Below are positions 1-64,000 of a stretch of DNA of 64,000 nucleotides, piece by piece. Under the pieces are notes generated by a model. That model did not search any database. It was given only the letters and a program-made list of their open reading frames with translations, and had not been told where the DNA came from. Position 1 is the first letter of the stretch; every line of letters starts with the position of its first letter. The stretch comes from Ancylobacter sp. Lp-2 (GTDB taxonomy: Bacteria > Pseudomonadota > Alphaproteobacteria > Rhizobiales > Xanthobacteraceae). Both the position numbers and the translations under genes were made by a program. Where the stretch lies: NCBI RefSeq assembly GCF_020523795.1, contig NZ_JAJALI010000005.1:310001-374000 (forward strand), given 5' to 3'.

Positions 1-166
1 TCATGGCGACCGGGCCGCCGGCGCGGCCCGCCGCCACCGCCTGATTGGCGCCCTTGCCGCCGGGCTGCAGAATGAAGTCGCGCGCCAGCAGGGTCTCGCC
101 CGGTCCCGGCGCGCGTGGCAGGTCGAAGATGAGATCGGCGTTGAGCGAGCCGAAGGAAATGATCAC
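1..166 (-). CDS. Ribokinase-like PfkB-family sugar kinase, 5' part only
   Basis: The gene runs off the left edge, so only about 55 N-terminal residues are visible. The translation begins V-I-I-S-F-G-S-L-N-A-D and contains GGKGANQAVAA, the first PfkB/ribokinase sugar-binding signature (N-G-D near residue 10, then GGKGANQA near residue 37). The family phosphorylates ribose or related sugars with ATP in the cytoplasm. The start is taken as GTG at 166 because GGGAGG lies about six bases upstream and no in-frame ATG is nearby. Substrate cannot be decided without the C-terminal half; ribokinase is the best guess because the Gly-Gly-Lys-Gly-Ala-Asn motif is strictly kept. Confidence 0.8.
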   Translation of the reverse strand, partial: MIISFGSLNADLIFDLPRAPGPGETLLARDFILQPGGKGANQAVAAGRAGGPVAM

Positions 167-857
167 GCCAGCCTCCCGACGAACGCCCACCGCGTCGGGG
201 CGGGCCGTCCTGCACGCGCCCGCTTCGCCTCCGGCGCGGCCGCCGTCAAGCGGAATCGCGCTCGCGGCAGGTGCGCCGCGGCGCGGGCGGGGCATGGATT
301 CGGGCGCGGCAACTGACAGGCGCGCGCGGCGACAACCCGCTCGTTGCATCGGTGGCAACCCGCCGGAAATCTGCAAACGCCCACAGGTACACGGGATGAA
401 CGTCCCGCGCATGCCGGGCGCCGGCTCGAGGCAATGCCAGGGGCTTGTGACGGCCGGCGTCGAGGATCGCCGCTCGGGTTCCCGGGCCGGCAGAACGGGT
501 CCGGGCCCAGCGCACTCACGGGTTTGATCGTACGCCGGCGCGAGAGAGGGCACCGTCGAGCGGCTCGGGTGCCAGCGTCGTCGCGCCGCACTGGCCGGGA
601 ATCACGGTCAAGGCAACCGGCCTGCGCCACGGAGCGCCCCATGCACAAAACCGAGGGGGCACCCGCCGGCCATCGGGGTTCGCTCCGCCGTGCACGCGGC
701 CGGAAGCGGTCGAAGCCGCCCGCACCTCGCATCGCCCGGCCGGCATGCCGACATCACGACCATCGCCTCCCGACGAGGGTGGAGCGGCGACGCCCCCCCC
801 CCCGAGGACCGGCCTCTTCATGGCCCCGGCTCAGGCCCCGGCCCCGATACCTCGCCC
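167..857. other. Non-coding gap between ribokinase-like gene and mutS 3' end
   Basis: About 690 bases with no gene I can support. Several overlapping frames are open on both strands, but their translations are low-complexity Arg/Ala/Pro/Gly strings typical of GC-rich non-coding or antisense DNA. The only visible oddity is an uninterrupted run of 11 C at 793-803, about 55 bases past the mutS stop. No terminator with a T tract, tRNA or recognisable promoter was seen. Confidence 0.6.
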
Positions 858-3614
858 CTAACCCCGCGCGGCCGCCTTCAGCCGGTACAGCGCGTCGAGC
901 GCCTCGCGCGGCGTCATCTCGTCCGGATCGATGCCGGCCAGCGCCGTCTTCACCGCCTCCGCCACCGGGTCCGCCTTCGCCGCCGGGGCGGCGGGCGCAG
1001 GCGCCCGGTTGATCGCGGCGAACAGCGGCAAATCGTCGAGGATGCGCTGCGCCGGCGCGGCACGGTCGGCATTCTCCAGCTCGGTCAGCACCGCCTTGGC
1101 CCGCGCCACCACGCTCGCCGGCAGCCCGGCGAGCCGCGCCACCTGGATGCCATAGGAACGGTCCGCCGCCCCCGGCACCACCTCGTGCAGGAAGATCACC
1201 TCGCCCTCCCACTCCTTCACCTTCACCGTCGCGTTGACGAGGCGGGCGAGGCGCTGCGACAGCGCGGTCAGCTCGTGGAAATGGGTGGCGAACAGCCCCC
1301 GGCAGCGATTGGCCTCATGCAGGTGCTCGAGGCTCGCCCAGGCGATGGACAGGCCGTCGAAGGTGGCGGTGCCCCGCCCGATCTCGTCGAGGATGACGAG
1401 GGAGCGCTCGCTCGCCTGGTTGAGGATGGCGGCGGTCTCCACCATCTCGACCATGAAGGTCGAGCGGCCGCGCGCGAGGTCATCCGCCGCGCCGACGCGC
1501 GAGAACAGCCGGTCGACGGCGCCGATATGCGCCGCCCGCGCGGGCACGAAGCTGCCGGCCTGGGCGAGGATGGCGATCAGCGCGTTCTGCCGCAGGAAGG
1601 TGGACTTACCGGCCATGTTGGGGCCGGTCACCAGCCAGATGCGGCCGGAATGCGCCTCGCCCGGCGGCGACAATTCGCAATCATTGGCGACGAACGGCCC
1701 ACCGGAAGATGCGTGATCCCGCCGCAGCGCCTGCTCCACCACCGGATGGCGGGCGCCTTCCAGCCGGAAATCGAGCCCGCCATCCACCTCGGGCCGCACA
1801 TAGCTCTCCTCCACCGCGAGGCGCGCGAGGCCGGCGGTGACGTCGATCACGGCGAGCGCCCCGGCGGCGGCGCGGATCGCCTCGGCCTCTGCCATCACCG
1901 CGCTCGCCAGCCGCTCGAAGATCGCCTGTTCCAGCGCCAGCGCCCGCTCGCCGGCGCTGGCGATCTTCGCCTCCAGCTCGCCGAGCTCGGTGGAGGTGAA
2001 GCGCATCGCCCCCGCCATGGTCTGGCGGTGCACGAACACGGCGCCGAAGGGCGGCTCACGCAGCTTGTCGGCGTTCTGCTGGGAGACCTCGACATAATAG
2101 CCGAGTACCGCATTGTGCCGGATCTTCAGCGACTTGACGCCGGTTTCCTCGGCATAGCGCCGCTCCAGCGCCGCCACCACCCGCCGGCTCTCGTCGCGCA
2201 GGGCGCGGGCGGCGTCGAGATCGGCGTCGAAGCCAGCGCGTGTGAAGCCGCCGTCGCGGCGATAGGGCGGCAATTCGTCGGCCAGCGCCTGCGCGAGCAG
2301 CGCCGGCAGCGCCGGATCGACAGCGCCGAGCAGCGCGGCGTTCTGCACGAGTTCCGCCGCCGGATCACCGGCCCGCAACAGTCCGGCGATGGCGGCGCCT
2401 TCCGCCAGCCCCCGCCCGATGGCGGCGAGGTCGCGCGGCCCGGAGCGGCCGAGCACGATGCGGGCGAGCGCGCGGGCGAGGTCCGGCGCCCCGGCGAGGC
2501 GCTGCTGCAACGCGACCCGCAGCGCGGAATCCTCGACCAGCGCCTCCACCGCGTCGAGCCGGGCGGCGATCCTCGAAGGGTCGGTCAGCGGCTCGGCGAG
2601 GCGACGGGCGAGCAGCCGCGCCCCGGCGGAGGTCACGGTGCGGTCGACGGCCGCGTTGAGCGAGCCGGCGCGGTCGCCGGTGGTGGTGCGCAGGATTTCG
2701 AGATTGGCCCGCGTCGCCGGGTCGATCACCATGATGTCGGCGGCCGCCTCGCGCTGGGGGGCGGCGAGCGGCGGGCGCTGGCCGAGTTGGGTGCGCTCGA
2801 TATAGGCGACGACGGCGCTGGCGGCGGTGAGCTCGACGCGGGAGAAGGCACCGAAGGCGTCGAGGGTGGCGACGCCGAAGAAGCCGGCGAGCCGCCGCTC
2901 GGCGGTGGCGCCGTCGAAGCTCTCCTTCGGCAGCGGCGTCACGGCGGGCAGGGTGCGCCAGATCTCGCGGAAATCGGCCTCATCATACACCTGATCAGCC
3001 ACCAGCAGCTCGGCCGGCTCGACGCGCGCGAGGTCGGCGGCGAGGCGCCCGGAATGGGTCTCGATCACCCGGAAGGAACCGGTGGAGATGTCGGCGAAGG
3101 CGAGCGCGTAGACATAGCCGTCCCGTTGGCCGTCCTCGCCCGCCGCCTCGCCGCCGCGCTGGCGGGCGAGGCTCGCCAGCACGTTCTCGCGCCGCGCGTC
3201 GAGCAGCGCGTCCTCGGTGAGGGTGCCGGGGGTAACAAGACGGGTAACGTCCCGTTTTACAACGCTTTTCGGCCCGCGCTTCTTCGCCTCGGCGGGATCC
3301 TCGATCTGCTCGCACACCGCGACGCGATGGCCGGCGGCGATCAGCTTGTGCAGATATTCCTCGGCGCGCTCCACCGGCACGCCGCACATCGGAATGTCGT
3401 CGCCCTGGTGCTTGCCGCGCTTGGTCAGCACGATGCCCAACGTCCGCGAGGCGATCTCGGCATCGGCGAAGAACAATTCATAAAAATCGCCCATCCGGTA
3501 GAACAGCAGACTGTCCGGATTGGCGGTTTTTATCTCGATGTACTGCGCCATCATCGGGGTGACGCGCTCGGCGTCGCCGGCCGGCTTTAGGCTGGGGGTC
3601 TGGGTCGCATCCAT
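858..3614 (-). CDS. mutS: DNA mismatch repair protein MutS
   Basis: MutS recognises base mismatches and small loops in duplex DNA and, as an ATPase dimer, recruits MutL to start strand-directed repair. The 918-residue product has the mismatch-wedging F-x-E motif (GDFYELFF, residues 42-49), the connector, lever and clamp regions, and a C-terminal ABC ATPase with GPNMAGKST (Walker A), [14 protein letters not shown] (Walker B/signature) and ATHFHEL. Length fits the family (about 850-920). The start is ATG at 3614, giving an N-terminus some 20 residues ahead of MMAQYIEIK; a TTG at 3650 would add 12 residues and also has a weak GGTGA upstream. It stands alone; mutL is not in the window. Confidence 0.97.
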
Positions 3615-3674
3615 GCTCGAAGGCTTGCAGGGGGCCGGCGCCGACTTCAAGTATTCACCGGGGTTTTCCCCGCC

Positions 3675-4160
3675 TTACAGCTCGATGCCGCGCATCGCGT
3701 CGGGATCCATCAGGTTCATCAGCCGCCCGGCGGCGCAGCGCGCGAGCCGCAGGGTGAGCGCCTTGCGCTGCGGCGCGGCGAGCGGGTGGCGCGGCGCCTC
3801 GCGGATCAGCGCGGCGCCGAAGCCGTCAGCGACCAGGATGCCAGTGCCCTCCGGCAGCAGCTCGCGTGGGAAATCCGGGGCGACGGCGAAGAACAGCCGG
3901 TCGCAAAAGTCACGATATTCGAACCACTTGTGGTCGGCGCGGAAATCGGCGACCGAGGATTTCACCTCGATCACCCAGACCTCGCCCTTGGCGCACACGG
4001 CGGCGATGTCAGCACGCCGGCCGGTGGCGAGCACGAATTCCGGCACGCCGACGAGGCCGCACGCCGCCACATAGCGCAGCGCGCCGCGACGAATGGCAAG
4101 CGCCGCCTCAGACTGGCGGCCGTCCGGCGGCAGGACAAGATCGGTGAGGGTGCCATGCAT
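3675..4160 (-). CDS. mmcB: MmcB family DNA repair protein (PD-(D/E)XK-like)
   Basis: A 161-residue protein of the MmcB/DUF1052 family found mostly in alphaproteobacteria. Named members in Caulobacter belong to the mitomycin C-responsive DNA damage response. The sequence shows a nuclease-like core: R-R-A-D-I-A-A-V followed by W-V-I-E-V-K-S-S near residues 47-68, the D...E-x-K arrangement of PD-(D/E)XK enzymes, then FEYRDFCDRLFFAVA and a GILVAD strand. It starts 14 codons or so before the conserved EAALAIRRGALRY helix. It lies 60 bases upstream of mutS on the same strand, so a repair pair is plausible. Family assignment is from memory of conserved motifs; nuclease activity is an inference. Confidence 0.85.
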   Translation of the reverse strand: MHGTLTDLVLPPDGRQSEAALAIRRGALRYVAACGLVGVPEFVLATGRRADIAAVCAKGEVWVIEVKSSVADFRADHKWFEYRDFCDRLFFAVAPDFPRELLPEGTGILVADGFGAALIREAPRHPLAAPQRKALTLRLARCAAGRLMNLMDPDAMRGIEL

Positions 4161-4277
4161 GGCTGTACCCTATACGTTCTCATCGGAGAATGAAAAGCCC
4201 TCCACGCAAAAGCGGCTTACCGACCGGATCGACTCGTCTATAAGCGGGCATCTTCCCCGCTCACCGCTCCGCCGGCC

Positions 4278-4856
4278 ATGTCGCCCGAAACCGCTCCTGC
4301 CGCCCCCGAAGCCGAACGCCCCGTGCCGAGCCTGCGCGAGCTGTTCGTCGGCTTCCTCTCGGTGGCGGTGGTGGCATTCGGCGGCGTGCTACCCATCGCC
4401 CGGCGCGCGGTGGTCGAGCGCTACAAATGGGTGGATTCCGACGAGTTCACCGAGCTGGTCGGCCTCGCCCAGTTCCTGCCCGGACCGAACATCATCAATT
4501 TGTCCATCGTTCTCGGCTCACGCTTCCGCGGCGTGCCGGGCGCCATCGCCGCCTTCTGCGGCCTCACTCTGGCGCCGGCGGTGTTCGTCATCATCGCCGG
4601 CACGATATTCGCCCGCTACAGCGGCGAGCCGGCGGTGGCCGATCTCCTCTCCGGCCTCGCCGCCGGCGCCGCCGGGCTGGTCATCGCCATGGCCGGGCGC
4701 ATGGGCGAGCGGCTGTGGCGGCGCCCCAGCGTGCAGGGGCTCGGCGTCGTGGCCGCCGCCTTCATCGGCATCGCCGTGCTCGGCCTGCCGCTGCTCTGGG
4801 TGATGCTCGGCCTCGCCCCGGTATCGGTCGCGCTCGCCTGGTGGTCGCTGCGATGA
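4278..4856 (+). CDS. Chromate transporter, first CHR half-protein
   Basis: A 192-residue membrane protein matching one CHR domain of the chromate ion transporter family, which exports chromate driven by the proton motive force. It carries the family signature region GLAQFLPGPNIINLS near residues 67-81, preceded by FLSVAVVAFGGVLPIARR, and five or so hydrophobic segments. Full-length ChrA proteins have two CHR domains (about 400 residues); here they are encoded as two separate genes, a known short-chain arrangement that works as a pair. The stop overlaps the start of the partner gene in ATGA, indicating translational coupling. Actual substrate (chromate, sulfate or another oxyanion) is not shown by sequence. 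Confidence 0.88.
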   Translation: MSPETAPAAPEAERPVPSLRELFVGFLSVAVVAFGGVLPIARRAVVERYKWVDSDEFTELVGLAQFLPGPNIINLSIVLGSRFRGVPGAIAAFCGLTLAPAVFVIIAGTIFARYSGEPAVADLLSGLAAGAAGLVIAMAGRMGERLWRRPSVQGLGVVAAAFIGIAVLGLPLLWVMLGLAPVSVALAWWSLR

Positions 4857-5383
4857 ACGACGACAGCGTCCTCGGCCAACTCGCCACGCATTTCCTGCTC
4901 ATCTCGCTGCTGGCGGTCGGCGGCGCCAATGCGGTGCTGCCGGAAATGCACCGGCAGGTGGTCGACATCGCCGGCTGGATGACCAACGAGCAGTTTGCCC
5001 AGACCTACGCCATCGCCCAGGCGGTGCCGGGGCCGAACGTGCTGGTGGTGACGCTGATCGGCTGGCATGTCGCCGGCCCAGCCGGGGCGCTGGTCGCCAC
5101 GCTGGCGATGTGCGGGCCGACCTGCGTGCTCGCCTATGTGGTCGGCGGCATCTGGCACCGCTTCCGCTACGCCAAATGGCGCCGCGCCATCCAGGGCGGG
5201 CTGGTGCCGCTCACCATCGGGCTGATCGCGGCTTCCGGCTTCCTGCTCGCGCAAGGAGCGGCGCGCTCGCTGCCCACTGCGCTCTACATCGTGCTCACCA
5301 CGCTGGTGCTGCTGTTCACCCGTGTCAGCCCGCTATGGATGCTGTTCGGCGGCGGCCTGCTGGGGCTGCTGCGCCTGATCTGA
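4853..5383 (+). CDS. Chromate transporter, second CHR half-protein
   Basis: A 176-residue inner-membrane protein, the second half of the split chromate transporter. It has the CHR signature AIAQAVPGPNVLVVT near residues 50-65 and LLAVGGANAVLPEMHRQVV near residue 20, with at least five hydrophobic segments, ending in two close ones. ATG at 4853 overlaps the previous stop (ATGA), so the two are coupled and probably form a heterodimer of inverted-topology halves. No ChrB-like regulator is adjacent, so chromate resistance is only the family default. Confidence 0.88.
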   Translation: MNDDSVLGQLATHFLLISLLAVGGANAVLPEMHRQVVDIAGWMTNEQFAQTYAIAQAVPGPNVLVVTLIGWHVAGPAGALVATLAMCGPTCVLAYVVGGIWHRFRYAKWRRAIQGGLVPLTIGLIAASGFLLAQGAARSLPTALYIVLTTLVLLFTRVSPLWMLFGGGLLGLLRLI

Positions 5384-5404
5384 GGGCGCCGGAAGCCGCC
5401 GCGC

Positions 5405-6835
5405 TCAGGGTTCGAGGGCTGCCGCCCCCTCGCCGCGCGCGAAGGGCGGCAGTTCCGGTCCCGCCAGCGGCGCCTCGGCCGGCTCCGGCCGGCTCATCCC
5501 AGAGGCGAGACGACGGACCAGCGCCAGCGCGCTGATCAGCGCCGCCACGCCGAAGGCGACCGAGCCCAGCGCCTGGCCGGCGAGCACGCCCTGCGCGCCC
5601 CAATAATGTCCGCCCACCATGACGAAGGGAATGACGCCCAGCGTCGCCCGGCTCCAGTTGAACACGGTGGAGCGTAGCGGCGCGCCGAGATTGTTGAAGG
5701 CGGCATTGGCGACGAACAGCATGCCGAGGAACAGGAAGCTGCCGGCGAGCCACAGGCAGTAGAACACCACCAGCCCCTCGCCCTCCGCCGACAGGCCGAA
5801 CGCCCCGGCGAGGGCGTGGCGCCCCAGCGCCATCAGCACCCAGACGCCGAGCACATAGGCGAGAATCAGCACGAGGCTGTCGAGGATGGCCCGCCGTACC
5901 CGATCATAGCGCCCGGCGCCGACATTCTGGCCGATCACCGGGCCGATGGCGCCGGTCAGCGCGAAGAGCGGCCCGAACGCGACCGGGATCAGCCGCCCCA
6001 CCACCGCGAAGGCGGCCACTGCCGCGTCGCCATGGGCGGCCAGCGCATAGGTGACATAGGCATTGCCGACCGGGGTGGCGAGATTGGTGAGGATGGCCGG
6101 CACGGCGATGCCGGAGAGCGGGCCGACATCGCGCCGGAAGTCGCGCCAGCGCAGCGGGCTGCCACAGCCGTGGATGCGCACCACCGCATGGAGCCCGTAG
6201 GCCGCCATCGCCGCGCGGGAGATCACCGACACCGCCGCCGCGCCCTCGACGCGCCAGTCGAGCGCCAGGATCAGCAGCGGATCGAGGGCCGCCGTCACCA
6301 GGCCGCCGATCAGCGTCACCAGCATGGAGCGCCGGGCATCGCCGAGGCCGCGCAGCGTGCCGGACGCCGCCATGCCGATACCGAGCAGCGGCGTCGACGG
6401 CAGCACAACCATGAGGAAGTCGCGGGCGATCTCCAGCGTGCGCCCGTTCGCGCCGAGGGCGGAGAGCAGCGGGCTGAGCAGCGGCATCATCGCCCCGGCG
6501 GTGATCAGGCTGGCCAGCGTCATGTAGAGGAAGCCGGAGGTGGAGATGCGCGCCACTTCCTCGCGCCGCCCGGCGCCGATGGCGCGGGAGATCAGCGCCG
6601 AGACGGCGATCATCACCCCGATCGACACCGAGGTGACGAAGAACATCACCGTGCCGGCATAGCCGATGGCGGCGGCAAGCTCCTCCTCGCCGAGCAGCGA
6701 GATGTAGAACAGGTTGAGCAGGTCGACGACGAACACCGCCACCAGCCCGACCGAGCCGGCCGCCGTCATCACCGCGACATGGGTCATGGTCGAGCCGGTG
6801 ACGAAACGTGCCGGGGAAGCGGGGGAGCTCTGCAT
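5405..6835 (-). CDS. MATE family efflux transporter
   Basis: A 476-residue polytopic membrane protein of the MATE (multidrug and toxic compound extrusion) family, cation-coupled exporters of drugs or metabolites in the inner membrane. Twelve hydrophobic segments can be followed through the sequence, in two homologous halves; VVDLLNLFYISLLGEEELAAA in the N-terminal half and PVGNAYVTYALAAHGDAAVAA in the second are typical MATE repeats. ATG at 6835 is used. The C-terminal tail (about 30 residues rich in Glu, Pro and Ala) extends past the last helix. It converges on the chromate transporter genes with 21 bases between stops. Substrate unknown. Confidence 0.9.
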   Translation of the reverse strand: MQSSPASPARFVTGSTMTHVAVMTAAGSVGLVAVFVVDLLNLFYISLLGEEELAAAIGYAGTVMFFVTSVSIGVMIAVSALISRAIGAGRREEVARISTSGFLYMTLASLITAGAMMPLLSPLLSALGANGRTLEIARDFLMVVLPSTPLLGIGMAASGTLRGLGDARRSMLVTLIGGLVTAALDPLLILALDWRVEGAAAVSVISRAAMAAYGLHAVVRIHGCGSPLRWRDFRRDVGPLSGIAVPAILTNLATPVGNAYVTYALAAHGDAAVAAFAVVGRLIPVAFGPLFALTGAIGPVIGQNVGAGRYDRVRRAILDSLVLILAYVLGVWVLMALGRHALAGAFGLSAEGEGLVVFYCLWLAGSFLFLGMLFVANAAFNNLGAPLRSTVFNWSRATLGVIPFVMVGGHYWGAQGVLAGQALGSVAFGVAALISALALVRRLASGMSRPEPAEAPLAGPELPPFARGEGAAALEP

Positions 6836-7049
6836 GGGGCGGCTTATCGCACGGAGACGGCGGCGGACGATAGCGCCCGCTCAGAGCGAATGCGCAATAC
6901 GGCGAATGCGCGATGCCGCGATGGCGGTCGCCGGCGATGGGGAATTGCCGTCGCTCCGCCGTGCATAGGCCGGCCCGGCCGATTGTCGTATGGTTGCCGT
7001 GAAAGACCCGGTGAATACCCGCATCAAGACGGTGTTTTGGGAGGATGCC

Positions 7050-8060
7050 ATGAACCAATTGCAGGATCTTCTGGCCCAGGCGCAGCAGGGCCAGGTGATC
7101 GACAATCTGGCGCGCAGCTACGGCATTTCGCCGGAGCAGGCGCAGCAGGCGGTGGATGCGTTGCTGCCGGCCTTCTCGGTCGGCCTCGACCGCAGCACCC
7201 GCACCCCGGAAGGCCTCGCCGGCCTCCTCGGCACCATGGCCCGCAATCCCTATTCCCAGGCCTTCGACGACTCGGAGGCGACGCCGGCCCCGGAGCTGAA
7301 GGCGCAGGGCACCGACGCGCTCGCCGCCATGTTCGGCTCGCCCGATGTCAGCCGCGCGGTCGCCGCCCATGCCTCCTCCGAGACCGGACTCAGCCCCTCG
7401 CTGCTGCAGCAGATGCTGCCGGCGATCGCCGCGCTGGTGCTCGGCGGGCTGATGAAGGGCGGCAGCGGGAGCGGGAGCGGGAGCGGCGGCGGCCTCGGCG
7501 ACCTGCTGGGCGGCCTGTTGGGTGGCCGGCCGCCGGAGGGCTCCTCCACCGGCGCCTCGACGGGTGGCGGACTCGGTGGGGGCCTCGGCGGCGGGGGACT
7601 TGGTGGCGGGCTGGGCGACCTCCTCGGCGGCATGCTGGGGGGCGGCACCGCGGCGGGTCGTTCCGGTTCGGCGGCGCCCTCCGGCAACCCGCTGCAGGAC
7701 CTGCTGGAAGGCCTGGCGAAGGGCGGCCTCGGCGGCTCTCCGTCCGGAGGGGCGACGCCGACCGACCCGCGTAGCCCGACCTCCACCGGCAATCCGCTCG
7801 ACGATCTGCTCGGCGGCCTGCTGCGCGGCGGCCAGCCAGGCGCCGGTGCCCAGCCGGATGCGGGTGATGCCCCGCAACAGCGCGAAAGCGGCGCCCCGGC
7901 GGGCGGCGATCCGACCGGCGACCTCCTCGGCAGCATATTGGGCGGCCTGTTCGGCGGCGGCGGCACCCGTACCGCCCCGGACGGCGGACAGGCGCAGGAT
8001 CCCTCGATGCAGCCCCTGAACGACATCTTCGACCGCTTCACCCGCAAGGACGGCCGCTGA
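7050..8060 (+). CDS. DUF937 domain protein with glycine-rich tail
   Basis: A 336-residue protein with an N-terminal DUF937 (YidB-like) helical domain, roughly residues 1-130: the pattern [23 protein letters not shown] then LLGTMA...Y..AF is characteristic. From about residue 145 the chain becomes a Gly/Ser/Pro-rich low-complexity tail with repeated [13 protein letters not shown] and NP(L)-D-DLL-GGLL units. Start ATG at 7050 is chosen because GGGAGG lies just upstream at 7039-7044; an upstream ATG at 6990 lacks such a site. Function of the family is unknown. The glycine-rich repeats could make the tail disordered or self-associating; that is inference. Confidence 0.8.
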
Positions 8061-8078
8061 ACGCCTCCTCCCGTTCGA

Positions 8079-8103
8079 CCGATCCCCCGGGCCGGGGGAT
8101 CGG
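8079..8103. terminator. Perfect 10-bp GC hairpin after DUF937 gene
   Basis: CCGATCCCCC pairs perfectly with GGGGGATCGG across a five-base loop (GGGCC), 18 bases after the stop of the DUF937 gene and about 100 bases before argB. There is no T tract after it on either strand, so it may be a weak or Rho-assisted terminator, or simply an mRNA 3'-end stabiliser. Confidence 0.5.
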
Positions 8104-8208
8104 CCGCCAGCGGCCGGGCAAACCGATCGCGAAGCGGCGATTGAGAAGCGTCATGAAAATCGGCTAGAAGGGCCGGCTGCCGATCCCCCGCCGAGAGATG
8201 CCGCTCCG

Positions 8209-9120
8209 ATGTCCGAAACCACTGCCGCCGATACCAGCCCGCTCGACGACCACGCCAAGGCCCGTGTTCTCGTGCAGGCGCTGCCGCATATGCAGCGCTA
8301 TGACGACGCCATCATCGTGGTGAAGTATGGCGGCCACGCCATGGGCGACGAGCAGGTGGCGCGCGATTTCGCGCAGGACATCGTGCTGCTCGAGCAGTCC
8401 GGCGTGAACCCGGTGGTGGTGCATGGCGGCGGGCCGCAGATCGGCGCCATGCTGGCCAAGCTCGGCATCAAGTCGGAATTCGCCGCCGGGCTGCGCATCA
8501 CCGACAAGGCCACCGTCGAGATCGTCGAGATGGTGCTGGCCGGCTCGATCAACAAGTCGCTGGTGGGCTTCATCAACGAAGCCGGCGGCAAGGCGCTCGG
8601 CCTGTCCGGCAAGGACGGCAACATGGTGATCGCCTCCAAGGTCACCCGCAGCGTCCTCGATCCGGATTCCAACATCGAGCAGGTGATCGACCTCGGCTTC
8701 GTCGGCGAACCGTCGAGCGTCGACACCACCGTGCTCGACCAGATCCTCGGCCGCGAGCTGATCCCGGTGTTGGCCCCGGTCGCCACCGGCGAGGAGGGCG
8801 GCACCTTCAACGTCAACGCCGACACCTTCGCCGGCGCCATCGCCGGCGCGCTCGGCGCCAAGCGCCTGCTGCTGCTCACCGACGTGCCGGGCGTGCTCGA
8901 CCGCAACAAGGAGCTCATCAAGGAGCTCACCATCAGCCAGGCGCGGGCGCTGATCGCCGACGGCACCATCTCCGGCGGCATGATCCCCAAGGTCGAGACC
9001 TGCATCTACGCGCTGGAGCAGGGCGTCGAGGGAGTGGTGATCCTCGATGGCAAGGTGTCGCACGCCGTGCTGCTCGAACTGCTGACCGACCACGGCGCCG
9101 GCACGCTGATCCGCCGCTGA
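8209..9120 (+). CDS. argB: Acetylglutamate kinase
   Basis: Second step of arginine biosynthesis: phosphorylates N-acetyl-L-glutamate with ATP in the cytoplasm. The 303-residue product has the amino acid kinase fold with [13 protein letters not shown] near residue 37 (phosphate-binding Lys-Gly-Gly), [11 protein letters not shown] near residue 73, the [12 protein letters not shown] nucleotide-binding stretch near residue 200, and SGGMIPKV near the C-terminus. It has the N-terminal helix found in hexameric, arginine-inhibited ArgB enzymes, so feedback control by arginine is likely. Start ATG at 8209. Followed by a HAD phosphatase gene, an order I recall from other Hyphomicrobiales. argG is 20 kb away. 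Confidence 0.97.
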
Positions 9121-9190
9121 TCCCGAAAGCCGGTGCGGGGCGCGAAATCGCGCCTCGCCTGCGGCCCGGCTCTTCGCTATGGATGGCGTC

Positions 9191-9922
9191 ATGCCGCACG
9201 CCATCGACACCGCCCCCGCCCGCTTCGCCGACGTCGACACCTGGGTGTTCGACCTCGACAACACGCTCTATCCGCCCGGGCTCGACCTGTGGCGGCAGAT
9301 CGACATGCGCATGCGCAGCTACATCGCCGACTATCTCGGCCTGTCGCTCGACGACGCCTTCGCGCTGCAGAAGGGCTATTACCGCAAATACGGCACCTCG
9401 CTGCGCGGGCTGATGATCGAGCACGGCATGGACCCGGACCCGTTCCTGGCCAATGCGCACAATATCGACCTGTCCGAGCTCTCGCCGGCGCCGGAACTGG
9501 GCGCGGCGCTCGGCGTGCTGCCCGGCCGCAAGCTCGTCTACACCAACGGCTCGCGCGCCCATGCCGCCGCGATCCTCGACAAGCTGGGCATCTCCGACCA
9601 TTTCGCCGACGTGCACGATATCGTCGCGTCGGAGTTCCATCCCAAGCCGCAGGAGACGGCCTATCGCCATTTCCTCGGCCTCTACGGCGTCGAGCCCACC
9701 CGCGCCGCGATGTTCGAGGATCTCGCCCGCAATCTCGAAGTGCCGCATGCGCTCGGCATGCGCACCGTGCTGGTGGTGCCGCCCGGCCTCGCCGTCAGCC
9801 CCGCCGACCGCGAGGCCTGGGAGCATGACGGGCGCGACGGCCAGCACATTCAGCACGTCACCGACGACCTGCCCGCCTTCCTGCGCGCGGTTCACGGCGT
9901 GATCGGGCGCGGCGGGCGGTGA
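9191..9922 (+). CDS. Pyrimidine 5'-nucleotidase, HAD superfamily
   Basis: A 243-residue HAD hydrolase of the SDT1-like pyrimidine 5'-nucleotidase subfamily, dephosphorylating UMP/CMP-type nucleotides. Motif I is WVFDLDNTLY (nucleophile Asp and D+2 Asp) near residue 18, motif II KLVYTNGS near residue 111, the conserved Lys in HPKPQE near 151, and motif IV MFEDLARN near 175. The alpha-helical cap inserted after motif I is of the C1 type. ATG at 9191 is preferred over the ATG at 9179 since it sits closer to the conserved core; neither has a strong ribosome site. Placed 70 bases behind argB on the same strand. Confidence 0.85.
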   Translation: MPHAIDTAPARFADVDTWVFDLDNTLYPPGLDLWRQIDMRMRSYIADYLGLSLDDAFALQKGYYRKYGTSLRGLMIEHGMDPDPFLANAHNIDLSELSPAPELGAALGVLPGRKLVYTNGSRAHAAAILDKLGISDHFADVHDIVASEFHPKPQETAYRHFLGLYGVEPTRAAMFEDLARNLEVPHALGMRTVLVVPPGLAVSPADREAWEHDGRDGQHIQHVTDDLPAFLRAVHGVIGRGGR

Positions 9923-9930
9923 CGCGCCTT

Positions 9931-9954
9931 CCGTTGACACGGCCCCGTTGACAC
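9931..9954 (+). promoter_or_regulatory. dapD: Tandem CCGTTGACAC repeat, possible -35 elements before dapD
   Basis: CCGTTGACAC occurs twice, at 9931-9940 and 9945-9954, each holding a TTGACA hexamer, 52-76 bases before the dapD start. TTGACA is the sigma-70-type -35 consensus. No convincing -10 box at the right distance was found for either copy, so the pair may be a promoter with a poor -10, or a binding site. Visible fact is the exact 10-base repeat with 14-base period; role is inferred. Confidence 0.35.
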
Positions 9955-10006
9955 CCGGCCGTCCGCGCCGCAACAAGTCCCCCGCCATCTAGCGGAGTAA
10001 CAGAGC

Positions 10007-10849
10007 ATGTCGAGCGAACTGAAGACCATCATCGAGGACGCCTTCGAGAAGCGCGCGGAGATCGGCTTCGACGCCAAGGGTCCGGTTCGCGACGCCGTGA
10101 ACGAAGCGCTCGGCCTGCTCGATGCCGGCAAGGCGCGCGTCGCCGAGCAGGGCGCCGACGGCAACTGGAGCGTCAACCAGTGGCTCAAGAAGGCGGTGCT
10201 GCTGTCCTTCCGCCTCAACGACATGGCGCCGATCTCCGGCGCTCCCGGCGGCGCCAGCTGGTGGGACAAGGTGCCCTCGAAGTTCGACGGCTGGGGCGAG
10301 GCGGAATACCGCGCCGCCGGCTTCCGCGCCGTGCCCGGCTGCATCGTGCGCCGCTCGGCCTATATCGCGCCGAACGTGGTGCTGATGCCGTCCTTCGTCA
10401 ATCTCGGCGCCTCGGTCGGCGAGGGCTCGATGGTCGACACCTGGGCGACGGTGGGCTCCTGCGCCCAGATCGGCAAGCATGTGCACCTCTCCGGCGGCGT
10501 CGGCATCGGCGGCGTGCTGGAGCCGCTGCAGGCCGGTCCGGTGATCATCGAGGACGACTGCTTCATCGGCGCCCGCTCCGAGGTCGTCGAGGGCGTGATC
10601 GTGCGCAAGGGCTCGGTGCTGTCCATGGGCGTGTTCATCTCGGCGACCACCAAGATCGTCGACCGCGCCACCGGCGAGGTGTTCGTCGGCGAGGTGCCGG
10701 CCTATTCGGTGGTGGTGCCCGGCTCGCTGCCCGGCAAGCCGCTCCCCAATGGCGCGCCCGGCCCGTCGCTCTATTGTGCGGTGATCGTCAAGCGGGTGGA
10801 CGAGCAGACCCGTTCCAAGACCTCGATCAACGACCTGCTCAGGGACTGA
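10007..10849 (+). CDS. dapD: 2,3,4,5-tetrahydropyridine-2,6-dicarboxylate N-succinyltransferase
   Basis: Lysine/meso-diaminopimelate pathway: transfers succinyl from succinyl-CoA to tetrahydrodipicolinate. The 280-residue protein has the N-terminal helical domain (to about residue 100), then a left-handed beta-helix of hexapeptide repeats marked by [20 protein letters not shown] near residue 140 and an [14 protein letters not shown] stretch near 215. Length fits DapD (about 275-285). Start ATG at 10007. The next gene, dapE, begins five bases after its stop, so the two succinylase-branch enzymes are co-transcribed. Confidence 0.97.
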
Positions 10850-10854
10850 CCGCG

Positions 10855-12045
10855 ATGAGCGCGCTTGAGGCCCCCTCCGCCGCCGATCCCGTCGAGATCG
10901 CCCGCGCGCTCATCCGCTGCCCCTCGGTGACGCCCGAAGAGGGCGGCGCCCTCGCCTGTCTGGAGAAGCGGCTCGGCGCCGCCGGCTTCCGCGTGCACCG
11001 GGTGACGCTCACCGGGCCGGACACGCCGGACATCGAGAACCTCTATGCCCGCTTCGGCACGCGGGGCCCCAATCTCTGCTTCGCGGGGCATACCGACGTG
11101 GTGCCGCCCGGCGATCCCGCGCATTGGCGCTTCCCGCCCTTCGAGGCGGCGATCCATGGCGGCCTGCTCTATGGGCGCGGCGCGGTGGACATGAAGGGCG
11201 GCGTCGCCGCCTTCGTCGCTGCCGCGCTCGATCTGGCGGCGGAGCATGGCGACCGGCTGCCCGGCTCGATCTCGCTGCTGCTGACCGGCGACGAGGAAGG
11301 CCCGGCGATCAACGGCACCGAGAAACTGCTGCGCTGGCTCGCCGACCGCGACGAGCGGCTCGACCATTGCGTGCTCGGCGAGCCCTCCTCGCGCGCCGTG
11401 CTCGGCGACATGGTGAAGATCGGCCGGCGCGGCTCGCTCTCCGGCACCCTCATTGTGCACGGCAAGCAGGGCCATGTCGGCTACCCCCATCTCGCCGAGA
11501 ATCCGATCCCCGGCATCGCGAAGCTGATCGGCGCGCTCACCGCCGAGCCGCTGGACCGTGGCAACGCGCATTTCCAGGCCTCGAACCTCGAAGTCGTCTC
11601 GGTGGATGTCGGCAACCCGGCCTTCAACGTCATACCGGCCGAGGCGAAAGCCCGCTTCAACATTCGCTTCAACGATTTGTGGATGCCCGGCACGCTGAAG
11701 GCGGAGATCGAGCGCCGGCTCACCGCCGCCGCCGGCAACGCGGTGCGGTTCTCGGTGGCGTTCGAGGAGCGCTCCTCCGACAGCTTCCTCACCGCGCCCG
11801 GCGACTTCGTCGACCTGGTGACGGCGGCGATCCGCGAGACCACCGGCCAGACGCCGGAACTCTCCACCACCGGCGGCACCTCGGATGCCCGCTTCATCAA
11901 GGATTATTGCCCGGTGGTCGAGTTCGGGCTGGTCGGCACCTCGATGCATGCGGTGGACGAGGCGACACCGGTCGACGAGATCCGTGCGCTCACCCGCGTC
12001 TACAAGGACATCGCGGCACGCTACTTCGCGGCCTTCGGCCACTAG
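10855..12045 (+). CDS. dapE: Succinyl-diaminopimelate desuccinylase
   Basis: Removes succinate from N-succinyl-LL-diaminopimelate; a di-zinc M20-family amidohydrolase. In the 396-residue product the metal and catalytic motifs are clear: [13 protein letters not shown] (His-x-Asp) near residue 80, [10 protein letters not shown] near 107, [12 protein letters not shown] near 144 (catalytic Glu-Glu), VLGEPSS near 178, and TGGTSDARF near 340, with the last metal His near the C-terminus in [10 protein letters not shown] at 10855 lies five bases beyond the dapD stop. The third pathway gene, dapF, is 23 kb downstream at 34269. Confidence 0.96.
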
Positions 12046-12066
12046 GACGGCGATTTCCAGCGCGAC

Positions 12067-12396
12067 CTATTTGCTGCTGAGCGCCGGCGCCAGCGCCGAG
12101 CCGGCCGACATCGATTGCTGATAGCCGTCGACCTGGACGTTGCCGCTGATCTTCACGCATGTCGAGGTGCCGGCGATGCGGGTGAACCCCTTGCCGAAGC
12201 TCGCGCAGACCGGGTCCGGACGATCCTCCGCCGCGGATTGCGACGCAGGAGACGGGGACGTCTGAGCCTGAGCCGCCGGCTGTTTCGTGCTTCCCGCGAC
12301 GCCGGGCGACGAGGCCGCGACAAGCCCGGCCGCCACCAGCAGCGCGGGCGCAGCGAACCGGCGCAGGGCGCCATGGCTTCCGGCAAATGCACGCAT
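12067..12396 (-). CDS. Small secreted protein with Porin_2-type N-terminal signature
   Basis: A 109-residue protein with a signal-peptide-like N-terminus (Arg-rich, then ALLVAAGLVAASSPGVAG) and a Ser/Pro/Gln-rich linker. The C-terminal half, around residues 62-95, reads C-A-S-F-G-K-G-F-x-x-I-A-G-T-S-T-C-V-K-I-S-G, which closely resembles the C-x-x-x-G-x-G-F-x-x-x-P-G-x-x-x-C-x-K-x-G-G motif that opens mature alphaproteobacterial Porin_2 proteins, but the beta-barrel that should follow is absent. The chain ends about 25 residues later. It could be a free-standing small periplasmic protein or a porin remnant. It converges with dapE, stop to stop 21 bases apart. Confidence 0.6.
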   Translation of the reverse strand: MRAFAGSHGALRRFAAPALLVAAGLVAASSPGVAGSTKQPAAQAQTSPSPASQSAAEDRPDPVCASFGKGFTRIAGTSTCVKISGNVQVDGYQQSMSAGSALAPALSSK

Positions 12397-12613
12397 CGAC
12401 GACCTCCCTGCCCACCGGGATGTTACCCCATCCGGATGCTGCCAAGCTCGGCCCGGATTGCGGCCCGATCTTGGCGATGGACTTCACATCGAACCTGACG
12501 ATTCGAGAAGCCTATCACGCGGTCGGCGACGATATCCGGAAACAGGACCCGCCGGTCATTGGCGCACCGTCCCGCCGCCCCTAGGATGGCGGCGAATCGT
12601 GGAGAGCTTGCCG

Positions 12614-13042
12614 ATGTCGCAGTCGCCGATCCGCCCGGTCCTGGCGGTATCCACCGCCGTGTTTCGGAACGGGCAGGTGCTGCTCGCCCGGCGCGGGGCC
12701 GCCCCCTTGCGCGGATTGTGGTCGCTGCCCGGCGGGCGGCTGGAGCCGGGCGAGACGCTGGCGGAAGGCGCGGCCCGCGAGGTCATGGAGGAGGTCGGCG
12801 TCGCCTGCCGCGTGCTGGGCGTCGCCGGCGCGCTCGACATCATCCGCCGCGACGGGGCCGGCGAGGTCAGCACGCATTTCGTGGTGATCAGCCATGCCGG
12901 GCTATGGCTCGACGGCGAACCGTCGACCGGCCCCGAGGCGGCGGAGGTCGGCTGGTTCGACCCGCGCCAACTGCCCGCCGACGCCACTGACGGCCTCGCC
13001 GGCATCGTCATGGCGGCGCACGCGCTGGTCGCCGGCTCTTGA
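12614..13042 (+). CDS. NUDIX hydrolase (ADP-ribose pyrophosphatase-like)
   Basis: A 142-residue NUDIX protein. The NUDIX box is complete: G-G-R-L-E-P-G-E-T followed by A-R-E-V-M-E-E-V-G-V near residues 42-64, giving G-x5-E-x7-R-E-U-x-E-E-x-G-U. Such enzymes hydrolyse nucleoside diphosphates linked to another group; the small size and RGLWSLPGG resemble MutT/ADP-ribose pyrophosphatase subgroups, but substrate cannot be read from the sequence. ATG at 12614 chosen so that the first strand (VLAVSTAVF) begins a few residues in. Its stop overlaps or abuts the next gene on the same strand. Confidence 0.88.
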   Translation: MSQSPIRPVLAVSTAVFRNGQVLLARRGAAPLRGLWSLPGGRLEPGETLAEGAAREVMEEVGVACRVLGVAGALDIIRRDGAGEVSTHFVVISHAGLWLDGEPSTGPEAAEVGWFDPRQLPADATDGLAGIVMAAHALVAGS

Positions 13043-13074
13043 CGCCGCCGCCGCTCCGGCCCACCACAGGCGGG

Positions 13075-13521
13075 ATGACACGCTGCCCGGAACATCCTGC
13101 CACCGCACGACCGGTCCGCCGGCGCCTCGGGATTGGCGCGGCTTTCATCTGCCTCGCGCTGGCCCTGTCGGCATCGGCCGGCGCGCAGACCGCAGCCGCC
13201 CCCAATCAGGGTTCGGCCCCGCCCTATGAAGCCGACATGCTGCAGCTGGCGGAGATACTGGGCGCGCTGCACTACATCCGCCCGCTCTGCGGCGCCCCGG
13301 ATGCCGGACGCTGGCGCGACGAGATGCAGGGGATCATCGACACCGAGCAGCCCTCCGACGAGCGGCGCGGCCTGCTGATCGCCGCCTTCAACCGCGGCTA
13401 TGAAAGCTACCGGCAGGGCTATCGCAGTTGCACGCCCTCCGCCGAGCTGGCGGCGCAGCGTTATCTCGAGGCCGGCGCCCGGCTGTCGCGCGACATCGCC
13501 GCGCGCTATGGCAGCAACTAG
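13075..13521 (+). CDS. TIGR02301 family secreted protein
   Basis: A predicted periplasmic protein of about 148 residues, with a signal peptide (RRRLGIGAAFICLALALSASAGA) and a mature helical domain. The pattern QLAEILGALHYIRPLCG...W R-D-E-M, then RRGLLIAAFNRGYESYRQGYRSCTP, is characteristic of the alphaproteobacterial TIGR02301 family, function unknown; two conserved cysteines (in PLCG and SCTP) may pair. ATG at 13075 follows AGGCGGG; a TTG at 13039 overlapping the NUDIX stop is the alternative start. Its TAG stop is also the first base triplet of the structured repeat that follows. Confidence 0.8.
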   Translation: MTRCPEHPATARPVRRRLGIGAAFICLALALSASAGAQTAAAPNQGSAPPYEADMLQLAEILGALHYIRPLCGAPDAGRWRDEMQGIIDTEQPSDERRGLLIAAFNRGYESYRQGYRSCTPSAELAAQRYLEAGARLSRDIAARYGSN

Positions 13522-13624
13522 AGCGTTTTCGAGCGAAGTGGAATCCGGTTCGCGTGAAGAAAACGCGTCCGAACAAGACCCTGGAGTCTTTCCGGTGAGC
13601 CCGAGTTCACCGGAAAGGCTCCAG
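13519..13624. repeat. Structured intergenic repeat, copy 1
   Basis: About 106 bases with two stem-loops. The first has an outer stem GCGTTTTC (13523-13530) with GAAAACGC (13559-13566) and an inner GCGAA/TTCGC stem around a GTGGAATCCG loop. The second pairs CTGGAGTCTTTCCGGTGA (13581-13598) with 13607-13624, 17 of 18 bases matched, eight-base loop. A second copy with the same plan is at 28443-28551. This style of TAGAGC-TTTTC-GGAATC intergenic repeat is familiar from Hyphomicrobiales genomes. It overlaps the TAG stop of the preceding gene. Confidence 0.75.
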
Positions 13625-13664
13625 CCGCGCAGGACGACCCGGATGACGCGACACGGATGACACC

Positions 13665-14330
13665 ATGACCGCAGACGCGACCTCGCCGATTGCTGCCACC
13701 CCGATCGGCGGCCCGCCGATCGCCGCCCAGAGCTGGCATGTCGATGTCGACGGCCTCGACGTCGAGCTGCCGATCGTGCCGCTGGGGCCGGATTTCGCCA
13801 TCTCGCTGATGATGGTCATCGATCTCGGGGTGACGTTCGGCACCTTTGTCGGCACCCGCCTTGCCGACCGGCTGCGCCCGCTGAAGCCGGATGTGGTGGT
13901 CGGCGCCGCCACGCTCGGCATTCCCATCGCCATCGAGGTCAGCCGCGCGCTCGGCCTCGACCAGTATGTGATCCTGCAGAAGTCGCCCAAGGTGCATCTC
14001 GGCGACGCGCTGGTGCAGACGATCTCCTCCATCACCTCCAAGGGCGAGCAGAAGCTGCTTCTGGACCGCCGCATGATCCCGCTGCTGGCCGGCCGCCGGG
14101 TGGTGGTGGTCGACGACGTCGTGGCGTCGGGCTCCAGCCTGAAGGGCTCGATCGACCTCGTGCGTCGCGCCGGGGGGCAGGTGGTCGGCGTGGGCGTGAT
14201 CCTTACCGAGGCACGCGCCTGGCAGGAAGTGCTCGGCGAGGACGCCGCGCTGATCCGCAGCCTCGGACATATTCCACAATTCGCCGCGACGGCGGGCGAG
14301 TGGCAGCCGATCCCCGAGACGTTCCTGTAA
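13665..14330 (+). CDS. Type I phosphoribosyltransferase (adenine PRTase-like)
   Basis: A 221-residue cytoplasmic protein with a type I PRTase fold. The PRPP-binding loop VVVVDDVVASGSSLKG is near residues 145-160 and VVGAATLGIPIAIEVSRALG, the first substrate loop region, near 83. It resembles adenine/xanthine phosphoribosyltransferases but is longer at the N-terminus than Apt (about 170-180), so the base it uses is uncertain. ATG at 13665. It stands alone after the intergenic repeat. Confidence 0.8.
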   Translation: MTADATSPIAATPIGGPPIAAQSWHVDVDGLDVELPIVPLGPDFAISLMMVIDLGVTFGTFVGTRLADRLRPLKPDVVVGAATLGIPIAIEVSRALGLDQYVILQKSPKVHLGDALVQTISSITSKGEQKLLLDRRMIPLLAGRRVVVVDDVVASGSSLKGSIDLVRRAGGQVVGVGVILTEARAWQEVLGEDAALIRSLGHIPQFAATAGEWQPIPETFL

Positions 14331-14370
14331 GGACCGAGGCTGGTTGCAACTGACCGGCAACTGGCCGGCG

Positions 14371-14484
14371 CTACTTCTTCCGCTTACCCTTGGCCGCGTC
14401 GAACGCGACGATGGCGATCCCGGCGGCGCCGAGCACATACATGGCGGACACGGTAGCAAGCGGCGAGAGGCTGAAGAAGCTCAT
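14371..14484 (-). CDS. 37-residue single-pass membrane peptide
   Basis: A very short gene: MSFFSLSPLATVSAMYVLG, then AAGIAIVAFDAA and a basic KGKRKK tail. One hydrophobic helix of about 20 residues followed by a positively charged end suggests a single-pass inner-membrane peptide with its C-terminus in the cytoplasm. ATG at 14484 has AGGA about eight bases upstream. A longer in-frame extension to 14652 reads as low-complexity sequence and is not favoured. I believe similar peptides occur in related genomes but cannot verify. Function unknown. Confidence 0.55.
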   Translation of the reverse strand: MSFFSLSPLATVSAMYVLGAAGIAIVAFDAAKGKRKK

Positions 14485-14648
14485 GGCTGCATCCTGACGT
14501 GCGAACGCGAGCGGTTGGACATGCCTGGATAGCCCGGCAGGCCCGCCAGTCCCACACCGGGCTGCGGCGACATCGATCACAAAGCCGGATTGGCGCGCGA
14601 AGCCGGGCGTGTTCAGACCGGCAATCGCGCCATCGGCGCCACCGCGGC

Positions 14649-15482
14649 TCAAGCCGAGGCGAAGTCGGTGGACACGCTGAGCTCCTGCCAGCGCTGCAAT
14701 TCCTCCAGTCGCCCACGATCCGCCTCGACAAGCGCCCGGAAGGCATCGCTGCCGAGCGCCAGTCGCAGCGGCGGCTTCTCCATGGCGGCGATCTGCACGA
14801 CGACGCTGGCCGCGCGCACGGGATCGCCCGGTTGGCGGCCGTCGAAATCGCGCTGCATGCGGGCCGCGGCGCCTACCACCGCATCATATTCGGGCCGCCC
14901 TTCCCGGATCGTGGTGGATGCCCCTGCGAAATCGGTGCGGAAACCGCCGGGTTCCAGAACGGTGACGGCGACACCAACCAGCGCCATTTCGCGCGCCAGG
15001 ACCTCCGAGAACCCCTCCACGCCCCATTTCGCCGCCGAGTAGCCCGCACGTCCGGGGGCGCCGATCCGCCCTCCCACCGAGGAGAGCTGGATGATGTGGC
15101 CGGAGCCTTGAGCACGAAGGACCGGTATGACCGCCTTGGTGACGATGATGGTGCCGAACAGGTTGGTTTCGATCTCCCGACGAAAATCGGCTAGGTCGGT
15201 GTCCTCGACAGATCCGATATTGCCGTAGCCGGCATTGTTCACCACGACGTCGATTCGACCGAAGGCCTTCAGGGCCGACGCCACCGCGGCCTCGGCCGCC
15301 TCGGCGTCGGTGACGTCGAGCGGAACAGCCAGAATGGCGTTCCCATGGGTATCGGCGAGATCGGCCAGCCCTTCGGGGTTGCGGGCGGTGGCGACGACGC
15401 GATGGCCGGCCTGCAAGGCGGCCTCGACGATGGCCCGTCCCAATCCCCGCGTGCTGCCGGTCACGAACCAGACCTTGGACAT
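14649..15482 (-). CDS. Short-chain dehydrogenase/reductase
   Basis: A 277-residue classical SDR, NAD(P)-dependent oxidoreductase of unknown substrate. Cofactor motif VTGSTRGLGRAI at residues 6-17, Asp in PLDVTD, NNAG near residue 83, the catalytic Ser in QLSSVGG, and Tyr-x-x-x-Lys as YSAAK near 150. An Arg (TARNPE) after beta-2 suggests NADPH. ATG at 15482 has AGGAGC upstream. Divergent from the DUF1993 gene over 194 bases. Confidence 0.9.
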   Translation of the reverse strand: MSKVWFVTGSTRGLGRAIVEAALQAGHRVVATARNPEGLADLADTHGNAILAVPLDVTDAEAAEAAVASALKAFGRIDVVVNNAGYGNIGSVEDTDLADFRREIETNLFGTIIVTKAVIPVLRAQGSGHIIQLSSVGGRIGAPGRAGYSAAKWGVEGFSEVLAREMALVGVAVTVLEPGGFRTDFAGASTTIREGRPEYDAVVGAAARMQRDFDGRQPGDPVRAASVVVQIAAMEKPPLRLALGSDAFRALVEADRGRLEELQRWQELSVSTDFASA

Positions 15483-15676
15483 GATCGCTCCTGCTCCTGT
15501 GGACATGGCCGTCATCCCACTAACGCCGGCGCGGGTCTTTCGTCCTCGCCGGATGACGATCGGCCCCGAAGAGCGGCGGAGGCATCCGCCGAAGGTTGGC
15601 GCGACGCCATCGTCAGCCCATATGAGAGCGGCCAAGACGGCTATCCTTGAAACACGCTCGCTCGCTGGAGATGTGC

Positions 15677-16183
15677 ATGTCCGTTTCGATCTATGACGCG
15701 TCGATCCCTGTCTTTCTGCGGGCTTTCGACAATTTCTCGGCGATCCTCGACAAGGGAGAGACATTCGCCCAGGTGAAGGGCGTCGATCCCCGCACATTGG
15801 TGGAAGCGCGCCTCGCGCCGGACATGCTGTCGCTGGCCGGACAGGTTCAGCGGGCGAGCGATACGGCGAAGTTCTGCGCCGCGCGTCTCACCGCGACCGA
15901 GAGCCCGGGCTTCGACGACAATGAAGCCAGCTTCGCCGACCTGCAGGCGCGGATCGCCAAGACCGTGAGCTATCTGAAGGGCGTCGACGCGTCGGCATTC
16001 GACGGCAGCGAGCAGCGCCAGATCGTGCTGAAGCGCCGTCAGGGCGAGGTCACGCTCGATGGCCGCGGCTATCTCCTCACTTTTGCGCTGCCCAACTTCT
16101 TCTTTCACGTCACGACGGGGTACGACATCCTGCGCCAGGCCGGCGTACCGGTTGGAAAATCGGACTTTCTCGGCCCGCTGTGA
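15677..16183 (+). CDS. DUF1993 domain-containing protein
   Basis: A 168-residue DUF1993 protein: the opening SVSIYDASIPVFLRAFDNFSAIL and the R-L-A-P-D-M-L-S-L stretch near 46 are typical, and FALPNFFFHVTTGYDILRQAGVPVGK near the C-terminus matches the conserved end. The family is a four-helix DinB-like fold, sometimes metal binding; His in FFHVTT is a possible ligand. ATG at 15677 is used because GGAG lies six bases upstream; ATG at 15671 is too close to it. Function unknown. Confidence 0.85.
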   Translation: MSVSIYDASIPVFLRAFDNFSAILDKGETFAQVKGVDPRTLVEARLAPDMLSLAGQVQRASDTAKFCAARLTATESPGFDDNEASFADLQARIAKTVSYLKGVDASAFDGSEQRQIVLKRRQGEVTLDGRGYLLTFALPNFFFHVTTGYDILRQAGVPVGKSDFLGPL

Positions 16184-16588
16184 TCCTTCATCGGCACGAC
16201 GGCCAGCCGTCGTGCCGCCTTGTCGATCCGAATATTCACGTCGCACGATGCAGGGCGGCCGCGTCGTCGCGAGGCGCCCTGCAAGGAACCACCCTGTAAG
16301 GAAGCGCCTGCCTATCTGCGGTCGCCCCGATGCCCGTCGGTGGCTTGCCGGGCCGAGCGCGAGAGGAACGGATCACCGCGATCCCCCCTACCCTCGACCG
16401 CGGCGACGCCGCTCCCGATCACAGAGCGGGGGTGGAGCCCTGCCCCCCTCGAATGACCGCGATCGAGCGCTCGACGCACCCGCATGTCGACGGCTGTCGT
16501 GCGGAGAGCGCTTCCATGCCGCCCCAGGAATAACCCGCGTGATCGTCACGCCCGCTCGGCGGCAGGCCGGCATCGCGCATTTTGCGGC
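16184..16588. other. Non-coding gap before the flavoprotein 3' end
   Basis: About 405 bases. Open frames exist but give Arg/Pro/Ser strings with no family likeness. A short AAGGAACCACCCTGTAAGGAA near-repeat (AAGGAA twice within 20 bases, around 16280-16302) was the only pattern noticed. No tRNA, terminator or promoter is supported. Confidence 0.55.
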
Positions 16589-17977
16589 CTACATGGCCGG
16601 CTTCATCTCCGCCAGCAGCGTCGGGATCAGTTCCGACACCGTGGGATGGATCGGTACCGCGCGCTGGAAGACCGTGTAGGGAACGTCGGCCTTCATGACG
16701 TCGAGCAGTCCGTGAATGGCTTCGTCACCGCCGGTACCGAGAATCGCGGCTCCGAGGATCCGCTGCGTCTGGGCGTCGACGACCACCTTCATGAAGCCCT
16801 GCGTCTCGGCTTTCTCGACCGCACGGCCCACTTTGCTCATCGGCCGGGTGCCGATCAGCAGCGGTCGGCCGGTCTGGCGGGCCTGCGCCTCCGTCATGCC
16901 GACACGTCCCAACGGAGGGTCGGTATAGAGCGCATAACCGGGGAGCCGCTCGCTCACCTTCCATTCCCGGCCATCCAGCAGGTTGGCCGCGACGATCTCG
17001 AAGTCGTTATACGCGGTATGGGTGAACGCTCCCCGCCCGTTGCAGTCGCCCAGCGCATAGACACCGGGCACGCTGGTCTCGAGGAAATCGTCGACCGTCA
17101 CATAGCCGCGCGCGTCGAGCCGGATGCCGGCGGCCTCCAGCCCGAGATCGTCGGTGTTCGGCCGCCGGCCGAGGGCGAGCAGCACATGCGTGCCGACGAT
17201 CTCCGGCGCGCCCTCAGTGCAGCCGACCCGCACCACCACGCCGTCCGCGTGCCGTGCGAAGCTCAGGCATTCGGCACCGGTCCGCACCTCGATGCCCTCC
17301 GCCTGCAATATTTCGCGGATGGCGGCCGAAACGTCCTCGTCCTCGCGGGCGACCAAACGGCCGCTCTTCTCGACGACGGTCACGCGCGAACCGAAGCGGC
17401 GGAACATCTGCGCGAATTCGAGGCCGATATAGGAGCCGCCGATCACCACCAGATGCGCCGGCACGGTGGCGAGTTCGACCATGTCGCTATTGGTGAGATA
17501 GGGCACGTCCCCGATGCCGGGCAGGTCCGGCACCGCCGCCCGTCCGCCGACATTGATGAAGATCTGCGGCGCGGTAAGCACCGTACCGGCCACCTCGACG
17601 TCGTGCGGACCGGTGAAGCGGGCATGGCCATGAAACACGGTGCAGCCATCCATGCCGTCCAGCCAGCTCTCGATCCCGGCACGTCCGTCCTGGATGATCT
17701 TTTCCGCGCGGGCCTGGACCCTCGTCATGTCGATAGCCGGCGCCCCGTTCAGCACCACGCCGAATTCCGCCGCCCGCTGCGCCATGCGGGCGGCATAGGC
17801 GCTCGCCACCAGCGTCTTGGTCGGCTTGCAGCCGGTATTGACGCAGGTGCCGCCGAAATGCCGGCGTTCGATCAGCGCCACGCGCTGGCCGGCCGCCGTC
17901 AGCCGGCCGGCTAGCGACGGGCCGGCCTGACCGGCACCGATGATGATCGCGTCGAAACCGCGCGCCGCATCCGCCAT
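16589..17977 (-). CDS. Mercuric-reductase-like FAD-dependent pyridine nucleotide-disulfide oxidoreductase
   Basis: A 462-residue class I flavoprotein disulfide reductase. FAD site IIIGAGQAGPSLAGRL at residue 10, redox-active pair C-V-N-T-G-C (GGTCVNTGCKPTK) near 42-53, NAD(P) site VVIGGSYIGLEFAQM near 170, second FAD motif VYALGDCNGRGAFTHTAYND near 300, and the dimerisation domain ending in IHPTVSELIPTLL with the catalytic His and Glu. It lacks an N-terminal heavy-metal domain and the C-terminal Cys pair of true MerA, and no mer genes are adjacent, so it is probably a general reductase of the MerA/SthA/Lpd type. Its ATG overlaps the stop of the DUF4126 gene (TGATG), so they are coupled. Confidence 0.88.
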   Translation of the reverse strand: MADAARGFDAIIIGAGQAGPSLAGRLTAAGQRVALIERRHFGGTCVNTGCKPTKTLVASAYAARMAQRAAEFGVVLNGAPAIDMTRVQARAEKIIQDGRAGIESWLDGMDGCTVFHGHARFTGPHDVEVAGTVLTAPQIFINVGGRAAVPDLPGIGDVPYLTNSDMVELATVPAHLVVIGGSYIGLEFAQMFRRFGSRVTVVEKSGRLVAREDEDVSAAIREILQAEGIEVRTGAECLSFARHADGVVVRVGCTEGAPEIVGTHVLLALGRRPNTDDLGLEAAGIRLDARGYVTVDDFLETSVPGVYALGDCNGRGAFTHTAYNDFEIVAANLLDGREWKVSERLPGYALYTDPPLGRVGMTEAQARQTGRPLLIGTRPMSKVGRAVEKAETQGFMKVVVDAQTQRILGAAILGTGGDEAIHGLLDVMKADVPYTVFQRAVPIHPTVSELIPTLLAEMKPAM

Positions 17978-18435
17978 CACGCCACCATGACGATGATGAC
18001 GGCGCCGATGATCGCCACGGCGTCCTCGATCAGGGCGGCCGGGCGGTCCTGGCCGAACACCCCGGCAAGGCGCCCGCGCGCCCACCGCCCGCCCAGCGTG
18101 CCGATCACGGCGCCGATCGCACCCGCTACCGCGCCGCCCGCCAGGCTGCCCCCGGCCACGCCGAGACAGGCGCCGCAGAGCGCGCCGCTGATCAGCCGCG
18201 CAGCGAATTGCGGCGGCACCGTCCGGCTGGGCGTCGTCGGCAGCTGGTCGGTGACGAATTCCACCAGCGCCAGCGCGCTGAAGATCCAGGGTGACCACGC
18301 ATAGCCCATGAAGGCGAGCGGCGAGGCGGAAAGGTCGATCCAGCCGAGATGGGCCGCCCAGGCGATCGCTGCCGGTGCGGTCATCGCCCGCAAGCCGGCA
18401 ACGATACCAATCGACGAGGCAAGAAAATACAGCAT
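17977..18435 (-). CDS. DUF4126 family membrane protein
   Basis: A 152-residue protein with several hydrophobic segments and Gly/Ala-rich helices (GAVAGAIGAVIGTLGG). The opening ASSIGIVAGLRAMTAPAAIAW and VEFVTDQLPTTPSRTVPPQFAARLISGAL around residue 60 are hallmarks of DUF4126. The Asp-x-x-Pro-Thr-Thr-Pro-Ser-Arg loop is presumably between helices. ATG at 18435. Translationally coupled to the flavoprotein gene downstream, suggesting a shared, unknown role in redox or membrane function. Confidence 0.82.
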   Translation of the reverse strand: MLYFLASSIGIVAGLRAMTAPAAIAWAAHLGWIDLSASPLAFMGYAWSPWIFSALALVEFVTDQLPTTPSRTVPPQFAARLISGALCGACLGVAGGSLAGGAVAGAIGAVIGTLGGRWARGRLAGVFGQDRPAALIEDAVAIIGAVIIVMVA

Positions 18436-18651
18436 GCATCCCCCGATGAACTATTCGCCGCCTCGGGCGCCCGCACGGCTCCGAGGGGTGGTCGCGTATC
18501 ACGGTATCAAGTGGTAGCGCATGAATTCGGGCAAGTACCCAAGCCGCCATGGTTCCGGACGCCTCGGGGGCTTTCACGACAGATCGATGCCATCGGATCG
18601 CCACGCGCAGAAGGTAGCCCACAGACCCGCAGTCGACGAGGAGGTTCTGCA

Positions 18652-19050
18652 ATGGTGGCTCGCCCGCTGCTGACGGCCATGTTCTTCGCGGCCGCCGCTC
18701 TTCCCTTGTCCGCGGAAGGGGGCTGTTGCGATCCGGCAAGCCCCTTCCGGCCCGGCGAGGCCTATCCCGAGACGCTCGCGACCTGCGAGACCCTGCCTCA
18801 CTGGGCGGATCGGGCGCCGGCGACGGACGATCGGATCACGCTCGGCCTGAAGGGAAAACTGACCGGCGTGCATTCCGACGGCGTGATGGCCTATCTGTTG
18901 ATGTGCGAGCCGGCGGCGGTGCAGGTCATGTGCGTCACCTACGGCACCAACGGACTGGCCCCCGGAGATAGCGTCGTGTTCGGCGGGGGGTATAGCCGGG
19001 TGGACGCCCATCACGTGATGCTCGACCCCTGCCTCGCCTCGGTCGAGTAA
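18652..19050 (+). CDS. Small secreted protein, unrecognised family
   Basis: A 132-residue product with a clear signal peptide (ARPLLTAMFFAAAALPLSA) and a cysteine-containing mature part: GCCDP just after the likely cleavage, further Cys in LATCETL, LLMCEP, VMCVTYG and LDPC. The even spread of six Cys suggests disulfides in the periplasm. Alternating hydrophobic stretches (RITLGLKGKLTGVHSDGV) suggest a small beta barrel. Start ATG at 18652 has GAGGAGG 8-9 bases upstream. No family recognised. Confidence 0.7.
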   Translation: MVARPLLTAMFFAAAALPLSAEGGCCDPASPFRPGEAYPETLATCETLPHWADRAPATDDRITLGLKGKLTGVHSDGVMAYLLMCEPAAVQVMCVTYGTNGLAPGDSVVFGGGYSRVDAHHVMLDPCLASVE

Positions 19051-19124
19051 CGCCGAGACGGGAGCGATGTCGCGTCGCCCTCGAAGGCTGCCTTCCCGCG
19101 GCGCGTGCTTTGGGAGATCTGGTT

Positions 19125-19883
19125 TCAGAACTTCCAGCTGAGGTTGCCACTGAGGGACTGGTCGGTGGCGCCGTCGCCGAACTGCCCGCCATAGGCCACA
19201 TCCAGGGTCAGCCGGTCGGCGAGCCGCACATCCAGCCCGGCATCCAGCACCAGCGCGTCCTGTGCCACCGGCACCCCGGCAATGTCGAACAAGGCGCTGC
19301 CGGCCGTAAACCGGTAGAGGCTGGTCGGCGTAGCCGTCGGCGCGCAGGTTCACATAGGCAAGCCTAGCAAAGGGCTCGAGCTCGACGGCCCCGGCCCCGA
19401 GCCCGTAGGCGAGTTCGCCGAAGGCTTGGGCCGTGCCGCCGTCATAGTCGGCGGTCAGGCGCTGCGCCTGCGGCATCGCCGTCGACCGGCCGGTCTCGAT
19501 GGAATTCCAGCCACAGGCGGCGCCGAGCCGCAGCCGCCAAGCTTCCCACGAGCGCCCGGCATAGGCGCCGAGATGCACGATGGTGTTGTCGCCATTGGCC
19601 GCGTCCGCCGCGTTGCTGAACGAAGTCTCGCTGTAGCCGCCCAGCACGCCGACACGCCGGTCGCCCAGCGGCCCCCGCGTGCGCCGCCGAGGCCGCCGCG
19701 TCGGAGGGCAGCAGCAGCGCGTTCTGCGGCGCCCCCCCGGCGCCAGCGTGTCCAGCACGGCCCCGAGCGCCCGCTCATTGCCGGTGGCGCCGGCGGCGGC
19801 GAAGGAGCGAGCCTGGATCAAGGTCAGCTCCGCGACCTCCGCCTCGTAGCTCAGCCGGGCCGAGAGGAACGGTGCCGGCTCGT
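19125..19883 (-). pseudogene. Decayed autotransporter beta-barrel domain
   Basis: Remnant of a type V autotransporter translocator domain. Minus-strand translation gives barrel-like pieces in different frames: LSYEAEVAELTLIQARSFAA...ALGAVLDTLAPGG (up to about 19740), then ALLLPSDAAASAA in another frame, then GGYSETSFSNAADAANGDNT to AFARLAYVNLRADGYAD-type strands (about 19640-19340) in the first frame, and finally FTAGSALFDIAG...LSGNLSWKF-stop (19312-19125) in a shifted frame. The last residue Phe is the usual outer-membrane barrel end. At least one break lies at a run of seven C at 19732-19738. The passenger and signal peptide are gone. No intact reading frame can be assembled. Confidence 0.75.
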
Positions 19884-21539
19884 TCAGTTGCTCGCGATCC
19901 GGCTCGGCAGCAATTCGCCGCTGCGCTCCAGGATCGGGTAGGCGGCGGCCGCCACGATGTGGCTGTTGATCAGCTTCATATCCCGCAGCAGATCGAGATA
20001 GAGGGCGCTCGCCTGCGCCGTGGGCAATTCGCTGTCGCGCAGCCCCTCGAAATGCTGGAGCGTGGCCCGGGATTCCGCGTCGCGGAATGCCATCTTTTCG
20101 TCGGCCAGAAGTCGGGCGGCGCGAGGATCTTCGGTCATGAAGAGCGAGGCGGCCGTCCGCAGATTGGTAATCAAGCGATCCATCAGCGCCAGCAACTCCG
20201 CCTGCCGCTCCTTGGGCAAGGCGAGGCCGCGCTTCAGTCCCTTCGAGGTGTGCGGCAGCAGATAGCGATCGACGACGTCGCCTGCCTGCTCGAGGTTCAT
20301 CGTGAAGCCGAGCACCTCCTGCAGGCGTCGATGGTCGTGCGGCCCGAGCTCATCGGGATCGATCGAGGTGAGGTATCGCTTAATGGCAATGTTGAGCTGA
20401 TCGATGACATCGTCCTGCCGCCGTGTCTCGGCGATGAGCCGGCGGTCGCCGCTGCGCAATCCGTCGCGCGCTCCGGCCAGCATGGTCTCCAGCACATCCG
20501 CCAGCCGGAGCGCTTCGCGCGCGGCCCCGCCAAGGGCCACGATGGGCGTCTCTCTCGCCGCGGGGTCGAGATAGAGCGGGAGCGAAGGATCCGCCTTGGC
20601 GACGCGGCTCGGCAGCATGGTCGTCAGCAGTCGCCCGAACGGCCCGAGAATCGGCAGGAAGACCACCGCCACCACGACATTGAAGAGGGTGTGGAAGTCG
20701 GCGACCGCCCGGGCGTCGACCGGTTGCAGCGTGACCATGAAGCGCCCGATCGGCTGCAGGGCCACCAGGCAGATGGCGACGCCGATGACGCGGGTCAGCA
20801 GGTTGCCGAGCGGCACGCGCTTGGCGGCGGGGTCGTCGCCGGCGGCCCCCTCCAGAAGCGGATTGATCGCGGTGCCGATATTGGCGCCGAGGACGAGCGC
20901 AAAGGCCGCGTTGGGCGGAACCGCGCCATTCGCGGCAAGCGACATCACCAGGAGGACCACGGCGACGCTCGAATGCGCCGCCCAGGTCAAGCCGGCCGCC
21001 AGCAGCACATCGAGGATGGGTACGGTGGAAATGGCGCCGAGCAGCAGGCGCAGGCCCGGCGCGTCCTCATAGTCGCGCATGAGGTCGAGAAGGTTGTCGA
21101 GCGCCATCAGCATCAGGCCGAGGCCGATCAGCACGCGGCCGAGATCATGCGTCTGCGACGAGGAATCCCGTCGGAACATCAGCACGCCGACCAGGATGAA
21201 GGCGGGCGCCACCACCGCGATATCGAAGGACAGCAATTGCACGATCAACGTCGTGCCGACATTGGCGCCGAGCATCACGGCAAGCGCCGGCACCAGCTCG
21301 ACAAGCCCGCCCGCCGCGAAGCCGGTCACCATCAGGCCTGTCGCCGTGCTGCTTTGCAGGAGGGTCGTCACCCCGAGCCCGGCGACGAAGGCGCGAAAAC
21401 GGTCTCCCAGCGCCGCGCCGAGGATCGATTTCAGGCGTGGGCCGAACGCGCGCTGCACGCCGGTCTGCACCATGTGGGTGCCCCACAGCAGCAGCGCGAT
21501 GAAACCGGCCAGGTCGATGAGGCTTGCGGGGAAGGTCAT
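19884..21539 (-). CDS. Na/Pi cotransporter family protein with PhoU-like C-terminus
   Basis: A 551-residue membrane protein of the NptA/PNaS family, sodium-coupled phosphate symport. Two inverted repeats each hold the QSS-type signature: TTLLQSSTATGLMVTGF near residue 57 and WAAHSSVAVVLLVM near 186, with GANVGTTLIVQ and GANIGTAINP following them. Residues from about 330 to the end form a soluble, helix-rich PhoU-like domain (ADVLETMLAGARDGL, LEQAGDVVDRYL). In the second repeat the usual Gln of Q-S-S is His. Whether it takes up or exports phosphate is not shown. ATG at 21539. Confidence 0.9.
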   Translation of the reverse strand: MTFPASLIDLAGFIALLLWGTHMVQTGVQRAFGPRLKSILGAALGDRFRAFVAGLGVTTLLQSSTATGLMVTGFAAGGLVELVPALAVMLGANVGTTLIVQLLSFDIAVVAPAFILVGVLMFRRDSSSQTHDLGRVLIGLGLMLMALDNLLDLMRDYEDAPGLRLLLGAISTVPILDVLLAAGLTWAAHSSVAVVLLVMSLAANGAVPPNAAFALVLGANIGTAINPLLEGAAGDDPAAKRVPLGNLLTRVIGVAICLVALQPIGRFMVTLQPVDARAVADFHTLFNVVVAVVFLPILGPFGRLLTTMLPSRVAKADPSLPLYLDPAARETPIVALGGAAREALRLADVLETMLAGARDGLRSGDRRLIAETRRQDDVIDQLNIAIKRYLTSIDPDELGPHDHRRLQEVLGFTMNLEQAGDVVDRYLLPHTSKGLKRGLALPKERQAELLALMDRLITNLRTAASLFMTEDPRAARLLADEKMAFRDAESRATLQHFEGLRDSELPTAQASALYLDLLRDMKLINSHIVAAAAYPILERSGELLPSRIASN

Positions 21540-22307
21540 GAACAGGGAGCAAATGCCAGTTCGGCTCGCGAGGCAAGCGCCCGACCACGACGGGGACCGC
21601 CACCCGCCAGCCGGATTTGAACATCATCAAGGGAAATCGCAACGGTTCCCCGCTCCGGCGCTCCCGTATGCTTCATGCTTCTTCGAAATGTCGCCGCTCT
21701 CCATGAGCGAACCGGACCGAGGCGGGAAGACATCTGCATCGGCCCGGTCGACGTCGCCTCGGGGGACGGGTCGGTCGGCAATGGCGACATGCAATCCGCG
21801 CCGCAACAGGTTCCGAACAGCGGCTGTGACGATGGATGCGTCGGCGCCGGGCGGCATGTCCCTGTGGGAAGCATGGGGAATGCCGGTCGCGCTCATCAGC
21901 ACCGGCGGGCTCGGCTGGAAGCTCGCGCACGGACGCAGGGAACGCATGTTCGATACCGCCTCCGCCACCGCAGCTCTCCGACCACCAACGCCGCCTCCCG
22001 ACGTTCGATGACCCGTGGCTGCAACGCTCGGGACGCCATTTCCTCGGCGTACCGCATCCGCTGAGCGTCTCTCCGCCGCCCCCATCTTCGATCACGCGCA
22101 GGCCCCCTCGCCGCCTGACACGGGACGAGCGCAAGCCGGCCGATCGGGCACGGTCGAATGAGGTGGAAGCTTCACATTGGCGGGTCGCGCCGCATCGAAC
22201 GCGATGGCACCGAGCCTGTCGTCGTCAGCCTGTCGGGACGACTATCGGGGTGGAGCGCCGGAGCGTTGGAACTAACCGAACGAAATCAAAGCGCTGCGTC
22301 ATTCCGA
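21540..22307. other. Long gap between Na/Pi symporter and tRNA-Ala, no gene supported
   Basis: About 770 bases. Frames are open on both strands (for example 21627-22085 minus and 21675-22064 plus), but the peptides are compositionally biased and match no family I know. The base composition is slightly less GC-rich than neighbours near 22100-22300. This may be decayed coding DNA next to a tRNA, but no integrase, att repeat or recognisable fragment was found. Confidence 0.5.
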
Positions 22308-22383
22308 TGGTGGAGCCGAGGGGATTTGAACCCCTGACCTCTGCAGTGCGATTGCAGCGCTCTCCCAACTGAGCTACGGCCCC
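22308..22383 (-). tRNA. tRNA-Ala (anticodon CGC)
   Basis: A 76-base cloverleaf on the minus strand, CCA encoded. The acceptor stem is GGGGCCG with CGGCTCC and includes the G3-U70 wobble that identifies alanine tRNAs. D arm TAGCTCAGTTGGGAGAGC, anticodon stem CTGCA/TGCAG with loop ATCGCAC (anticodon CGC, reading GCG), and T arm GGTTCAAATCC. All stems pair. Confidence 0.95.
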
Positions 22384-22649
22384 TCACCATCAGGCCGCGC
22401 CTTGTACGTTCGCCCCCGCCGCCCTGTCAAGCAGCCTCGTGGGGTCACGCACAGGCGGACACGTTTTCCCGGCAGCGGCGCCGCTTCTCATGGTAAAAAT
22501 ACCGGATGCCTGCCTGTCGTCGCCGGCCGGCTGCTTCGCGAAGGCGGGAAGCGCGCCGGCCGGCTCGATCGGGGTTGCCGCAATGCGGCCGCGCCTTTAA
22601 GCATTCCTCAGCTTCGGCCCCGCGCCGCCCGCCCTCCTTGAGGTTCGCG

Positions 22650-22928
22650 ATGTATTCGCTGCTCTGGCTGTTCGACACCATCGTCTCGCTCTATGTCTGG
22701 ATCCTCATCGCCTCGGCCATTCTGTCCTGGCTGGTGGCGTTCAACGTGGTCAATCCGCAGAATCAGGTCGTACGCAGCGTCGGCGAGTTCCTGTGGCGTG
22801 TCACCGAGCCGGTGCTGGCGCCGATTCGCCGGCTGCTGCCCAATCTCGGCGGCATCGACGTCTCGCCCATCATCCTGATCATCGGCCTCTATTTCATTCG
22901 CAACCTGGTGTTCGAGCTGCTGGCCTGA
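22650..22928 (+). CDS. yggT: YggT family membrane protein
   Basis: A 92-residue inner-membrane protein with two hydrophobic helices: VSLYVWILIASAILSWLVAF near residue 12 and PIILIIGLYFIRNLVFELL at the end. The pattern VNPQNQVVRSVGEFLWRVTEPVLAPIRRLLPNLGGIDVSPI is the YggT core. The family is linked to cell division/osmotic tolerance in several bacteria. ATG at 22650. It is followed 13 bases later by the DUF167 (yggU) gene, the usual pairing. Confidence 0.92.
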   Translation: MYSLLWLFDTIVSLYVWILIASAILSWLVAFNVVNPQNQVVRSVGEFLWRVTEPVLAPIRRLLPNLGGIDVSPIILIIGLYFIRNLVFELLA

Positions 22929-22941
22929 CCACGAGGTCCCT

Positions 22942-23253
22942 GTGACGACGCCGACCGCCTGGACGCTCACCGCGGACGGGGTGATGCTCAGCGTGCGCCT
23001 CACCCCGCGCGGCGGGCGCGACGCCGTCGAAGGCTATGTCGATCTGGCGGACGGAAGGCGGGCGCTGAAGGCGCGGGTCAGCGTCGCGCCGGAGGACGGC
23101 AAGGCCAACGCCGCCGTCACCCGCCTGCTGGCCAAGCTGCTGAACGTGCCGGCGGCGCAGGTGGAACTGGTCGCCGGCGCCACCGCCCGCCTGAAGACCT
23201 TCCGCATCCGGGGCGATACCGCCGCGATCGCCGGTAAGCTCGCGGCGCTCTGA
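22942..23253 (+). CDS. yggU: DUF167 (YggU) family protein
   Basis: A 103-residue soluble protein of the YggU/DUF167 family: VRLTPRGGRDAVEGY near residue 17, KARVSVAPEDGKANAAVTRLLAK near 44 and GATARLKTFRI near 80 are the conserved blocks. Fold is a small alpha/beta domain, function unknown. The start is GTG at 22942, behind GAGGTCCC. Downstream of yggT as in many proteobacteria. Confidence 0.9.
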   Translation: MTTPTAWTLTADGVMLSVRLTPRGGRDAVEGYVDLADGRRALKARVSVAPEDGKANAAVTRLLAKLLNVPAAQVELVAGATARLKTFRIRGDTAAIAGKLAAL

Positions 23254-23303
23254 CGCCGCGCGAATCCGCGCCGATCGACAGGAAGAGCGGCGTATCTCCA
23301 GCC

Positions 23304-23813
23304 TCAGCCGGCCCAGCCGAAGGCGAGCTTTTCCAGCGTGCGCCCACCGAAGGACTCGGACGAGCGGGCGATATTGGCGCCGCCGAGCGCGCGGTAGAAG
23401 GCGAGCGCCGGCTCGTTGGCCGCCAGCGCCCACACCGTCACGCCGTCGAAGCCGACGCTGGCGAGTTCCTTGCGGGAATCGGCGAACAGCCGCCGGCCGA
23501 AGCCGAGGCCCTGATATTCCGGCCGGAGGTAGAGCTCATAGATCTCGCCCTCATAGGGCAGGCCACGGGCGCGGTTGCGACCGAGATTGGCATAGCCGGC
23601 GATGCGGTCGGCATGGGTGAGCACCAGCACGCGCGAGCCGCGCCGCAGGGCGGTCTCCCACCAGCCCGGCCCACGTCGCTCGATCATCTTCTCGAGCTCG
23701 ACGCCGGGAATGAGACCGCGATAGGCCGCTCGCCACGCCGAGTCGTGGATCTCGGCGACGTCGGCCGCATCAGCCGGGCGGGCCCGGCGCGTTTCGATGA
23801 GAAGCGTGCCCAT
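23304..23813 (-). CDS. GNAT family N-acetyltransferase
   Basis: A 169-residue GNAT protein. The acetyl-CoA loop is in ELYLRPEYQGLGFGRRL (Q-x-x-G-x-G/A) near residues 90-106, preceded by the RIAGYANL strand and followed by VTVWALAANEPALAFYRALG, the C-terminal alpha/beta end. The ATG at 23813 begins MGTLLIETRRARPAD, a normal GNAT first strand; an AGGA lies very close to it. Substrate unknown. Convergent with yggU and upstream-adjacent to typA's terminator. Confidence 0.85.
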   Translation of the reverse strand: MGTLLIETRRARPADAADVAEIHDSAWRAAYRGLIPGVELEKMIERRGPGWWETALRRGSRVLVLTHADRIAGYANLGRNRARGLPYEGEIYELYLRPEYQGLGFGRRLFADSRKELASVGFDGVTVWALAANEPALAFYRALGGANIARSSESFGGRTLEKLAFGWAG

Positions 23814-23920
23814 GTCCTGATGGGAGCAAAAGCCGGGCGCGGGATCAAGTAGCTTTGTGGCGAAATCGCGTGACGATCCACCAAAGCTCCCGTGACGGTG
23901 GATAGCGGCCGCCACCCGCC

Positions 23921-23956
23921 GTAAAAGAAAACGGCCGCCCCCGGGGGAGCGGCCGT
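23921..23956 (-). terminator. typA: Intrinsic terminator of typA
   Basis: On the minus strand, 34 bases after the typA stop, ACGGCCGCTCCC pairs with the GGGGGCGGCCGT arm (hairpin 23931-23956) and is followed by TTTTCTTTTAC (23930-23920). GC-rich stem plus T-rich tail is a standard Rho-independent terminator. Confidence 0.8.
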
Positions 23957-23990
23957 GATTGTTTCGGGCCTGTTCGGCAGCCGGATGGGC

Positions 23991-25820
<1,830 letters not shown>

Positions 25821-25979
25821 AAGGTCAAACACCAAAAAGCGGGCCCGAAGGCAGTTCGGACCCGCATGGGAAATTTTGCGGCGCACTATACTCACAAAGC
25901 CCGCAAAGGCAACGCCGCCACGGCGTAAAAGCGCCCTTCCGGCTCGGCAAGAGCGCCAGCCGGCCGCTTCGATGCGCGA

Positions 25980-27065
<1,086 letters not shown>

Positions 27066-27192
27066 GTCTCGTCCTGTGCGGGCGGCGGGCGGGAAAGCGG
27101 GGCCGGGTGGATCGTCAATCGGCGGACACCGTCCAAGGTGGCACGCGGCGAAAGCGGCGCGGGCGGACTCTTCCCCGACCGCCGGGCGTCCC

Positions 27193-28344
27193 TCATCCCG
27201 CGCCGATGCCCGGCCCGGTGGGACCGTTCGGCCCGGCGCCACGCCGCGCCCAGGGCCCGAAGCGGGCTTCCGGCTGGGCGGCGCGCAGCATCATCATCTC
27301 GCCGACATTCTCCGGCGACAGCAGGCCGACGAGCCGCCCCTCGGCGTCGAGCGCGCCCAGCACCGGCGCCCGGCTCTCGGTGAGCAGCTTCAGCCCCTGG
27401 TCGAGCGGCGCGCGCACCGGCAGCGTCGGGATATCGGCCTGCATGGCCTCGATCACCGGCGCCTGCGGGCCGCCGGCCTGCAGCGCCCGGATCATGGCGT
27501 CGCGGGTGAGCACGCCGCGCAGGTGGCCGCCGCCGTCGACGACGGGGAATTCCTTCTGGGTGGTGCGGATCAGCGCCTCGGCGGCGTCGCCGACGCTCGC
27601 CTGCGTCCCCAGCGTCTCGAAATGGGTGATCATCGCGTCCTGCACCAGCACGCCCCGCGCGGCCTGCCGCATCTGCACCGTGCCGGCCTCGCCGGAGGCG
27701 GCGAGGAACACGAAGACGGCGATGATGATCAGCATCGGATTGCCGAAAATGCCGAGAAAGCCGAGGACGATGGCCAGCGCCTGCCCGATCGAGGCGGCGG
27801 TCTGCGTCGCCTGCGCATGGCCCATCCGCATGGCGAGCAGCGCCCGCAGCACCCGCCCGCCATCCATCGGAAAGGCCGGGATGAGGTTGAACACCACGAG
27901 GAAGACGTTCGCTCCCGCCAGCTTGGCGAGCAGGCCGATCTGCGGGTTGTCGATGCTCTCCAGATGCTCGACGCCGGTGGTGCCGCCCAGCACCAGGATC
28001 AGCACCAGCGCGATCACCACGTTCACCGCCGGGCCGGCCAGCGCCACCACCAGCTCCTCGGAGGGCTTCTCGGGGATGCGCTCCAGCCGGGCGATGCCGC
28101 CGAACGGCCACAGCGTCACCTCCGGCGTCTTCACCCCGTAGCGGCGTGCCGCGAAGATGTGGCCGAACTCGTGCAGCAGCACGCACAGGAACAGCAGCGC
28201 CACGAAGGCGACGCCTTCCCAAGCGGCGCCGCTGCCGCCGCGCTGGTAGTAGGCCACCCAGATCCACACCAGGAACAACAGGAAGGTGACGTGGATGCGC
28301 ACGGCGGTGCCGTAGATGTGACCGACGGTCAGCGACCAGGGCAT
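27193..28344 (-). CDS. Site-2 protease family zinc metalloprotease with CBS domains
   Basis: A 383-residue intramembrane metalloprotease (M50B). The zinc motif HEFGH is near residue 59 in a hydrophobic helix, and the third ligand motif NLIPAFPMDGGRVLRALLA is near 155. About six hydrophobic segments are followed, from residue 235, by two CBS domains (VLVQDAMITHFETL...; RDAMIRALQAGG, ending near 350) that may bind adenosyl nucleotides and tune activity. Substrate unknown; such SpoIVFB-like proteins cleave membrane-bound factors. ATG at 28344. Confidence 0.9.
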   Translation of the reverse strand: MPWSLTVGHIYGTAVRIHVTFLLFLVWIWVAYYQRGGSGAAWEGVAFVALLFLCVLLHEFGHIFAARRYGVKTPEVTLWPFGGIARLERIPEKPSEELVVALAGPAVNVVIALVLILVLGGTTGVEHLESIDNPQIGLLAKLAGANVFLVVFNLIPAFPMDGGRVLRALLAMRMGHAQATQTAASIGQALAIVLGFLGIFGNPMLIIIAVFVFLAASGEAGTVQMRQAARGVLVQDAMITHFETLGTQASVGDAAEALIRTTQKEFPVVDGGGHLRGVLTRDAMIRALQAGGPQAPVIEAMQADIPTLPVRAPLDQGLKLLTESRAPVLGALDAEGRLVGLLSPENVGEMMMLRAAQPEARFGPWARRGAGPNGPTGPGIGAG

Positions 28345-28686
28345 GCGAGGTCTCCCATGCGAGTTCTCCGCGGCGGCGGTCCCCGGAAGGGCGGTTTCTC
28401 GCCCGGCCCGGTACAGCCATGCCGCACCGCGCGCTTCAACGCTAGAGCCTTTTCCGATCAGGCGGAATCACCTGATCGACAAGAAAATGCGCTCGATTCA
28501 ACAAGCAGGAGCCTGTTCTCGTCGCGAACGCCTTCGTGGAACAGGCTCCAGCACCCGCTTCACGAAAGCCCGCCGACGGCCGGCCTCGCCATGCCCGGCC
28601 GCGACAGCATGTGACGGAACCGGCACCGGCATTTGCGGGTTGGCAGGACAGTCGCCCCTCACCCGGCCAGCAAGGGAGCCTTCGCC
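28345..28686. other. Intergenic gap with structured repeat
   Basis: Divergent spacer between the site-2 protease gene and the PPOX-family gene. Apart from the repeat at 28443-28551 it contains no gene I can support. A GGAAC at 28616-28620 is followed after 17 bases by GGTT, which misses the EcfG -10 by one base. Confidence 0.5.
28443..28551. repeat. Structured intergenic repeat, copy 2
   Basis: Same layout as the copy at 13519-13624. The first stem-loop has TAGAGCCTTTTC paired in part with GAAAATGC (28483-28490) and an inner perfect stem GATCAGG (28456-28462)/CCTGATC (28471-28477) around CGGAATCA. The second hairpin pairs GGAGCCTGTTC (28508-28518) perfectly with GAACAGGCTCC (28539-28549), loop 20 bases. 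The inner-stem sequence differs from copy 1 on both arms, keeping pairing. Confidence 0.75.
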
Positions 28687-29190
28687 ATGGAACGCACCGT
28701 CCGCACCACGACCGAAGCCATCGACCATGTGTGGAAGATGATGGAGGACATCCGCACCTGCATGCTGGTGACCAAGCAGGGCATCGCCCTGCGCGGCCGG
28801 CCGATGCATGCCATGCCCTCGCGCGGGGAAGGCTGCGTCTGGTTCCTGTCCGACCGGCGCGGCCACATGGACGAGGAGTTGGAGCGCGATCCGCAGGGCG
28901 CGCTGATCTTCGCCCATCCCGGCCGCAACGACTATCTGTCGGTCTCCGGCGAGACCGAGATCAGCCATGACCGGCTGCGCATCGACGAATTGTGGAACGA
29001 TGCCGCCCGCGCCTTCTGGCCGGCCGGCAAGGACGATCCTGATATCTGCGTGCTGCGCTTCCTGCCCGAGGATGCGGAATATTGGGACGGCCCGTCGAGT
29101 TCGGTGGTGATCGCGCTCAAGCTGGCCACCGCCCGCCTGGCCGGCGAAAGGCCCGATCTCGGCGAGAACCGCAAGGTGCCGCTGGGCTGA
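28687..29190 (+). CDS. Pyridoxamine 5'-phosphate oxidase family (general stress protein 26-like)
   Basis: A 167-residue flavin-binding split-barrel protein. The order CMLVTKQGIALRGRPMHAM, VWFLSDRRGHMDEEL, ALIFAHPGRNDYLSVSGETEI and a late LWNDAARAFWPAGKDDPDI match the stress-protein-26 branch of the PPOX superfamily, which binds FMN or F420 and is not a true PdxH. Start ATG at 28687, with GGGAG upstream. Substrate unknown; stress link is from family only. Ends facing argG with a shared hairpin between. Confidence 0.88.
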   Translation: MERTVRTTTEAIDHVWKMMEDIRTCMLVTKQGIALRGRPMHAMPSRGEGCVWFLSDRRGHMDEELERDPQGALIFAHPGRNDYLSVSGETEISHDRLRIDELWNDAARAFWPAGKDDPDICVLRFLPEDAEYWDGPSSSVVIALKLATARLAGERPDLGENRKVPLG

Positions 29191-29199
29191 ACGAGCCCC

Positions 29200-29234
29200 C
29201 AGAAAAGAAAAGGCCCGGCGCGAGGCCGGGCCTT
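29200..29234 (-). terminator. argG: Intrinsic terminator of argG
   Basis: AAGGCCCGGC (29210-29219) pairs perfectly with GCCGGGCCTT (29225-29234) around a five-base loop. Reading the minus strand, the stem is followed by TTTTCTTTTCT, a strong T-rich tail, so it terminates argG. In the plus direction the tail is poor (CGTCCTC), giving at best weak termination of the PPOX gene. Confidence 0.85.
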
Positions 29235-29260
29235 CGTCCTCATCTCGCCGAAAGCGCCGC

Positions 29261-30487
<1,227 letters not shown>

Positions 30488-30594
30488 GTCGAAGGATTCC
30501 GCGAGAAGATCAGGAAGAGAGGCAAGGGATTTGAAAGCGCGCGGACTATAGGCATGGCGCGCGCAGGCGCAAGTGCGACGCGCAAATGCGACGC

Positions 30595-31179
30595 TCAGGG
30601 AGTGGGCGGCGCGGGAGGCGGCGATTTGGTCGCCTCCGGCACGGGCAAGGGCTGCGGCAAGGGCTGCGGCGGGGGAACAGGCTGCGCCGGAGGGAGAGGC
30701 GCCGCCGGCGGCGCCGGGGTGCGCTCGGCGAAGACCGGCTTCCAGAAGCCGGCGCTCCACCCCGCCACCAGCCAGTAGGCGAGCCCGCCGGCAAGCCCGG
30801 CGCCGAGGATGTAGAGGTCGACGTCGAAGCTGGCCAGCGCCGCGCCTTCCGGGAAGGGCGGGAACAGCTGCGCCCCGAGCCAGGCGGAAATCGCCCCGTT
30901 CGCCACGTGGAACAGCCAGGAGCGCACGCCGAACATCTCGGCGAACAAAACGCCGATCAGCGCCACCGCCCACATCATCAGCGCCGCGCCGGAGAGAGCG
31001 AGCCCGGAGATCATCGCCGCGTCGAACAGCCGGATCGCGTCGATGTCGCCGGTACCGGCGAGGATGTCGCCGACCCGCCAGGAGCCGGCGATCATCACCA
31101 GCACCGAGACGATCAGGGCGCAGACCAGCCCGAACGGCACCAGCACGAAGCGCAGCAACAGGCGCAGCAGGCTGTCCAC
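30595..31179 (-). CDS. Four-helix membrane protein with proline-rich tail
   Basis: A 194-residue protein. Four hydrophobic segments: [40 protein letters not shown], the [15 protein letters not shown] stretch and [19 protein letters not shown]. The last 40 residues are Pro/Ala-rich ([15 protein letters not shown]). It starts four bases past the rlmN stop on the same strand, so co-transcribed with it. No function recognised, though similar proteins next to rlmN occur in related genomes as far as I recall. Confidence 0.65.
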
Positions 31180-31183
31180 GCCG

Positions 31184-32413
31184 CTATTCCGCCGAGGCCG
31201 CCATCGCCCGCAGCGCCAGCCGCTCGCGGGCGGAGAGCTTTTCGGTCTCGCTCTTCAGCTGGCCGCAGGCGGCGAGGATGTCGCGCCCGCGCGGCGTGCG
31301 CACCGGGCTCGAATAGCCGGCGCGGAACACGATGTCGGAGAACTGCTCGATGGTCTCCCAGTCCGAGCACTCATATTTGGTGCCCGGCCATGGGTTGAAC
31401 GGGATCAGATTGATCTTGGCCGGGATGCCGGCCAGCAGCTTCACCAGCGCCTTGGCGTCGGACGGACTGTCGTTCACGCCCTTGAGCATGACGTATTCGA
31501 AGGTGATGCGCTTGGCATTCGAGGCCGGCGGATAGTTGCGGCAGGCGTCGAGCAGCTGCTTCAACGGGTACTTCTTGTTGATCGGCACCAGCACGTCGCG
31601 CAGTTCGTCGCGCACCGCGTGCAGCGAGATGGCAAGCATCGGCCCCACCTCGGTGCCGAGCTTCTCGATCTCCGGCACCACGCCGGAGGTGGAGACGGTG
31701 ATGCGGCGCTTGCCGATACCCAGCCCCTCGCCATCCGACAGCACCTCGATGGATTTCGCCACCGAGTCATAGGCATAGAGCGGCTCGCCCATGCCCATGA
31801 ACACGATATTGGTGACGAGGCGGTCGCCCTCGGTCGGCAGGCCCGGCCCGACGGCGCGCTCCTGCCCGGGGTAATCGCCCAGCCGGTCGCGCGCGACCAT
31901 CACCTGCGCGACGATCTCGGCGGCGGTCAGGTTGCGCACCAGCCGCTGGGTGCCGGTGTGGCAGAACGAGCAGTTCAGCGTGCAGCCCACCTGCGAGGAG
32001 ACGCAAAGCGTGCCGCGGTCGCTCTCGGGGATATAGACCATCTCGACGTCGTGCGGCTTGTCGCCGGCGATGTCCGGCGGCAGGCGCAGCAGCCATTTGC
32101 GGGTGCCGTCGGCGGAGACCTGCTCGACCACCACCTCGGGTCGGTCGAGGGTGAAGGCGGCGGCGAGCTTCTCGCGCAGCCCCTTGCCGACATTGGTCAT
32201 GCCGTCGAAGGAGGTGACGCCGCGCAGATAGATCCAGTGCCAGAGCTGGGCGACGCGCATGCGCCGCTCGCGCTCGGGCAGGCCGATTTCGGCGAGCGCG
32301 GCGGAAAGGCCCTCGCGGTCGAGGCCGGCGAGCGAGCGCTTGGCCGGCGCGGCAGCGACGGGAGGAAAAGTACCGGCCGCCGGACGCGGCGCGGTTTCGA
32401 TCAGTGTGTTCAT
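31184..32413 (-). CDS. rlmN: Dual-specificity RNA methyltransferase RlmN
   Basis: Radical SAM enzyme that methylates C2 of A2503 in 23S rRNA and A37 in some tRNAs. The 409-residue protein has the cluster motif C-T-L-N-C-S-F-C ([15 protein letters not shown]) near residue 147, [11 protein letters not shown] (SAM-binding) near 207, [14 protein letters not shown] near 245 and a C-terminal ILAACGQLK in which the Cys is the second catalytic residue. ATG at 32413 gives an N-terminal tail of about 25 residues before the conserved L-x-G-L-D-R-E-G domain. Next gene downstream is four bases away. Confidence 0.95.
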
Positions 32414-32511
32414 GTCGGTCGGATAAGCCCCGCAACGGGTGCGCAAATGACTGCTTTCGCGCCTCATAGCACAGAAGTGGCGCCGGCGCGAATAACGCAG
32501 CCGTGCGGTCA

Positions 32512-33177
32512 TCAGAGGCCGGGAACCAGCCGCGAGGTGCGGGCGCGATAGGCGTCATATTCTTCGCCGAACGCCGCGCTCAGCAGCGCCTCCTCGGCCC
32601 GGATGCGGGCGACGAGCGGCGGGATGAGCAGCAGCGCCAGCAGCACCCCGGCCATCGAGCGGAACACCAGCGCCCAGCCGAGCGAGCAGATCAGCAGGCC
32701 GGCATAGCTGGGATGGCGGATGACGCCATAGATGCCGTCGGTCACCAGCGTGTGGCCGGGCTGGATCGCCACCAGCCCGCTGAACCGGTTGCCGAGCACG
32801 AAGACCGGCCACAGCCGCAGCGCGCCACCGCCGGCGAACAGGAGCACGCCGAGCCAGCGCACGCCCGCGCCGCCGAAGGTCCACACATCGAGCCGGTCGG
32901 TATAGGCCGGCAGCCAGGCCGAGAGCAGGCCGAGAACGCCGAACACCGCGAGCACCCAGCGATTGCCGCGATCCTCGCGCTCGCCGGCGCTGAGATTGCC
33001 CTGCGTGAACAGCGCCGCTACCGCCAGCGCGAACAGCACCAGCGCGGCGGCGATGCGCGCCGGATCGGCGAAGAAGGCGTCGATGCCGCCCCAGCCGAGC
33101 ACGGCGAGGCCGAGATAGGCGAGCGTCGCCAGCAGCGAGAGCGCGATGAGGGCCGGCGAGCGCAGCGCGGATGCCAT
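32512..33177 (-). CDS. Isoprenylcysteine carboxyl methyltransferase (ICMT)-like membrane protein
   Basis: A 221-residue protein with five or six hydrophobic helices. The C-terminal part carries the ICMT/PEMT-like signature: [23 protein letters not shown] (about residues 140-162; conserved His-Pro-x-Tyr) and [24 protein letters not shown] near the end (Glu-Glu). These membrane methyltransferases use SAM; bacterial substrates are mostly unknown. ATG at 33177 has GGGAGG upstream. 98 bases upstream of rlmN on the same strand. Confidence 0.87.
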
Positions 33178-33266
33178 GACGGCCTCCCGGTAATGCCCAA
33201 CCCTTTTCAACCGCCGGCGGCCCCGCGCGGTTCCCGCCGGCGCCGGATCCGCTTCGGCGTCGGCCG

Positions 33267-34010
33267 CTACTTCAGCGGCACCCAGATGTCGATGACGAGG
33301 TCGTCCTCCGGCGTCGTCACCGGATCGGCGCGGTATTCCTCGACATAGAGGTCCTGCGCCTCCAAGTCCTTGGCGTCGAGTAGGTTGGCGATCTGCTCAT
33401 AGGTCGGGTCCATCGCGTCATAGGGGCCGCGATGGGTGAAGCGCAGCGCCTTGCCGGCCGGCGAGGCGGAGAATTCGAAGCCCGCTCCCGGCTTCTCGGT
33501 GGTGGCGCCGGAGAACGGCACCGCCGCCTCGAACTCGAAGCCGGCGTCGTCGGTCATGGTGTACACGATGAACGGCGCGCCGACCCGCTTCAGCTTCAGC
33601 CGGTCGAGCTCGGCATAGACCTCCTTGAGCGTCGCCACCAGCGTGGAGAAGCCGTCGTCCCAGTTGCTCTTGGCGCTCTTCTGCAGCACCGGCACCGGCA
33701 CCATCTCGGCGGGATCGCCGAAGCCGTCCGGACGCTGCAGCGGGTCGCCGCCCGGCGCCACCGCCGTGGTGCCGACGCCCTTGGGATCGACCACCGGCGG
33801 CGCCACCATGTCACCCTCCCCGACGGCAGGAGCTTCCGGCGTCTTCGGATCCGGCGTCGCCGGCGCGGCGGGGGACGGAGTTCCTGCGGCCGGCGCCTCG
33901 GCGGCCGGCGCGGGCGACTGCGCCCGGACCGGCAGCGCCACCATCGCCAGCAGCGCCAGCGCGAGCACGGATTTCATGAGAGGATTCAGGAGCCGAAGGA
34001 CAAGCTGCAT
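33267..34010 (-). CDS. Secreted GyrI-like (effector-binding) domain protein
   Basis: A 247-residue predicted periplasmic protein: signal peptide (KSVLALALLAMVALPVRA), a Pro/Ala-rich linker of about 80 residues, and a C-terminal GyrI-like/AraC effector-binding domain (residues about 125-247) with FIVYTMTDDAGFEFEAAVPF and FTHRGPYDAMDPTYEQIAN. This domain binds small hydrophobic ligands or acts as a hydrolase in other proteins. The ATG at 34010 adds 11 residues before the second ATG at 33977, which would be a more compact signal peptide. Divergent from dapF over about 258 bases. Confidence 0.75.
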   Translation of the reverse strand: MQLVLRLLNPLMKSVLALALLAMVALPVRAQSPAPAAEAPAAGTPSPAAPATPDPKTPEAPAVGEGDMVAPPVVDPKGVGTTAVAPGGDPLQRPDGFGDPAEMVPVPVLQKSAKSNWDDGFSTLVATLKEVYAELDRLKLKRVGAPFIVYTMTDDAGFEFEAAVPFSGATTEKPGAGFEFSASPAGKALRFTHRGPYDAMDPTYEQIANLLDAKDLEAQDLYVEEYRADPVTTPEDDLVIDIWVPLK

Positions 34011-34268
34011 GGTTCACCCGGGCACGGCATGACGCCGTCCCATCCTTAGCATCCCGCCGGTGGCGCGACGATGGCGCAAAGCAGCCGCCACCACCTTTCC
34101 CCGCCCGCGCGGCAGCGGCGCCACGCCTCCATCCCCGATCCCTTGGGCACGCCTGCGCCGCCGGAACGGGCGTCCTGCGGCAAACGCACTGGCCTTCGCG
34201 CCCGGCTTCGCCATATAAGGGCGGAATTCCGCCGCTTGAGCGCCCGGCTGCGCATTTCTCGGAACACC

Positions 34269-35135
34269 ATGGCTTCGCTGGCAGACCGCCCCTTCGTGAA
34301 GATGAACGGCCTCGGCAACGAGATCGTCGTGCTCGATCTGCGCGACGAGCCGGTGCCGGTGCCGCCGGCGGAGGCGCGCGCCCTCGCCCGGCCGGAGGTG
34401 CTGCCCTTCGACCAGATCATGGCGCTCTATCCCGCCGCCGTGCCGGGCATCGACGCCTATGTGCGCATCATCAACGCCGATGGCTCGGAGGCCGGCGCCT
34501 GCGGCAACGGCACGCGCTGCATCGCGCTCTACGAACATGGCCGCACCGGCCGCAGCCATATCCGCTTCGAATCCGTCGCCGGCCTGCTCGATTGCAATGT
34601 CGCCTCCGGCGGCATCACCGTCGACATGGGGCCGCCACGCTTCGGCTGGGCCGATATCCCGCTCGCCGGCCCGGTGGCCGATACCCGCGCCATCGACATC
34701 CAGGCCGGCCCGGCGGAAGCCCCGGTGCTCGTCGGCCCGGCGGTGGCCAATGTCGGCAACCCGCACGCGGTCTTCTTCGTGCCGGACGCCGCCGCCATCG
34801 ACCTCGGCCGCTACGGGCCGGAGCTTGAGCGCCATCCCGCCTTCCCGGATCGCGCCAACATCTCGGTGGCGCAGGTGCTGGCGCCCGACCGCATCCTCCT
34901 GAAGGTATGGGAGCGCGGCGCCGGGCTCACCCGCGCCTGCGGCTCCGCCGCCTGCGCCACCGCTGTCTGCGCCGTCCGCCTCGGCCTCACCGGGCGCCGC
35001 GTCACCGTCACCCTGCCCGGCGGCGACCTCACCATCGAGTGGCGCGAGGCCGACGACCACATCCTGATGACCGGCCCGGCGGAACTGGAATTTTCCGGTC
35101 GCCTCACCCCCGACATGCTCGGCGTGACGGCCTGA
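34269..35135 (+). CDS. dapF: Diaminopimelate epimerase
   Basis: Interconverts LL- and meso-diaminopimelate for lysine and peptidoglycan. The 288-residue enzyme has the two catalytic cysteines in [11 protein letters not shown] near residue 76 and [12 protein letters not shown] near 225, plus [14 protein letters not shown] near residue 12 and GNPHAVFFV near 159. It is somewhat longer than E. coli DapF (274). ATG at 34269 is 11 residues ahead of KMNGLGN. First of a dapF-mtaB-ftsY group: the next gene starts 11 bases after its stop. Confidence 0.96.
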
Positions 35136-35146
35136 AGGACCGCCTC

Positions 35147-36439
35147 ATGTCCATCGACGTCGTCACCTTCGGCTGCCGCCTCAACACGCTCGAATCCGAG
35201 GCGGTGAAGCACGCCGCCGGCGCGGCGGGGCTTGACGACCTCGTGGTGGTCAACACTTGCGCCGTCACGGCGGAGGCGGTGCGGCAGGCCCGGCAGGCGA
35301 TCCGCCGGCTGAAGCGCGAGCAGCCGGACAAGCGGATCGTCGTCACCGGCTGCGCCGCCCAGACCGAGCCGGCGACCTTCGCCGGCATGGAAGAGGTCGA
35401 GCGCGTGATCGGCAATGCCGAGAAGGCGAAGCCGGAGACCTGGGCCGCCACCCGCCAGGCGCTCGATTTCGGCGTCGGCAACGAGGAAAAGGCCGTCGTC
35501 GGCGACATCATGAGCGTGCGCGAGACCGCGCTGCACCTGATCGACGGGCTACAGGTCGACGGTATCGAGGGCCATACCCGCGCCTTCGTGCAGGTGCAGA
35601 ACGGCTGCGACCATCGCTGCACCTTCTGCATCATTCCCTATGGACGCGGCAATTCCCGCTCGGTGCCGGCCGGCGAGGTGGTGGCGCAGGTGCGCCGGCT
35701 GGTCGAGAACGGCTACGCGGAAGTGGTGCTCACCGGCGTCGACCTCACCTCCTGGGGCGCCGGCCTGCCGGGTGCGCCGAAGCTCGGCACGCTGGTGCGC
35801 GCGATCCTGCGTCACGTGCCGGAGCTGCGGCGCCTCAGGCTCTCCTCCATCGATTCCGTCGAAGCCGATGACGAACTCATCCGCGCCATCGCCGAGGAAG
35901 AGCGGCTGATGCCGCATCTGCATCTCTCGCTGCAGGCCGGCGACGATCTCATCCTCAAGCGGATGAAGCGCCGGCATTCGCGGAGCGACGCTATTCGTTT
36001 CTGCGCCAGCATCCGCCGCGCCCGGCCGGACATGGTATTCGGCGCCGACATCATCGCCGGCTTCCCGACCGAGACCGAGGCGCATTTCCGCAACTCGCTG
36101 GCCCTCGTCGACGACTGCGGGCTGACGCATCTGCACGTCTTCCCGTTCTCGGCGCGGCGCGGCACGCCGGCAGCGCGCATGCCGCAGCTGCCGGGCGACG
36201 CGGTCAAGGAGCGCGCGCGCCGCCTGCGCGAGAAGGGCGCCAGCGCGCTGCTGCGCCACCTCGCCTCCGCGATCGGCACCCGGGCCGAGGTGCTCGCCGA
36301 GGCCGGCGGCCTCGCCCGCACCCGCGCCTTCACCCCGGTGCGGCTCGGCACCCCCATGCCGCGCGGCAGCATCGGCGAGGTGCGTATCGCCGGGCATGAC
36401 GGCACGCATCTCCTCGGCACCCGGCTGATCGCCGCCTGA
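35147..36439 (+). CDS. mtaB: tRNA N6-threonylcarbamoyladenosine(37) C2-methylthiotransferase MtaB
   Basis: Radical SAM methylthiotransferase that converts t6A37 to ms2t6A37 in ANN-decoding tRNAs. The 430-residue protein begins MSIDVVTFGCRLNTLES (MTTase N-terminal domain, first [4Fe-4S] Cys), has VVNTCAVT and VVTGCAAQ, the radical SAM motif C-x3-C-x2-C in NGCDHRCTFCIIPYGRG near residue 150, and GVDLTSWGAGL, LRLSSID typical of MtaB. It lacks a clear C-terminal extension beyond a TRAM-like region. Start ATG at 35147 has AAGGA upstream; 16 bases separate it from ftsY. Confidence 0.93.
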   Translation: MSIDVVTFGCRLNTLESEAVKHAAGAAGLDDLVVVNTCAVTAEAVRQARQAIRRLKREQPDKRIVVTGCAAQTEPATFAGMEEVERVIGNAEKAKPETWAATRQALDFGVGNEEKAVVGDIMSVRETALHLIDGLQVDGIEGHTRAFVQVQNGCDHRCTFCIIPYGRGNSRSVPAGEVVAQVRRLVENGYAEVVLTGVDLTSWGAGLPGAPKLGTLVRAILRHVPELRRLRLSSIDSVEADDELIRAIAEEERLMPHLHLSLQAGDDLILKRMKRRHSRSDAIRFCASIRRARPDMVFGADIIAGFPTETEAHFRNSLALVDDCGLTHLHVFPFSARRGTPAARMPQLPGDAVKERARRLREKGASALLRHLASAIGTRAEVLAEAGGLARTRAFTPVRLGTPMPRGSIGEVRIAGHDGTHLLGTRLIAA

Positions 36440-36455
36440 ACCTTTCGGAAGCGAC

Positions 36456-37394
36456 ATGAGCGACGACACTCCCCGCCCCGGCTTCTGGAAGCGCCTGACA
36501 CAGGGCCTGACGCGCACCGCGTCGAACCTGTCGACCGGCATCACCGACCTGTTCACCAAGCGCAAGCTCGACGCCGACACGCTGGAGGACCTCGAGGACG
36601 TGCTGATCCGCGCCGATCTCGGGGTGGAGACCTCCGCCCGCATCGCCGAGGTGGTCGGCAAGGGCCGCTACGACAAGCAGATCGAGCCGGAGGAGGTGCG
36701 CGGCCTCGTCGCCGCCGAGATCGAGAAGGTGCTGGCCCCCGTCGCCAGGCCGCTCACCTTCGGCGCCGACGGCAAGCCCTTCGTGCTCTTGATGGTCGGG
36801 GTCAACGGGTCGGGCAAGACCACCACCATCGGCAAGCTCGCCTCGGTGCTGCGGAGCGAGGGCAAACGCGTGGTGCTCGCCGCCGGCGACACGTTCCGCG
36901 CCGCCGCCACCGAGCAGCTGAAGGTGTGGGCCGACCGCACCGGCGCCGCCCTGGTCTCCCGCCCGCCGGGCGCCGACGCCGCCGGCGTCGCCTTCGACGC
37001 GCTGGCCCAGGCCAAGGCCGAGGGCGCCGACGTGCTGATCATCGACACTGCCGGCCGGCTGCAGAACCGCGCCGAGCTGATGGCGGAGCTGGAGAAGATC
37101 GTCCGCGTCATCAAGAAGCAGGACCCCGCCGCGCCGCATGCGGTGGTGCTCACCCTCGACGCCACGGTCGGCCAGAACGCGCTGTCGCAGGTGGACGCGT
37201 TCCAGCGCGTCGCCGGCGTCACCGGCCTCGTGATGACCAAGCTCGACGGCACCGCGCGCGGTGGCATCCTGGTGGCGCTGGCCGCCAAATACGGCCTGCC
37301 GGTGCATCTGATCGGCGTCGGCGAGGGCATTGACGATCTGCAGCCTTTCGCCGCGCGCGATTTCGCCCGCGCCGTGGTCGGCCTCGACGACTGA
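36456..37394 (+). CDS. ftsY: Signal recognition particle receptor FtsY
   Basis: Membrane-associated SRP receptor GTPase that pairs with Ffh to deliver nascent membrane proteins to SecYEG. The 312-residue protein is the short NG type without the long acidic A domain: an N-terminal helical bundle, then GVNGSGKTTTIGKLA (G1) near 112, DTFRAAATEQL near 147, IDTAGRLQNRAEL (G3) near 197 and TKLDGTARGG (G4) near 260, ending GVGEGIDDLQPF. ATG at 36456. In the dapF-mtaB-ftsY order common in Hyphomicrobiales. Confidence 0.97.
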   Translation: MSDDTPRPGFWKRLTQGLTRTASNLSTGITDLFTKRKLDADTLEDLEDVLIRADLGVETSARIAEVVGKGRYDKQIEPEEVRGLVAAEIEKVLAPVARPLTFGADGKPFVLLMVGVNGSGKTTTIGKLASVLRSEGKRVVLAAGDTFRAAATEQLKVWADRTGAALVSRPPGADAAGVAFDALAQAKAEGADVLIIDTAGRLQNRAELMAELEKIVRVIKKQDPAAPHAVVLTLDATVGQNALSQVDAFQRVAGVTGLVMTKLDGTARGGILVALAAKYGLPVHLIGVGEGIDDLQPFAARDFARAVVGLDD

Positions 37395-37526
37395 GGGACT
37401 CCTCGCGTCACGCGGGTGCGTCTGCGTCGCGAAAACGCAGGCGGGAAAACCGGACCGTGATCGCGCGGCCCTTGATCGCGCCGCATTGCCGGGCGACAAC
37501 GCTGGAAAGTGAGGATTTCCACCGCG

Positions 37527-38156
37527 ATGAACGATAACCGTCCCCCGGACGCATCCCGCAGCATGAGCCCGCTCGTCAAGATCGCGCTGGAACTCGGGCC
37601 GCTGGTGATCTTCTTCATCGCCAATGGCCGCGCCGGCATCTATGCCGCCACCGGCGCCTTCATGATCGCCACCTTCGTGGCGCTGGCGCTGATGTGGCTG
37701 ATCGCCCGCAAGATCGCGGTGATGCCGCTGATCTCCGCCGCCGTGGTGCTGGTGTTCGGCACGCTCACCATCGTCCTGCAGGACGACCACTTCATCAAGA
37801 TGAAGCCGACTCTGGTCAACGCGCTGTTCGGCGTGGCGCTGCTCGGCGGGCTGGCGTTCAGGAAGCCGCTGCTGCCCTATGTGCTCGGCGACGTGTTCGA
37901 GCTGACGCCGGAAGGCTGGCGGGTGCTCACCATCCGCTGGGGCGTGTTCTTCATCGTCATGGCGGTGCTGAACGAGATCGTCTGGCGCTCGGTGTCGACC
38001 GACTCATGGGTCGCCTTCAAGACCTTCGGCTACCTGCCGCTCACTTTGGTCTTCGCCATGGCGCAGGTGCCGCTGATGACCCGCCACGGCGCCCCGGCCG
38101 GCAGCACCGCCAAGACCGGCATTCCCAAGACCGGCGCGCCCGAGGCCGGCGAGTAG
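37527..38156 (+). CDS. Septation protein A (IspZ/YciB family)
   Basis: A 209-residue inner-membrane protein of the IspZ/YciB family, involved in septation or cell envelope in Shigella/E. coli. Five or so hydrophobic segments, with the family text KIALELGPLVIFFIANGRAGIYAATGAFM near residue 18, DDHFIKMKPTLVNALFGVALLGG near 90 and RWGVFFIVMAVLNEIVWR near 140. ATG at 37527 is preferred to GTG at 37509. The C-terminal 20 residues form a Thr/Gly/Pro tail. Follows ftsY by about 130 bases. Confidence 0.9.
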   Translation: MNDNRPPDASRSMSPLVKIALELGPLVIFFIANGRAGIYAATGAFMIATFVALALMWLIARKIAVMPLISAAVVLVFGTLTIVLQDDHFIKMKPTLVNALFGVALLGGLAFRKPLLPYVLGDVFELTPEGWRVLTIRWGVFFIVMAVLNEIVWRSVSTDSWVAFKTFGYLPLTLVFAMAQVPLMTRHGAPAGSTAKTGIPKTGAPEAGE

Positions 38157-38463
38157 CGGCCACTACCGAAGCACCGGGGCCTTGAGGAGCCGCCTCGCGG
38201 CCGCACCTTCCGATCCTGTCCCCTTCTTGCCCTCTCCCCGCACCGAACTCGGCTGTTACCGAGTTCGGTTCCGGGAAGGTCGAAACCGGATTTATCCGGT
38301 TTCGACGGAGATGGCCCGCGTCAGCGGTGAGCGGCGACGCCATTGGGAGGCGTGGAGCCCCCTCGCCCCATCCCTCTCCGTCAAACCCGGCCGGTGCCGC
38401 GTTTGACCTTCGTGGAGACCGAGTGCGGCACCAGCCGGGCCCGGTGCGGGAGAAGAAGGCCCG
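38157..38463. repeat. Intergenic region with three tandem hairpins
   Basis: Spacer between convergent genes. ACCGAACTCGG (38242-38252) pairs perfectly with CCGAGTTCGGT (38259-38269), loop CTGTTA. GTCGAAACCGGAT (38279-38291) pairs perfectly with ATCCGGTTTCGAC (38294-38306), loop of two (functionally about four) bases. GTCAAACCCGGC (38380-38391) pairs with GCCGCGTTTGAC (38396-38407) with one mismatch. None has a T tract. They may act as bidirectional 3' ends or be a palindromic repeat cluster. No gene is supported here. Confidence 0.7.
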
Positions 38464-39522
38464 TTACGGCGCCGGGTTGCCGGTCAGCTGGTGCACGGCA
38501 TCGATCTTCTCGATCACCTCCGGCGCCAGCACCACGTCCTGCGCCGCGATGTCGGTCTTCAGCTGCTCCAAGGTGGTGGCGCCGAGGATCACCGAGGTCA
38601 TGAAGCCGCGCGACAGCGCAAAGGAGAGCGCCATCTGCGCCGGGTCGAGCCCATGCTCGGCGGCGATGGCGAGATAGGCGTCGATCGCCGCTTCCGTACC
38701 CGGCTTCTGGTAGCGCTGGCCACGATCGAACAGCGTGGTGCGCGCCCCGGCCGGCCGGGCGCCCTTCTGGTACTTGCCGGTCAGGAAGCCCTGCCCCAGC
38801 GCCGAATAGGCGAGCAGCGCCACGTCCTCGCGCAGGCTCACCTCGGCGAGCGCGGTCTCGTAGGTGCGGTTGATGAGGTTGTAGGCGTTCTGCACCGAGG
38901 CGACGCGCGGCAGGCCGTGCTTATCGGCTTCCGCGAGGAAGCGCATCGTGCCCCAGGCGCTCTCGTTGGAGAGACCGATATGGCGCACCTTGCCTTCGCT
39001 CACCAGCTCACCGAACGCCTGCAACGTCTCGAGGATCGGCGTCTCGTCCGGCGTCGGCCGGCCGTCGGCGCCCTCGGGCCAGCGGGTCGGGTTGGAGCCC
39101 CAGGCCATCTCGCGGCCCGGCCAATGCAGCTGGTAGAGGTCGATATAGTCGGTCTGCAGCCGGTTCAGGCTCTTCTCCACCGCCTCGCGGATCTGCACGC
39201 GGTTGGGCTTGCCGGGCGAGCCGTCATCGCGGAACCAGGTCATCTCGGAGAGGCCGACCACCTTGGTGGCGAGGATCACCTTGTCGCGGTTGCCGCGCGC
39301 CTTGAGCCAGGTGCCGATGATGCGCTCGGTGGAGCCGGTGGTCTCCGGCTTGGGCGGGATCGAATAGAGCTCGGCGGTGTCGATGAAGTTGATGCCCTCG
39401 GCGAGGGCGTAGTCGAGCTGGGCATGGCCTTCGGCTTCGGTGTTCTGCTGCCCATAGGTCATGGTGCCGAGGCAAAGCGCGCTCACCTCGAGGCCGGTGC
39501 GGCCGAGCGGACGATACTGCAT
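38464..39522 (-). CDS. Aldo/keto reductase, Tas-like
   Basis: A 352-residue NADP(H)-dependent aldo/keto reductase. The (beta/alpha)8 catalytic set is visible: Asp in FIDTAELYS (with catalytic Tyr in AELYS) near residue 49, Lys in VILATKVVG near 84, His in YQLHWP near 127, and SVILGATTLEQL near 320 for the cofactor phosphate. The sequence from SIPPKPETTGSTERIIGTWL onward resembles Tas. ATG at 39522 begins MQYRPLGRTGLEVS, the canonical start. Substrate unknown. Stands alone. Confidence 0.92.
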   Translation of the reverse strand: MQYRPLGRTGLEVSALCLGTMTYGQQNTEAEGHAQLDYALAEGINFIDTAELYSIPPKPETTGSTERIIGTWLKARGNRDKVILATKVVGLSEMTWFRDDGSPGKPNRVQIREAVEKSLNRLQTDYIDLYQLHWPGREMAWGSNPTRWPEGADGRPTPDETPILETLQAFGELVSEGKVRHIGLSNESAWGTMRFLAEADKHGLPRVASVQNAYNLINRTYETALAEVSLREDVALLAYSALGQGFLTGKYQKGARPAGARTTLFDRGQRYQKPGTEAAIDAYLAIAAEHGLDPAQMALSFALSRGFMTSVILGATTLEQLKTDIAAQDVVLAPEVIEKIDAVHQLTGNPAP

Positions 39523-39599
39523 GATGGGATCAACGACTTGCTGGTGGGGAAGGTCGGGGCGAGGAAACCGACGGAGCAACTCCGGCCGCGCGGGCCGTC

Positions 39600-41633
39600 C
39601 TACCGGCTGTCGAGAACCGGCTGGAAGGCGCGCGTGAGTTCCTCGGCGATGAAGGCGGTACCATAGACCGACAGATGGTTCCTGTCGAAATAGAAACTGC
39701 CATTGGCGTCGCCCCAGAGATAGAGCTCGCCCTGGCGGAAGCCGCGATCGACCGAGACGTACCACACCTCGCCACCGGCGAGCCGCGCCATCGCCCGCTC
39801 GGCCGGGCCCTGCAGGACGGCGTCGGCGGCGAGGGATTGCGAACTCCCGGCGATGGTCTCCAGCAGCTCGGCGCCACCCACGCCCTCGCCGGCCCCGAGG
39901 AACACCACCTGCTCCATCAGCTTGTCGGGCGAGGCCGGCTGCTCGGGCACCTGGTCCAGCAGCACCACGGCGACGCCGAGCCCGGCATAGCGCTGCACCG
40001 TATGCGCCAGCAGGTCGGCGAACACGCCGTCCGGGCCGGCGGAGGGATGGATGGACGGTGCGGCCGCCGCCGCCGGAATGAAGGAAAACCGGCCCCGGGC
40101 GCCCGGCCGTTCGCCGTTGAAATAGTGCGACCAGCGCGCCGCCAGCACCACGACGTCGAAGCCGCCGTCGCGCACCGCCTCATATTCGCGGCGGTTGACC
40201 TCCTCGCACAGGCCGCGCGCCAGCGTGCTGCCCCTCACTTCGGCATCGAGCACCGGCGGGCAATCCCCCGCTCCCAGCCAGGAGACGGCGTTGCGCGCGC
40301 CGAGAAGATGGAACGCCGGCAGGATGGCGGCGGAATGGCTATCGCCGATCACCAGGATACGGTGCGCCGGCTCCGGCGGGGTGAAGATCGGGCACAGCAG
40401 GTTGAAATCGCCGATCTCCGTCGCCCCGGTGCCCAGCCAGCACGGCTTGGCCAGCGGCGCGTCGGCGAGGCTGGCCAGCAGCCCGGCCTCGCGGCTGCCG
40501 GGCGCCGGCACCGGCACGCGGCCGGGAATGCCCTTCGAGACGCTGGCATAGAGGCCGCCGGCGACGAACAGCACGCCGCAGGCGGCACAGGCGGCGGCGA
40601 AGCGTCGGCGCGCCACCCCCGGCGCGGCGCGGCGGCGGAACGGCCGCTCGACGAAGCGCCAGCTCAGCGCGCCCAGCCCCACCGCCGCTACAGCGAGCAG
40701 CAGCAGCAGGCCTTCCGACGGCGCCGAAAGGCTGCGGATGCGCGCGAAGGCGAACAGCGGCTGGTGCCAGAGATAGGTGCTGTAGCTGATCACCCCGAGC
40801 CCGACCAGCGGCGGCAGCGACAGCAGCCGGGCGGCGGCGGTGCCCGGCTGGGCGAACAGGATGACCAGCACCGCCCCGCCGACCGGCACCAGCGCGTAGA
40901 GGCCGGGGAACGGCGTGCCGCCATCGAACAGGAACACCGCGCCGAGAATGAGCCCGAGGCCGGCGAGGCCGAGCGGCTCGCTGCGCCGCATCGGCCCGTC
41001 CAGCATGAGGAAGGCGCAGAGCGCGCCGGCGAGCAGCTCCCAGGCGCGGAACGGCGTCAGGTAGAAATTCGCCACCGGCGCGAAACGCGATCCCCATTCC
41101 GCCAGCATCAGGCTGGCGAGCGCCAGGGCGGCGGTCGCCCAGAACGCGACGCGGCGCCCCTGCCGCCAGAGCAGCACGAAGGCCAGCGGCGCGACGAGGT
41201 AATATTGCTCCTCGACGGCGAGGCTCCAGGTGTGCAGCAACGGCTTTAGCTCGGAGGCGGCGGCGAAATAGCCGCCATCCTCGCGCCAGAACAGGAAGTT
41301 GGAGACCGAGAACACCACCGCGACGACGCTGCGACCGAAATGGCGCAGCTGGTCGGGCACCATCCACGCCCAGGCGAAGGGCAGGCAGCAGAGGAGCACG
41401 AAGAACAGCGCCGGCAGGATCCGCCGCGCCCGCCGCTCGTAGAAGCCGAGCAGCGAGAACTCGCCGCGCCGGACCTCCGTGAGCAGGATGCTGGTGATGA
41501 GGTAGCCGCTGATGACGAAGAAGATGTCGACGCCGACGAAGCCGCCGGAAAACGCCCCGATCCCGGCGTGAAACAGGATCACCGGGGTGACGGCGAGCGC
41601 GCGCAGCCCATCGATTTCGGGTCGGTACTTCAT
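39600..41633 (-). CDS. Acyltransferase 3 / SGNH-hydrolase fusion (OatA-like)
   Basis: A 677-residue membrane protein that O-acylates a cell-surface polysaccharide, peptidoglycan or lipid. The N-terminal acyltransferase-3 part (residues 1 to about 340) starts MKYRPEIDGLRALAVTPVIL, has the D-G-L-R-A motif and VDIFFVISGYLITSIL, and about ten hydrophobic segments. The C-terminal periplasmic SGNH part (about 400-677) has VIGDSHSAAILPAF (catalytic Ser) and FDRNHLSVYG (Asp and His). This two-domain design is that of OatA-type and LPS/EPS O-acetyltransferases. Acceptor not inferable. ATG at 41633; stands alone. Confidence 0.9.
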   Translation of the reverse strand: MKYRPEIDGLRALAVTPVILFHAGIGAFSGGFVGVDIFFVISGYLITSILLTEVRRGEFSLLGFYERRARRILPALFFVLLCCLPFAWAWMVPDQLRHFGRSVVAVVFSVSNFLFWREDGGYFAAASELKPLLHTWSLAVEEQYYLVAPLAFVLLWRQGRRVAFWATAALALASLMLAEWGSRFAPVANFYLTPFRAWELLAGALCAFLMLDGPMRRSEPLGLAGLGLILGAVFLFDGGTPFPGLYALVPVGGAVLVILFAQPGTAAARLLSLPPLVGLGVISYSTYLWHQPLFAFARIRSLSAPSEGLLLLLAVAAVGLGALSWRFVERPFRRRAAPGVARRRFAAACAACGVLFVAGGLYASVSKGIPGRVPVPAPGSREAGLLASLADAPLAKPCWLGTGATEIGDFNLLCPIFTPPEPAHRILVIGDSHSAAILPAFHLLGARNAVSWLGAGDCPPVLDAEVRGSTLARGLCEEVNRREYEAVRDGGFDVVVLAARWSHYFNGERPGARGRFSFIPAAAAAPSIHPSAGPDGVFADLLAHTVQRYAGLGVAVVLLDQVPEQPASPDKLMEQVVFLGAGEGVGGAELLETIAGSSQSLAADAVLQGPAERAMARLAGGEVWYVSVDRGFRQGELYLWGDANGSFYFDRNHLSVYGTAFIAEELTRAFQPVLDSR

Positions 41634-41788
41634 CCCCGTTTCTGACGGGAAAATACCACCAGCGACTAGTGACGCGCGGCCACGCTGCGCGGGAAAATGC
41701 CGCGTTACTCGCCATCTGCGCGAGCGGACCCGCGTTCGCGCGGCGAAACCGCCGAGGATGCATTCGCGAGCTAGGGAGCCGTGCCGCG

Positions 41789-42445
41789 CTAGGGAGCCTT
41801 GGCGAGGCTGCCGAGCCAGGCCTCCATCGTCGGCAGGATCTTCGCGACCATCACGTCCACCCCCGCGGCGGTGGGGTGCATGCCGTCGGCCTGGTTGAGC
41901 GTCGCCCCCTGCCCGGCCACACCGTCGAGGAAGAACGGGTAGAGCGGCGCGCCATATTTGGCGGCCAGCGTCGGATAGAGGGCGTCGAAGCGCGCCTTGT
42001 AGTCGGCGCCCATGTTCGGCGGCGCCAGCATGCCGGCGACCAGCACCGGGATGCCGCGCTGCTTCAGCCCCGCCAGCGCGGCGTCGAGCGCCTTCTCGGT
42101 CACTGCCGGGTCGATACCGCGCAGCGCGTCATTGGCGCCGAGTTCGAGGATCACCCCCTGCGTGCCGTCCGGCACCGACCAGTCGAGCCGGGCGGCCCCG
42201 GCGCTCGCCGTGTCGCCGGAAACCCCGGCATTGTCGATCACGACATCGTGACCTCGCGCCTTCAGCGCCGCCTGCAACTTGACCGGAAAGGCGTCGGCGG
42301 CCGGTAGGCCGTATCCGGCGGTCAGGCTGTCGCCGAGCGCGACGAGGCGCACAGGCTCGGCCCGCGCGACGGCGGGCGGCAGCGCCGCCAGCACCGCGAC
42401 CGCCAGCAGCACCGGCGCCAGCCATTTGACGACAAGGTGTTCCAT
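41789..42445 (-). CDS. Arylesterase / lysophospholipase, TesA-like SGNH hydrolase
   Basis: A 218-residue periplasmic SGNH hydrolase: signal peptide (LAPVLLAVAVLAALPPAVARA), block I LVALGDSLTAGYGLP (Ser), block II GVSGDTASAG (Gly), block III LELGANDALRG (Asn) and block V ADGMHPTAAG (Asp/His). Matches TesA/arylesterase, a thioesterase/lysophospholipase. ATG at 42445. It is divergent from an ABC transporter pair, the conserved tesA-ybbA-ybbP cluster seen in E. coli, over 88 bases. Substrate is probably an acyl ester. Confidence 0.92.
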   Translation of the reverse strand: MEHLVVKWLAPVLLAVAVLAALPPAVARAEPVRLVALGDSLTAGYGLPAADAFPVKLQAALKARGHDVVIDNAGVSGDTASAGAARLDWSVPDGTQGVILELGANDALRGIDPAVTEKALDAALAGLKQRGIPVLVAGMLAPPNMGADYKARFDALYPTLAAKYGAPLYPFFLDGVAGQGATLNQADGMHPTAAGVDVMVAKILPTMEAWLGSLAKAP

Positions 42446-42533
42446 CCGGCTCTTTTCCGCGGTGCACACCGGCCCATATGCTGGCGAAAGCTGAGCCGAC
42501 TTTCGAACAGCACCGCGAAAACGACAGGAAAAC

Positions 42534-43256
42534 ATGCAGCCGGACTCCCGTTTCAGTGCCGCCACTCCCGCCATCGCGCTCGACAAGGTCGAGCTGTCTC
42601 TGGGGTCGGGCGCGGCGCGTGTCCATATCCTCAAGGGCATTTCGCTGAATATAGGGCAAGGCGAGGCGGTCGGCCTCGTCGGCCCCTCGGGCTCGGGCAA
42701 GTCGAGCCTGCTCATGGTGCTGGCCGGGCTGGAGCGGGCGGATTCCGGCAGCGTCGTCGTCGCCGACCAGCAATTGACCGGGCTCGACGAGGATTCGCTC
42801 GCCCGTTTCCGCGGCCGGCATGTCGGCATCGTCTTCCAGGCCTTCCACCTCATCCCCACCATGACGGCGCTGGAAAACGTCGCCGTGCCGCTGGAGCTCG
42901 CCGGCCGCGCCGATGCTTTCGAGCGCGCCCGCGCCGAGTTGGAGCTGGTCGGCCTCGGCCATCGGCAGGGCCACTACCCCTCGCAATTGTCTGGCGGCGA
43001 GCAGCAGCGCGTCGCCGTCGCCCGCGCTTTGGCGCCGGAGCCGGCGATCCTCGTCGCCGACGAGCCGACCGGCAATCTCGACGAGACCACCGGTCACCAG
43101 ATCATGGAGCTGATCTTCGCCGCCCAGGCGCGGCGCGGCGCGACACTGGTCATCGTCACCCATGATCTCAACCTCGCCCGCCGTTGCGACCGCACGGTGC
43201 GGCTGCGCTCCGGCCAGATCGAGGAAAGCGCGCTGATCGGCGGAGACGCAGCATGA
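42534..43256 (+). CDS. ABC transporter ATP-binding protein (YbbA/LolD-type)
   Basis: A 240-residue ATPase of the LolD/YbbA/MacB subgroup. Walker [20 protein letters not shown] near residue 45, Q-loop [16 protein letters not shown], signature QLSGGEQQR near 150, Walker [13 protein letters not shown] near 172 and IVTHD H-loop. It works with the FtsX-like permease that follows; the two overlap in ATGA (43253-43256). By synteny with tesA it corresponds to YbbA, in a transporter that probably handles envelope lipids or lipoproteins. Confidence 0.92.
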
Positions 43257-45856
43257 GCGTGACGACCAGCGACGACGTCCCCGTCGCCGCCCGGCCCACC
43301 CATGCCGGCCAGGGCGGCTTCTCGCTCGCCCTCGCCCTGCGCTTCGCGCTGCGGGAATTGCGCGGCGGCCTGCGCGGCTTCGGCGTGTTCCTCGCCTGCC
43401 TCGCCCTCGGCGTCGCCGCCATCGCCGGCGTCGGCTCGTTCTCGCGCGCGCTCACCGACGGGCTGGAGCAGCAGGGCACCACGCTGCTCGGCGGCGACGC
43501 CGCCTTCACGCTGGTGCAGCGCCAGGCGACACCGGAAGAAATGCAGCTCTTCACCGGCGCCGGGCGGGTCTCCACCATCGCGACGCTGCGCGCCATGGCC
43601 CGTGCCGGCGAGGGAGCCGGCCTCAATTCCACCCTCGCCGAGGTGAAGGCGGTCGACGGCGCCTACCCGCTCACCGGCACGCTGGCCCTCGACCCGCCGC
43701 TGCCGCCGGCGCAGGCGCTCGCCGAGACGGATGGCCGCTTCGGCGCGGTGCTCGACCCGGTGCTGGCCGAGCGGCTGGGGCTGAAGCTCGGCGACGATCT
43801 CCAGCTCGGCGCCGCCCGCCTGCGGGTCGCCGGCCTGATCGCCAACGAGCCCGACCTGCTGGCGACCGGGCTCGGCTTCGGGCCGCGCCTCCTGGTCTCG
43901 CTGGACGCCCTGAACGCCTCCGGGCTGATCCAGCCCGGTAGCCTCGCCCGCTGGCACTACCGGGTGCAGTTGAACGATCCCGGCCACCTCGCCGCCTTCA
44001 CCGACGAGGTGAAGGCCAAGGCGCCGCAGGCCGGCTTCGAGGTGCGCACCCGCGAGGCCGCTGCCCCGCGCCTCGAGGACAATGTCCGCCGCTTCACCCA
44101 GTACCTCACTCTGGTCGGGCTGACCGCCCTGCTGGTCGGCGGGGTCGGGGTCGCCAATGCGGTGAAGAGCCATCTCGACGCCAAGCGCGGGGTGATCGCC
44201 ACCTTCAAGGCGCTCGGCGCGCCCGGCCGGATGATCTTCGCGATCTATGTGCTGGAAGTCGTGCTGATCGCTCTCATCGGTCTCCTCATCGGCCTGATCG
44301 CCGGCACCGCCCTGCCCTTCGCGCTCGACGCCGCCTTCGGCCATCTGCTGCCGATCGCCATCGAGCCGAGCGTGCAGCCGGCGGCGCTCGCCCTCGCCTT
44401 CGGCTACGGCATCCTGATCGCGCTGGCCTTCGCGCTGTGGCCGCTCGGCCTCGCGCATGACGTGCCGGTCTCCGCTCTGTTCCGCGAATGGGATGAGGGT
44501 GCGCCGACCCGCCCGCGCAGGACCTATATCCTGTTGACCGCGCTCGCGATTCTGTCGCTGTGCGCTCTCGCCGTCGCCGCCAGCGAGGAGCGGCGCATCG
44601 CGCTTTATTACCTGCTCGCCTCCGCCGCCGTGCTGGTCACGCTGCGGCTGGTGGCGACCGGCATCATGGCGATCGCCCGCCGCCTGCCGCGCCCGCGCTC
44701 CACCGGCGCCCGGCTGGCGCTCGCCAACATCCACCGTCCGGCGGCGCTCACCCCGACGGTGGTGCTGTCGCTCGGGCTGGGGCTCACCCTCTTGGTGACG
44801 CTGTCGCTGATCGACCGCTCCCTCACCCGCGAGCTCACCGCCCGCCTGCCGGACCAGGCGCCGAGCTTCTTCTTCCTCGACATCCAAAGCACTGAGACAC
44901 AAAAGTTTTCCGACTTCCTCGCCAAGGAGGCGCCGGGCGGCAAGGTCGAGGTGGTGCCGATGCTGCGCGGCCGGCTGATCCGCCTCGGCGACCGGCCGGT
45001 GGAGCAGATCACTCCGCCGCCGGAATTCGCCTGGGTGCTGTCCTCCGATCGCGGAGTCACCTATTCCGCCGAGGTGCCGGAGGGCTCCACGCTGGTCGAG
45101 GGTTCCTGGTGGCCGGCGGACTATTCCGGCAAGCCATTGGTATCGCTAGAAAAAGAGATCGCCGACGCCTTCGGCCTCAAGGTCGGCGACAGCGTCACGG
45201 TGAATGTGCTGGGGCGGCCGATCACCGCCGAGATCGCCAATCTGCGCAAGGTGGAATGGGAGCGGCTGGCGATCAACTTCGTCATGGTGTTCTCGCCCAA
45301 CAGCTTCCGTGGCGCGCCGCATACCTCGCTCGCCACCCTCGCCTTCCCGGACAAGGCCGACGAGGCGACCGAGCGCAGTATTTCGCGAGCGGTAGCAAGC
45401 TCTTATCCCGGTATCACCGCGGTGCGGGTGAAGGAGGCGCTGGCGGAAATCGGCGCCCTCGTCGGCAATCTGCTGCTCGCCATACGCGGCGCCAGCCTGG
45501 TGACGCTGGTGGCGAGCGTGCTGGTGCTGGCCGGCGCGCTGGCCGCCGGTCAGCATCATCGGGTGTACGATGCGGTCATCCTGAAGACGCTCGGCGCCAC
45601 CCGGGGGCGGCTGCTCGCCGCCTATGCGCTGGAATACGCCGCGCTGGGCCTCGCCACCGCGCTGGTGGCGGTGCTGGCCGGCTCGGTCGCCGCCTATGCC
45701 GTGGTGGTCGGGGTGATGAAGATCGGCTTCGCCTTCTCGCTCGCCTCGGCGCTCGGCGCGGTAGCGGTGGCGCTGGTCCTTACCGTCGCCTTCGGGCTGA
45801 TCGGCACCTGGTGGGCGCTCGGCCAGAAACCGGCGCGGATCCTGCGCAGCCTGTGA
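43253..45856 (+). CDS. FtsX-like ABC transporter permease (YbbP-type)
   Basis: An 867-residue permease with two FtsX domains and a large periplasmic region. One membrane segment is near the N-terminus (GFGVFLACLALGVAAIAGVGSF), a set of three near 280-400 (LVGLTALLVGGVGVANAV) and further ones near 440-530; the C-terminal set (SLVTLVASVLVLAGALAAG to VALVLTVAFGLIG) is near 745-850. It pairs with the preceding ATPase, matches YbbP in size (about 800) and tesA neighbourhood. Its stop is followed by about 148 bases without a gene before the Bax-inhibitor gene. Confidence 0.9.
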   Translation: MSVTTSDDVPVAARPTHAGQGGFSLALALRFALRELRGGLRGFGVFLACLALGVAAIAGVGSFSRALTDGLEQQGTTLLGGDAAFTLVQRQATPEEMQLFTGAGRVSTIATLRAMARAGEGAGLNSTLAEVKAVDGAYPLTGTLALDPPLPPAQALAETDGRFGAVLDPVLAERLGLKLGDDLQLGAARLRVAGLIANEPDLLATGLGFGPRLLVSLDALNASGLIQPGSLARWHYRVQLNDPGHLAAFTDEVKAKAPQAGFEVRTREAAAPRLEDNVRRFTQYLTLVGLTALLVGGVGVANAVKSHLDAKRGVIATFKALGAPGRMIFAIYVLEVVLIALIGLLIGLIAGTALPFALDAAFGHLLPIAIEPSVQPAALALAFGYGILIALAFALWPLGLAHDVPVSALFREWDEGAPTRPRRTYILLTALAILSLCALAVAASEERRIALYYLLASAAVLVTLRLVATGIMAIARRLPRPRSTGARLALANIHRPAALTPTVVLSLGLGLTLLVTLSLIDRSLTRELTARLPDQAPSFFFLDIQSTETQKFSDFLAKEAPGGKVEVVPMLRGRLIRLGDRPVEQITPPPEFAWVLSSDRGVTYSAEVPEGSTLVEGSWWPADYSGKPLVSLEKEIADAFGLKVGDSVTVNVLGRPITAEIANLRKVEWERLAINFVMVFSPNSFRGAPHTSLATLAFPDKADEATERSISRAVASSYPGITAVRVKEALAEIGALVGNLLLAIRGASLVTLVASVLVLAGALAAGQHHRVYDAVILKTLGATRGRLLAAYALEYAALGLATALVAVLAGSVAAYAVVVGVMKIGFAFSLASALGAVAVALVLTVAFGLIGTWWALGQKPARILRSL

Positions 45857-45928
45857 GAAAGGGCCTTAACGATATGTACCGCTGCGGCATTTCTTGCCGA
45901 AACTTCACTTGCGGGAGAGGGCAGCCTT

Positions 45929-45947
45929 GCTCATATTTCGCATGAGC
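45929..45947. repeat. Short 6-bp palindrome upstream of the Bax-inhibitor gene
   Basis: GCTCAT (45929-45934) and ATGAGC (45942-45947) form a six-base inverted repeat with a seven-base spacer, about 58 bases before the Bax-inhibitor-1 start. It could be a small operator or chance; the sequence alone cannot tell. Confidence 0.3.
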
Positions 45948-46004
45948 TTAGCCATGGTCCGTTCAGGGATCGCGGCAGCAGGCGTCTGAAAGGGACCCTT
46001 CATC

Positions 46005-46787
46005 ATGTCCGACTACGATCGCAACATTACCGCCCCGCGCTACGGCTCGACGGCGACGCGGACGCAGGCCGCGATCGATCAGGGCCTGCGCTCCTACATG
46101 CTGCGCGTCTACAACTACATGACGCTTGGCCTCGCCATCACCGGCGCGGCGGCGCTGGGCATCTACATGCTCGCCGTCTCGGCCGAGCCGACCCAGTATG
46201 CGCTCGGCGCCAATGTCTACCTCACCCAGTTCGGCTACGCGCTGTTCGTCAGCCCGCTGAAGTGGGTGGTGGTGTTCGCCCCGCTGGCCGCGGTGTTCTT
46301 CCTCTCCTTCCGCGTCGACCGCATGAGCGTGGCGGCGGCGCAGACGGTGTTCTGGGTCTATGCGGGCCTCGTCGGCGTCTCGCTGTCGACGATCTTCCTC
46401 GTCTACACCCATGACAGCATCGTGCGGGTGTTCTTCATCACCGCCGCCACCTTCGGCGCGCTGAGCCTCTACGGCTACACCACGCCGCGCAGCCTGTCGG
46501 CGATGGGCTCGTTCCTGATCATGGGCCTGTTCGGCATCATCATCGCGAGCCTGGTGAACATCTTCCTCGGCTCGTCGATGCTGCAGTTCATCATCTCGGT
46601 GGTGGGCGTGCTGGTGTTCGCCGGCCTCACCGCCTACGACACCCAGCGCATCAAGGAGATGTACTTCGCCGGCGACGACGACGTGGTGGCCGGCCGCAAG
46701 GCGATCATGGGCGCGCTGACCCTGTATCTCGACTTCATCAACCTGTTCGTGATGCTGCTGCAGCTGTTCGGCAACCGCAACAACTGA
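46005..46787 (+). CDS. Bax inhibitor-1/YccA family protein
   Basis: A 260-residue membrane protein of the BI-1/TMBIM family (YbhL/YccA-type), seven hydrophobic segments. ALGIYMLAVSAEPTQYALG, VFWVYAGLVGVSLSTIFLVY, GALSLYGYTTPRSLSAMGSF, LQFIISVVGVLVFAGLTAYDTQ and LYLDFINLFVMLLQLFG are the family blocks; the buried Asp pair in AYDTQRIK and TLYLDFIN is typical of calcium/proton-leak BI-1 proteins. ATG at 46005. A strong intrinsic terminator follows. Confidence 0.93.
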   Translation: MSDYDRNITAPRYGSTATRTQAAIDQGLRSYMLRVYNYMTLGLAITGAAALGIYMLAVSAEPTQYALGANVYLTQFGYALFVSPLKWVVVFAPLAAVFFLSFRVDRMSVAAAQTVFWVYAGLVGVSLSTIFLVYTHDSIVRVFFITAATFGALSLYGYTTPRSLSAMGSFLIMGLFGIIIASLVNIFLGSSMLQFIISVVGVLVFAGLTAYDTQRIKEMYFAGDDDVVAGRKAIMGALTLYLDFINLFVMLLQLFGNRNN

Positions 46788-46811
46788 CCGCGTACTCAGG
46801 TCGTCGATCGA

Positions 46812-46838
46812 GGCCCCGGCACCGTCCGGGGCCTTTTT
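46812..46838 (+). terminator. Intrinsic terminator after Bax-inhibitor gene
   Basis: GGCCCCGG (46812-46819) pairs perfectly with CCGGGGCC (46826-46833) around CACCGT, followed immediately by TTTTT. A textbook Rho-independent terminator, 25 bases after the stop. Confidence 0.93.
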
Positions 46839-46913
46839 CATTGCACAAGTCCTTCGCTGCGCGCCCCTCGATTGCGGCCACCCGGCCCAAACGGCCGTCG
46901 TGTCCCGGCGGGC

Positions 46914-47474
46914 TCAGCGGGTGGACAGCGGCAGTGGCGGAGGCGGAACGGTCGCGCCCGCGCCGAGCGAACGCTGCACCATCACGCTGTCGGCCCAGCG
47001 GTCATAGCGATAGGCGACACCGGGCAGCAGGCCGACGCGCACGAAACCGAACCGGTCATGCAGCTTCAGCGAGGCGGCGTTGTCGGCATCGATATAGCCG
47101 ATCATCTGCCGGAAGCCCGCCGCCGCGCAGGCATCGATCAGTGCCCGCAACAACTGGCTGCCCACGCCCTTGCCGACATGTTGGTGATGCACGTAGATCG
47201 AGTGCTTGACCGTATAGCGATAGGCCGGCCGCTTGCGGAACAGCACCACATAGGCATAGCCCACCACCTCATCCCCCCGCACCGCGGCGAGGTGAGGAAA
47301 GCGGCGGTTCTTCAGGTTCTTGCGCCGCTCGCGCAGATCGTCCGGCTGCGGCGTGTCGCCCTCGTCCACCCCTTCCTCGACACCGCGTCGGATGTGGCGG
47401 CGATAGATGGCCAACATGGCGTCGACATCCGCGTCCCGGGTCGGGCGGACGAGGACGGCGGTCTCCTGCTCCAT
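46914..47474 (-). CDS. GNAT family N-acetyltransferase (phosphinothricin acetyltransferase-like)
   Basis: A 186-residue GNAT protein of the PAT/bar-like group. Core pattern VLVRPTRDADVDAMLAIYRRHI at the N-terminus, VVGYAYVVLFRKRPAYRYTVKHSIYVHHQHVGKGVGSQLL (residues about 70-108; the acetyl-CoA loop is Q-H-V-G-K-G-V-G) and a late YIDADNAASLKLHDRFGFVRVGLLPGVAYRYDRW, which strongly resembles phosphinothricin N-acetyltransferases. A Pro-rich tail (VPPPPLPLSTR) ends it. ATG at 47474. Substrate not proven. Upstream of the decarboxylase on the same strand. Confidence 0.88.
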   Translation of the reverse strand: MEQETAVLVRPTRDADVDAMLAIYRRHIRRGVEEGVDEGDTPQPDDLRERRKNLKNRRFPHLAAVRGDEVVGYAYVVLFRKRPAYRYTVKHSIYVHHQHVGKGVGSQLLRALIDACAAAGFRQMIGYIDADNAASLKLHDRFGFVRVGLLPGVAYRYDRWADSVMVQRSLGAGATVPPPPLPLSTR

Positions 47475-47497
47475 GAACGATTCCGAATCCTCTGAGC

Positions 47498-49855
47498 CTA
47501 TTCGGCGACCACATAAGTATGGAGGCGGACGCGGCCGGATGCATCCGTCTCGCGATACACGCCCTGGATCTCCACCTCGAAGCCGGGAAACGTGTTGAAG
47601 CAGGCCTCGAACATCCGGAGATAGTCGATCATCGGCTGGGCGCGCTCGGTCAGGCGCTCGCCCGGCACGATGGTGGCGATGCCGGGCGGGTAGACCACGA
47701 AGGGCGTCGTGGCGATGCGGCCGAAGAGGGTGTCGATAGGCAGATAGTCCACATCGTTGCGCACGAGACGGCGCATGGCCTCATGCGGAGAGAGCGCGAT
47801 CTGCGGCAGGTGCTCCGCCGAGAACTGCTTCGCCTGCAAGGCGCTGGCATTGGCGGCGCGGAAGAAGCGGTGCATCTCGCCGCAGAGGTCGCGCAGCCGC
47901 ACCCCGGTATAGCGGGCCGGCCGGCGGCGGAAGAATTCCGGGATCGCCTCTTCCAGCAGCACATTATCGTCGTGCAGCTTTTTGAAGGCGACCAGCCCGC
48001 TGATCAGCGTGCTGGCCTTGCTGGCCTCGACGCCGGGGGTCAGCAGGAACAGCAGCGAGTTCAGGTCGTTCTTCTCGGCGACGATGCGGTTCTCCCGCAG
48101 ATATTGCGCCACCACCGGGGCCGGGATGCCATGCTCGGCATAGGTGCCGGTGGCGCGGTCGAAGCCGGGAGTGAGCAGGGTCAGCTTGTTGGGATCGGTC
48201 ATGGCGAAGCCCGGTTCCATGCCGGGAAAGCCATGCCAGGCCGCGCCGGGGGCCAGCTGCCAGAAGGCCGGGTCGGTGGCGAGCAGGTCGGTGGCGACGC
48301 TCTCCCACGGCACCTCATGCGCGGCACCGGGGCTGGATGCATCCGGGATGGCGACGCGGTTGGGCACGAAGGGCTCGAAGAACCACCGCCGCTCGGGGCG
48401 CTGCTCCTTTTCCTCGAATTCGCGCCGCACGGCGCGGATCTTCTTGCGCAGCTCGATGCCCAACCGGATCGTGTCGTCCCACAGCACTTCGCCGGAGCGG
48501 CCCTTCATCATCTGCGCGCCGACGTCGAGCGAGGCGAACAACGGGTAGAAGGGCGAGGTGGAGGCGTGCTGCATGAAGCTTTCGTTGAAGCGCCGGTGCT
48601 CCACCCGCCGCTTCTGGCCGCTGATATGGCGGTCCTTCATGTGGATCTGCGAGGCCTGCGAGAAGCTGGCCAGCTGCTTGTGGGTGGACTGGGTGGCGAT
48701 GATGCCCGGCGCCTCCGGCCCGAGCCCGGAGAGCCCCATGGCGAAGCGCCCGGCATAGAGCGGGTGGAACTTCATGAAGCCCGCCCAGGCCTCGTCGAAC
48801 AGGATATAGTCGCAGAGATGGCCGATCCGCGCGAGGATCATCTCCGCATTGTGGATGGTGCCGTCATAGGTGCACTGCTCCACCACGGCGACGCGGAACG
48901 GGCGCGGCTTGCGCCAGAGCTCGGGATCCTTCACCAGCGGGTGGCTGCGGATCTGCTCGCGCAGCGCCGCCTCCTCCAGCACGGCATAGTCCATCGGGCC
49001 GATCAGGCCGTAGGCGTTGCGGGCGGTGGGCACGTAGACCGGAATGCCGCCGGAGATCATCAGCGCGCCGTGATGGGCGGCCTTGTGGTTGTTGCGGTCG
49101 AACAGCACCAGGTCGCCATCGGTGACGAGCGCGGCAAGCGCCACCTTGTTCGAGGTGGAGGTGCCGTTGAGCACGAAATAGGTCTTCTCGGCGCCGAAGA
49201 TCTTCGCCGCCTCCTTCTGCGCCGCCAGCGCCGGGCCCTCATGGGTCAGGAGATCGCCGAGGTCGAGCACCGAATTGTCGAGGTCGTCGCGGAACACCGC
49301 CTCGCCCAGATGCTCCATGAATACCCGGCCGATGGGGCTGCGCGAATAGAACACGCCGCCATTGTGGCCGGGACAGGTCCAGAGCTGGTTGCCTTCCTCG
49401 GCATAGTCGACCAGCGCGCCGAAGAACGGCGTCTTCAGCGTCTCGGCATATTGCTTGAGCCGGCTGATCAGGTTCTTGGCGATGAAGGCGGGGGTTTCCT
49501 CGGCGAGGAAGACGTAGCCGTCGATGAAGTCCAGCACCTCGACCGGCACGTCCTCGAAGCGCTTGCGGCGAATCAGCAGGATGATCGGGAAATCCAGCCC
49601 GCGCCGACGCATCAGGTTGATGAGGGCGGCGGTCTTGCCCTCCAGGCCCTTCTTGCCCCAGTCCACCATCATGCAGCCGATGGCGGCATCGGTCTGCACC
49701 GCGACCTCGGCCTCTTCCAGATTGCGTGCCCGCACCACCTCGAAGCCGGAGCGCTCGATCTCGGCGACGATCTGGTTGTAGCGGGCGCCCTCGATATCGT
49801 CCGCGTCGAAGGCGGGCGTCGCGAACAGGAAGTTGAAGCGCTTGAAATAGTCCAT
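47498..49855 (-). CDS. Orn/Lys/Arg decarboxylase (PLP-dependent, fold type I)
   Basis: A 785-residue basic-amino-acid decarboxylase. The N-terminal response-regulator-like wing domain spans about residues 1-125 (MDYFKRFNFLFATPAFD..., VDWGKKGLEGKTAALINLMRRR). The PLP domain has FVLNGTSTSNKVALAALVTDGDLVLFDRNNHKAAHH near 238-270, DEAWAGFMKFHPLY near 360, and the PLP lysine in TQSTHKQLASFSQASQIHMKD near 393. Length exceeds LdcI/SpeC (about 715) and resembles the long AdiA type. Which of ornithine, lysine or arginine is used is not decidable here; acid-stress or polyamine roles are possible. Preceded by the CYTH-CHAD gene on the same strand. Confidence 0.92.
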   Translation of the reverse strand: MDYFKRFNFLFATPAFDADDIEGARYNQIVAEIERSGFEVVRARNLEEAEVAVQTDAAIGCMMVDWGKKGLEGKTAALINLMRRRGLDFPIILLIRRKRFEDVPVEVLDFIDGYVFLAEETPAFIAKNLISRLKQYAETLKTPFFGALVDYAEEGNQLWTCPGHNGGVFYSRSPIGRVFMEHLGEAVFRDDLDNSVLDLGDLLTHEGPALAAQKEAAKIFGAEKTYFVLNGTSTSNKVALAALVTDGDLVLFDRNNHKAAHHGALMISGGIPVYVPTARNAYGLIGPMDYAVLEEAALREQIRSHPLVKDPELWRKPRPFRVAVVEQCTYDGTIHNAEMILARIGHLCDYILFDEAWAGFMKFHPLYAGRFAMGLSGLGPEAPGIIATQSTHKQLASFSQASQIHMKDRHISGQKRRVEHRRFNESFMQHASTSPFYPLFASLDVGAQMMKGRSGEVLWDDTIRLGIELRKKIRAVRREFEEKEQRPERRWFFEPFVPNRVAIPDASSPGAAHEVPWESVATDLLATDPAFWQLAPGAAWHGFPGMEPGFAMTDPNKLTLLTPGFDRATGTYAEHGIPAPVVAQYLRENRIVAEKNDLNSLLFLLTPGVEASKASTLISGLVAFKKLHDDNVLLEEAIPEFFRRRPARYTGVRLRDLCGEMHRFFRAANASALQAKQFSAEHLPQIALSPHEAMRRLVRNDVDYLPIDTLFGRIATTPFVVYPPGIATIVPGERLTERAQPMIDYLRMFEACFNTFPGFEVEIQGVYRETDASGRVRLHTYVVAE

Positions 49856-49981
49856 GCGGGCTCCCGGCTCCGATCCGACATTAGCGCGAGATGTCCCACT
49901 CACCCCGTGACAAGATCGTGACGGGCCGCCGGCCCCCGCGGCACGCAAAATCCGGCAAGCCAGCCGCGGAGACCGCGAGGG

Positions 49982-51568
49982 TCAGGACCAGAAGGGCCTG
50001 GCCTCGGTAAACAGTTCCCAGGTCTGCTTCAGCTCCTTGGCGGTTTCGACGCAATCCCGTCCCTGCCAGCCGGTGATCGCCCCGATCGCCCGATGGACCT
50101 GCGGGCTCGACGTGCTCGCCTCGACCTCGCGCAGAAGCGATTGCGTCGTGGTGGCATCGTTGTCCGCCCCGAGGACGTTCTGCAGCCGCGACATCCGCTT
50201 CAGATATTTCTGGGCGACCTCGGTCTCGCCGAAAAGCGGCTGGAAGAATTCCGCGGCGTAGCGGAGCTTCTTCAGGGTGAGGCGCAGTTCATGCCGGGCC
50301 TCCGGCGCGAGCCGGCGCAAATGCTGGCCCTGCTTCAGCGCCTTCCGGCTGAGGCGGGTCAGCGCCCGGTCGGCGACGTCTCGACCGGGCTGGGTCAGCA
50401 CCGCCAGCGCCTCGATCCCGATGTCGTTGCGCCAGCTGCGGCGCTCGATCACCCTGCCGAGAGACAGCAGGAAGCCCGTGCAATCGGGACCGAGCAGAAC
50501 CGCGCGCGCCGCCTCGTAGCCGCGCTCCCGCAGCGGTGCGGTCGCGGCCTTGAGGTCGGTAAAATCGATGCCGGGCAGGTTGGTGGCCTCGATCTCGGCG
50601 ATCGTGGTGGACTGGAAGACGTCCCAGTTGCGGGCCGGCCCCAACGCGGAGGCCAGCCTGCGGGCATCGACCACCAGAGCCTGAAGCGTCGAGGCGGGGA
50701 TTTCCCGCCCGAATACCGAGATCGCCGTCCGCAGGCGCCGGAGGGCGACCCGCAGCTGATGTACGCCTTCCAGGTCCCTTCCGTGCTGCGCCGCCATCAG
50801 ATTGGCCATGACGTGCCGCTGACAGGTGGTCAGGGTCTTGGCGATCACCTCGTCGGCGATGTCGTCGGGCTCGATGCCGGAGGCGGGCGCCTTTCCGGCA
50901 CGCGGATGACCGCCGAAAGCGAGCGCGTAGCCGCGCTCCGCCTTGCTCTGGGTGCCGATGCGAAGGGAGCCCTGCTCCAGCAGCGACAAGGCGAGCTCGT
51001 AGAGGGCGCCGACCTCGCCCGACTTCAGCTCCAGCTCGATTTCGCAGACCGGCTCCGTCCGCTCGCCGGCGATCAGTTCGCCCTCGTCGAACGCCAGCTC
51101 GACGACCGAGCCGCCGAAGGGCACCGTCTTGGTGTGGCGGCGGATGCGGGTGGTGAAGACCGTCCCGAGATCGGCCGCCTGCAACGTCTCGAACGGCGCG
51201 CCGAGGTCACCCAGCGGCAGGGCGTCGAGCTGCAGCGCCATATCCGGCACCTGTGTCTCCAGCTCCGGCCGCTGCAAGGGGTTCGCCTGCGCCGCCAGTT
51301 TCAGGGTCTGCACATGCTGCTTGCCGCTGCGCCGAACGCGAAGCGAGCCGCCGTGCCGGGCGATGACCGCATCGGGCGTATCGTAATAGGTGGCCTCCAG
51401 CCGCCGGACGACGCCCCTGGATGTGGCATTGCGCAATACGATCGGGGCATCGACGAGCCGCGCAAGAGTGGCCGGATCCGTCAACAGCTTGAGTTCGATC
51501 TCGTGAGCGCCCGACGCCTTCGCGTCGTCGCCCGCTTCCCGCTGCATCGTGGTGCTGCCTTCCGGCAT
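49982..51568 (-). CDS. CYTH and CHAD domain-containing protein
   Basis: A 528-residue cytoplasmic protein with an N-terminal CYTH domain (residues about 20-210; ELELK-type E-I-E-L-K-L-L start, the triphosphate tunnel motif) and a C-terminal CHAD helical domain (about 240-520; HVMANLMAAQHGRDLEGVHQLRVALRRLR, RHELRLTLKKLRYAAEFFQP). CYTH enzymes act on triphosphates or polyphosphate; CHAD binds polyphosphate. The ATG at 51568 has AAGGA eight bases upstream; a GTG at 51586 behind GGGGAGG is the alternative, with an 6-residue extension. Role in polyphosphate handling is an inference from the domains. Confidence 0.9.
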   Translation of the reverse strand: MPEGSTTMQREAGDDAKASGAHEIELKLLTDPATLARLVDAPIVLRNATSRGVVRRLEATYYDTPDAVIARHGGSLRVRRSGKQHVQTLKLAAQANPLQRPELETQVPDMALQLDALPLGDLGAPFETLQAADLGTVFTTRIRRHTKTVPFGGSVVELAFDEGELIAGERTEPVCEIELELKSGEVGALYELALSLLEQGSLRIGTQSKAERGYALAFGGHPRAGKAPASGIEPDDIADEVIAKTLTTCQRHVMANLMAAQHGRDLEGVHQLRVALRRLRTAISVFGREIPASTLQALVVDARRLASALGPARNWDVFQSTTIAEIEATNLPGIDFTDLKAATAPLRERGYEAARAVLLGPDCTGFLLSLGRVIERRSWRNDIGIEALAVLTQPGRDVADRALTRLSRKALKQGQHLRRLAPEARHELRLTLKKLRYAAEFFQPLFGETEVAQKYLKRMSRLQNVLGADNDATTTQSLLREVEASTSSPQVHRAIGAITGWQGRDCVETAKELKQTWELFTEARPFWS

Positions 51569-51766
51569 GTCGTCGTCCTTCTTCACGCCTGCCTCCCCCG
51601 GCCGTCGGTCGTCGGTCGTCGCCAGAGGGGAAGCCATCGATAGTGCCTGCACACAGCGATAGGGGCTGAGACTGTCACAAAAAAGTAGCAATGGCGCCGA
51701 GACGCACGGAAAGATTGGATATCCGGGCAAACAGCGCGAAGGCGTTCATGCTGGACGTGTCGCCAC

Positions 51767-52948
51767 TCACGGCCCGGCATCGATCTCGGCGATGATCCGG
51801 CCGGCCTCGGCAAAGGCGGTATTGGCGGCCGGGACGCCGGCATAGATCGCGGTCTGCATGAGCACCTCCTTCAGCTCGTCGCGGGTGAAGCCGTCGCGCG
51901 CGAGCCCGGCGCGGACATGCAGGCGAAACTCCTCCCAGCGACCGAGGCCGGCGGTGATCGCCACCACCAGCAGCCGGCGGGTGCGCTCGTCGAGCCCCGG
52001 CCGGCTCCAGATCTCCTGCCAGGCGATGCGAGTGATCATCGCCTGGAACTCAGCGTTGAAGGGGGTGCGCGCCGCCAGCGAGCGGTCGACCCAGTCGTCG
52101 CCGAGCACCCGGCGCCGATGGGCGAGACCCGCCTCGTACAGTGTCTGCGCCGCCTGCTCGACCTCCTGCGCCGGCGCGAGGAAGCTCCGGAGTGCGCTCG
52201 CCAGTGCGGCCGGCACCTCGACGGGGGCGAGATGGGCGCAGTCGAGAACGAGGTGAGCGGCGCCGGGAATGCCGGCGACGAGCCGCTCGCCATGGCCGGC
52301 ATAGGGCGTCGAGACATCGCGCGTGCCGGTGACGACCAGCGTCGGCACGGCGATTTCCCGCAGGTGGCCGATCAGTTCCATGTCGCGGATCGCCGCGCCG
52401 GCACCGGCATAGCCCTGCGCCGGCGTCGACAGCAGGCCACGACGCAGGCTCTCGGCGACGAAGGGGCGCTGCGCGGCAAAGGCCGGCGACAGGAATCGTC
52501 CCATGGCGAGATCGGCGATACCAGCCATGCCCTCCGCCGCCACGCGGGCGATGCGGTCCTCCCACGCGCCCCTGTCCATGGCCGGCGAGGTGCAGATCAG
52601 CGCCAGCGCCGTCACTCGCTCGGGCCGGTCGAGAGCGAGCTGCATCGCCACCATGCCGCCGAGCGACACGCCGGCCACCGCCGCCGCGCCAATTCCGGCG
52701 GCGTCCATCGCGGCGGAGACATCGTCGGCCAGCATCGCCAGCGTGTAGGCGCCAGCCGGGGCATCGGAGGCGCCGTGGCCGCGCATATCGATCCGCAGCA
52801 GGCGGAAGGCCGGCAGCAGATGCGGCATCGCCGCGTCCCACAGCGTCAGGTCGGTGCCGATCGAATTGAGCAGGACAAGCGGCGGGTTGGCCTCGGCTCC
52901 GTCCAGCCTCCAGAAGATGCGCGCCCCGGCGCTGGTGACGAACGGCAT
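51767..52948 (-). CDS. pcaL: 3-oxoadipate enol-lactonase / 4-carboxymuconolactone decarboxylase fusion (PcaD-PcaC)
   Basis: A 393-residue bifunctional enzyme. Residues 1 to about 262 are an alpha/beta hydrolase, PcaD: nucleophile Ser95 in GVSLGG, Asp211 in GTRDVSTP and His239 in DCAHLAPV. Residues from about 268 are a PcaC/CMD domain (RRRVLGDDWVDRSL, FNAEFQAMITRIAWQEIW, AGLGRWEEFRLHVRAGL, MQTAIYAGVPAANTAF). Together they convert 4-carboxymuconolactone to 3-oxoadipate enol-lactone and on to 3-oxoadipate. The D-C fusion order (PcaL) is known from actinomycetes and some proteobacteria. Its start lies four bases after the pcaB stop; it ends the quinate/protocatechuate operon. Confidence 0.95.
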   Translation of the reverse strand: MPFVTSAGARIFWRLDGAEANPPLVLLNSIGTDLTLWDAAMPHLLPAFRLLRIDMRGHGASDAPAGAYTLAMLADDVSAAMDAAGIGAAAVAGVSLGGMVAMQLALDRPERVTALALICTSPAMDRGAWEDRIARVAAEGMAGIADLAMGRFLSPAFAAQRPFVAESLRRGLLSTPAQGYAGAGAAIRDMELIGHLREIAVPTLVVTGTRDVSTPYAGHGERLVAGIPGAAHLVLDCAHLAPVEVPAALASALRSFLAPAQEVEQAAQTLYEAGLAHRRRVLGDDWVDRSLAARTPFNAEFQAMITRIAWQEIWSRPGLDERTRRLLVVAITAGLGRWEEFRLHVRAGLARDGFTRDELKEVLMQTAIYAGVPAANTAFAEAGRIIAEIDAGP

Positions 52949-52952
52949 GGCC

Positions 52953-54098
52953 CTATCCCTCGTGCGGGTCGGAAAGCAGCTGCGCGACCAGCGCCGCGCT
53001 CTCGCCGATATCGCCGCCGAGTTCGGCCGCCGCGAGGTTGCGGGCGATCGCGGCCGTGTCGATCTCCAGCCCCTGCGCCACCTCCGCCATCGCCGCCGCG
53101 CTGCCGGCCGCGAGCAGGAACAGCTCGGCCAGCACCGGCCCTTCCGCCTGCCAGCCGCCGAGGCCGCGCTCGCCCTCTGCCGGCAGGCCAAACAGCACGC
53201 CGGCGGCGAGGCCGGGGGCGCGATGAGCGGCGGCCAGCGCGACCTGGCATCCGGTCGGATTGCGCTTATGCGCCATGGCCGAGGAACCGCCGCGGCCGGC
53301 AACCGCCGGTTCGCGCGCCTCGCCGATGGCGTTCTGCGCCAGCAGCGAGAGGTCGCGCGCCATCTTGCCAAGCGCGCCGATGAGAATGGCGAGGGCGGCC
53401 GCGATGCCGGCGAGCCCACCGCGACGGACGTGCCAGGGCGGCGCGGCGGGCAGGCCGAGCGCCGGACCCAGCCGGGCGGCGACCGCCGCGCCCTTGCCGT
53501 CCAGTCCCTCCCGCGTACCCGCCGCGCCGCCGAACTGCAGCACCGCGTGATCGGCGACTTCGGCCTCCAGCCGGCGGGATGCCTCGCAGATGCCGGCGCG
53601 CCACTGCGCGAGGCGCAGGCCGAAGCCGATCGGCCGCGCATCCTGCAACAGCGTGCGGCCAAGCGCCGGCCGCGTCGCGTGCCGCTGCGCCTCCAGGGCG
53701 AGCGCCGCCGTCAGCGGATCGATGTCCTGCGCGAGCAGGGTCGTGGCCTCGCGGATCTGGAGGGCCAGCACGGTATCGGCGAGGTCCTGGCTGGTGGTGC
53801 CCTTGTGCAGGGCCGGGGCGATGGCGGGCGGCAGCGCCGCACGCAATCGGATGACCAGCGGGATCGCCAGCGTGCCAGCATGGGCGGCCTCGGCGGCGAG
53901 TTCCGCCGGATCGACGACGAGGGTACGGCAAAGCTCGGCGATGGCGAGCGCCGCCTCCGGCGCCACCAGCCCCTCGGCGGCCTCCGCGCTGGCGAGCGCC
54001 GCCTCGAAGGCGAGCGCATGGCGCAGCGTCGTGGCGTCGTCGAAGACCGCCAGCATGGCGTCGGTGGTCGAGGGCCGGGTGCGGAGCAACTGGCTCAT
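52953..54098 (-). CDS. pcaB: 3-carboxy-cis,cis-muconate cycloisomerase
   Basis: A 381-residue fumarase-superfamily lyase, producing 4-carboxymuconolactone from the ring-cleavage product of protocatechuate. The signature loop GSSAMAHKRNP at residues 271-281 (catalytic Ser in Gly-Ser-Ser) and TSQDLADTVLALQ near 102 match PcaB; the N-terminal DAMLAVFDDATTLRHALAFE is typical. It is shorter than many PcaB (about 350-450). Start ATG at 54098 overlaps the pcaG stop by four bases. Confidence 0.94.
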   Translation of the reverse strand: MSQLLRTRPSTTDAMLAVFDDATTLRHALAFEAALASAEAAEGLVAPEAALAIAELCRTLVVDPAELAAEAAHAGTLAIPLVIRLRAALPPAIAPALHKGTTSQDLADTVLALQIREATTLLAQDIDPLTAALALEAQRHATRPALGRTLLQDARPIGFGLRLAQWRAGICEASRRLEAEVADHAVLQFGGAAGTREGLDGKGAAVAARLGPALGLPAAPPWHVRRGGLAGIAAALAILIGALGKMARDLSLLAQNAIGEAREPAVAGRGGSSAMAHKRNPTGCQVALAAAHRAPGLAAGVLFGLPAEGERGLGGWQAEGPVLAELFLLAAGSAAAMAEVAQGLEIDTAAIARNLAAAELGGDIGESAALVAQLLSDPHEG

Positions 54099-54790
54099 AG
54101 GTCGAAGAACACCGTTTCGTTCTCCCCCTGCAGCACGATGTCGAGCCACCAGACGCCATCGGGCCGGCGCCGGGCGATCAGCGTATCCCGCCGCTCCGCC
54201 GGCACTAGCGCGAGGATCGGGTCGTCGCCATTGCCCTCGCCATCGGCGAAATAGAGCCGGGTGGCCAGCCGCTTGAGCAGGCCGCGCCCGAGCACGGACA
54301 GCGCGATGTGCGGCGCCTGCAGGGTATTGCCCGGCCCAGGCACCCGGCCGGGGCGAATGGTGCGGAAGCGCCATATGCCGTTCGCGTCGGTCGCCCCACG
54401 GCCGAAGCCGACGAAATGCGGATCGAGCGGCACCTCCTCGCGCCCGTCCTCGTCGCTGGCATAGCGGCCGGCGGCATTGGCGTGCCAGATCTCGACCATG
54501 ACATCGTTCAACGGCGTACCCTGGCCATCATAGACGCCGCCGGCGATCTCGATCACCTCACCCTGCGGCGCCCCGGAGACGCCGGAAGTGGCGAGCAGGA
54601 AATGCTCCGGCGGCATCAGGTCGGGCCGCGCGCCGAGATCGGAGCGGCCGACGAGGTCGGCGCCGCCCTTCCACGGCAGGCCGTAGTGAAAGAACGGCCC
54701 CACCGTCTGCGACGGCGTCTGCCCAAACAGCGTCGGGTCCTGATTATCGAGGCGCGGCGCGGTATTCAGGGCGTCGAGGTCAGTGGTCAT
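54095..54790 (-). CDS. pcaG: Protocatechuate 3,4-dioxygenase alpha subunit
   Basis: A 231-residue intradiol dioxygenase alpha subunit. It has the family fold (VGPFFHYGLP near residue 30, VMVEIWHANAAGRYAS near 97, GRGATDANGIWRFRTIRPGR near 125) but, as expected for PcaG, lacks the full set of Fe ligands: after the first Tyr the equivalents of the second Tyr and two His are absent or changed. It is about 30 residues longer than typical PcaG (about 200), with an insertion near 45-75. Start ATG at 54790 overlaps the pcaH stop. Associates with PcaH. Confidence 0.92.
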   Translation of the reverse strand: MTTDLDALNTAPRLDNQDPTLFGQTPSQTVGPFFHYGLPWKGGADLVGRSDLGARPDLMPPEHFLLATSGVSGAPQGEVIEIAGGVYDGQGTPLNDVMVEIWHANAAGRYASDEDGREEVPLDPHFVGFGRGATDANGIWRFRTIRPGRVPGPGNTLQAPHIALSVLGRGLLKRLATRLYFADGEGNGDDPILALVPAERRDTLIARRRPDGVWWLDIVLQGENETVFFDL

Positions 54791-55523
54791 CATGCTCCTC
54801 CTCGAACGGGGTCTGGTCGCGGCCTTTGAGCACGATGTCGAAGCGATAGCCGAGCGCCCAATTCGGCACGGTGGTGCCGATGTCGAAGCGGGCGACGAGG
54901 CGCTGGCGATAGGGCATCGGCACGGCATTGGCGATCGGGTCGATCTCGATCAGCGGATCGTCCGGGAAATACATCTGCGTGACCAGCCGGGTGGCGAAGG
55001 CGGGGCCGAGCAGCGAGAGATGGATATGCGCCGGGCGCCACGCATTCTTGTGGTTGCCCCACGGATAGGCGCCGGGCCGGATGCTGACGAAGCGGTAGCG
55101 CCCCTCGGCATCGGTGATCACGCGGCCGACGCCGGTGAAATTCGGGTCGAGCGGCGCCGGCCAGTCGTCGCGGGAATGGATGTAGCGCCCGGCGGCGTTG
55201 GCCTGCCAGATCTCGATCACCGTATCCGGCACCGGGCGCGCCTGCTCGTCGAGTACCAGGCCGGCGACGACGATGCGCTGGCCCTGCGGTTCGCCGCGAT
55301 GCTGCACCGTGAGGTCCGCCATGGTGGGGCCCATCAGCCGCGCCCAGGCATGGTCGGGGCCGGTGACTTCCGTGAGCGTCGCCGGAATGGCGAGCGGCGC
55401 GAGGCGGGGCGCGCGCAGCACGGTGGAACGGTAGTCGGCATGCAGCGAGGGCGGCGCGCCCGCATCCTCGCGGCGATAGGGAAGGATCATTCGGCTGATC
55501 GGTCGGCTGCTCACTTGGCTCAT
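54780..55523 (-). CDS. pcaH: Protocatechuate 3,4-dioxygenase beta subunit
   Basis: A 247-residue catalytic subunit: ortho ring cleavage of protocatechuate with O2 and non-heme Fe(III). The four Fe ligands are present: Tyr114 (NAAGRYIH), Tyr153 (PGAYPW), His166 and His168 (AHIHLS). IEIWQANAAGRY and YPWGNHKNAWRPAHIHLS are the family signatures. ATG at 55523. Overlaps pcaG by 11 bases, so the subunits are coupled. Confidence 0.96.
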   Translation of the reverse strand: MSQVSSRPISRMILPYRREDAGAPPSLHADYRSTVLRAPRLAPLAIPATLTEVTGPDHAWARLMGPTMADLTVQHRGEPQGQRIVVAGLVLDEQARPVPDTVIEIWQANAAGRYIHSRDDWPAPLDPNFTGVGRVITDAEGRYRFVSIRPGAYPWGNHKNAWRPAHIHLSLLGPAFATRLVTQMYFPDDPLIEIDPIANAVPMPYRQRLVARFDIGTTVPNWALGYRFDIVLKGRDQTPFEEEHDDH

Positions 55524-55571
55524 GGCACCACCTCCATCAAGCGGCCACGGGAAGGGACAGGCGTTGCAGGC

Positions 55572-57476
55572 TCACTGGCCGGCGAAGGCCGACGCGGCGG
55601 GCATCTGCAGATTGGCCTGCGCGGTCAGGCGGATGGCGGCATTGGCCGCGCCGTAGCCGGCATAGTTGTCGCGCTGCACGATCTCGAAGAAGAAGCCGCC
55701 ATTCAGCGTCGCGGTGTAGGCGTGGCGAAACTCGCCGCCGGCATCGCGGTCGTAGAGGATGTTCAGCGCCTTAAGCGCGTCGATGTCGGCGGCGGAGAGG
55801 TCGGAGCGCGCCTCGAGGTCGTCATAGTAGTTCTCCGGGATCGGCAGCATGGCGACGCCATCAGTCACCAGCCGGCCGACGGTGGCGGCGATGTCGTGGG
55901 TGACGAAGGCGATGTGCTGCACGCCGGAGCCGAACAGCTCGTTGACGAAGCGGGCGGACAGGGTGCGGTGGCTCTGCGAGCCGTTGAGGATCAGCCGCAG
56001 CCCGTGGCCGGCGCCGTCGACCGGTCCGCTCTCGACGACCTGGCTCTGCACCACCCCGCCGGGATCGATCACCGCCTGGGTCGGCGACTTCCGCGTCTCG
56101 AACAGCGAGGAGTAGAACAACAGCCAGGTCAGCATCTCCTCGTACTGCATGCTCTGCGAGACATGGTCGACGCCGAGCAGCCCGGCGCCCGGAACCACCT
56201 CCCCGGTCGGCTCGAAATCCACCTCGGCCCAGCGGCCGAGCGCCGAGGCGCGGTCGAGGAAATAGACGAGGCTACCGCCGACGCCGCGCACCGCGGGAAT
56301 GTCGAGCTCGCCGGGACCGACCGCGCCGGCATGCGGCACGTCGAGCAGCGCCCGTGCGCGTTCGATCGCCTCCCGGGCGTCCGGCACCCGTAGTGCCAGC
56401 GCGCAGACCGAGGTGCCATGGGTGATCTGGTAGCTGTGCGCGAAGCCTTCCGCGTCGCTGTTCAGCACGAGGCGGATGTCGCCCTGGCTCCAAAGGTCGA
56501 CATCCTTCGAGCGGTGCCGGCCGGTGCGGCCGAAGCCGAAGGCGCGCAGCAGCTTTTCGAGGCCGGGCCGCTCCGCCTCGGCGACGGCGAACTCGATGAA
56601 CTCCACCGCCTCGACCGGACGCGGCACCGGCATCGGCACCGCGCCGGGCACCGACCGCCCGAGCCGGCGGGCGGTCTCGTCCAGCACCCAGATCAGCGAC
56701 CGGTGGCCGTCCAGCGCCACCGAGCGCGCCGAGCCGGCCCGGAAGCGGTCGTTGAAGATCTCCAGCGACAGCACGCCGTCATAGCCGGTCGCGACCAGTG
56801 CATCCATGAAGCCGGCGAGGTCGAGGTCGCCCTGGCCCGGCAGGCAGCGCCAGTGCCGGCTCCAGGACAGCGGGTCGAGCTGCAGCAGCGGCGCATCGGC
56901 CATCTGCACCATGGCGATCTTGTCGCGCGGGATGGTGGCGATAGCGGAAAGGTCGAGCTTGCGGGCGAGGATGTGGAAGCTGTCGAGCACGACGCCGACT
57001 TCCGGCCGTCCGGCCCGCCGCACGATCTCCCAGGCATCGCGATAATCGTAGATGTGGCGGCCCCAGGCCAGCGCCTCATAGCCGACGCGCAGGCCGCGCC
57101 GACCGGCCCGCTCGCCGAGCTCGACGAAGTCGGCCGCCAGCCGGTCGATGCCGCTCTGCGCCTCCGGCGAGACGTTGGAGCAGACGAACAGCAGTCCGCT
57201 GCCGAGCTCCTGCAACAGATCGAACTTGCGCTCGGCACGGTCGAAGGTGCGCTGCCGGCGTGCCTCCGGCATGCCCTCGAAGTCGCGGAAGGGCTGGCAG
57301 GTGACAATGGACAGGCCGAGGTCGCCGCAGATCCGGCGCACCTCGGCCGGCGAGCCGGGGAAGGCGATCAGGTCGTTCTCGAAGATCTCGACCGCCGGGA
57401 AGCCCGCCGCCGCGATGGCCTCCAGCTTCTCCACCAGCGTACCCGAGACGCAGACGGTGGCAATGGACGGGATCAT
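55572..57476 (-). CDS. quiC: 3-dehydroshikimate dehydratase, QuiC type with HPPD-like domain
   Basis: A 634-residue protein that dehydrates 3-dehydroshikimate to protocatechuate, linking quinate/shikimate to the pca branch. The N-terminal TIM barrel (to about 275) has metal ligands Glu134 (GYEALAWG), Asp165 (VVLDSFHI), Gln191 (VQMADAP) and Glu239 (LSLEIFN), the same positions I recall for the Pseudomonas QuiC. From about 290 comes a VOC/HPPD-like domain with its own metal triad: His in GVDHVSQS, His in GVQHIAFVTHDI and Glu in FFEIVQRDNYAG. ATG at 57476. It sits between the AroE-like and pcaH genes, as pathway order predicts. Confidence 0.94.
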   Translation of the reverse strand: MIPSIATVCVSGTLVEKLEAIAAAGFPAVEIFENDLIAFPGSPAEVRRICGDLGLSIVTCQPFRDFEGMPEARRQRTFDRAERKFDLLQELGSGLLFVCSNVSPEAQSGIDRLAADFVELGERAGRRGLRVGYEALAWGRHIYDYRDAWEIVRRAGRPEVGVVLDSFHILARKLDLSAIATIPRDKIAMVQMADAPLLQLDPLSWSRHWRCLPGQGDLDLAGFMDALVATGYDGVLSLEIFNDRFRAGSARSVALDGHRSLIWVLDETARRLGRSVPGAVPMPVPRPVEAVEFIEFAVAEAERPGLEKLLRAFGFGRTGRHRSKDVDLWSQGDIRLVLNSDAEGFAHSYQITHGTSVCALALRVPDAREAIERARALLDVPHAGAVGPGELDIPAVRGVGGSLVYFLDRASALGRWAEVDFEPTGEVVPGAGLLGVDHVSQSMQYEEMLTWLLFYSSLFETRKSPTQAVIDPGGVVQSQVVESGPVDGAGHGLRLILNGSQSHRTLSARFVNELFGSGVQHIAFVTHDIAATVGRLVTDGVAMLPIPENYYDDLEARSDLSAADIDALKALNILYDRDAGGEFRHAYTATLNGGFFFEIVQRDNYAGYGAANAAIRLTAQANLQMPAASAFAGQ

Positions 57477-57488
57477 GGCGTGCTCCTT

Positions 57489-58319
57489 TCAGCGAAGCCG
57501 CGCAATGGCGCGCAGGTCGTCCGGCGTGGTGGAGGGCAGTCCGAAGAATTCGAGATAGGCGGGGATCTGCTCGAACAGCATGTCGGTGCCGATCTGAAAC
57601 GCGCAGCCGCGTGTCCGCGCCGCCGCGAGGAACGGCGTGATCTCGTGCGTCAGCACCACCTCGCCGACGAAGGCGGAGGGAGAAAGCCTGTCGACGTCGA
57701 CCGGCAGAGGATCACCGGGCCGCATGCCGAGCGGGGTGGCGTTGACCACGATGTCGAAGCCGGACGGGTCGTTCGAGCCGGTCGCGACCCGCAGGTCGGG
57801 ATAGTGACGCATCAGCCGCCTACCGAGCTCGTCGGCCGCCGCCGCGTGGCTGTCGAACAAGGCGAGCTCGGCGATGCCGGCGCGGGCGAGCGAGGCGGCG
57901 ATGGCCGAGCCGACGCCGCCGGCGCCGACGACCAGCCCGCGCCGGCCGGCCACCTCGCGCCCCTTGCGCAACAGGCCGCGCACGAAGCCCTCGCCGTCGA
58001 ACATCTCGCCGACCAGCCGGCCGTCCGCCTCCCGCCGCACCGCGTTGCAGGCGCCGGCGATGGCGGCCGTCGGGCGCACCTCGTCGACGATGGCGAGGGT
58101 CGCGACCTTGTGCGGCATGGTGATCAGCGTGCCGAGCGCGTTGGAGAGCCGGAAGAACAGCTTGAGAAAGGCCGGGTAGTCGGCGCTGCGGCACCCCATC
58201 GGCACGACGAGCGCATCGATGCCCTCGCGCTCGAAATAGGGGTTGTAGATCATCGGCGACTTGAAGCTCTCGGTGGGAAAGCCGAGATGGCCGATCAGCT
58301 GTGTGGTTCCGGTGATCAT
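57489..58319 (-). CDS. AroE-family shikimate/quinate dehydrogenase
   Basis: A 276-residue NAD(P)-dependent dehydrogenase. Catalytic Lys71 in LITMPHK and Asp108 in EMFDGEG, the nucleotide loop VVGAGGVGSAIAASLARAG near 130, and NATPLGM near 190 match AroE. The substrate-carboxylate motif S-x-S-P reads F-K-S-P (residues 19-22), so the first Ser is Phe, and N-T-D reads M-F-D. This suggests altered substrate preference, for example quinate or 3-dehydroshikimate-related acids, rather than biosynthetic shikimate. Context (between a QuiC and a MocA-type dehydrogenase) supports a catabolic role: quinate or shikimate oxidation. Confidence 0.9.
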   Translation of the reverse strand: MITGTTQLIGHLGFPTESFKSPMIYNPYFEREGIDALVVPMGCRSADYPAFLKLFFRLSNALGTLITMPHKVATLAIVDEVRPTAAIAGACNAVRREADGRLVGEMFDGEGFVRGLLRKGREVAGRRGLVVGAGGVGSAIAASLARAGIAELALFDSHAAAADELGRRLMRHYPDLRVATGSNDPSGFDIVVNATPLGMRPGDPLPVDVDRLSPSAFVGEVVLTHEITPFLAAARTRGCAFQIGTDMLFEQIPAYLEFFGLPSTTPDDLRAIARLR

Positions 58320-58337
58320 CTCTCGTCCCGATTGCTG

Positions 58338-59375
58338 TCAGGCGGCCAGCGCGATCGCGCCGCCCTGCCGTGCCGCCCGCCCGATGGCGTCCACCACCCT
58401 GAGCGTCGCCAGCCCCTCGCGGCCGGAAACCAATGGCGCCTCGCTGCCGCGTATGACGGCGGCGAAATGCCGGATCTGCCGCCGCAGCGGGTCCTCGGGC
58501 GCGACGGCGAGGCGCTCGCGCGCGAGCGGCTCCCACCAACTGCGCGGCCCCGGATAGCGCCAGACATCCAGCTGCGGCACGCTGAGAGCGCCCTGCGTGC
58601 CAGCGATCTGGCAGCAGGCCTCGTCCTCGCGCGGATAGGCCGGGTTCTCGCCGCTGGTGGTCTCCCAGCTCCACGGCGCGACCGTCGTGTCGGAGACGCT
58701 CAGCGTGCCCAGAGCACCGCTGGCGAAGCGCAGCAGCACCGTCGCGGTGTCCTCCACCGCATGGCCGCGCACCGCGCTGGAGGTCTGCGCCTGCACGTCG
58801 ACGATCTCGCCGCCGAGATGACGGAACAGGTCGACATCGTGGATGAGGTTGATCAGCACCGGGCCGGCACCCGGCTGGCGCCGCCACGCCACGTCGAAAT
58901 AGTCGTCCGGCTTCATCATCCAGGCATGGCCGGACAGCAGCACCAGCCGGCCGAGACGACCGGCGTCGATCACCTCCCGCGCCTTGCGGATCAGCGGGTT
59001 GTGGCGCCGGTGATGCCCGACCAGCAGCGGCACGCGTGCGGCCTCCGCCGCCTCGACCAGCAGCTGCGCCCCGGCGAGGCTGTCGGCGATCGGCTTCTCG
59101 ACCAGCACCGGAATGCCGGCGGCGACCAGTTCCAGTGCGTGCTCGACATGCAGCTGGTTCGGCGTGGCGACGACCACCCCGTCCGGCCGCTCCGCCGCCG
59201 GCACCGCCGCGAAGCGCGGATACAGGGGCACGCCGGCCCGCGCCGCGACCTCGCGGGCCGCCGGCGCCGGATCGATGACGGCCGACAGCTGCACGTGAGG
59301 CTCGGCACGGACATGCGCGATGTGGCGCTGCCCGATCAGTCCGGCCCCCATCACGGCGATGCGCAACGGCTGCAT
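58338..59375 (-). CDS. Gfo/Idh/MocA family oxidoreductase
   Basis: A 345-residue NAD(P)-dependent dehydrogenase. N-terminal Rossmann domain: RIAVMGAGLIGQRHIAHVRAE at the start, EKPIADSLAGAQLLVEAA near 93 (the Glu-Lys-Pro motif with catalytic Lys). The C-terminal domain (about 125-345) has GHHRRHNPLIRKAREVIDAG and an HDVDLFRHLGGEIV helix with a conserved Asp/His. These enzymes oxidise polyols, cyclitols and sugar acids. In the cluster it could oxidise a quinate-like or cyclitol substrate feeding 3-dehydroquinate/3-dehydroshikimate; the actual substrate is unknown. ATG at 59375; 18 bases before the AroE-like gene. Confidence 0.9.
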   Translation of the reverse strand: MQPLRIAVMGAGLIGQRHIAHVRAEPHVQLSAVIDPAPAAREVAARAGVPLYPRFAAVPAAERPDGVVVATPNQLHVEHALELVAAGIPVLVEKPIADSLAGAQLLVEAAEAARVPLLVGHHRRHNPLIRKAREVIDAGRLGRLVLLSGHAWMMKPDDYFDVAWRRQPGAGPVLINLIHDVDLFRHLGGEIVDVQAQTSSAVRGHAVEDTATVLLRFASGALGTLSVSDTTVAPWSWETTSGENPAYPREDEACCQIAGTQGALSVPQLDVWRYPGPRSWWEPLARERLAVAPEDPLRRQIRHFAAVIRGSEAPLVSGREGLATLRVVDAIGRAARQGGAIALAA

Positions 59376-59396
59376 GGCTCTCTCCCTTCCGCCGCT

Positions 59397-60173
<777 letters not shown>

Positions 60174-60198
60174 GGCCGGGTCTCCCGCTATGCCGCGC

Positions 60199-61032
60199 TC
60201 AGCTGGCCGAGAAGGGGATGCCTTCGAGGCTGTCGGGGAACTGGTGCACCGGCACCTTCATCCACTTGTCGTAGATCTTCTTCAGCTCGCCATTGGCCTT
60301 GATCTTGTCGATGAAGGCGTTGAGCGAGGCGTTGATTTCCTTCTCGCCCAGGCGGGTGCAGGCGCCGTTGTAGAGCTTCTGGAATTCGAGCTTGTTCTCG
60401 AACTCGCCGGGGCGGGCCTGCTCGACGCGCTGCAGGTAGAAGATGTTGCCGCCGACCGCCTGCACCTGGCCGGAGGCCAGCGCCTGGATGCTCGGTGCGT
60501 CGCCGTCATAGCGTCGGATGGTAGTGCCGGCCGGGGCGTTCTTGGTCACCTGGGTATCCTGCGCGGCGCCCTTGGCGACGCCGATCGAGACCTTGGCCAT
60601 GTCGGCATTGGTCTTGATCTCCACCGATTTGGGGGCGATCAGCACGATGGCGTTGGCGACATAGGGCTTGCTGAACTGCACCGCCTTGGCGCGCTCGGGC
60701 AGCATCGCCATGGTGGCGAACAGCACGTCGACGCGGCCCGAGGTCAGCGCCGGGATGCGGTTGCTGACCTCGAGCGGCACGAACTCCACCTCGACGCCGA
60801 GCTCCTTGGCGTAGAGCCGGGACATGTCGGCATCGATGCCGTCCTGCTTGCCGTCGCTGGTGACGAAGCCCCAGGGCGGGTTGTCGCCCTGGATGCCGAC
60901 GATGATCTTGCCCCGCGCCTTGATCTCCTCGGGGGTGACGGCGGAGGCGGGACGGGTGGCGAGCGCCGGCAGGGCCAGCGCCGCGACGGCGGCGGCCAGC
61001 ACCAGGCGGCGGGTCGGCGTAAAGCGGGTCAT
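60199..61032 (-). CDS. ABC transporter solute-binding protein, family 3
   Basis: A 277-residue periplasmic SBP_bac_3 (polar amino acid/opine type) protein. Signal peptide [18 protein letters not shown] with cleavage near ATRPASA-V; the mature part begins [22 protein letters not shown], the conserved family 3 start, and contains [23 protein letters not shown] and [23 protein letters not shown]. Start ATG at 61032 follows GGGAG. The SBP_bac_3 family also includes binders of cyclohexadienyl/aromatic-precursor acids, consistent with a quinate/shikimate-like ligand, but ligand is not read from sequence. Confidence 0.93.
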
Positions 61033-61083
61033 GTTTCTCTCCCTTTGCATTGGCGTTTTTCGTTTCTTGCTTGGACGACACCG

Positions 61084-61725
61084 TCACCGCGAGGCGACGG
61101 CGAAGCGGCGCTCCAGATGCGAGCCGTAGAGCGACAGCGGCCAGCACATCAGGAAGTAGAGGATGCCGACGATCCCGAAGACGAGGAGCGGCTGGAAGAT
61201 CTGGTTCGAGACGATGTTCCCGGCCCGCGCCAGCTCGGTGAAGCCGACGATGGAGGCGAGCGAGGTGCCCTTGATCAGCTGCACGAGGAAGCCGACGGTC
61301 GCCGGTAGCGAGATGCGGATCGCCTGCGGCAGCACCACGTCCTTCATCCGCGAGACGTATTTCAGGTTCAGCGCGCTGGCGGCCTCGGTCTGGCCGCGCG
61401 GTACCGCCTCGATGGAGCCGCGCCAGATCTCGCCGAGATAGGCGCTGGCGTGCAGGGTGAAGCCGATCGACACCGCCACCCACGCGCTGAGCCGCAGGCC
61501 GACCAGCGCCAGCCCGTAATAGACGACGAACAGTTGCATCAGCAGCGGCGTGCCCTGGAACAGCGCGATGTAGCCCGCCGCCAGCCGCTCCAGCGGTCGC
61601 ATGCCGGAGGTGCGCATCAGCGCGATGGCGAGCCCGCCGATCGCGCCGCACACGAAGCCGATCGCCGATAGCGCGACCGTCCATTTCAGGCCGGTGAGGA
61701 GGAACAGGAACTCGCCGAGACCCAT
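61084..61725 (-). CDS. ABC transporter permease, HisMQ family (second)
   Basis: A 213-residue inner-membrane permease of the polar-amino-acid type with about five helices (FLFLLTGLKWTVALSAIGFVCG, LERLAAGYIALFQGTPLLMQLF). The EAA-loop region reads EAASALNLKYVSRMKDVVLPQAIRISLPATVGFL near 130-162 with the family E-A-A---G-like block. It starts seven bases after the stop of the other permease. ATG at 61725. Subunit of the same importer. Confidence 0.92.
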   Translation of the reverse strand: MGLGEFLFLLTGLKWTVALSAIGFVCGAIGGLAIALMRTSGMRPLERLAAGYIALFQGTPLLMQLFVVYYGLALVGLRLSAWVAVSIGFTLHASAYLGEIWRGSIEAVPRGQTEAASALNLKYVSRMKDVVLPQAIRISLPATVGFLVQLIKGTSLASIVGFTELARAGNIVSNQIFQPLLVFGIVGILYFLMCWPLSLYGSHLERRFAVASR

Positions 61726-61732
61726 GATGCCC

Positions 61733-62401
61733 TCACTTCACCGGATAGCTGAAATAGCGGGTCGAGATGGTCGAGAAGAACGTCATCATCAGCCAGGACA
61801 GGCCGAGATAGAGCAGTGTGATGACGCCGAAGACCTCGAAGCTGCGGAAGCTCTCGGATTCGATGCGCTGCGCCACCGAGGTCAGCTCATAGGCGGAGAT
61901 CGCCGAGGCCACGCTGGTGGTCAGGGTGAGCAGGATGAACTGGCTGGTCAGCGAGGGGAAAACCGCCCGCAGCGCCGGCTTCAGCACGATGAGCCGGAAC
62001 ACCAGCCCCTTGTGCAGCCCCAGCGCCAGCCCGGCCTCGACCTGGCCACGACTGATCGATTGCACGCCGCCGCGGATGATTTCGATGGCGTAGGCGCCGC
62101 CATTGATGCCGAGGGCGAGGATGGCGGTCGGCGTCGGGTCGAGGCGCAGGCCGGCCAGCGGCAGCGCGAAATAGATGAAGTAGATCTGCACCAGGAAGGG
62201 CGTGTTGCGGATCAGCTCGACGAAGCTCTTCACCGCCCAGCGGATCGCCTTGTAGCGGGAATCGCGCAGCACCACCCCGCCAATGCCGATGACGATGGCG
62301 ATCGCCATCCCGCCCAGCGCGAGCAGCAGGGTGCCGAGGCAGCCGGCAAGCAGGTCCGGCAACCCGTCGAGGACGGGCGTGAAATCCAGCGCATAGTTCA
62401 T
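61733..62401 (-). CDS. ABC transporter permease, HisMQ family (first)
   Basis: A 222-residue permease. About five hydrophobic segments, EAA-loop near 130-165 (QVEAGLALGLHKGLVFRLIVLKPALRAVFP), and SVASAISAYELTSVAQRIESESFRSFEVF near the C-terminal third, typical of HisM/GlnP-type permeases. First gene of the operon; its ATG at 62401 is about 120 bases downstream of the double operator in the minus direction. The minus-strand candidate promoter is TTGACC (62546-62541), a 15-base spacer, and TACAAT (62525-62520). Confidence 0.92.
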   Translation of the reverse strand: MNYALDFTPVLDGLPDLLAGCLGTLLLALGGMAIAIVIGIGGVVLRDSRYKAIRWAVKSFVELIRNTPFLVQIYFIYFALPLAGLRLDPTPTAILALGINGGAYAIEIIRGGVQSISRGQVEAGLALGLHKGLVFRLIVLKPALRAVFPSLTSQFILLTLTTSVASAISAYELTSVAQRIESESFRSFEVFGVITLLYLGLSWLMMTFFSTISTRYFSYPVK

Positions 62402-62519
62402 GGCGTTTCCTCGACAGCCGACCTTCTGCGGGTCGGTCCGCTTCATCGTCCCGGCGCCTCTGCGGGCGGCTCGGCAGGCACGGACGCGCGGCTTGCGCGA
62501 TGCTTTTGGCGAATGATAA

Positions 62520-62546
62520 ATTGTACCAGATGGTTCATTTGGTCAA
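62520..62546 (-). promoter_or_regulatory. Candidate sigma-70-type promoter of the quinate/pca operon
   Basis: Minus strand: TTGACC (62546-62541, one base off the consensus -35) then a 15-base spacer and TACAAT (62525-62520, one base off TATAAT). The spacer is slightly short. It is overlaid exactly by operator site 1 (62522-62537), so TetR binding there would block polymerase. About 120 bases from the first permease ATG. Confidence 0.5.
62522..62537. promoter_or_regulatory. Predicted TetR operator, site 1
   Basis: 16-bp dyad TGTACC-AGAT-GGTTCA, half-sites TGnACC and GGTnCA matching on 5 of 6 bases. It lies in the divergent region between the ABC-transporter operon and the TetR gene. Site 2 has the same half-site pattern; centres are 31 bp apart, about three helical turns, so dimers would sit on the same face. 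Confidence 0.6.
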
Positions 62547-62552
62547 GCGGAA

Positions 62553-62568
62553 TGGACCGGATGGTACA
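62553..62568. promoter_or_regulatory. Predicted TetR operator, site 2
   Basis: 16-bp dyad TGGACC-GGAT-GGTACA. Half-sites TGnACC-N4-GGTnCA as in site 1. It is 51 bases upstream of the TetR ATG at 62619, a position suited to autorepression. Confidence 0.6.
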
Positions 62569-62618
62569 TTCCGCATCATGCCGCTCCCGCGCTCGCGCGC
62601 GCCCTCTTCGGTGCCTCG

Positions 62619-63281
62619 ATGGAAAAGACAGTCACGCCACCCCGCACCGACAGAAAGACCCAGTCGTGGACCCAGGACCCCGAAGGCGTCCGGCGCAGCA
62701 TCCTCGACGCCGCACGCATCGAGTTCGTCGAGCATGGGCTGAGCGGCGCGCGCGTCGACGAAATCGCCGCCAAGACCGCAACCAGCAAGCGGATGATCTA
62801 CTATTACTTCGGCGACAAGGAGGGGCTCTACCGCGCCGTCATCGAGGAGATGTACGACCGTATCCGCCGCTTCGAGCGCGGCCTCGATCTCGGCGCCTTG
62901 CCGCCGGATGAGGCAATGGCGAAGCTGGCTGGCTTCACCTTCGACTACCACGCCGACAATCCCGATTTCGTGCGCATGGTGATGATCGAGAACATCCACC
63001 ATGCCCGCCATCTCGCCACCTCGACCAAGATCGCCACGCTCAACCTGTCGATCATCGACGTGATCCGGGAGATCTATAAACGGGGCGTCGCCGAGGGCCT
63101 GTTCCGGCCGGGCATCGAGGCGCTGGACATCCACCTGACCATCAGCGCGCTCAGCTTCTACAACGTGTCGAACCGCGCCAGCATCCGGCAGGTGTTCGGC
63201 CACGACATGGGTGCGCCGGACATCCTGCCGCAACGCCGGCAGACGGCAATCGACACGGTAATGCGGATGCTACGGGCCTGA
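62619..63281 (+). CDS. TetR/AcrR family transcriptional regulator
   Basis: A 220-residue repressor. N-terminal TetR HTH at about residues 25-70: SILDAARIEFVEHGLSGARV, then EIAAKTATSKRMIYYYFGDKEGLYRAVI (recognition helix with Tyr-Tyr-Tyr-Phe). The C-terminal ligand domain (about 95-220) has FDYHADNPDFVRMVMIENIHHARHL and a late LTISALSFYNVSNR stretch. It is divergent from the quinate/protocatechuate operon with two operator-like dyads between, so it most likely represses that operon and itself; the inducer would be a pathway compound such as quinate, shikimate or protocatechuate. ATG at 62619. Convergent with aroQ. Confidence 0.92.
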   Translation: MEKTVTPPRTDRKTQSWTQDPEGVRRSILDAARIEFVEHGLSGARVDEIAAKTATSKRMIYYYFGDKEGLYRAVIEEMYDRIRRFERGLDLGALPPDEAMAKLAGFTFDYHADNPDFVRMVMIENIHHARHLATSTKIATLNLSIIDVIREIYKRGVAEGLFRPGIEALDIHLTISALSFYNVSNRASIRQVFGHDMGAPDILPQRRQTAIDTVMRMLRA

Positions 63282-63309
63282 CCGTGTCGCTTACCGGCGG
63301 ATAGGAGGC

Positions 63310-63753
63310 TCAGGCCTTACCCGCCAGGGCCGCCATCGCCTCGATCGCCAGTTCGTAGCCGGCGGCGCCGAAACCGATCATCACACCGGTGACGACCGGC
63401 GAGATCAGCGATTTATGATAGATGCTCTCGCGCGCATGGACGTTGGAGATGTGCAGCTCGATCTTCGGCCCGTCGAACATCTTCAGCGCGTCCATCAGCG
63501 CCACCGAGGTGAAGGTGTAGCCGGCGGGATTGATGACGATGCCGCAGGCCTCGCCGCGCGCCTGCTGCACGCTCTCGACCAGTTCGCCCTCGAAATTGGT
63601 CTGCCGGAACTCGACCCCGAAACCCAGCGCCCCGGCCTTCGCGGCGCAGCGTTCCGCGATCTCCGCCAGCGTCGTGGAGCCGTAGATCGCCGGTTCGCGC
63701 TGGCCGAGCAGGTTGAGATTCGGCCCGTTCAACACATGGATGCGCCGTCCCAT
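63310..63753 (-). CDS. aroQ: 3-dehydroquinate dehydratase, type II
   Basis: A 147-residue dodecameric-type dehydroquinase that converts 3-dehydroquinate to 3-dehydroshikimate. Motifs: GPNLNLLGQREPAIYG near residue 8 (catalytic Arg and Tyr), GIVINPAGYTFTSVALMDAL near 69 (the usual His of Y-T-H-T-S is Phe) and ELHISNVHARE near 98 (catalytic His). In the quinate cluster it supplies the missing step between dehydroquinate and QuiC, so a catabolic role is likely, though it could also serve aromatic synthesis. ATG at 63753. The TetR gene ends 28 bases from its stop, convergent. Confidence 0.95.
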   Translation of the reverse strand: MGRRIHVLNGPNLNLLGQREPAIYGSTTLAEIAERCAAKAGALGFGVEFRQTNFEGELVESVQQARGEACGIVINPAGYTFTSVALMDALKMFDGPKIELHISNVHARESIYHKSLISPVVTGVMIGFGAAGYELAIEAMAALAGKA

Positions 63754-63791
63754 ACCCGTTTCCCCTGCCTATACGTGGTGATCCACGCGCG

Positions 63792-64000
63792 TTACATCGC
63801 GACGGCGATATCCTGTCCGACCCCGAAACACATGGTGGCGAGGCGCCTCCCCAGTGAGGACCGGTTCCAATGCCGCCGCGCCGGTGATGCCGGTGCAGGA
63901 CATGCCAGGCGGATGGGCGCACATGATCACTCGGCCGAGGATACGGGCGAACGGTTCGAGGCCATGCTGCCCGGCGACCGCCCGTAGGAGACACCCGCCT
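63792..64000 (-). pseudogene. Broken thiolase (acetyl-CoA acyltransferase) remnant, runs off the edge
   Basis: Minus-strand pieces match a thiolase. Upstream in one frame is a RAVAGQHGLEPFARIL-like stretch followed at once by C-A-H-P-P-G-M-S-C-T-G-I-T-G-A-A-A-L-E, where an intact thiolase has G-H-P-x-G-x-S-G at the active-site loop. Then in a shifted frame comes L-A-T-M-C-F-G-V-G-Q-D-I-A-V-A-M-stop (63837-63792), the conserved C-terminus with its catalytic Cys. The distance between the two domains is too short by about 100 residues, so a deletion and at least one frameshift have occurred. A 3-oxoadipyl-CoA thiolase (PcaF) would fit the cluster, but type is not decidable. The rest lies beyond base 64000. 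Confidence 0.7.

What the first reader, a model, noticed from the sequence alone, without database searches (positions are those of the whole stretch)
51767..63753. Compact quinate/shikimate-to-3-oxoadipate operon with its own importer and regulator
Eleven minus-strand genes from 62401 to 51767 have gaps of 7-51 bases or overlaps, so they look like one transcript: two HisMQ permeases, SBP_bac_3 protein, ATPase, MocA-type dehydrogenase, AroE-type dehydrogenase, QuiC, PcaH, PcaG, PcaB, PcaD-PcaC. Add AroQ and a divergent TetR and the set covers uptake, 3-dehydroquinate, 3-dehydroshikimate, protocatechuate and 3-oxoadipate. Linking a polar-amino-acid-type ABC importer (rather than an MFS or TRAP carrier) to this pathway under a TetR repressor is, as far as I know, unusual.
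Basis: partly seen in the sequence, partly recalled or inferred. Interest (0 to 1): 0.75.

Follow-up and report, generated by a model that had tools for sequence, protein, structure and literature searches.

The report
Quinate-type acid import and breakdown operon
An eleven-gene bacterial operon appears to import a quinate- or shikimate-like plant acid with an ABC pump that resembles amino-acid pumps and to break it down towards central metabolism; the same pump and enzyme set recurs in many soil and root bacteria, and a linked dehydratase has an altered binding pocket that leaves the exact substrate open.

Summary
In detail: an Ancylobacter genome carries a tight 11-gene minus-strand operon (ABC importer, MocA and AroE dehydrogenases, QuiC, PcaHGB, PcaDC) divergent from a TetR gene. 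It is not unique: of 80 loci fetched by the binding protein, 74 keep the whole ABC importer and 62 also have AroQ, AroE and QuiC. The searched papers, as listed, describe no such importer; the quinate importer I found in print is a TRAP system. New here: (1) the binding protein keeps the carboxylate arginine but has Asn in 86 of 86 rows where 16 of 28 sister proteins have Asp. (2) Two operator boxes, TGNAC-N6-GTNCA, 31 bp apart, flank the promoter element; at least one recurs upstream of 15 of 16 TetR orthologues. (3) The flanking AroQ is convergent with TetR, without such a box, and belongs to a clade in which both residues that hold the substrate's C5 hydroxyl (His81, Arg112) are replaced while catalytic residues stay; ten of 80 loci carry an ordinary AroQ as well. 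The AroE-like enzyme also has changed pocket residues. Import and catabolism of a quinate/shikimate-type acid is well supported; the exact substrate is not settled.

The parts
61733..62401 (-). ABC permease 1 (HisM/HEQRo type); longer ORF starts at 62446
   Evidence: BPD_transp_1 and TIGR01726; an orthologue begins MNYTLDFTP
61084..61725 (-). ABC permease 2 (HisM/HEQRo type)
60199..61032 (-). SBP_bac_3 solute-binding protein; longer ORF starts at 61050 (residue numbers in this report count from there)
   Evidence: PF00497; Asn202 in 86 of 86 rows; model pLDDT 89.6 with the family-3 SBP fold
59397..60173 (-). ABC ATPase, GlnQ-like
   Evidence: NF007027 309 bits, below its cut-off of 379
58338..59375 (-). 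Gfo/Idh/MocA-family dehydrogenase, perhaps a second cyclitol dehydrogenase
   Evidence: PF01408, PF22725, PF02894; found in 47 of 80 loci at 40% identity or more
57489..58319 (-). AroE-family dehydrogenase; Asp156 where the genome's two other AroE proteins have Asn-Arg; altered substrate pocket
   Evidence: PF08501; best solved relative 4k28; invariant positions; ortholog group with a sharp edge
55572..57476 (-). QuiC, two-domain 3-dehydroshikimate dehydratase
   Evidence: NF042435 687 bits, below its cut-off of 1200; 5hmq 622 bits; nine of the ten active-site residues listed in PMC7442255 kept, residue 97 is Phe instead of Leu
54780..55523 (-). PcaH, protocatechuate 3,4-dioxygenase beta
   Evidence: TIGR02422 over cut-off
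54095..54790 (-). PcaG, protocatechuate 3,4-dioxygenase alpha
   Evidence: TIGR02423 over cut-off
52953..54098 (-). PcaB, 3-carboxymuconate cycloisomerase
   Evidence: TIGR02426 320 vs cut-off 356; NF006554 332 vs 595
51767..52948 (-). PcaDC fusion, enol-lactonase plus carboxymuconolactone decarboxylase
   Evidence: NF051488 over cut-off
62522..62537 (.). operator-like box TGNAC-N6-GTNCA on the permease side, next to a conserved CTTGAC element
   Evidence: exact match; this box present in 14 of 14 other TetR loci examined; CTTGAC in 16 of 16 aligned rows
62553..62568 (.). second operator-like box on the TetR side, 31 bp from the first
   Evidence: exact match; strict in 9 of 14 other loci, 31 bp away each time
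62619..63281 (+). TetR-family regulator (TetR_C_29), divergent from the operon
   Evidence: PF17938 154 bits
63310..63753 (-). AroQ-like protein of the Phe81/Tyr112 clade; convergent with TetR, not in the operon transcript
   Evidence: TIGR01088; residues; clade

Best explanation
The locus is an inducible module that imports a quinate/shikimate-type cyclohexane carboxylic acid and breaks it down. The SBP_bac_3 protein binds the acid through the family's carboxylate arginine but without the aspartate that usually holds an amino group, and the ABC complex imports it (inferred). The AroE-like enzyme, probably NAD-dependent, perhaps with the MocA-type enzyme, oxidises it to a 3-dehydro acid (inferred). 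AroQ dehydrates the quinate-type intermediate, QuiC converts 3-dehydroshikimate to protocatechuate, and PcaHG, PcaB and PcaDC carry it to 3-oxoadipate, which pcaF and presumably pcaIJ elsewhere in the genome finish (inferred from families). TetR represses the operon by sitting on two boxes 31 bp apart around the promoter element and is released by the substrate or an intermediate (inferred). AroQ has its own promoter facing a PcaR/PcaU-type regulator. Shown by sequence: gene content, order, conservation, boxes and pocket substitutions. Not shown: every ligand, every reaction, repression and induction.
For: Gene content and spacing. Of 80 loci fetched by the SBP: permeases 77 and 77, ATPase 74, AroQ at 60% identity or more 77, AroE 68, QuiC 63, MocA 47, all four pca genes 17; ABC plus AroQ plus AroE plus QuiC in 62 (some misses are contig ends). 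Matched neighbour control 74 of 80 against 0 of 29. In 249 genomes of the order 5 have the SBP and 63 have QuiC (each at E 1e-100), and all 5 are among the 63. SBP Asn202 in 86 of 86 rows, Arg120 in 86 of 86; same-genome paralogues have Asp in 16 of 28 and Asn in 1. Boxes: footprint; at least one strict box upstream of 15 of 16 TetR orthologues at 68% identity or more (miss: L042) and of 3 of 12 more distant TetR rows, all three beside AroE orthologues without this ABC, against 0.019 sites per kb in all held loci. A TetR_C_29 gene also lies near the S. meliloti TRAP genes taken here to be SMb20034-36, whose binding protein binds D-quinate with Kd 5.9 nM (PMC3454389, passages). QuiC keeps nine of ten active-site residues.
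Against: No growth, binding or expression data. AroQ and the AroE-like enzyme have changed pocket residues, so plain quinate or shikimate may not be the substrate. Twelve of 28 paralogues also lack Asp at the aligned SBP position, so Asn alone does not prove a non-amino-acid ligand. G135 and G211 (SBP 63-66% identical) have the ABC with no QuiC beside it. Five loci with the full ABC and AroQ (L057, L063, L066, L068, L083) have neither AroE nor QuiC within the fetched flank. Nine of 12 distant TetR rows have no box. The fold search of the SBP model returned amino-acid and opine binders and no ligand clue.
Confidence: 0.7

Rival explanations
1. The AroQ-like protein next to the operon does not act on 3-dehydroquinate itself but on an analogue changed at C5 (deoxy, epimeric, O-acylated as in chlorogenic acid, or amino), so the module serves a cyclitol acid other than quinate.
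For: PMC6011038 (passages) assigns the C5 hydroxyl to His81 and Arg112. In rows at 60% identity or more these are Phe and Tyr in 87 of 87, while N12, R19, Y24, N75, D88, H101, S103 and R108 stay in 87 of 87 (rows include a few duplicates and the window itself). The Phe81 proteins form one clade, 88 of 127 distinct rows, support 99/96. Eleven of 80 loci hold an ordinary His81/Arg112 AroQ, nine of them in Bosea-type operons between ATPase and MocA; ten of the eleven also hold the variant, which argues for two functions. The AroE-like enzyme has Phe and Leu where the genome's ordinary AroE (L004) has the first Ser of SxS and the Asn of NVTVPHK.
Against: Two Phe81/His112 AroQs of unnamed same-family genomes (L211, L214) sit by TRAP systems whose binding proteins are 45-47% identical to the protein taken to be SMb20036, a demonstrated quinate binder. 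Tyr or His at 112 could still hold the C5 hydroxyl. QuiC looks ordinary, so the pathway must reach 3-dehydroshikimate or something close. R. phaseoli locus L221 pairs a related ABC (SBP 46%) with an ordinary AroQ.
Confidence: 0.28
2. Plain quinate/shikimate pathway: AroQ and the AroE-like enzyme are ordinary enzymes retuned for catabolic flux, and the substitutions do not change the substrate.
For: In 17 loci with the AroE ortholog but without this ABC, 8 have QuiC at 43-77% identity in the fetched region, and 2 more have 33-34% hits that could be other HPPD-like proteins. TetR_C_29 genes also lie near the S. meliloti quinate TRAP genes.
Against: Two residues that touch the same hydroxyl change together in a whole clade, and ten of 80 loci keep an ordinary AroQ as well. 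No PQQ membrane quinate dehydrogenase over cut-off in the genome (best 119 vs 833 bits), so quinate oxidation would fall to the AroE-like or MocA enzyme.
Confidence: 0.5
3. The ABC importer is an ordinary amino-acid importer that happens to lie upstream of the catabolic genes.
For: Family assignment and fold are those of amino-acid binders.
Against: Linkage in Rhizobium, Bosea, Ancylobacter, Azorhizobium, Agrobacterium and others in different gene orders, matched control 0 of 29, Asn in place of Asp.
Confidence: 0.05
4. AroQ is a separate gene with a housekeeping role, not part of the module.
For: It is convergent with TetR, the box is upstream of it in 0 of 14 loci, and it faces a PcaR/PcaU-type regulator.
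Against: The genome has two other type II genes, one of which fits the family model better; in Rhizobium loci the same clade sits between SBP and permease; 77 of 80 loci hold it.
Confidence: 0.08

Closest known systems
S. meliloti SMb20034-SMb20037 quinate TRAP locus (PMC3454389, passages read)
   Same: Quinate uptake genes beside an AroE-family dehydrogenase, with a TetR_C_29 gene about 2 kb away
   Different: TRAP instead of ABC importer; its AroE is 34% identical to the window's; no QuiC, AroQ or pca hits in the 24 kb read. The plasmid record has no annotation: I take the TRAP binding-protein gene followed by AroE in L217 to be SMb20036-37
Corynebacterium glutamicum qsuABCD (PMC7442255, passages)
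   Same: Quinate/shikimate operon with a two-domain QuiC/QsuB-type dehydratase
   Different: Importer QsuA is an MFS carrier and the regulator a LysR type (both recalled, from no call)
Rhizobium plasmid clusters L007 and L008
   Same: SBP about 86% identical, permeases, ATPase, AroQ of the same clade, AroE, QuiC divergent, pca genes nearby
   Different: Two GntR/FCD regulators and, in L008, PcaQ instead of TetR; pca genes in a separate unit; transporter annotated as for amino acids
P. putida QuiC1 (5hmq)
   Same: Two-domain dehydroshikimate dehydratase, full-length match
   Different: Leu97 is Phe here; its genomic setting was not examined
Shikimate-dehydrogenase family protein 4k28 (recalled as RifI2 of P. 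putida)
   Same: Closest solved relative of the AroE-like enzyme, 168 bits
   Different: 4k28 has Val where the window has Phe19; its natural substrate is recalled as unknown

Membership tests
Quinate/shikimate catabolic operon | 3-dehydroshikimate dehydratase gene | tested here: met
   QuiC, (below the equivalog cut-off, full-length match)
Quinate/shikimate catabolic operon | quinate or shikimate dehydrogenase | tested here: inconclusive
   AroE family met, but pocket residues changed; activity unknown
Quinate/shikimate catabolic operon | growth on or induction by quinate or shikimate | not testable with these tools
   needs culture
Protocatechuate branch of the beta-ketoadipate pathway | pcaGH, pcaB, pcaC, pcaD together | tested here: met
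   (PcaB below its cut-off, but pcaB models are its best hits)
Polar amino acid (PAAT) type ABC importer | SBP_bac_3 + two HEQRo permeases + GlnQ-like ATPase | tested here: met
Polar amino acid (PAAT) type ABC importer | amino-acid ligand, judged by the amino-binding Asp of the SBP | tested here: inconclusive
   Asn202 in 86 of 86 rows, but 12 of 28 paralogues in the genome also lack Asp in this alignment; ligand not measured
Type II 3-dehydroquinate dehydratase | catalytic Arg19, Tyr24, Asp88, His101, Asn75 | tested here: met
   87 of 87 rows
Type II 3-dehydroquinate dehydratase | C5-hydroxyl contacts His81 and Arg112 | tested here: not met
   Phe81/Tyr112 in 87 of 87 rows; contacts named in PMC6011038. 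Hence called AroQ-like here, not filed as a proven dehydroquinase
TetR-type repressor with divergent operator | conserved palindrome by the promoter between the divergent genes | tested here: met
TetR-type repressor with divergent operator | repression relieved by ligand | not testable with these tools
   needs gel shift and reporter

The most novel reading that the evidence does not exclude
A clade of type II dehydroquinase-like enzymes (Phe81 with Tyr or His at 112), tied to dedicated ABC, TRAP and possibly TTT importers, dehydrates a C5-modified 3-dehydroquinate analogue and, with the altered AroE-like and MocA dehydrogenases, opens a route for an unrecognised plant cyclitol acid into protocatechuate.
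Probability: 0.27. Interest if true: 0.75.

Novelty: new variant of a known kind. Interest (0 to 1): 0.5.

Why it matters
Public records annotate these pumps as amino-acid transporters and this AroQ as 3-dehydroquinate dehydratase, in rhizobia and other root bacteria where quinate-type plant acids are a likely carbon source (inference). The linkage gives a testable ligand class for a widespread orphan binding protein, a regulator with a defined operator candidate, and an enzyme clade whose altered pocket predicts a substrate difference.

Tried and rejected
Amino-acid importer by chance: rejected on the matched neighbour control and recurrence in different gene orders. The first form of the control (75 of 80 against 0 of 29) used unlike coverage thresholds for the two sets, so I repeated it on stretches of matched size (74 of 80 against 0 of 29). 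The six misses there (L012, L016, L025, L050, L052, L053) include L012, the nearest relative of the window, whose AroQ and AroE lie outside so short a stretch.

AroQ as part of the operon transcript: rejected on strand and on the TetR gene lying between. AroQ under the TetR box: the box is upstream of AroQ in 0 of 14 loci, and the window scan (up to one mismatch) shows none upstream of AroQ as far as base 64000.

Periplasmic PQQ quinate dehydrogenase feeding a dehydro acid to the ABC: no protein over the TIGR03074 cut-off in the genome.

Other regulon members: eight strict TGNACC-N4-GGTNCA sites in the genome, two of them the operators. I looked only at C22:555235 (L123), by ABC-ATPase and SDR-like ORFs with no obvious link; the other five were not followed. 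The window scan with one mismatch gives 4 hits against 1.1 expected.

First structure model of the SBP was poor (pLDDT 60) and was not used. The second (pLDDT 89.6) gave only family-level matches; absence of a cyclitol-acid binder among the rows shown means nothing.

Consensus promoter/terminator scans gave no more than chance. Only 3 of 25 genomes of the genus carry the SBP at E 1e-70, so it is patchy; transfer was not tested with trees. Gene calls were unreliable at this G+C; homology and a codon-score caller were used instead. QuiC hits of 33-34% in L191 and L203 may be HPPD-like proteins and are not counted as QuiC.


Full report
What is there. The window lies in a genome of 34 contigs and 5.59 Mb. 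Its genus is Ancylobacter by inference: genome G004, given as same genus, has its SBP at the contig position of the A. sonchi locus L012. L012 has the same thirteen genes in the same order at 92-99% identity. Eleven minus-strand genes from 62401 to 51767 lie 4-51 bases apart or overlap: two HEQRo-type permeases, an SBP_bac_3 protein, a GlnQ-like ATPase, a Gfo/Idh/MocA dehydrogenase, an AroE-family dehydrogenase, QuiC, PcaH, PcaG, PcaB and a PcaDC fusion. A TetR gene is divergent. The AroQ gene beyond it is convergent with TetR and so is not in the transcript; its own upstream neighbour, just past the window, is a PcaR/PcaU-family regulator (331 bits, cut-off 285). One pcaF over its cut-off lies on contig C11.

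Is the linkage real? A scan of one genome per species with an SBP alignment gave 221 relatives, of which the best 80 were kept. In these 80, on homology thresholds, permease 1 occurs in 77, permease 2 in 77, the ATPase in 74, AroQ at 60% identity or more in 77, AroE in 68, QuiC in 63, MocA in 47, TetR in 15, all four pca genes in 17; 62 have ABC, AroQ, AroE and QuiC together. Some misses are contig ends. Others are real: L057, L063, L066, L068 and L083 (Ochrobactrum, Brucella, Shinella, an unnamed Rhizobiales) have the full ABC and AroQ but no AroE or QuiC in the fetched flank, and L027, L052 and L071 have little else. Two layouts dominate. Ancylobacter, Bosea, Azorhizobium and a Methylobacterium bin have AroQ, TetR, then permeases-SBP-ATPase, usually followed by MocA, AroE and QuiC. 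Rhizobium and allies have QuiC divergent from SBP-AroQ-permeases-ATPase-(MocA)-AroE; two GntR/FCD regulators were seen in L007 and are annotated in L008. Control on stretches of matched size: 74 of 80 SBP loci have AroQ, AroE or QuiC beside the SBP, against 0 of 29 loci of other SBP_bac_3 genes in the same genome. In 249 genomes of the order, 5 have the SBP and 63 have QuiC at E 1e-100; all 5 are among the 63, with both genes in one cluster in three (G000, G047, G210) and on different contigs in two (G135, G211). In the genus it is patchy, 3 of 25 genomes.

The importer. The family is that of polar amino-acid importers, but the position that is Asp in 16 of 28 same-genome paralogues, and in two of the three solved chains aligned (the third is gapped there), is Asn in 86 of 86 orthologue rows (the window's own copy included), and stays Asn in two relatives of 45-47% identity. 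That this Asp holds the ligand's amino group is recalled. Twelve of 28 paralogues have neither Asp there, one of them Asn, so the test is suggestive only. The carboxylate-binding Arg120 (role recalled) is kept in 86 of 86. A model of good confidence (pLDDT 89.6) has the family-3 fold (Z up to 29.8) and says no more about the ligand.

The regulator. Between TetR and permease 1 lie two boxes, at 62522 and 62553, 31 bp apart, with a CTTGAC element between them that is conserved in 16 of 16 aligned rows. In 14 other TetR loci the permease-side box TGNAC-N6-GTNCA is present in 14 and the TetR-side box in 9, always 31 bp away; none of the 14 has it within 200 bases upstream of AroQ. Counting the window, 15 of 16 TetR orthologues at 68% or more have at least one strict box, the miss being L042. 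Of 12 more distant TetR rows 3 have one (L191, L193, L195), all beside AroE orthologues in genomes of family label f86 (Burkholderiales by my inference) without this ABC, and 9 have none; background is 0.019 per kb. TetR_C_29 genes also lie near the S. meliloti TRAP genes and an S. medicae TRAP-AroQ locus, both without the box. Blocking of the promoter by TetR is the simplest reading but is inferred.

The enzymes. QuiC aligns full length with P. putida QuiC1 (5hmq); of the ten active-site residues listed in PMC7442255 (passages) nine are kept and residue 97 is Phe. The AroE-like protein belongs to an ortholog group with a sharp edge: 20 of 398 phylum genomes at 60% or more, next best 41%. In the 17 of these without this ABC, 8 have QuiC at 43-77% in the fetched region, and 2 more have weak hits; this ties the group to dehydroshikimate. 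Yet compared with the genome's ordinary AroE (L004) it has Phe19 for the first Ser of SxS, Leu65 for the Asn of NVTVPHK and Leu for the Tyr of VYVP, while Thr67, Lys71, Asn92, Asp108 and Gln251 stay; Asp156 stands where L004 and L005 have Asn-Arg, which fits NAD (rule recalled). Its best solved relative is 4k28, which I recall as RifI2, an NAD enzyme weak on shikimate and almost inactive on quinate; only the title of that paper was seen, in a reference list.

The AroQ surprise. PMC6011038 (passages) states that in type II dehydroquinase the C5 hydroxyl is held by His81 and Arg112, the C4 hydroxyl by Asp88 of the neighbour subunit, and that Arg19, Tyr24 and Asp88 are essential. The window AroQ numbers the same, judging by the ranges matched to 1h05 (5-143 on 5-143). 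All catalytic residues are kept, but residue 81 is Phe and 112 is Tyr in 87 of 87 rows at 60% identity or more, against His/Arg in 41 of 49 rows below that (a few rows are duplicates). In a tree of 127 distinct AroQ rows the Phe81 proteins (84 Phe/Tyr, 4 Phe/His) form one clade with support 99/96 (few columns, long branches elsewhere). Eleven of 80 loci have an ordinary AroQ, nine of them Bosea-type operons with it between ATPase and MocA; ten of the eleven hold the variant too (L042 does not). The clade also sits by TRAP systems: L216 by family models, S. medicae by annotation, L211-L214 by similarity of the binding proteins, and once by a tripartite tricarboxylate-type binding protein. This predicts a substrate that differs at C5, or a retuned pocket. 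Against a new substrate: Phe81/His112 members in two unnamed same-family genomes (L211, L214) neighbour TRAP binding proteins 45-47% identical to the protein taken to be SMb20036, reported to bind D-quinate at 5.9 nM (PMC3454389), and Tyr or His could still hold the hydroxyl. R. phaseoli locus L221 has the same kind of ABC (SBP 46%) with an ordinary AroQ and QuiC, so the importer type alone does not demand the variant.

Literature. Ten searches of the held library were made; several lists were capped (40 of 64 papers, 15 of 656, 15 of 279, 8 of 277). I saw listings for all, passages of PMC3454389, PMC6011038, PMC7144000 and PMC7442255, and the abstract and outline of the first. None of the rows listed described, by title and abstract start, a PAAT-type ABC importer for quinate or shikimate or this AroQ clade. 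Subscription journals are mostly missing, so this is a limited statement.

Verdict. The importer's recurrence, the operator candidate and the AroQ clade are the useful new points.

Noticed in passing
window 49982-51730 (-): CYTH-CHAD protein gene downstream of the operon on the same strand; probably not part of it.
   Followed up: partly
L129:745-1512 (just past window 64000): PcaR/PcaU-family IclR regulator divergent from AroQ; a 72% relative lies about 3 kb from AroQ in A. sonchi L012.
   Followed up: partly
L129:1576-6075: M20-type deacylase and HpaB-like monooxygenase ORFs next to the locus, below their cut-offs.
   Followed up: no
L211, L212, L213, L214, L216, L219: Phe81-clade AroQ genes next to TRAP transporter genes in unnamed same-order genomes and S. 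medicae.
   Followed up: partly
L208:5870-12955: TetR, distant SBP (46%), Phe81 AroQ, MocA, a QuiC-like single-domain TIM barrel, an aldo-keto reductase and ABC genes without AroE: a possible variant pathway.
   Followed up: partly
L220:7989-9483: Phe81/Tyr112 AroQ beside a tripartite tricarboxylate-type binding protein in Roseomonas.
   Followed up: no
G000:C27:490224-490631 (L003): A third, very divergent type II AroQ in the genome with Tyr at 81, Asp where Arg19 is expected and a very long branch.
   Followed up: no
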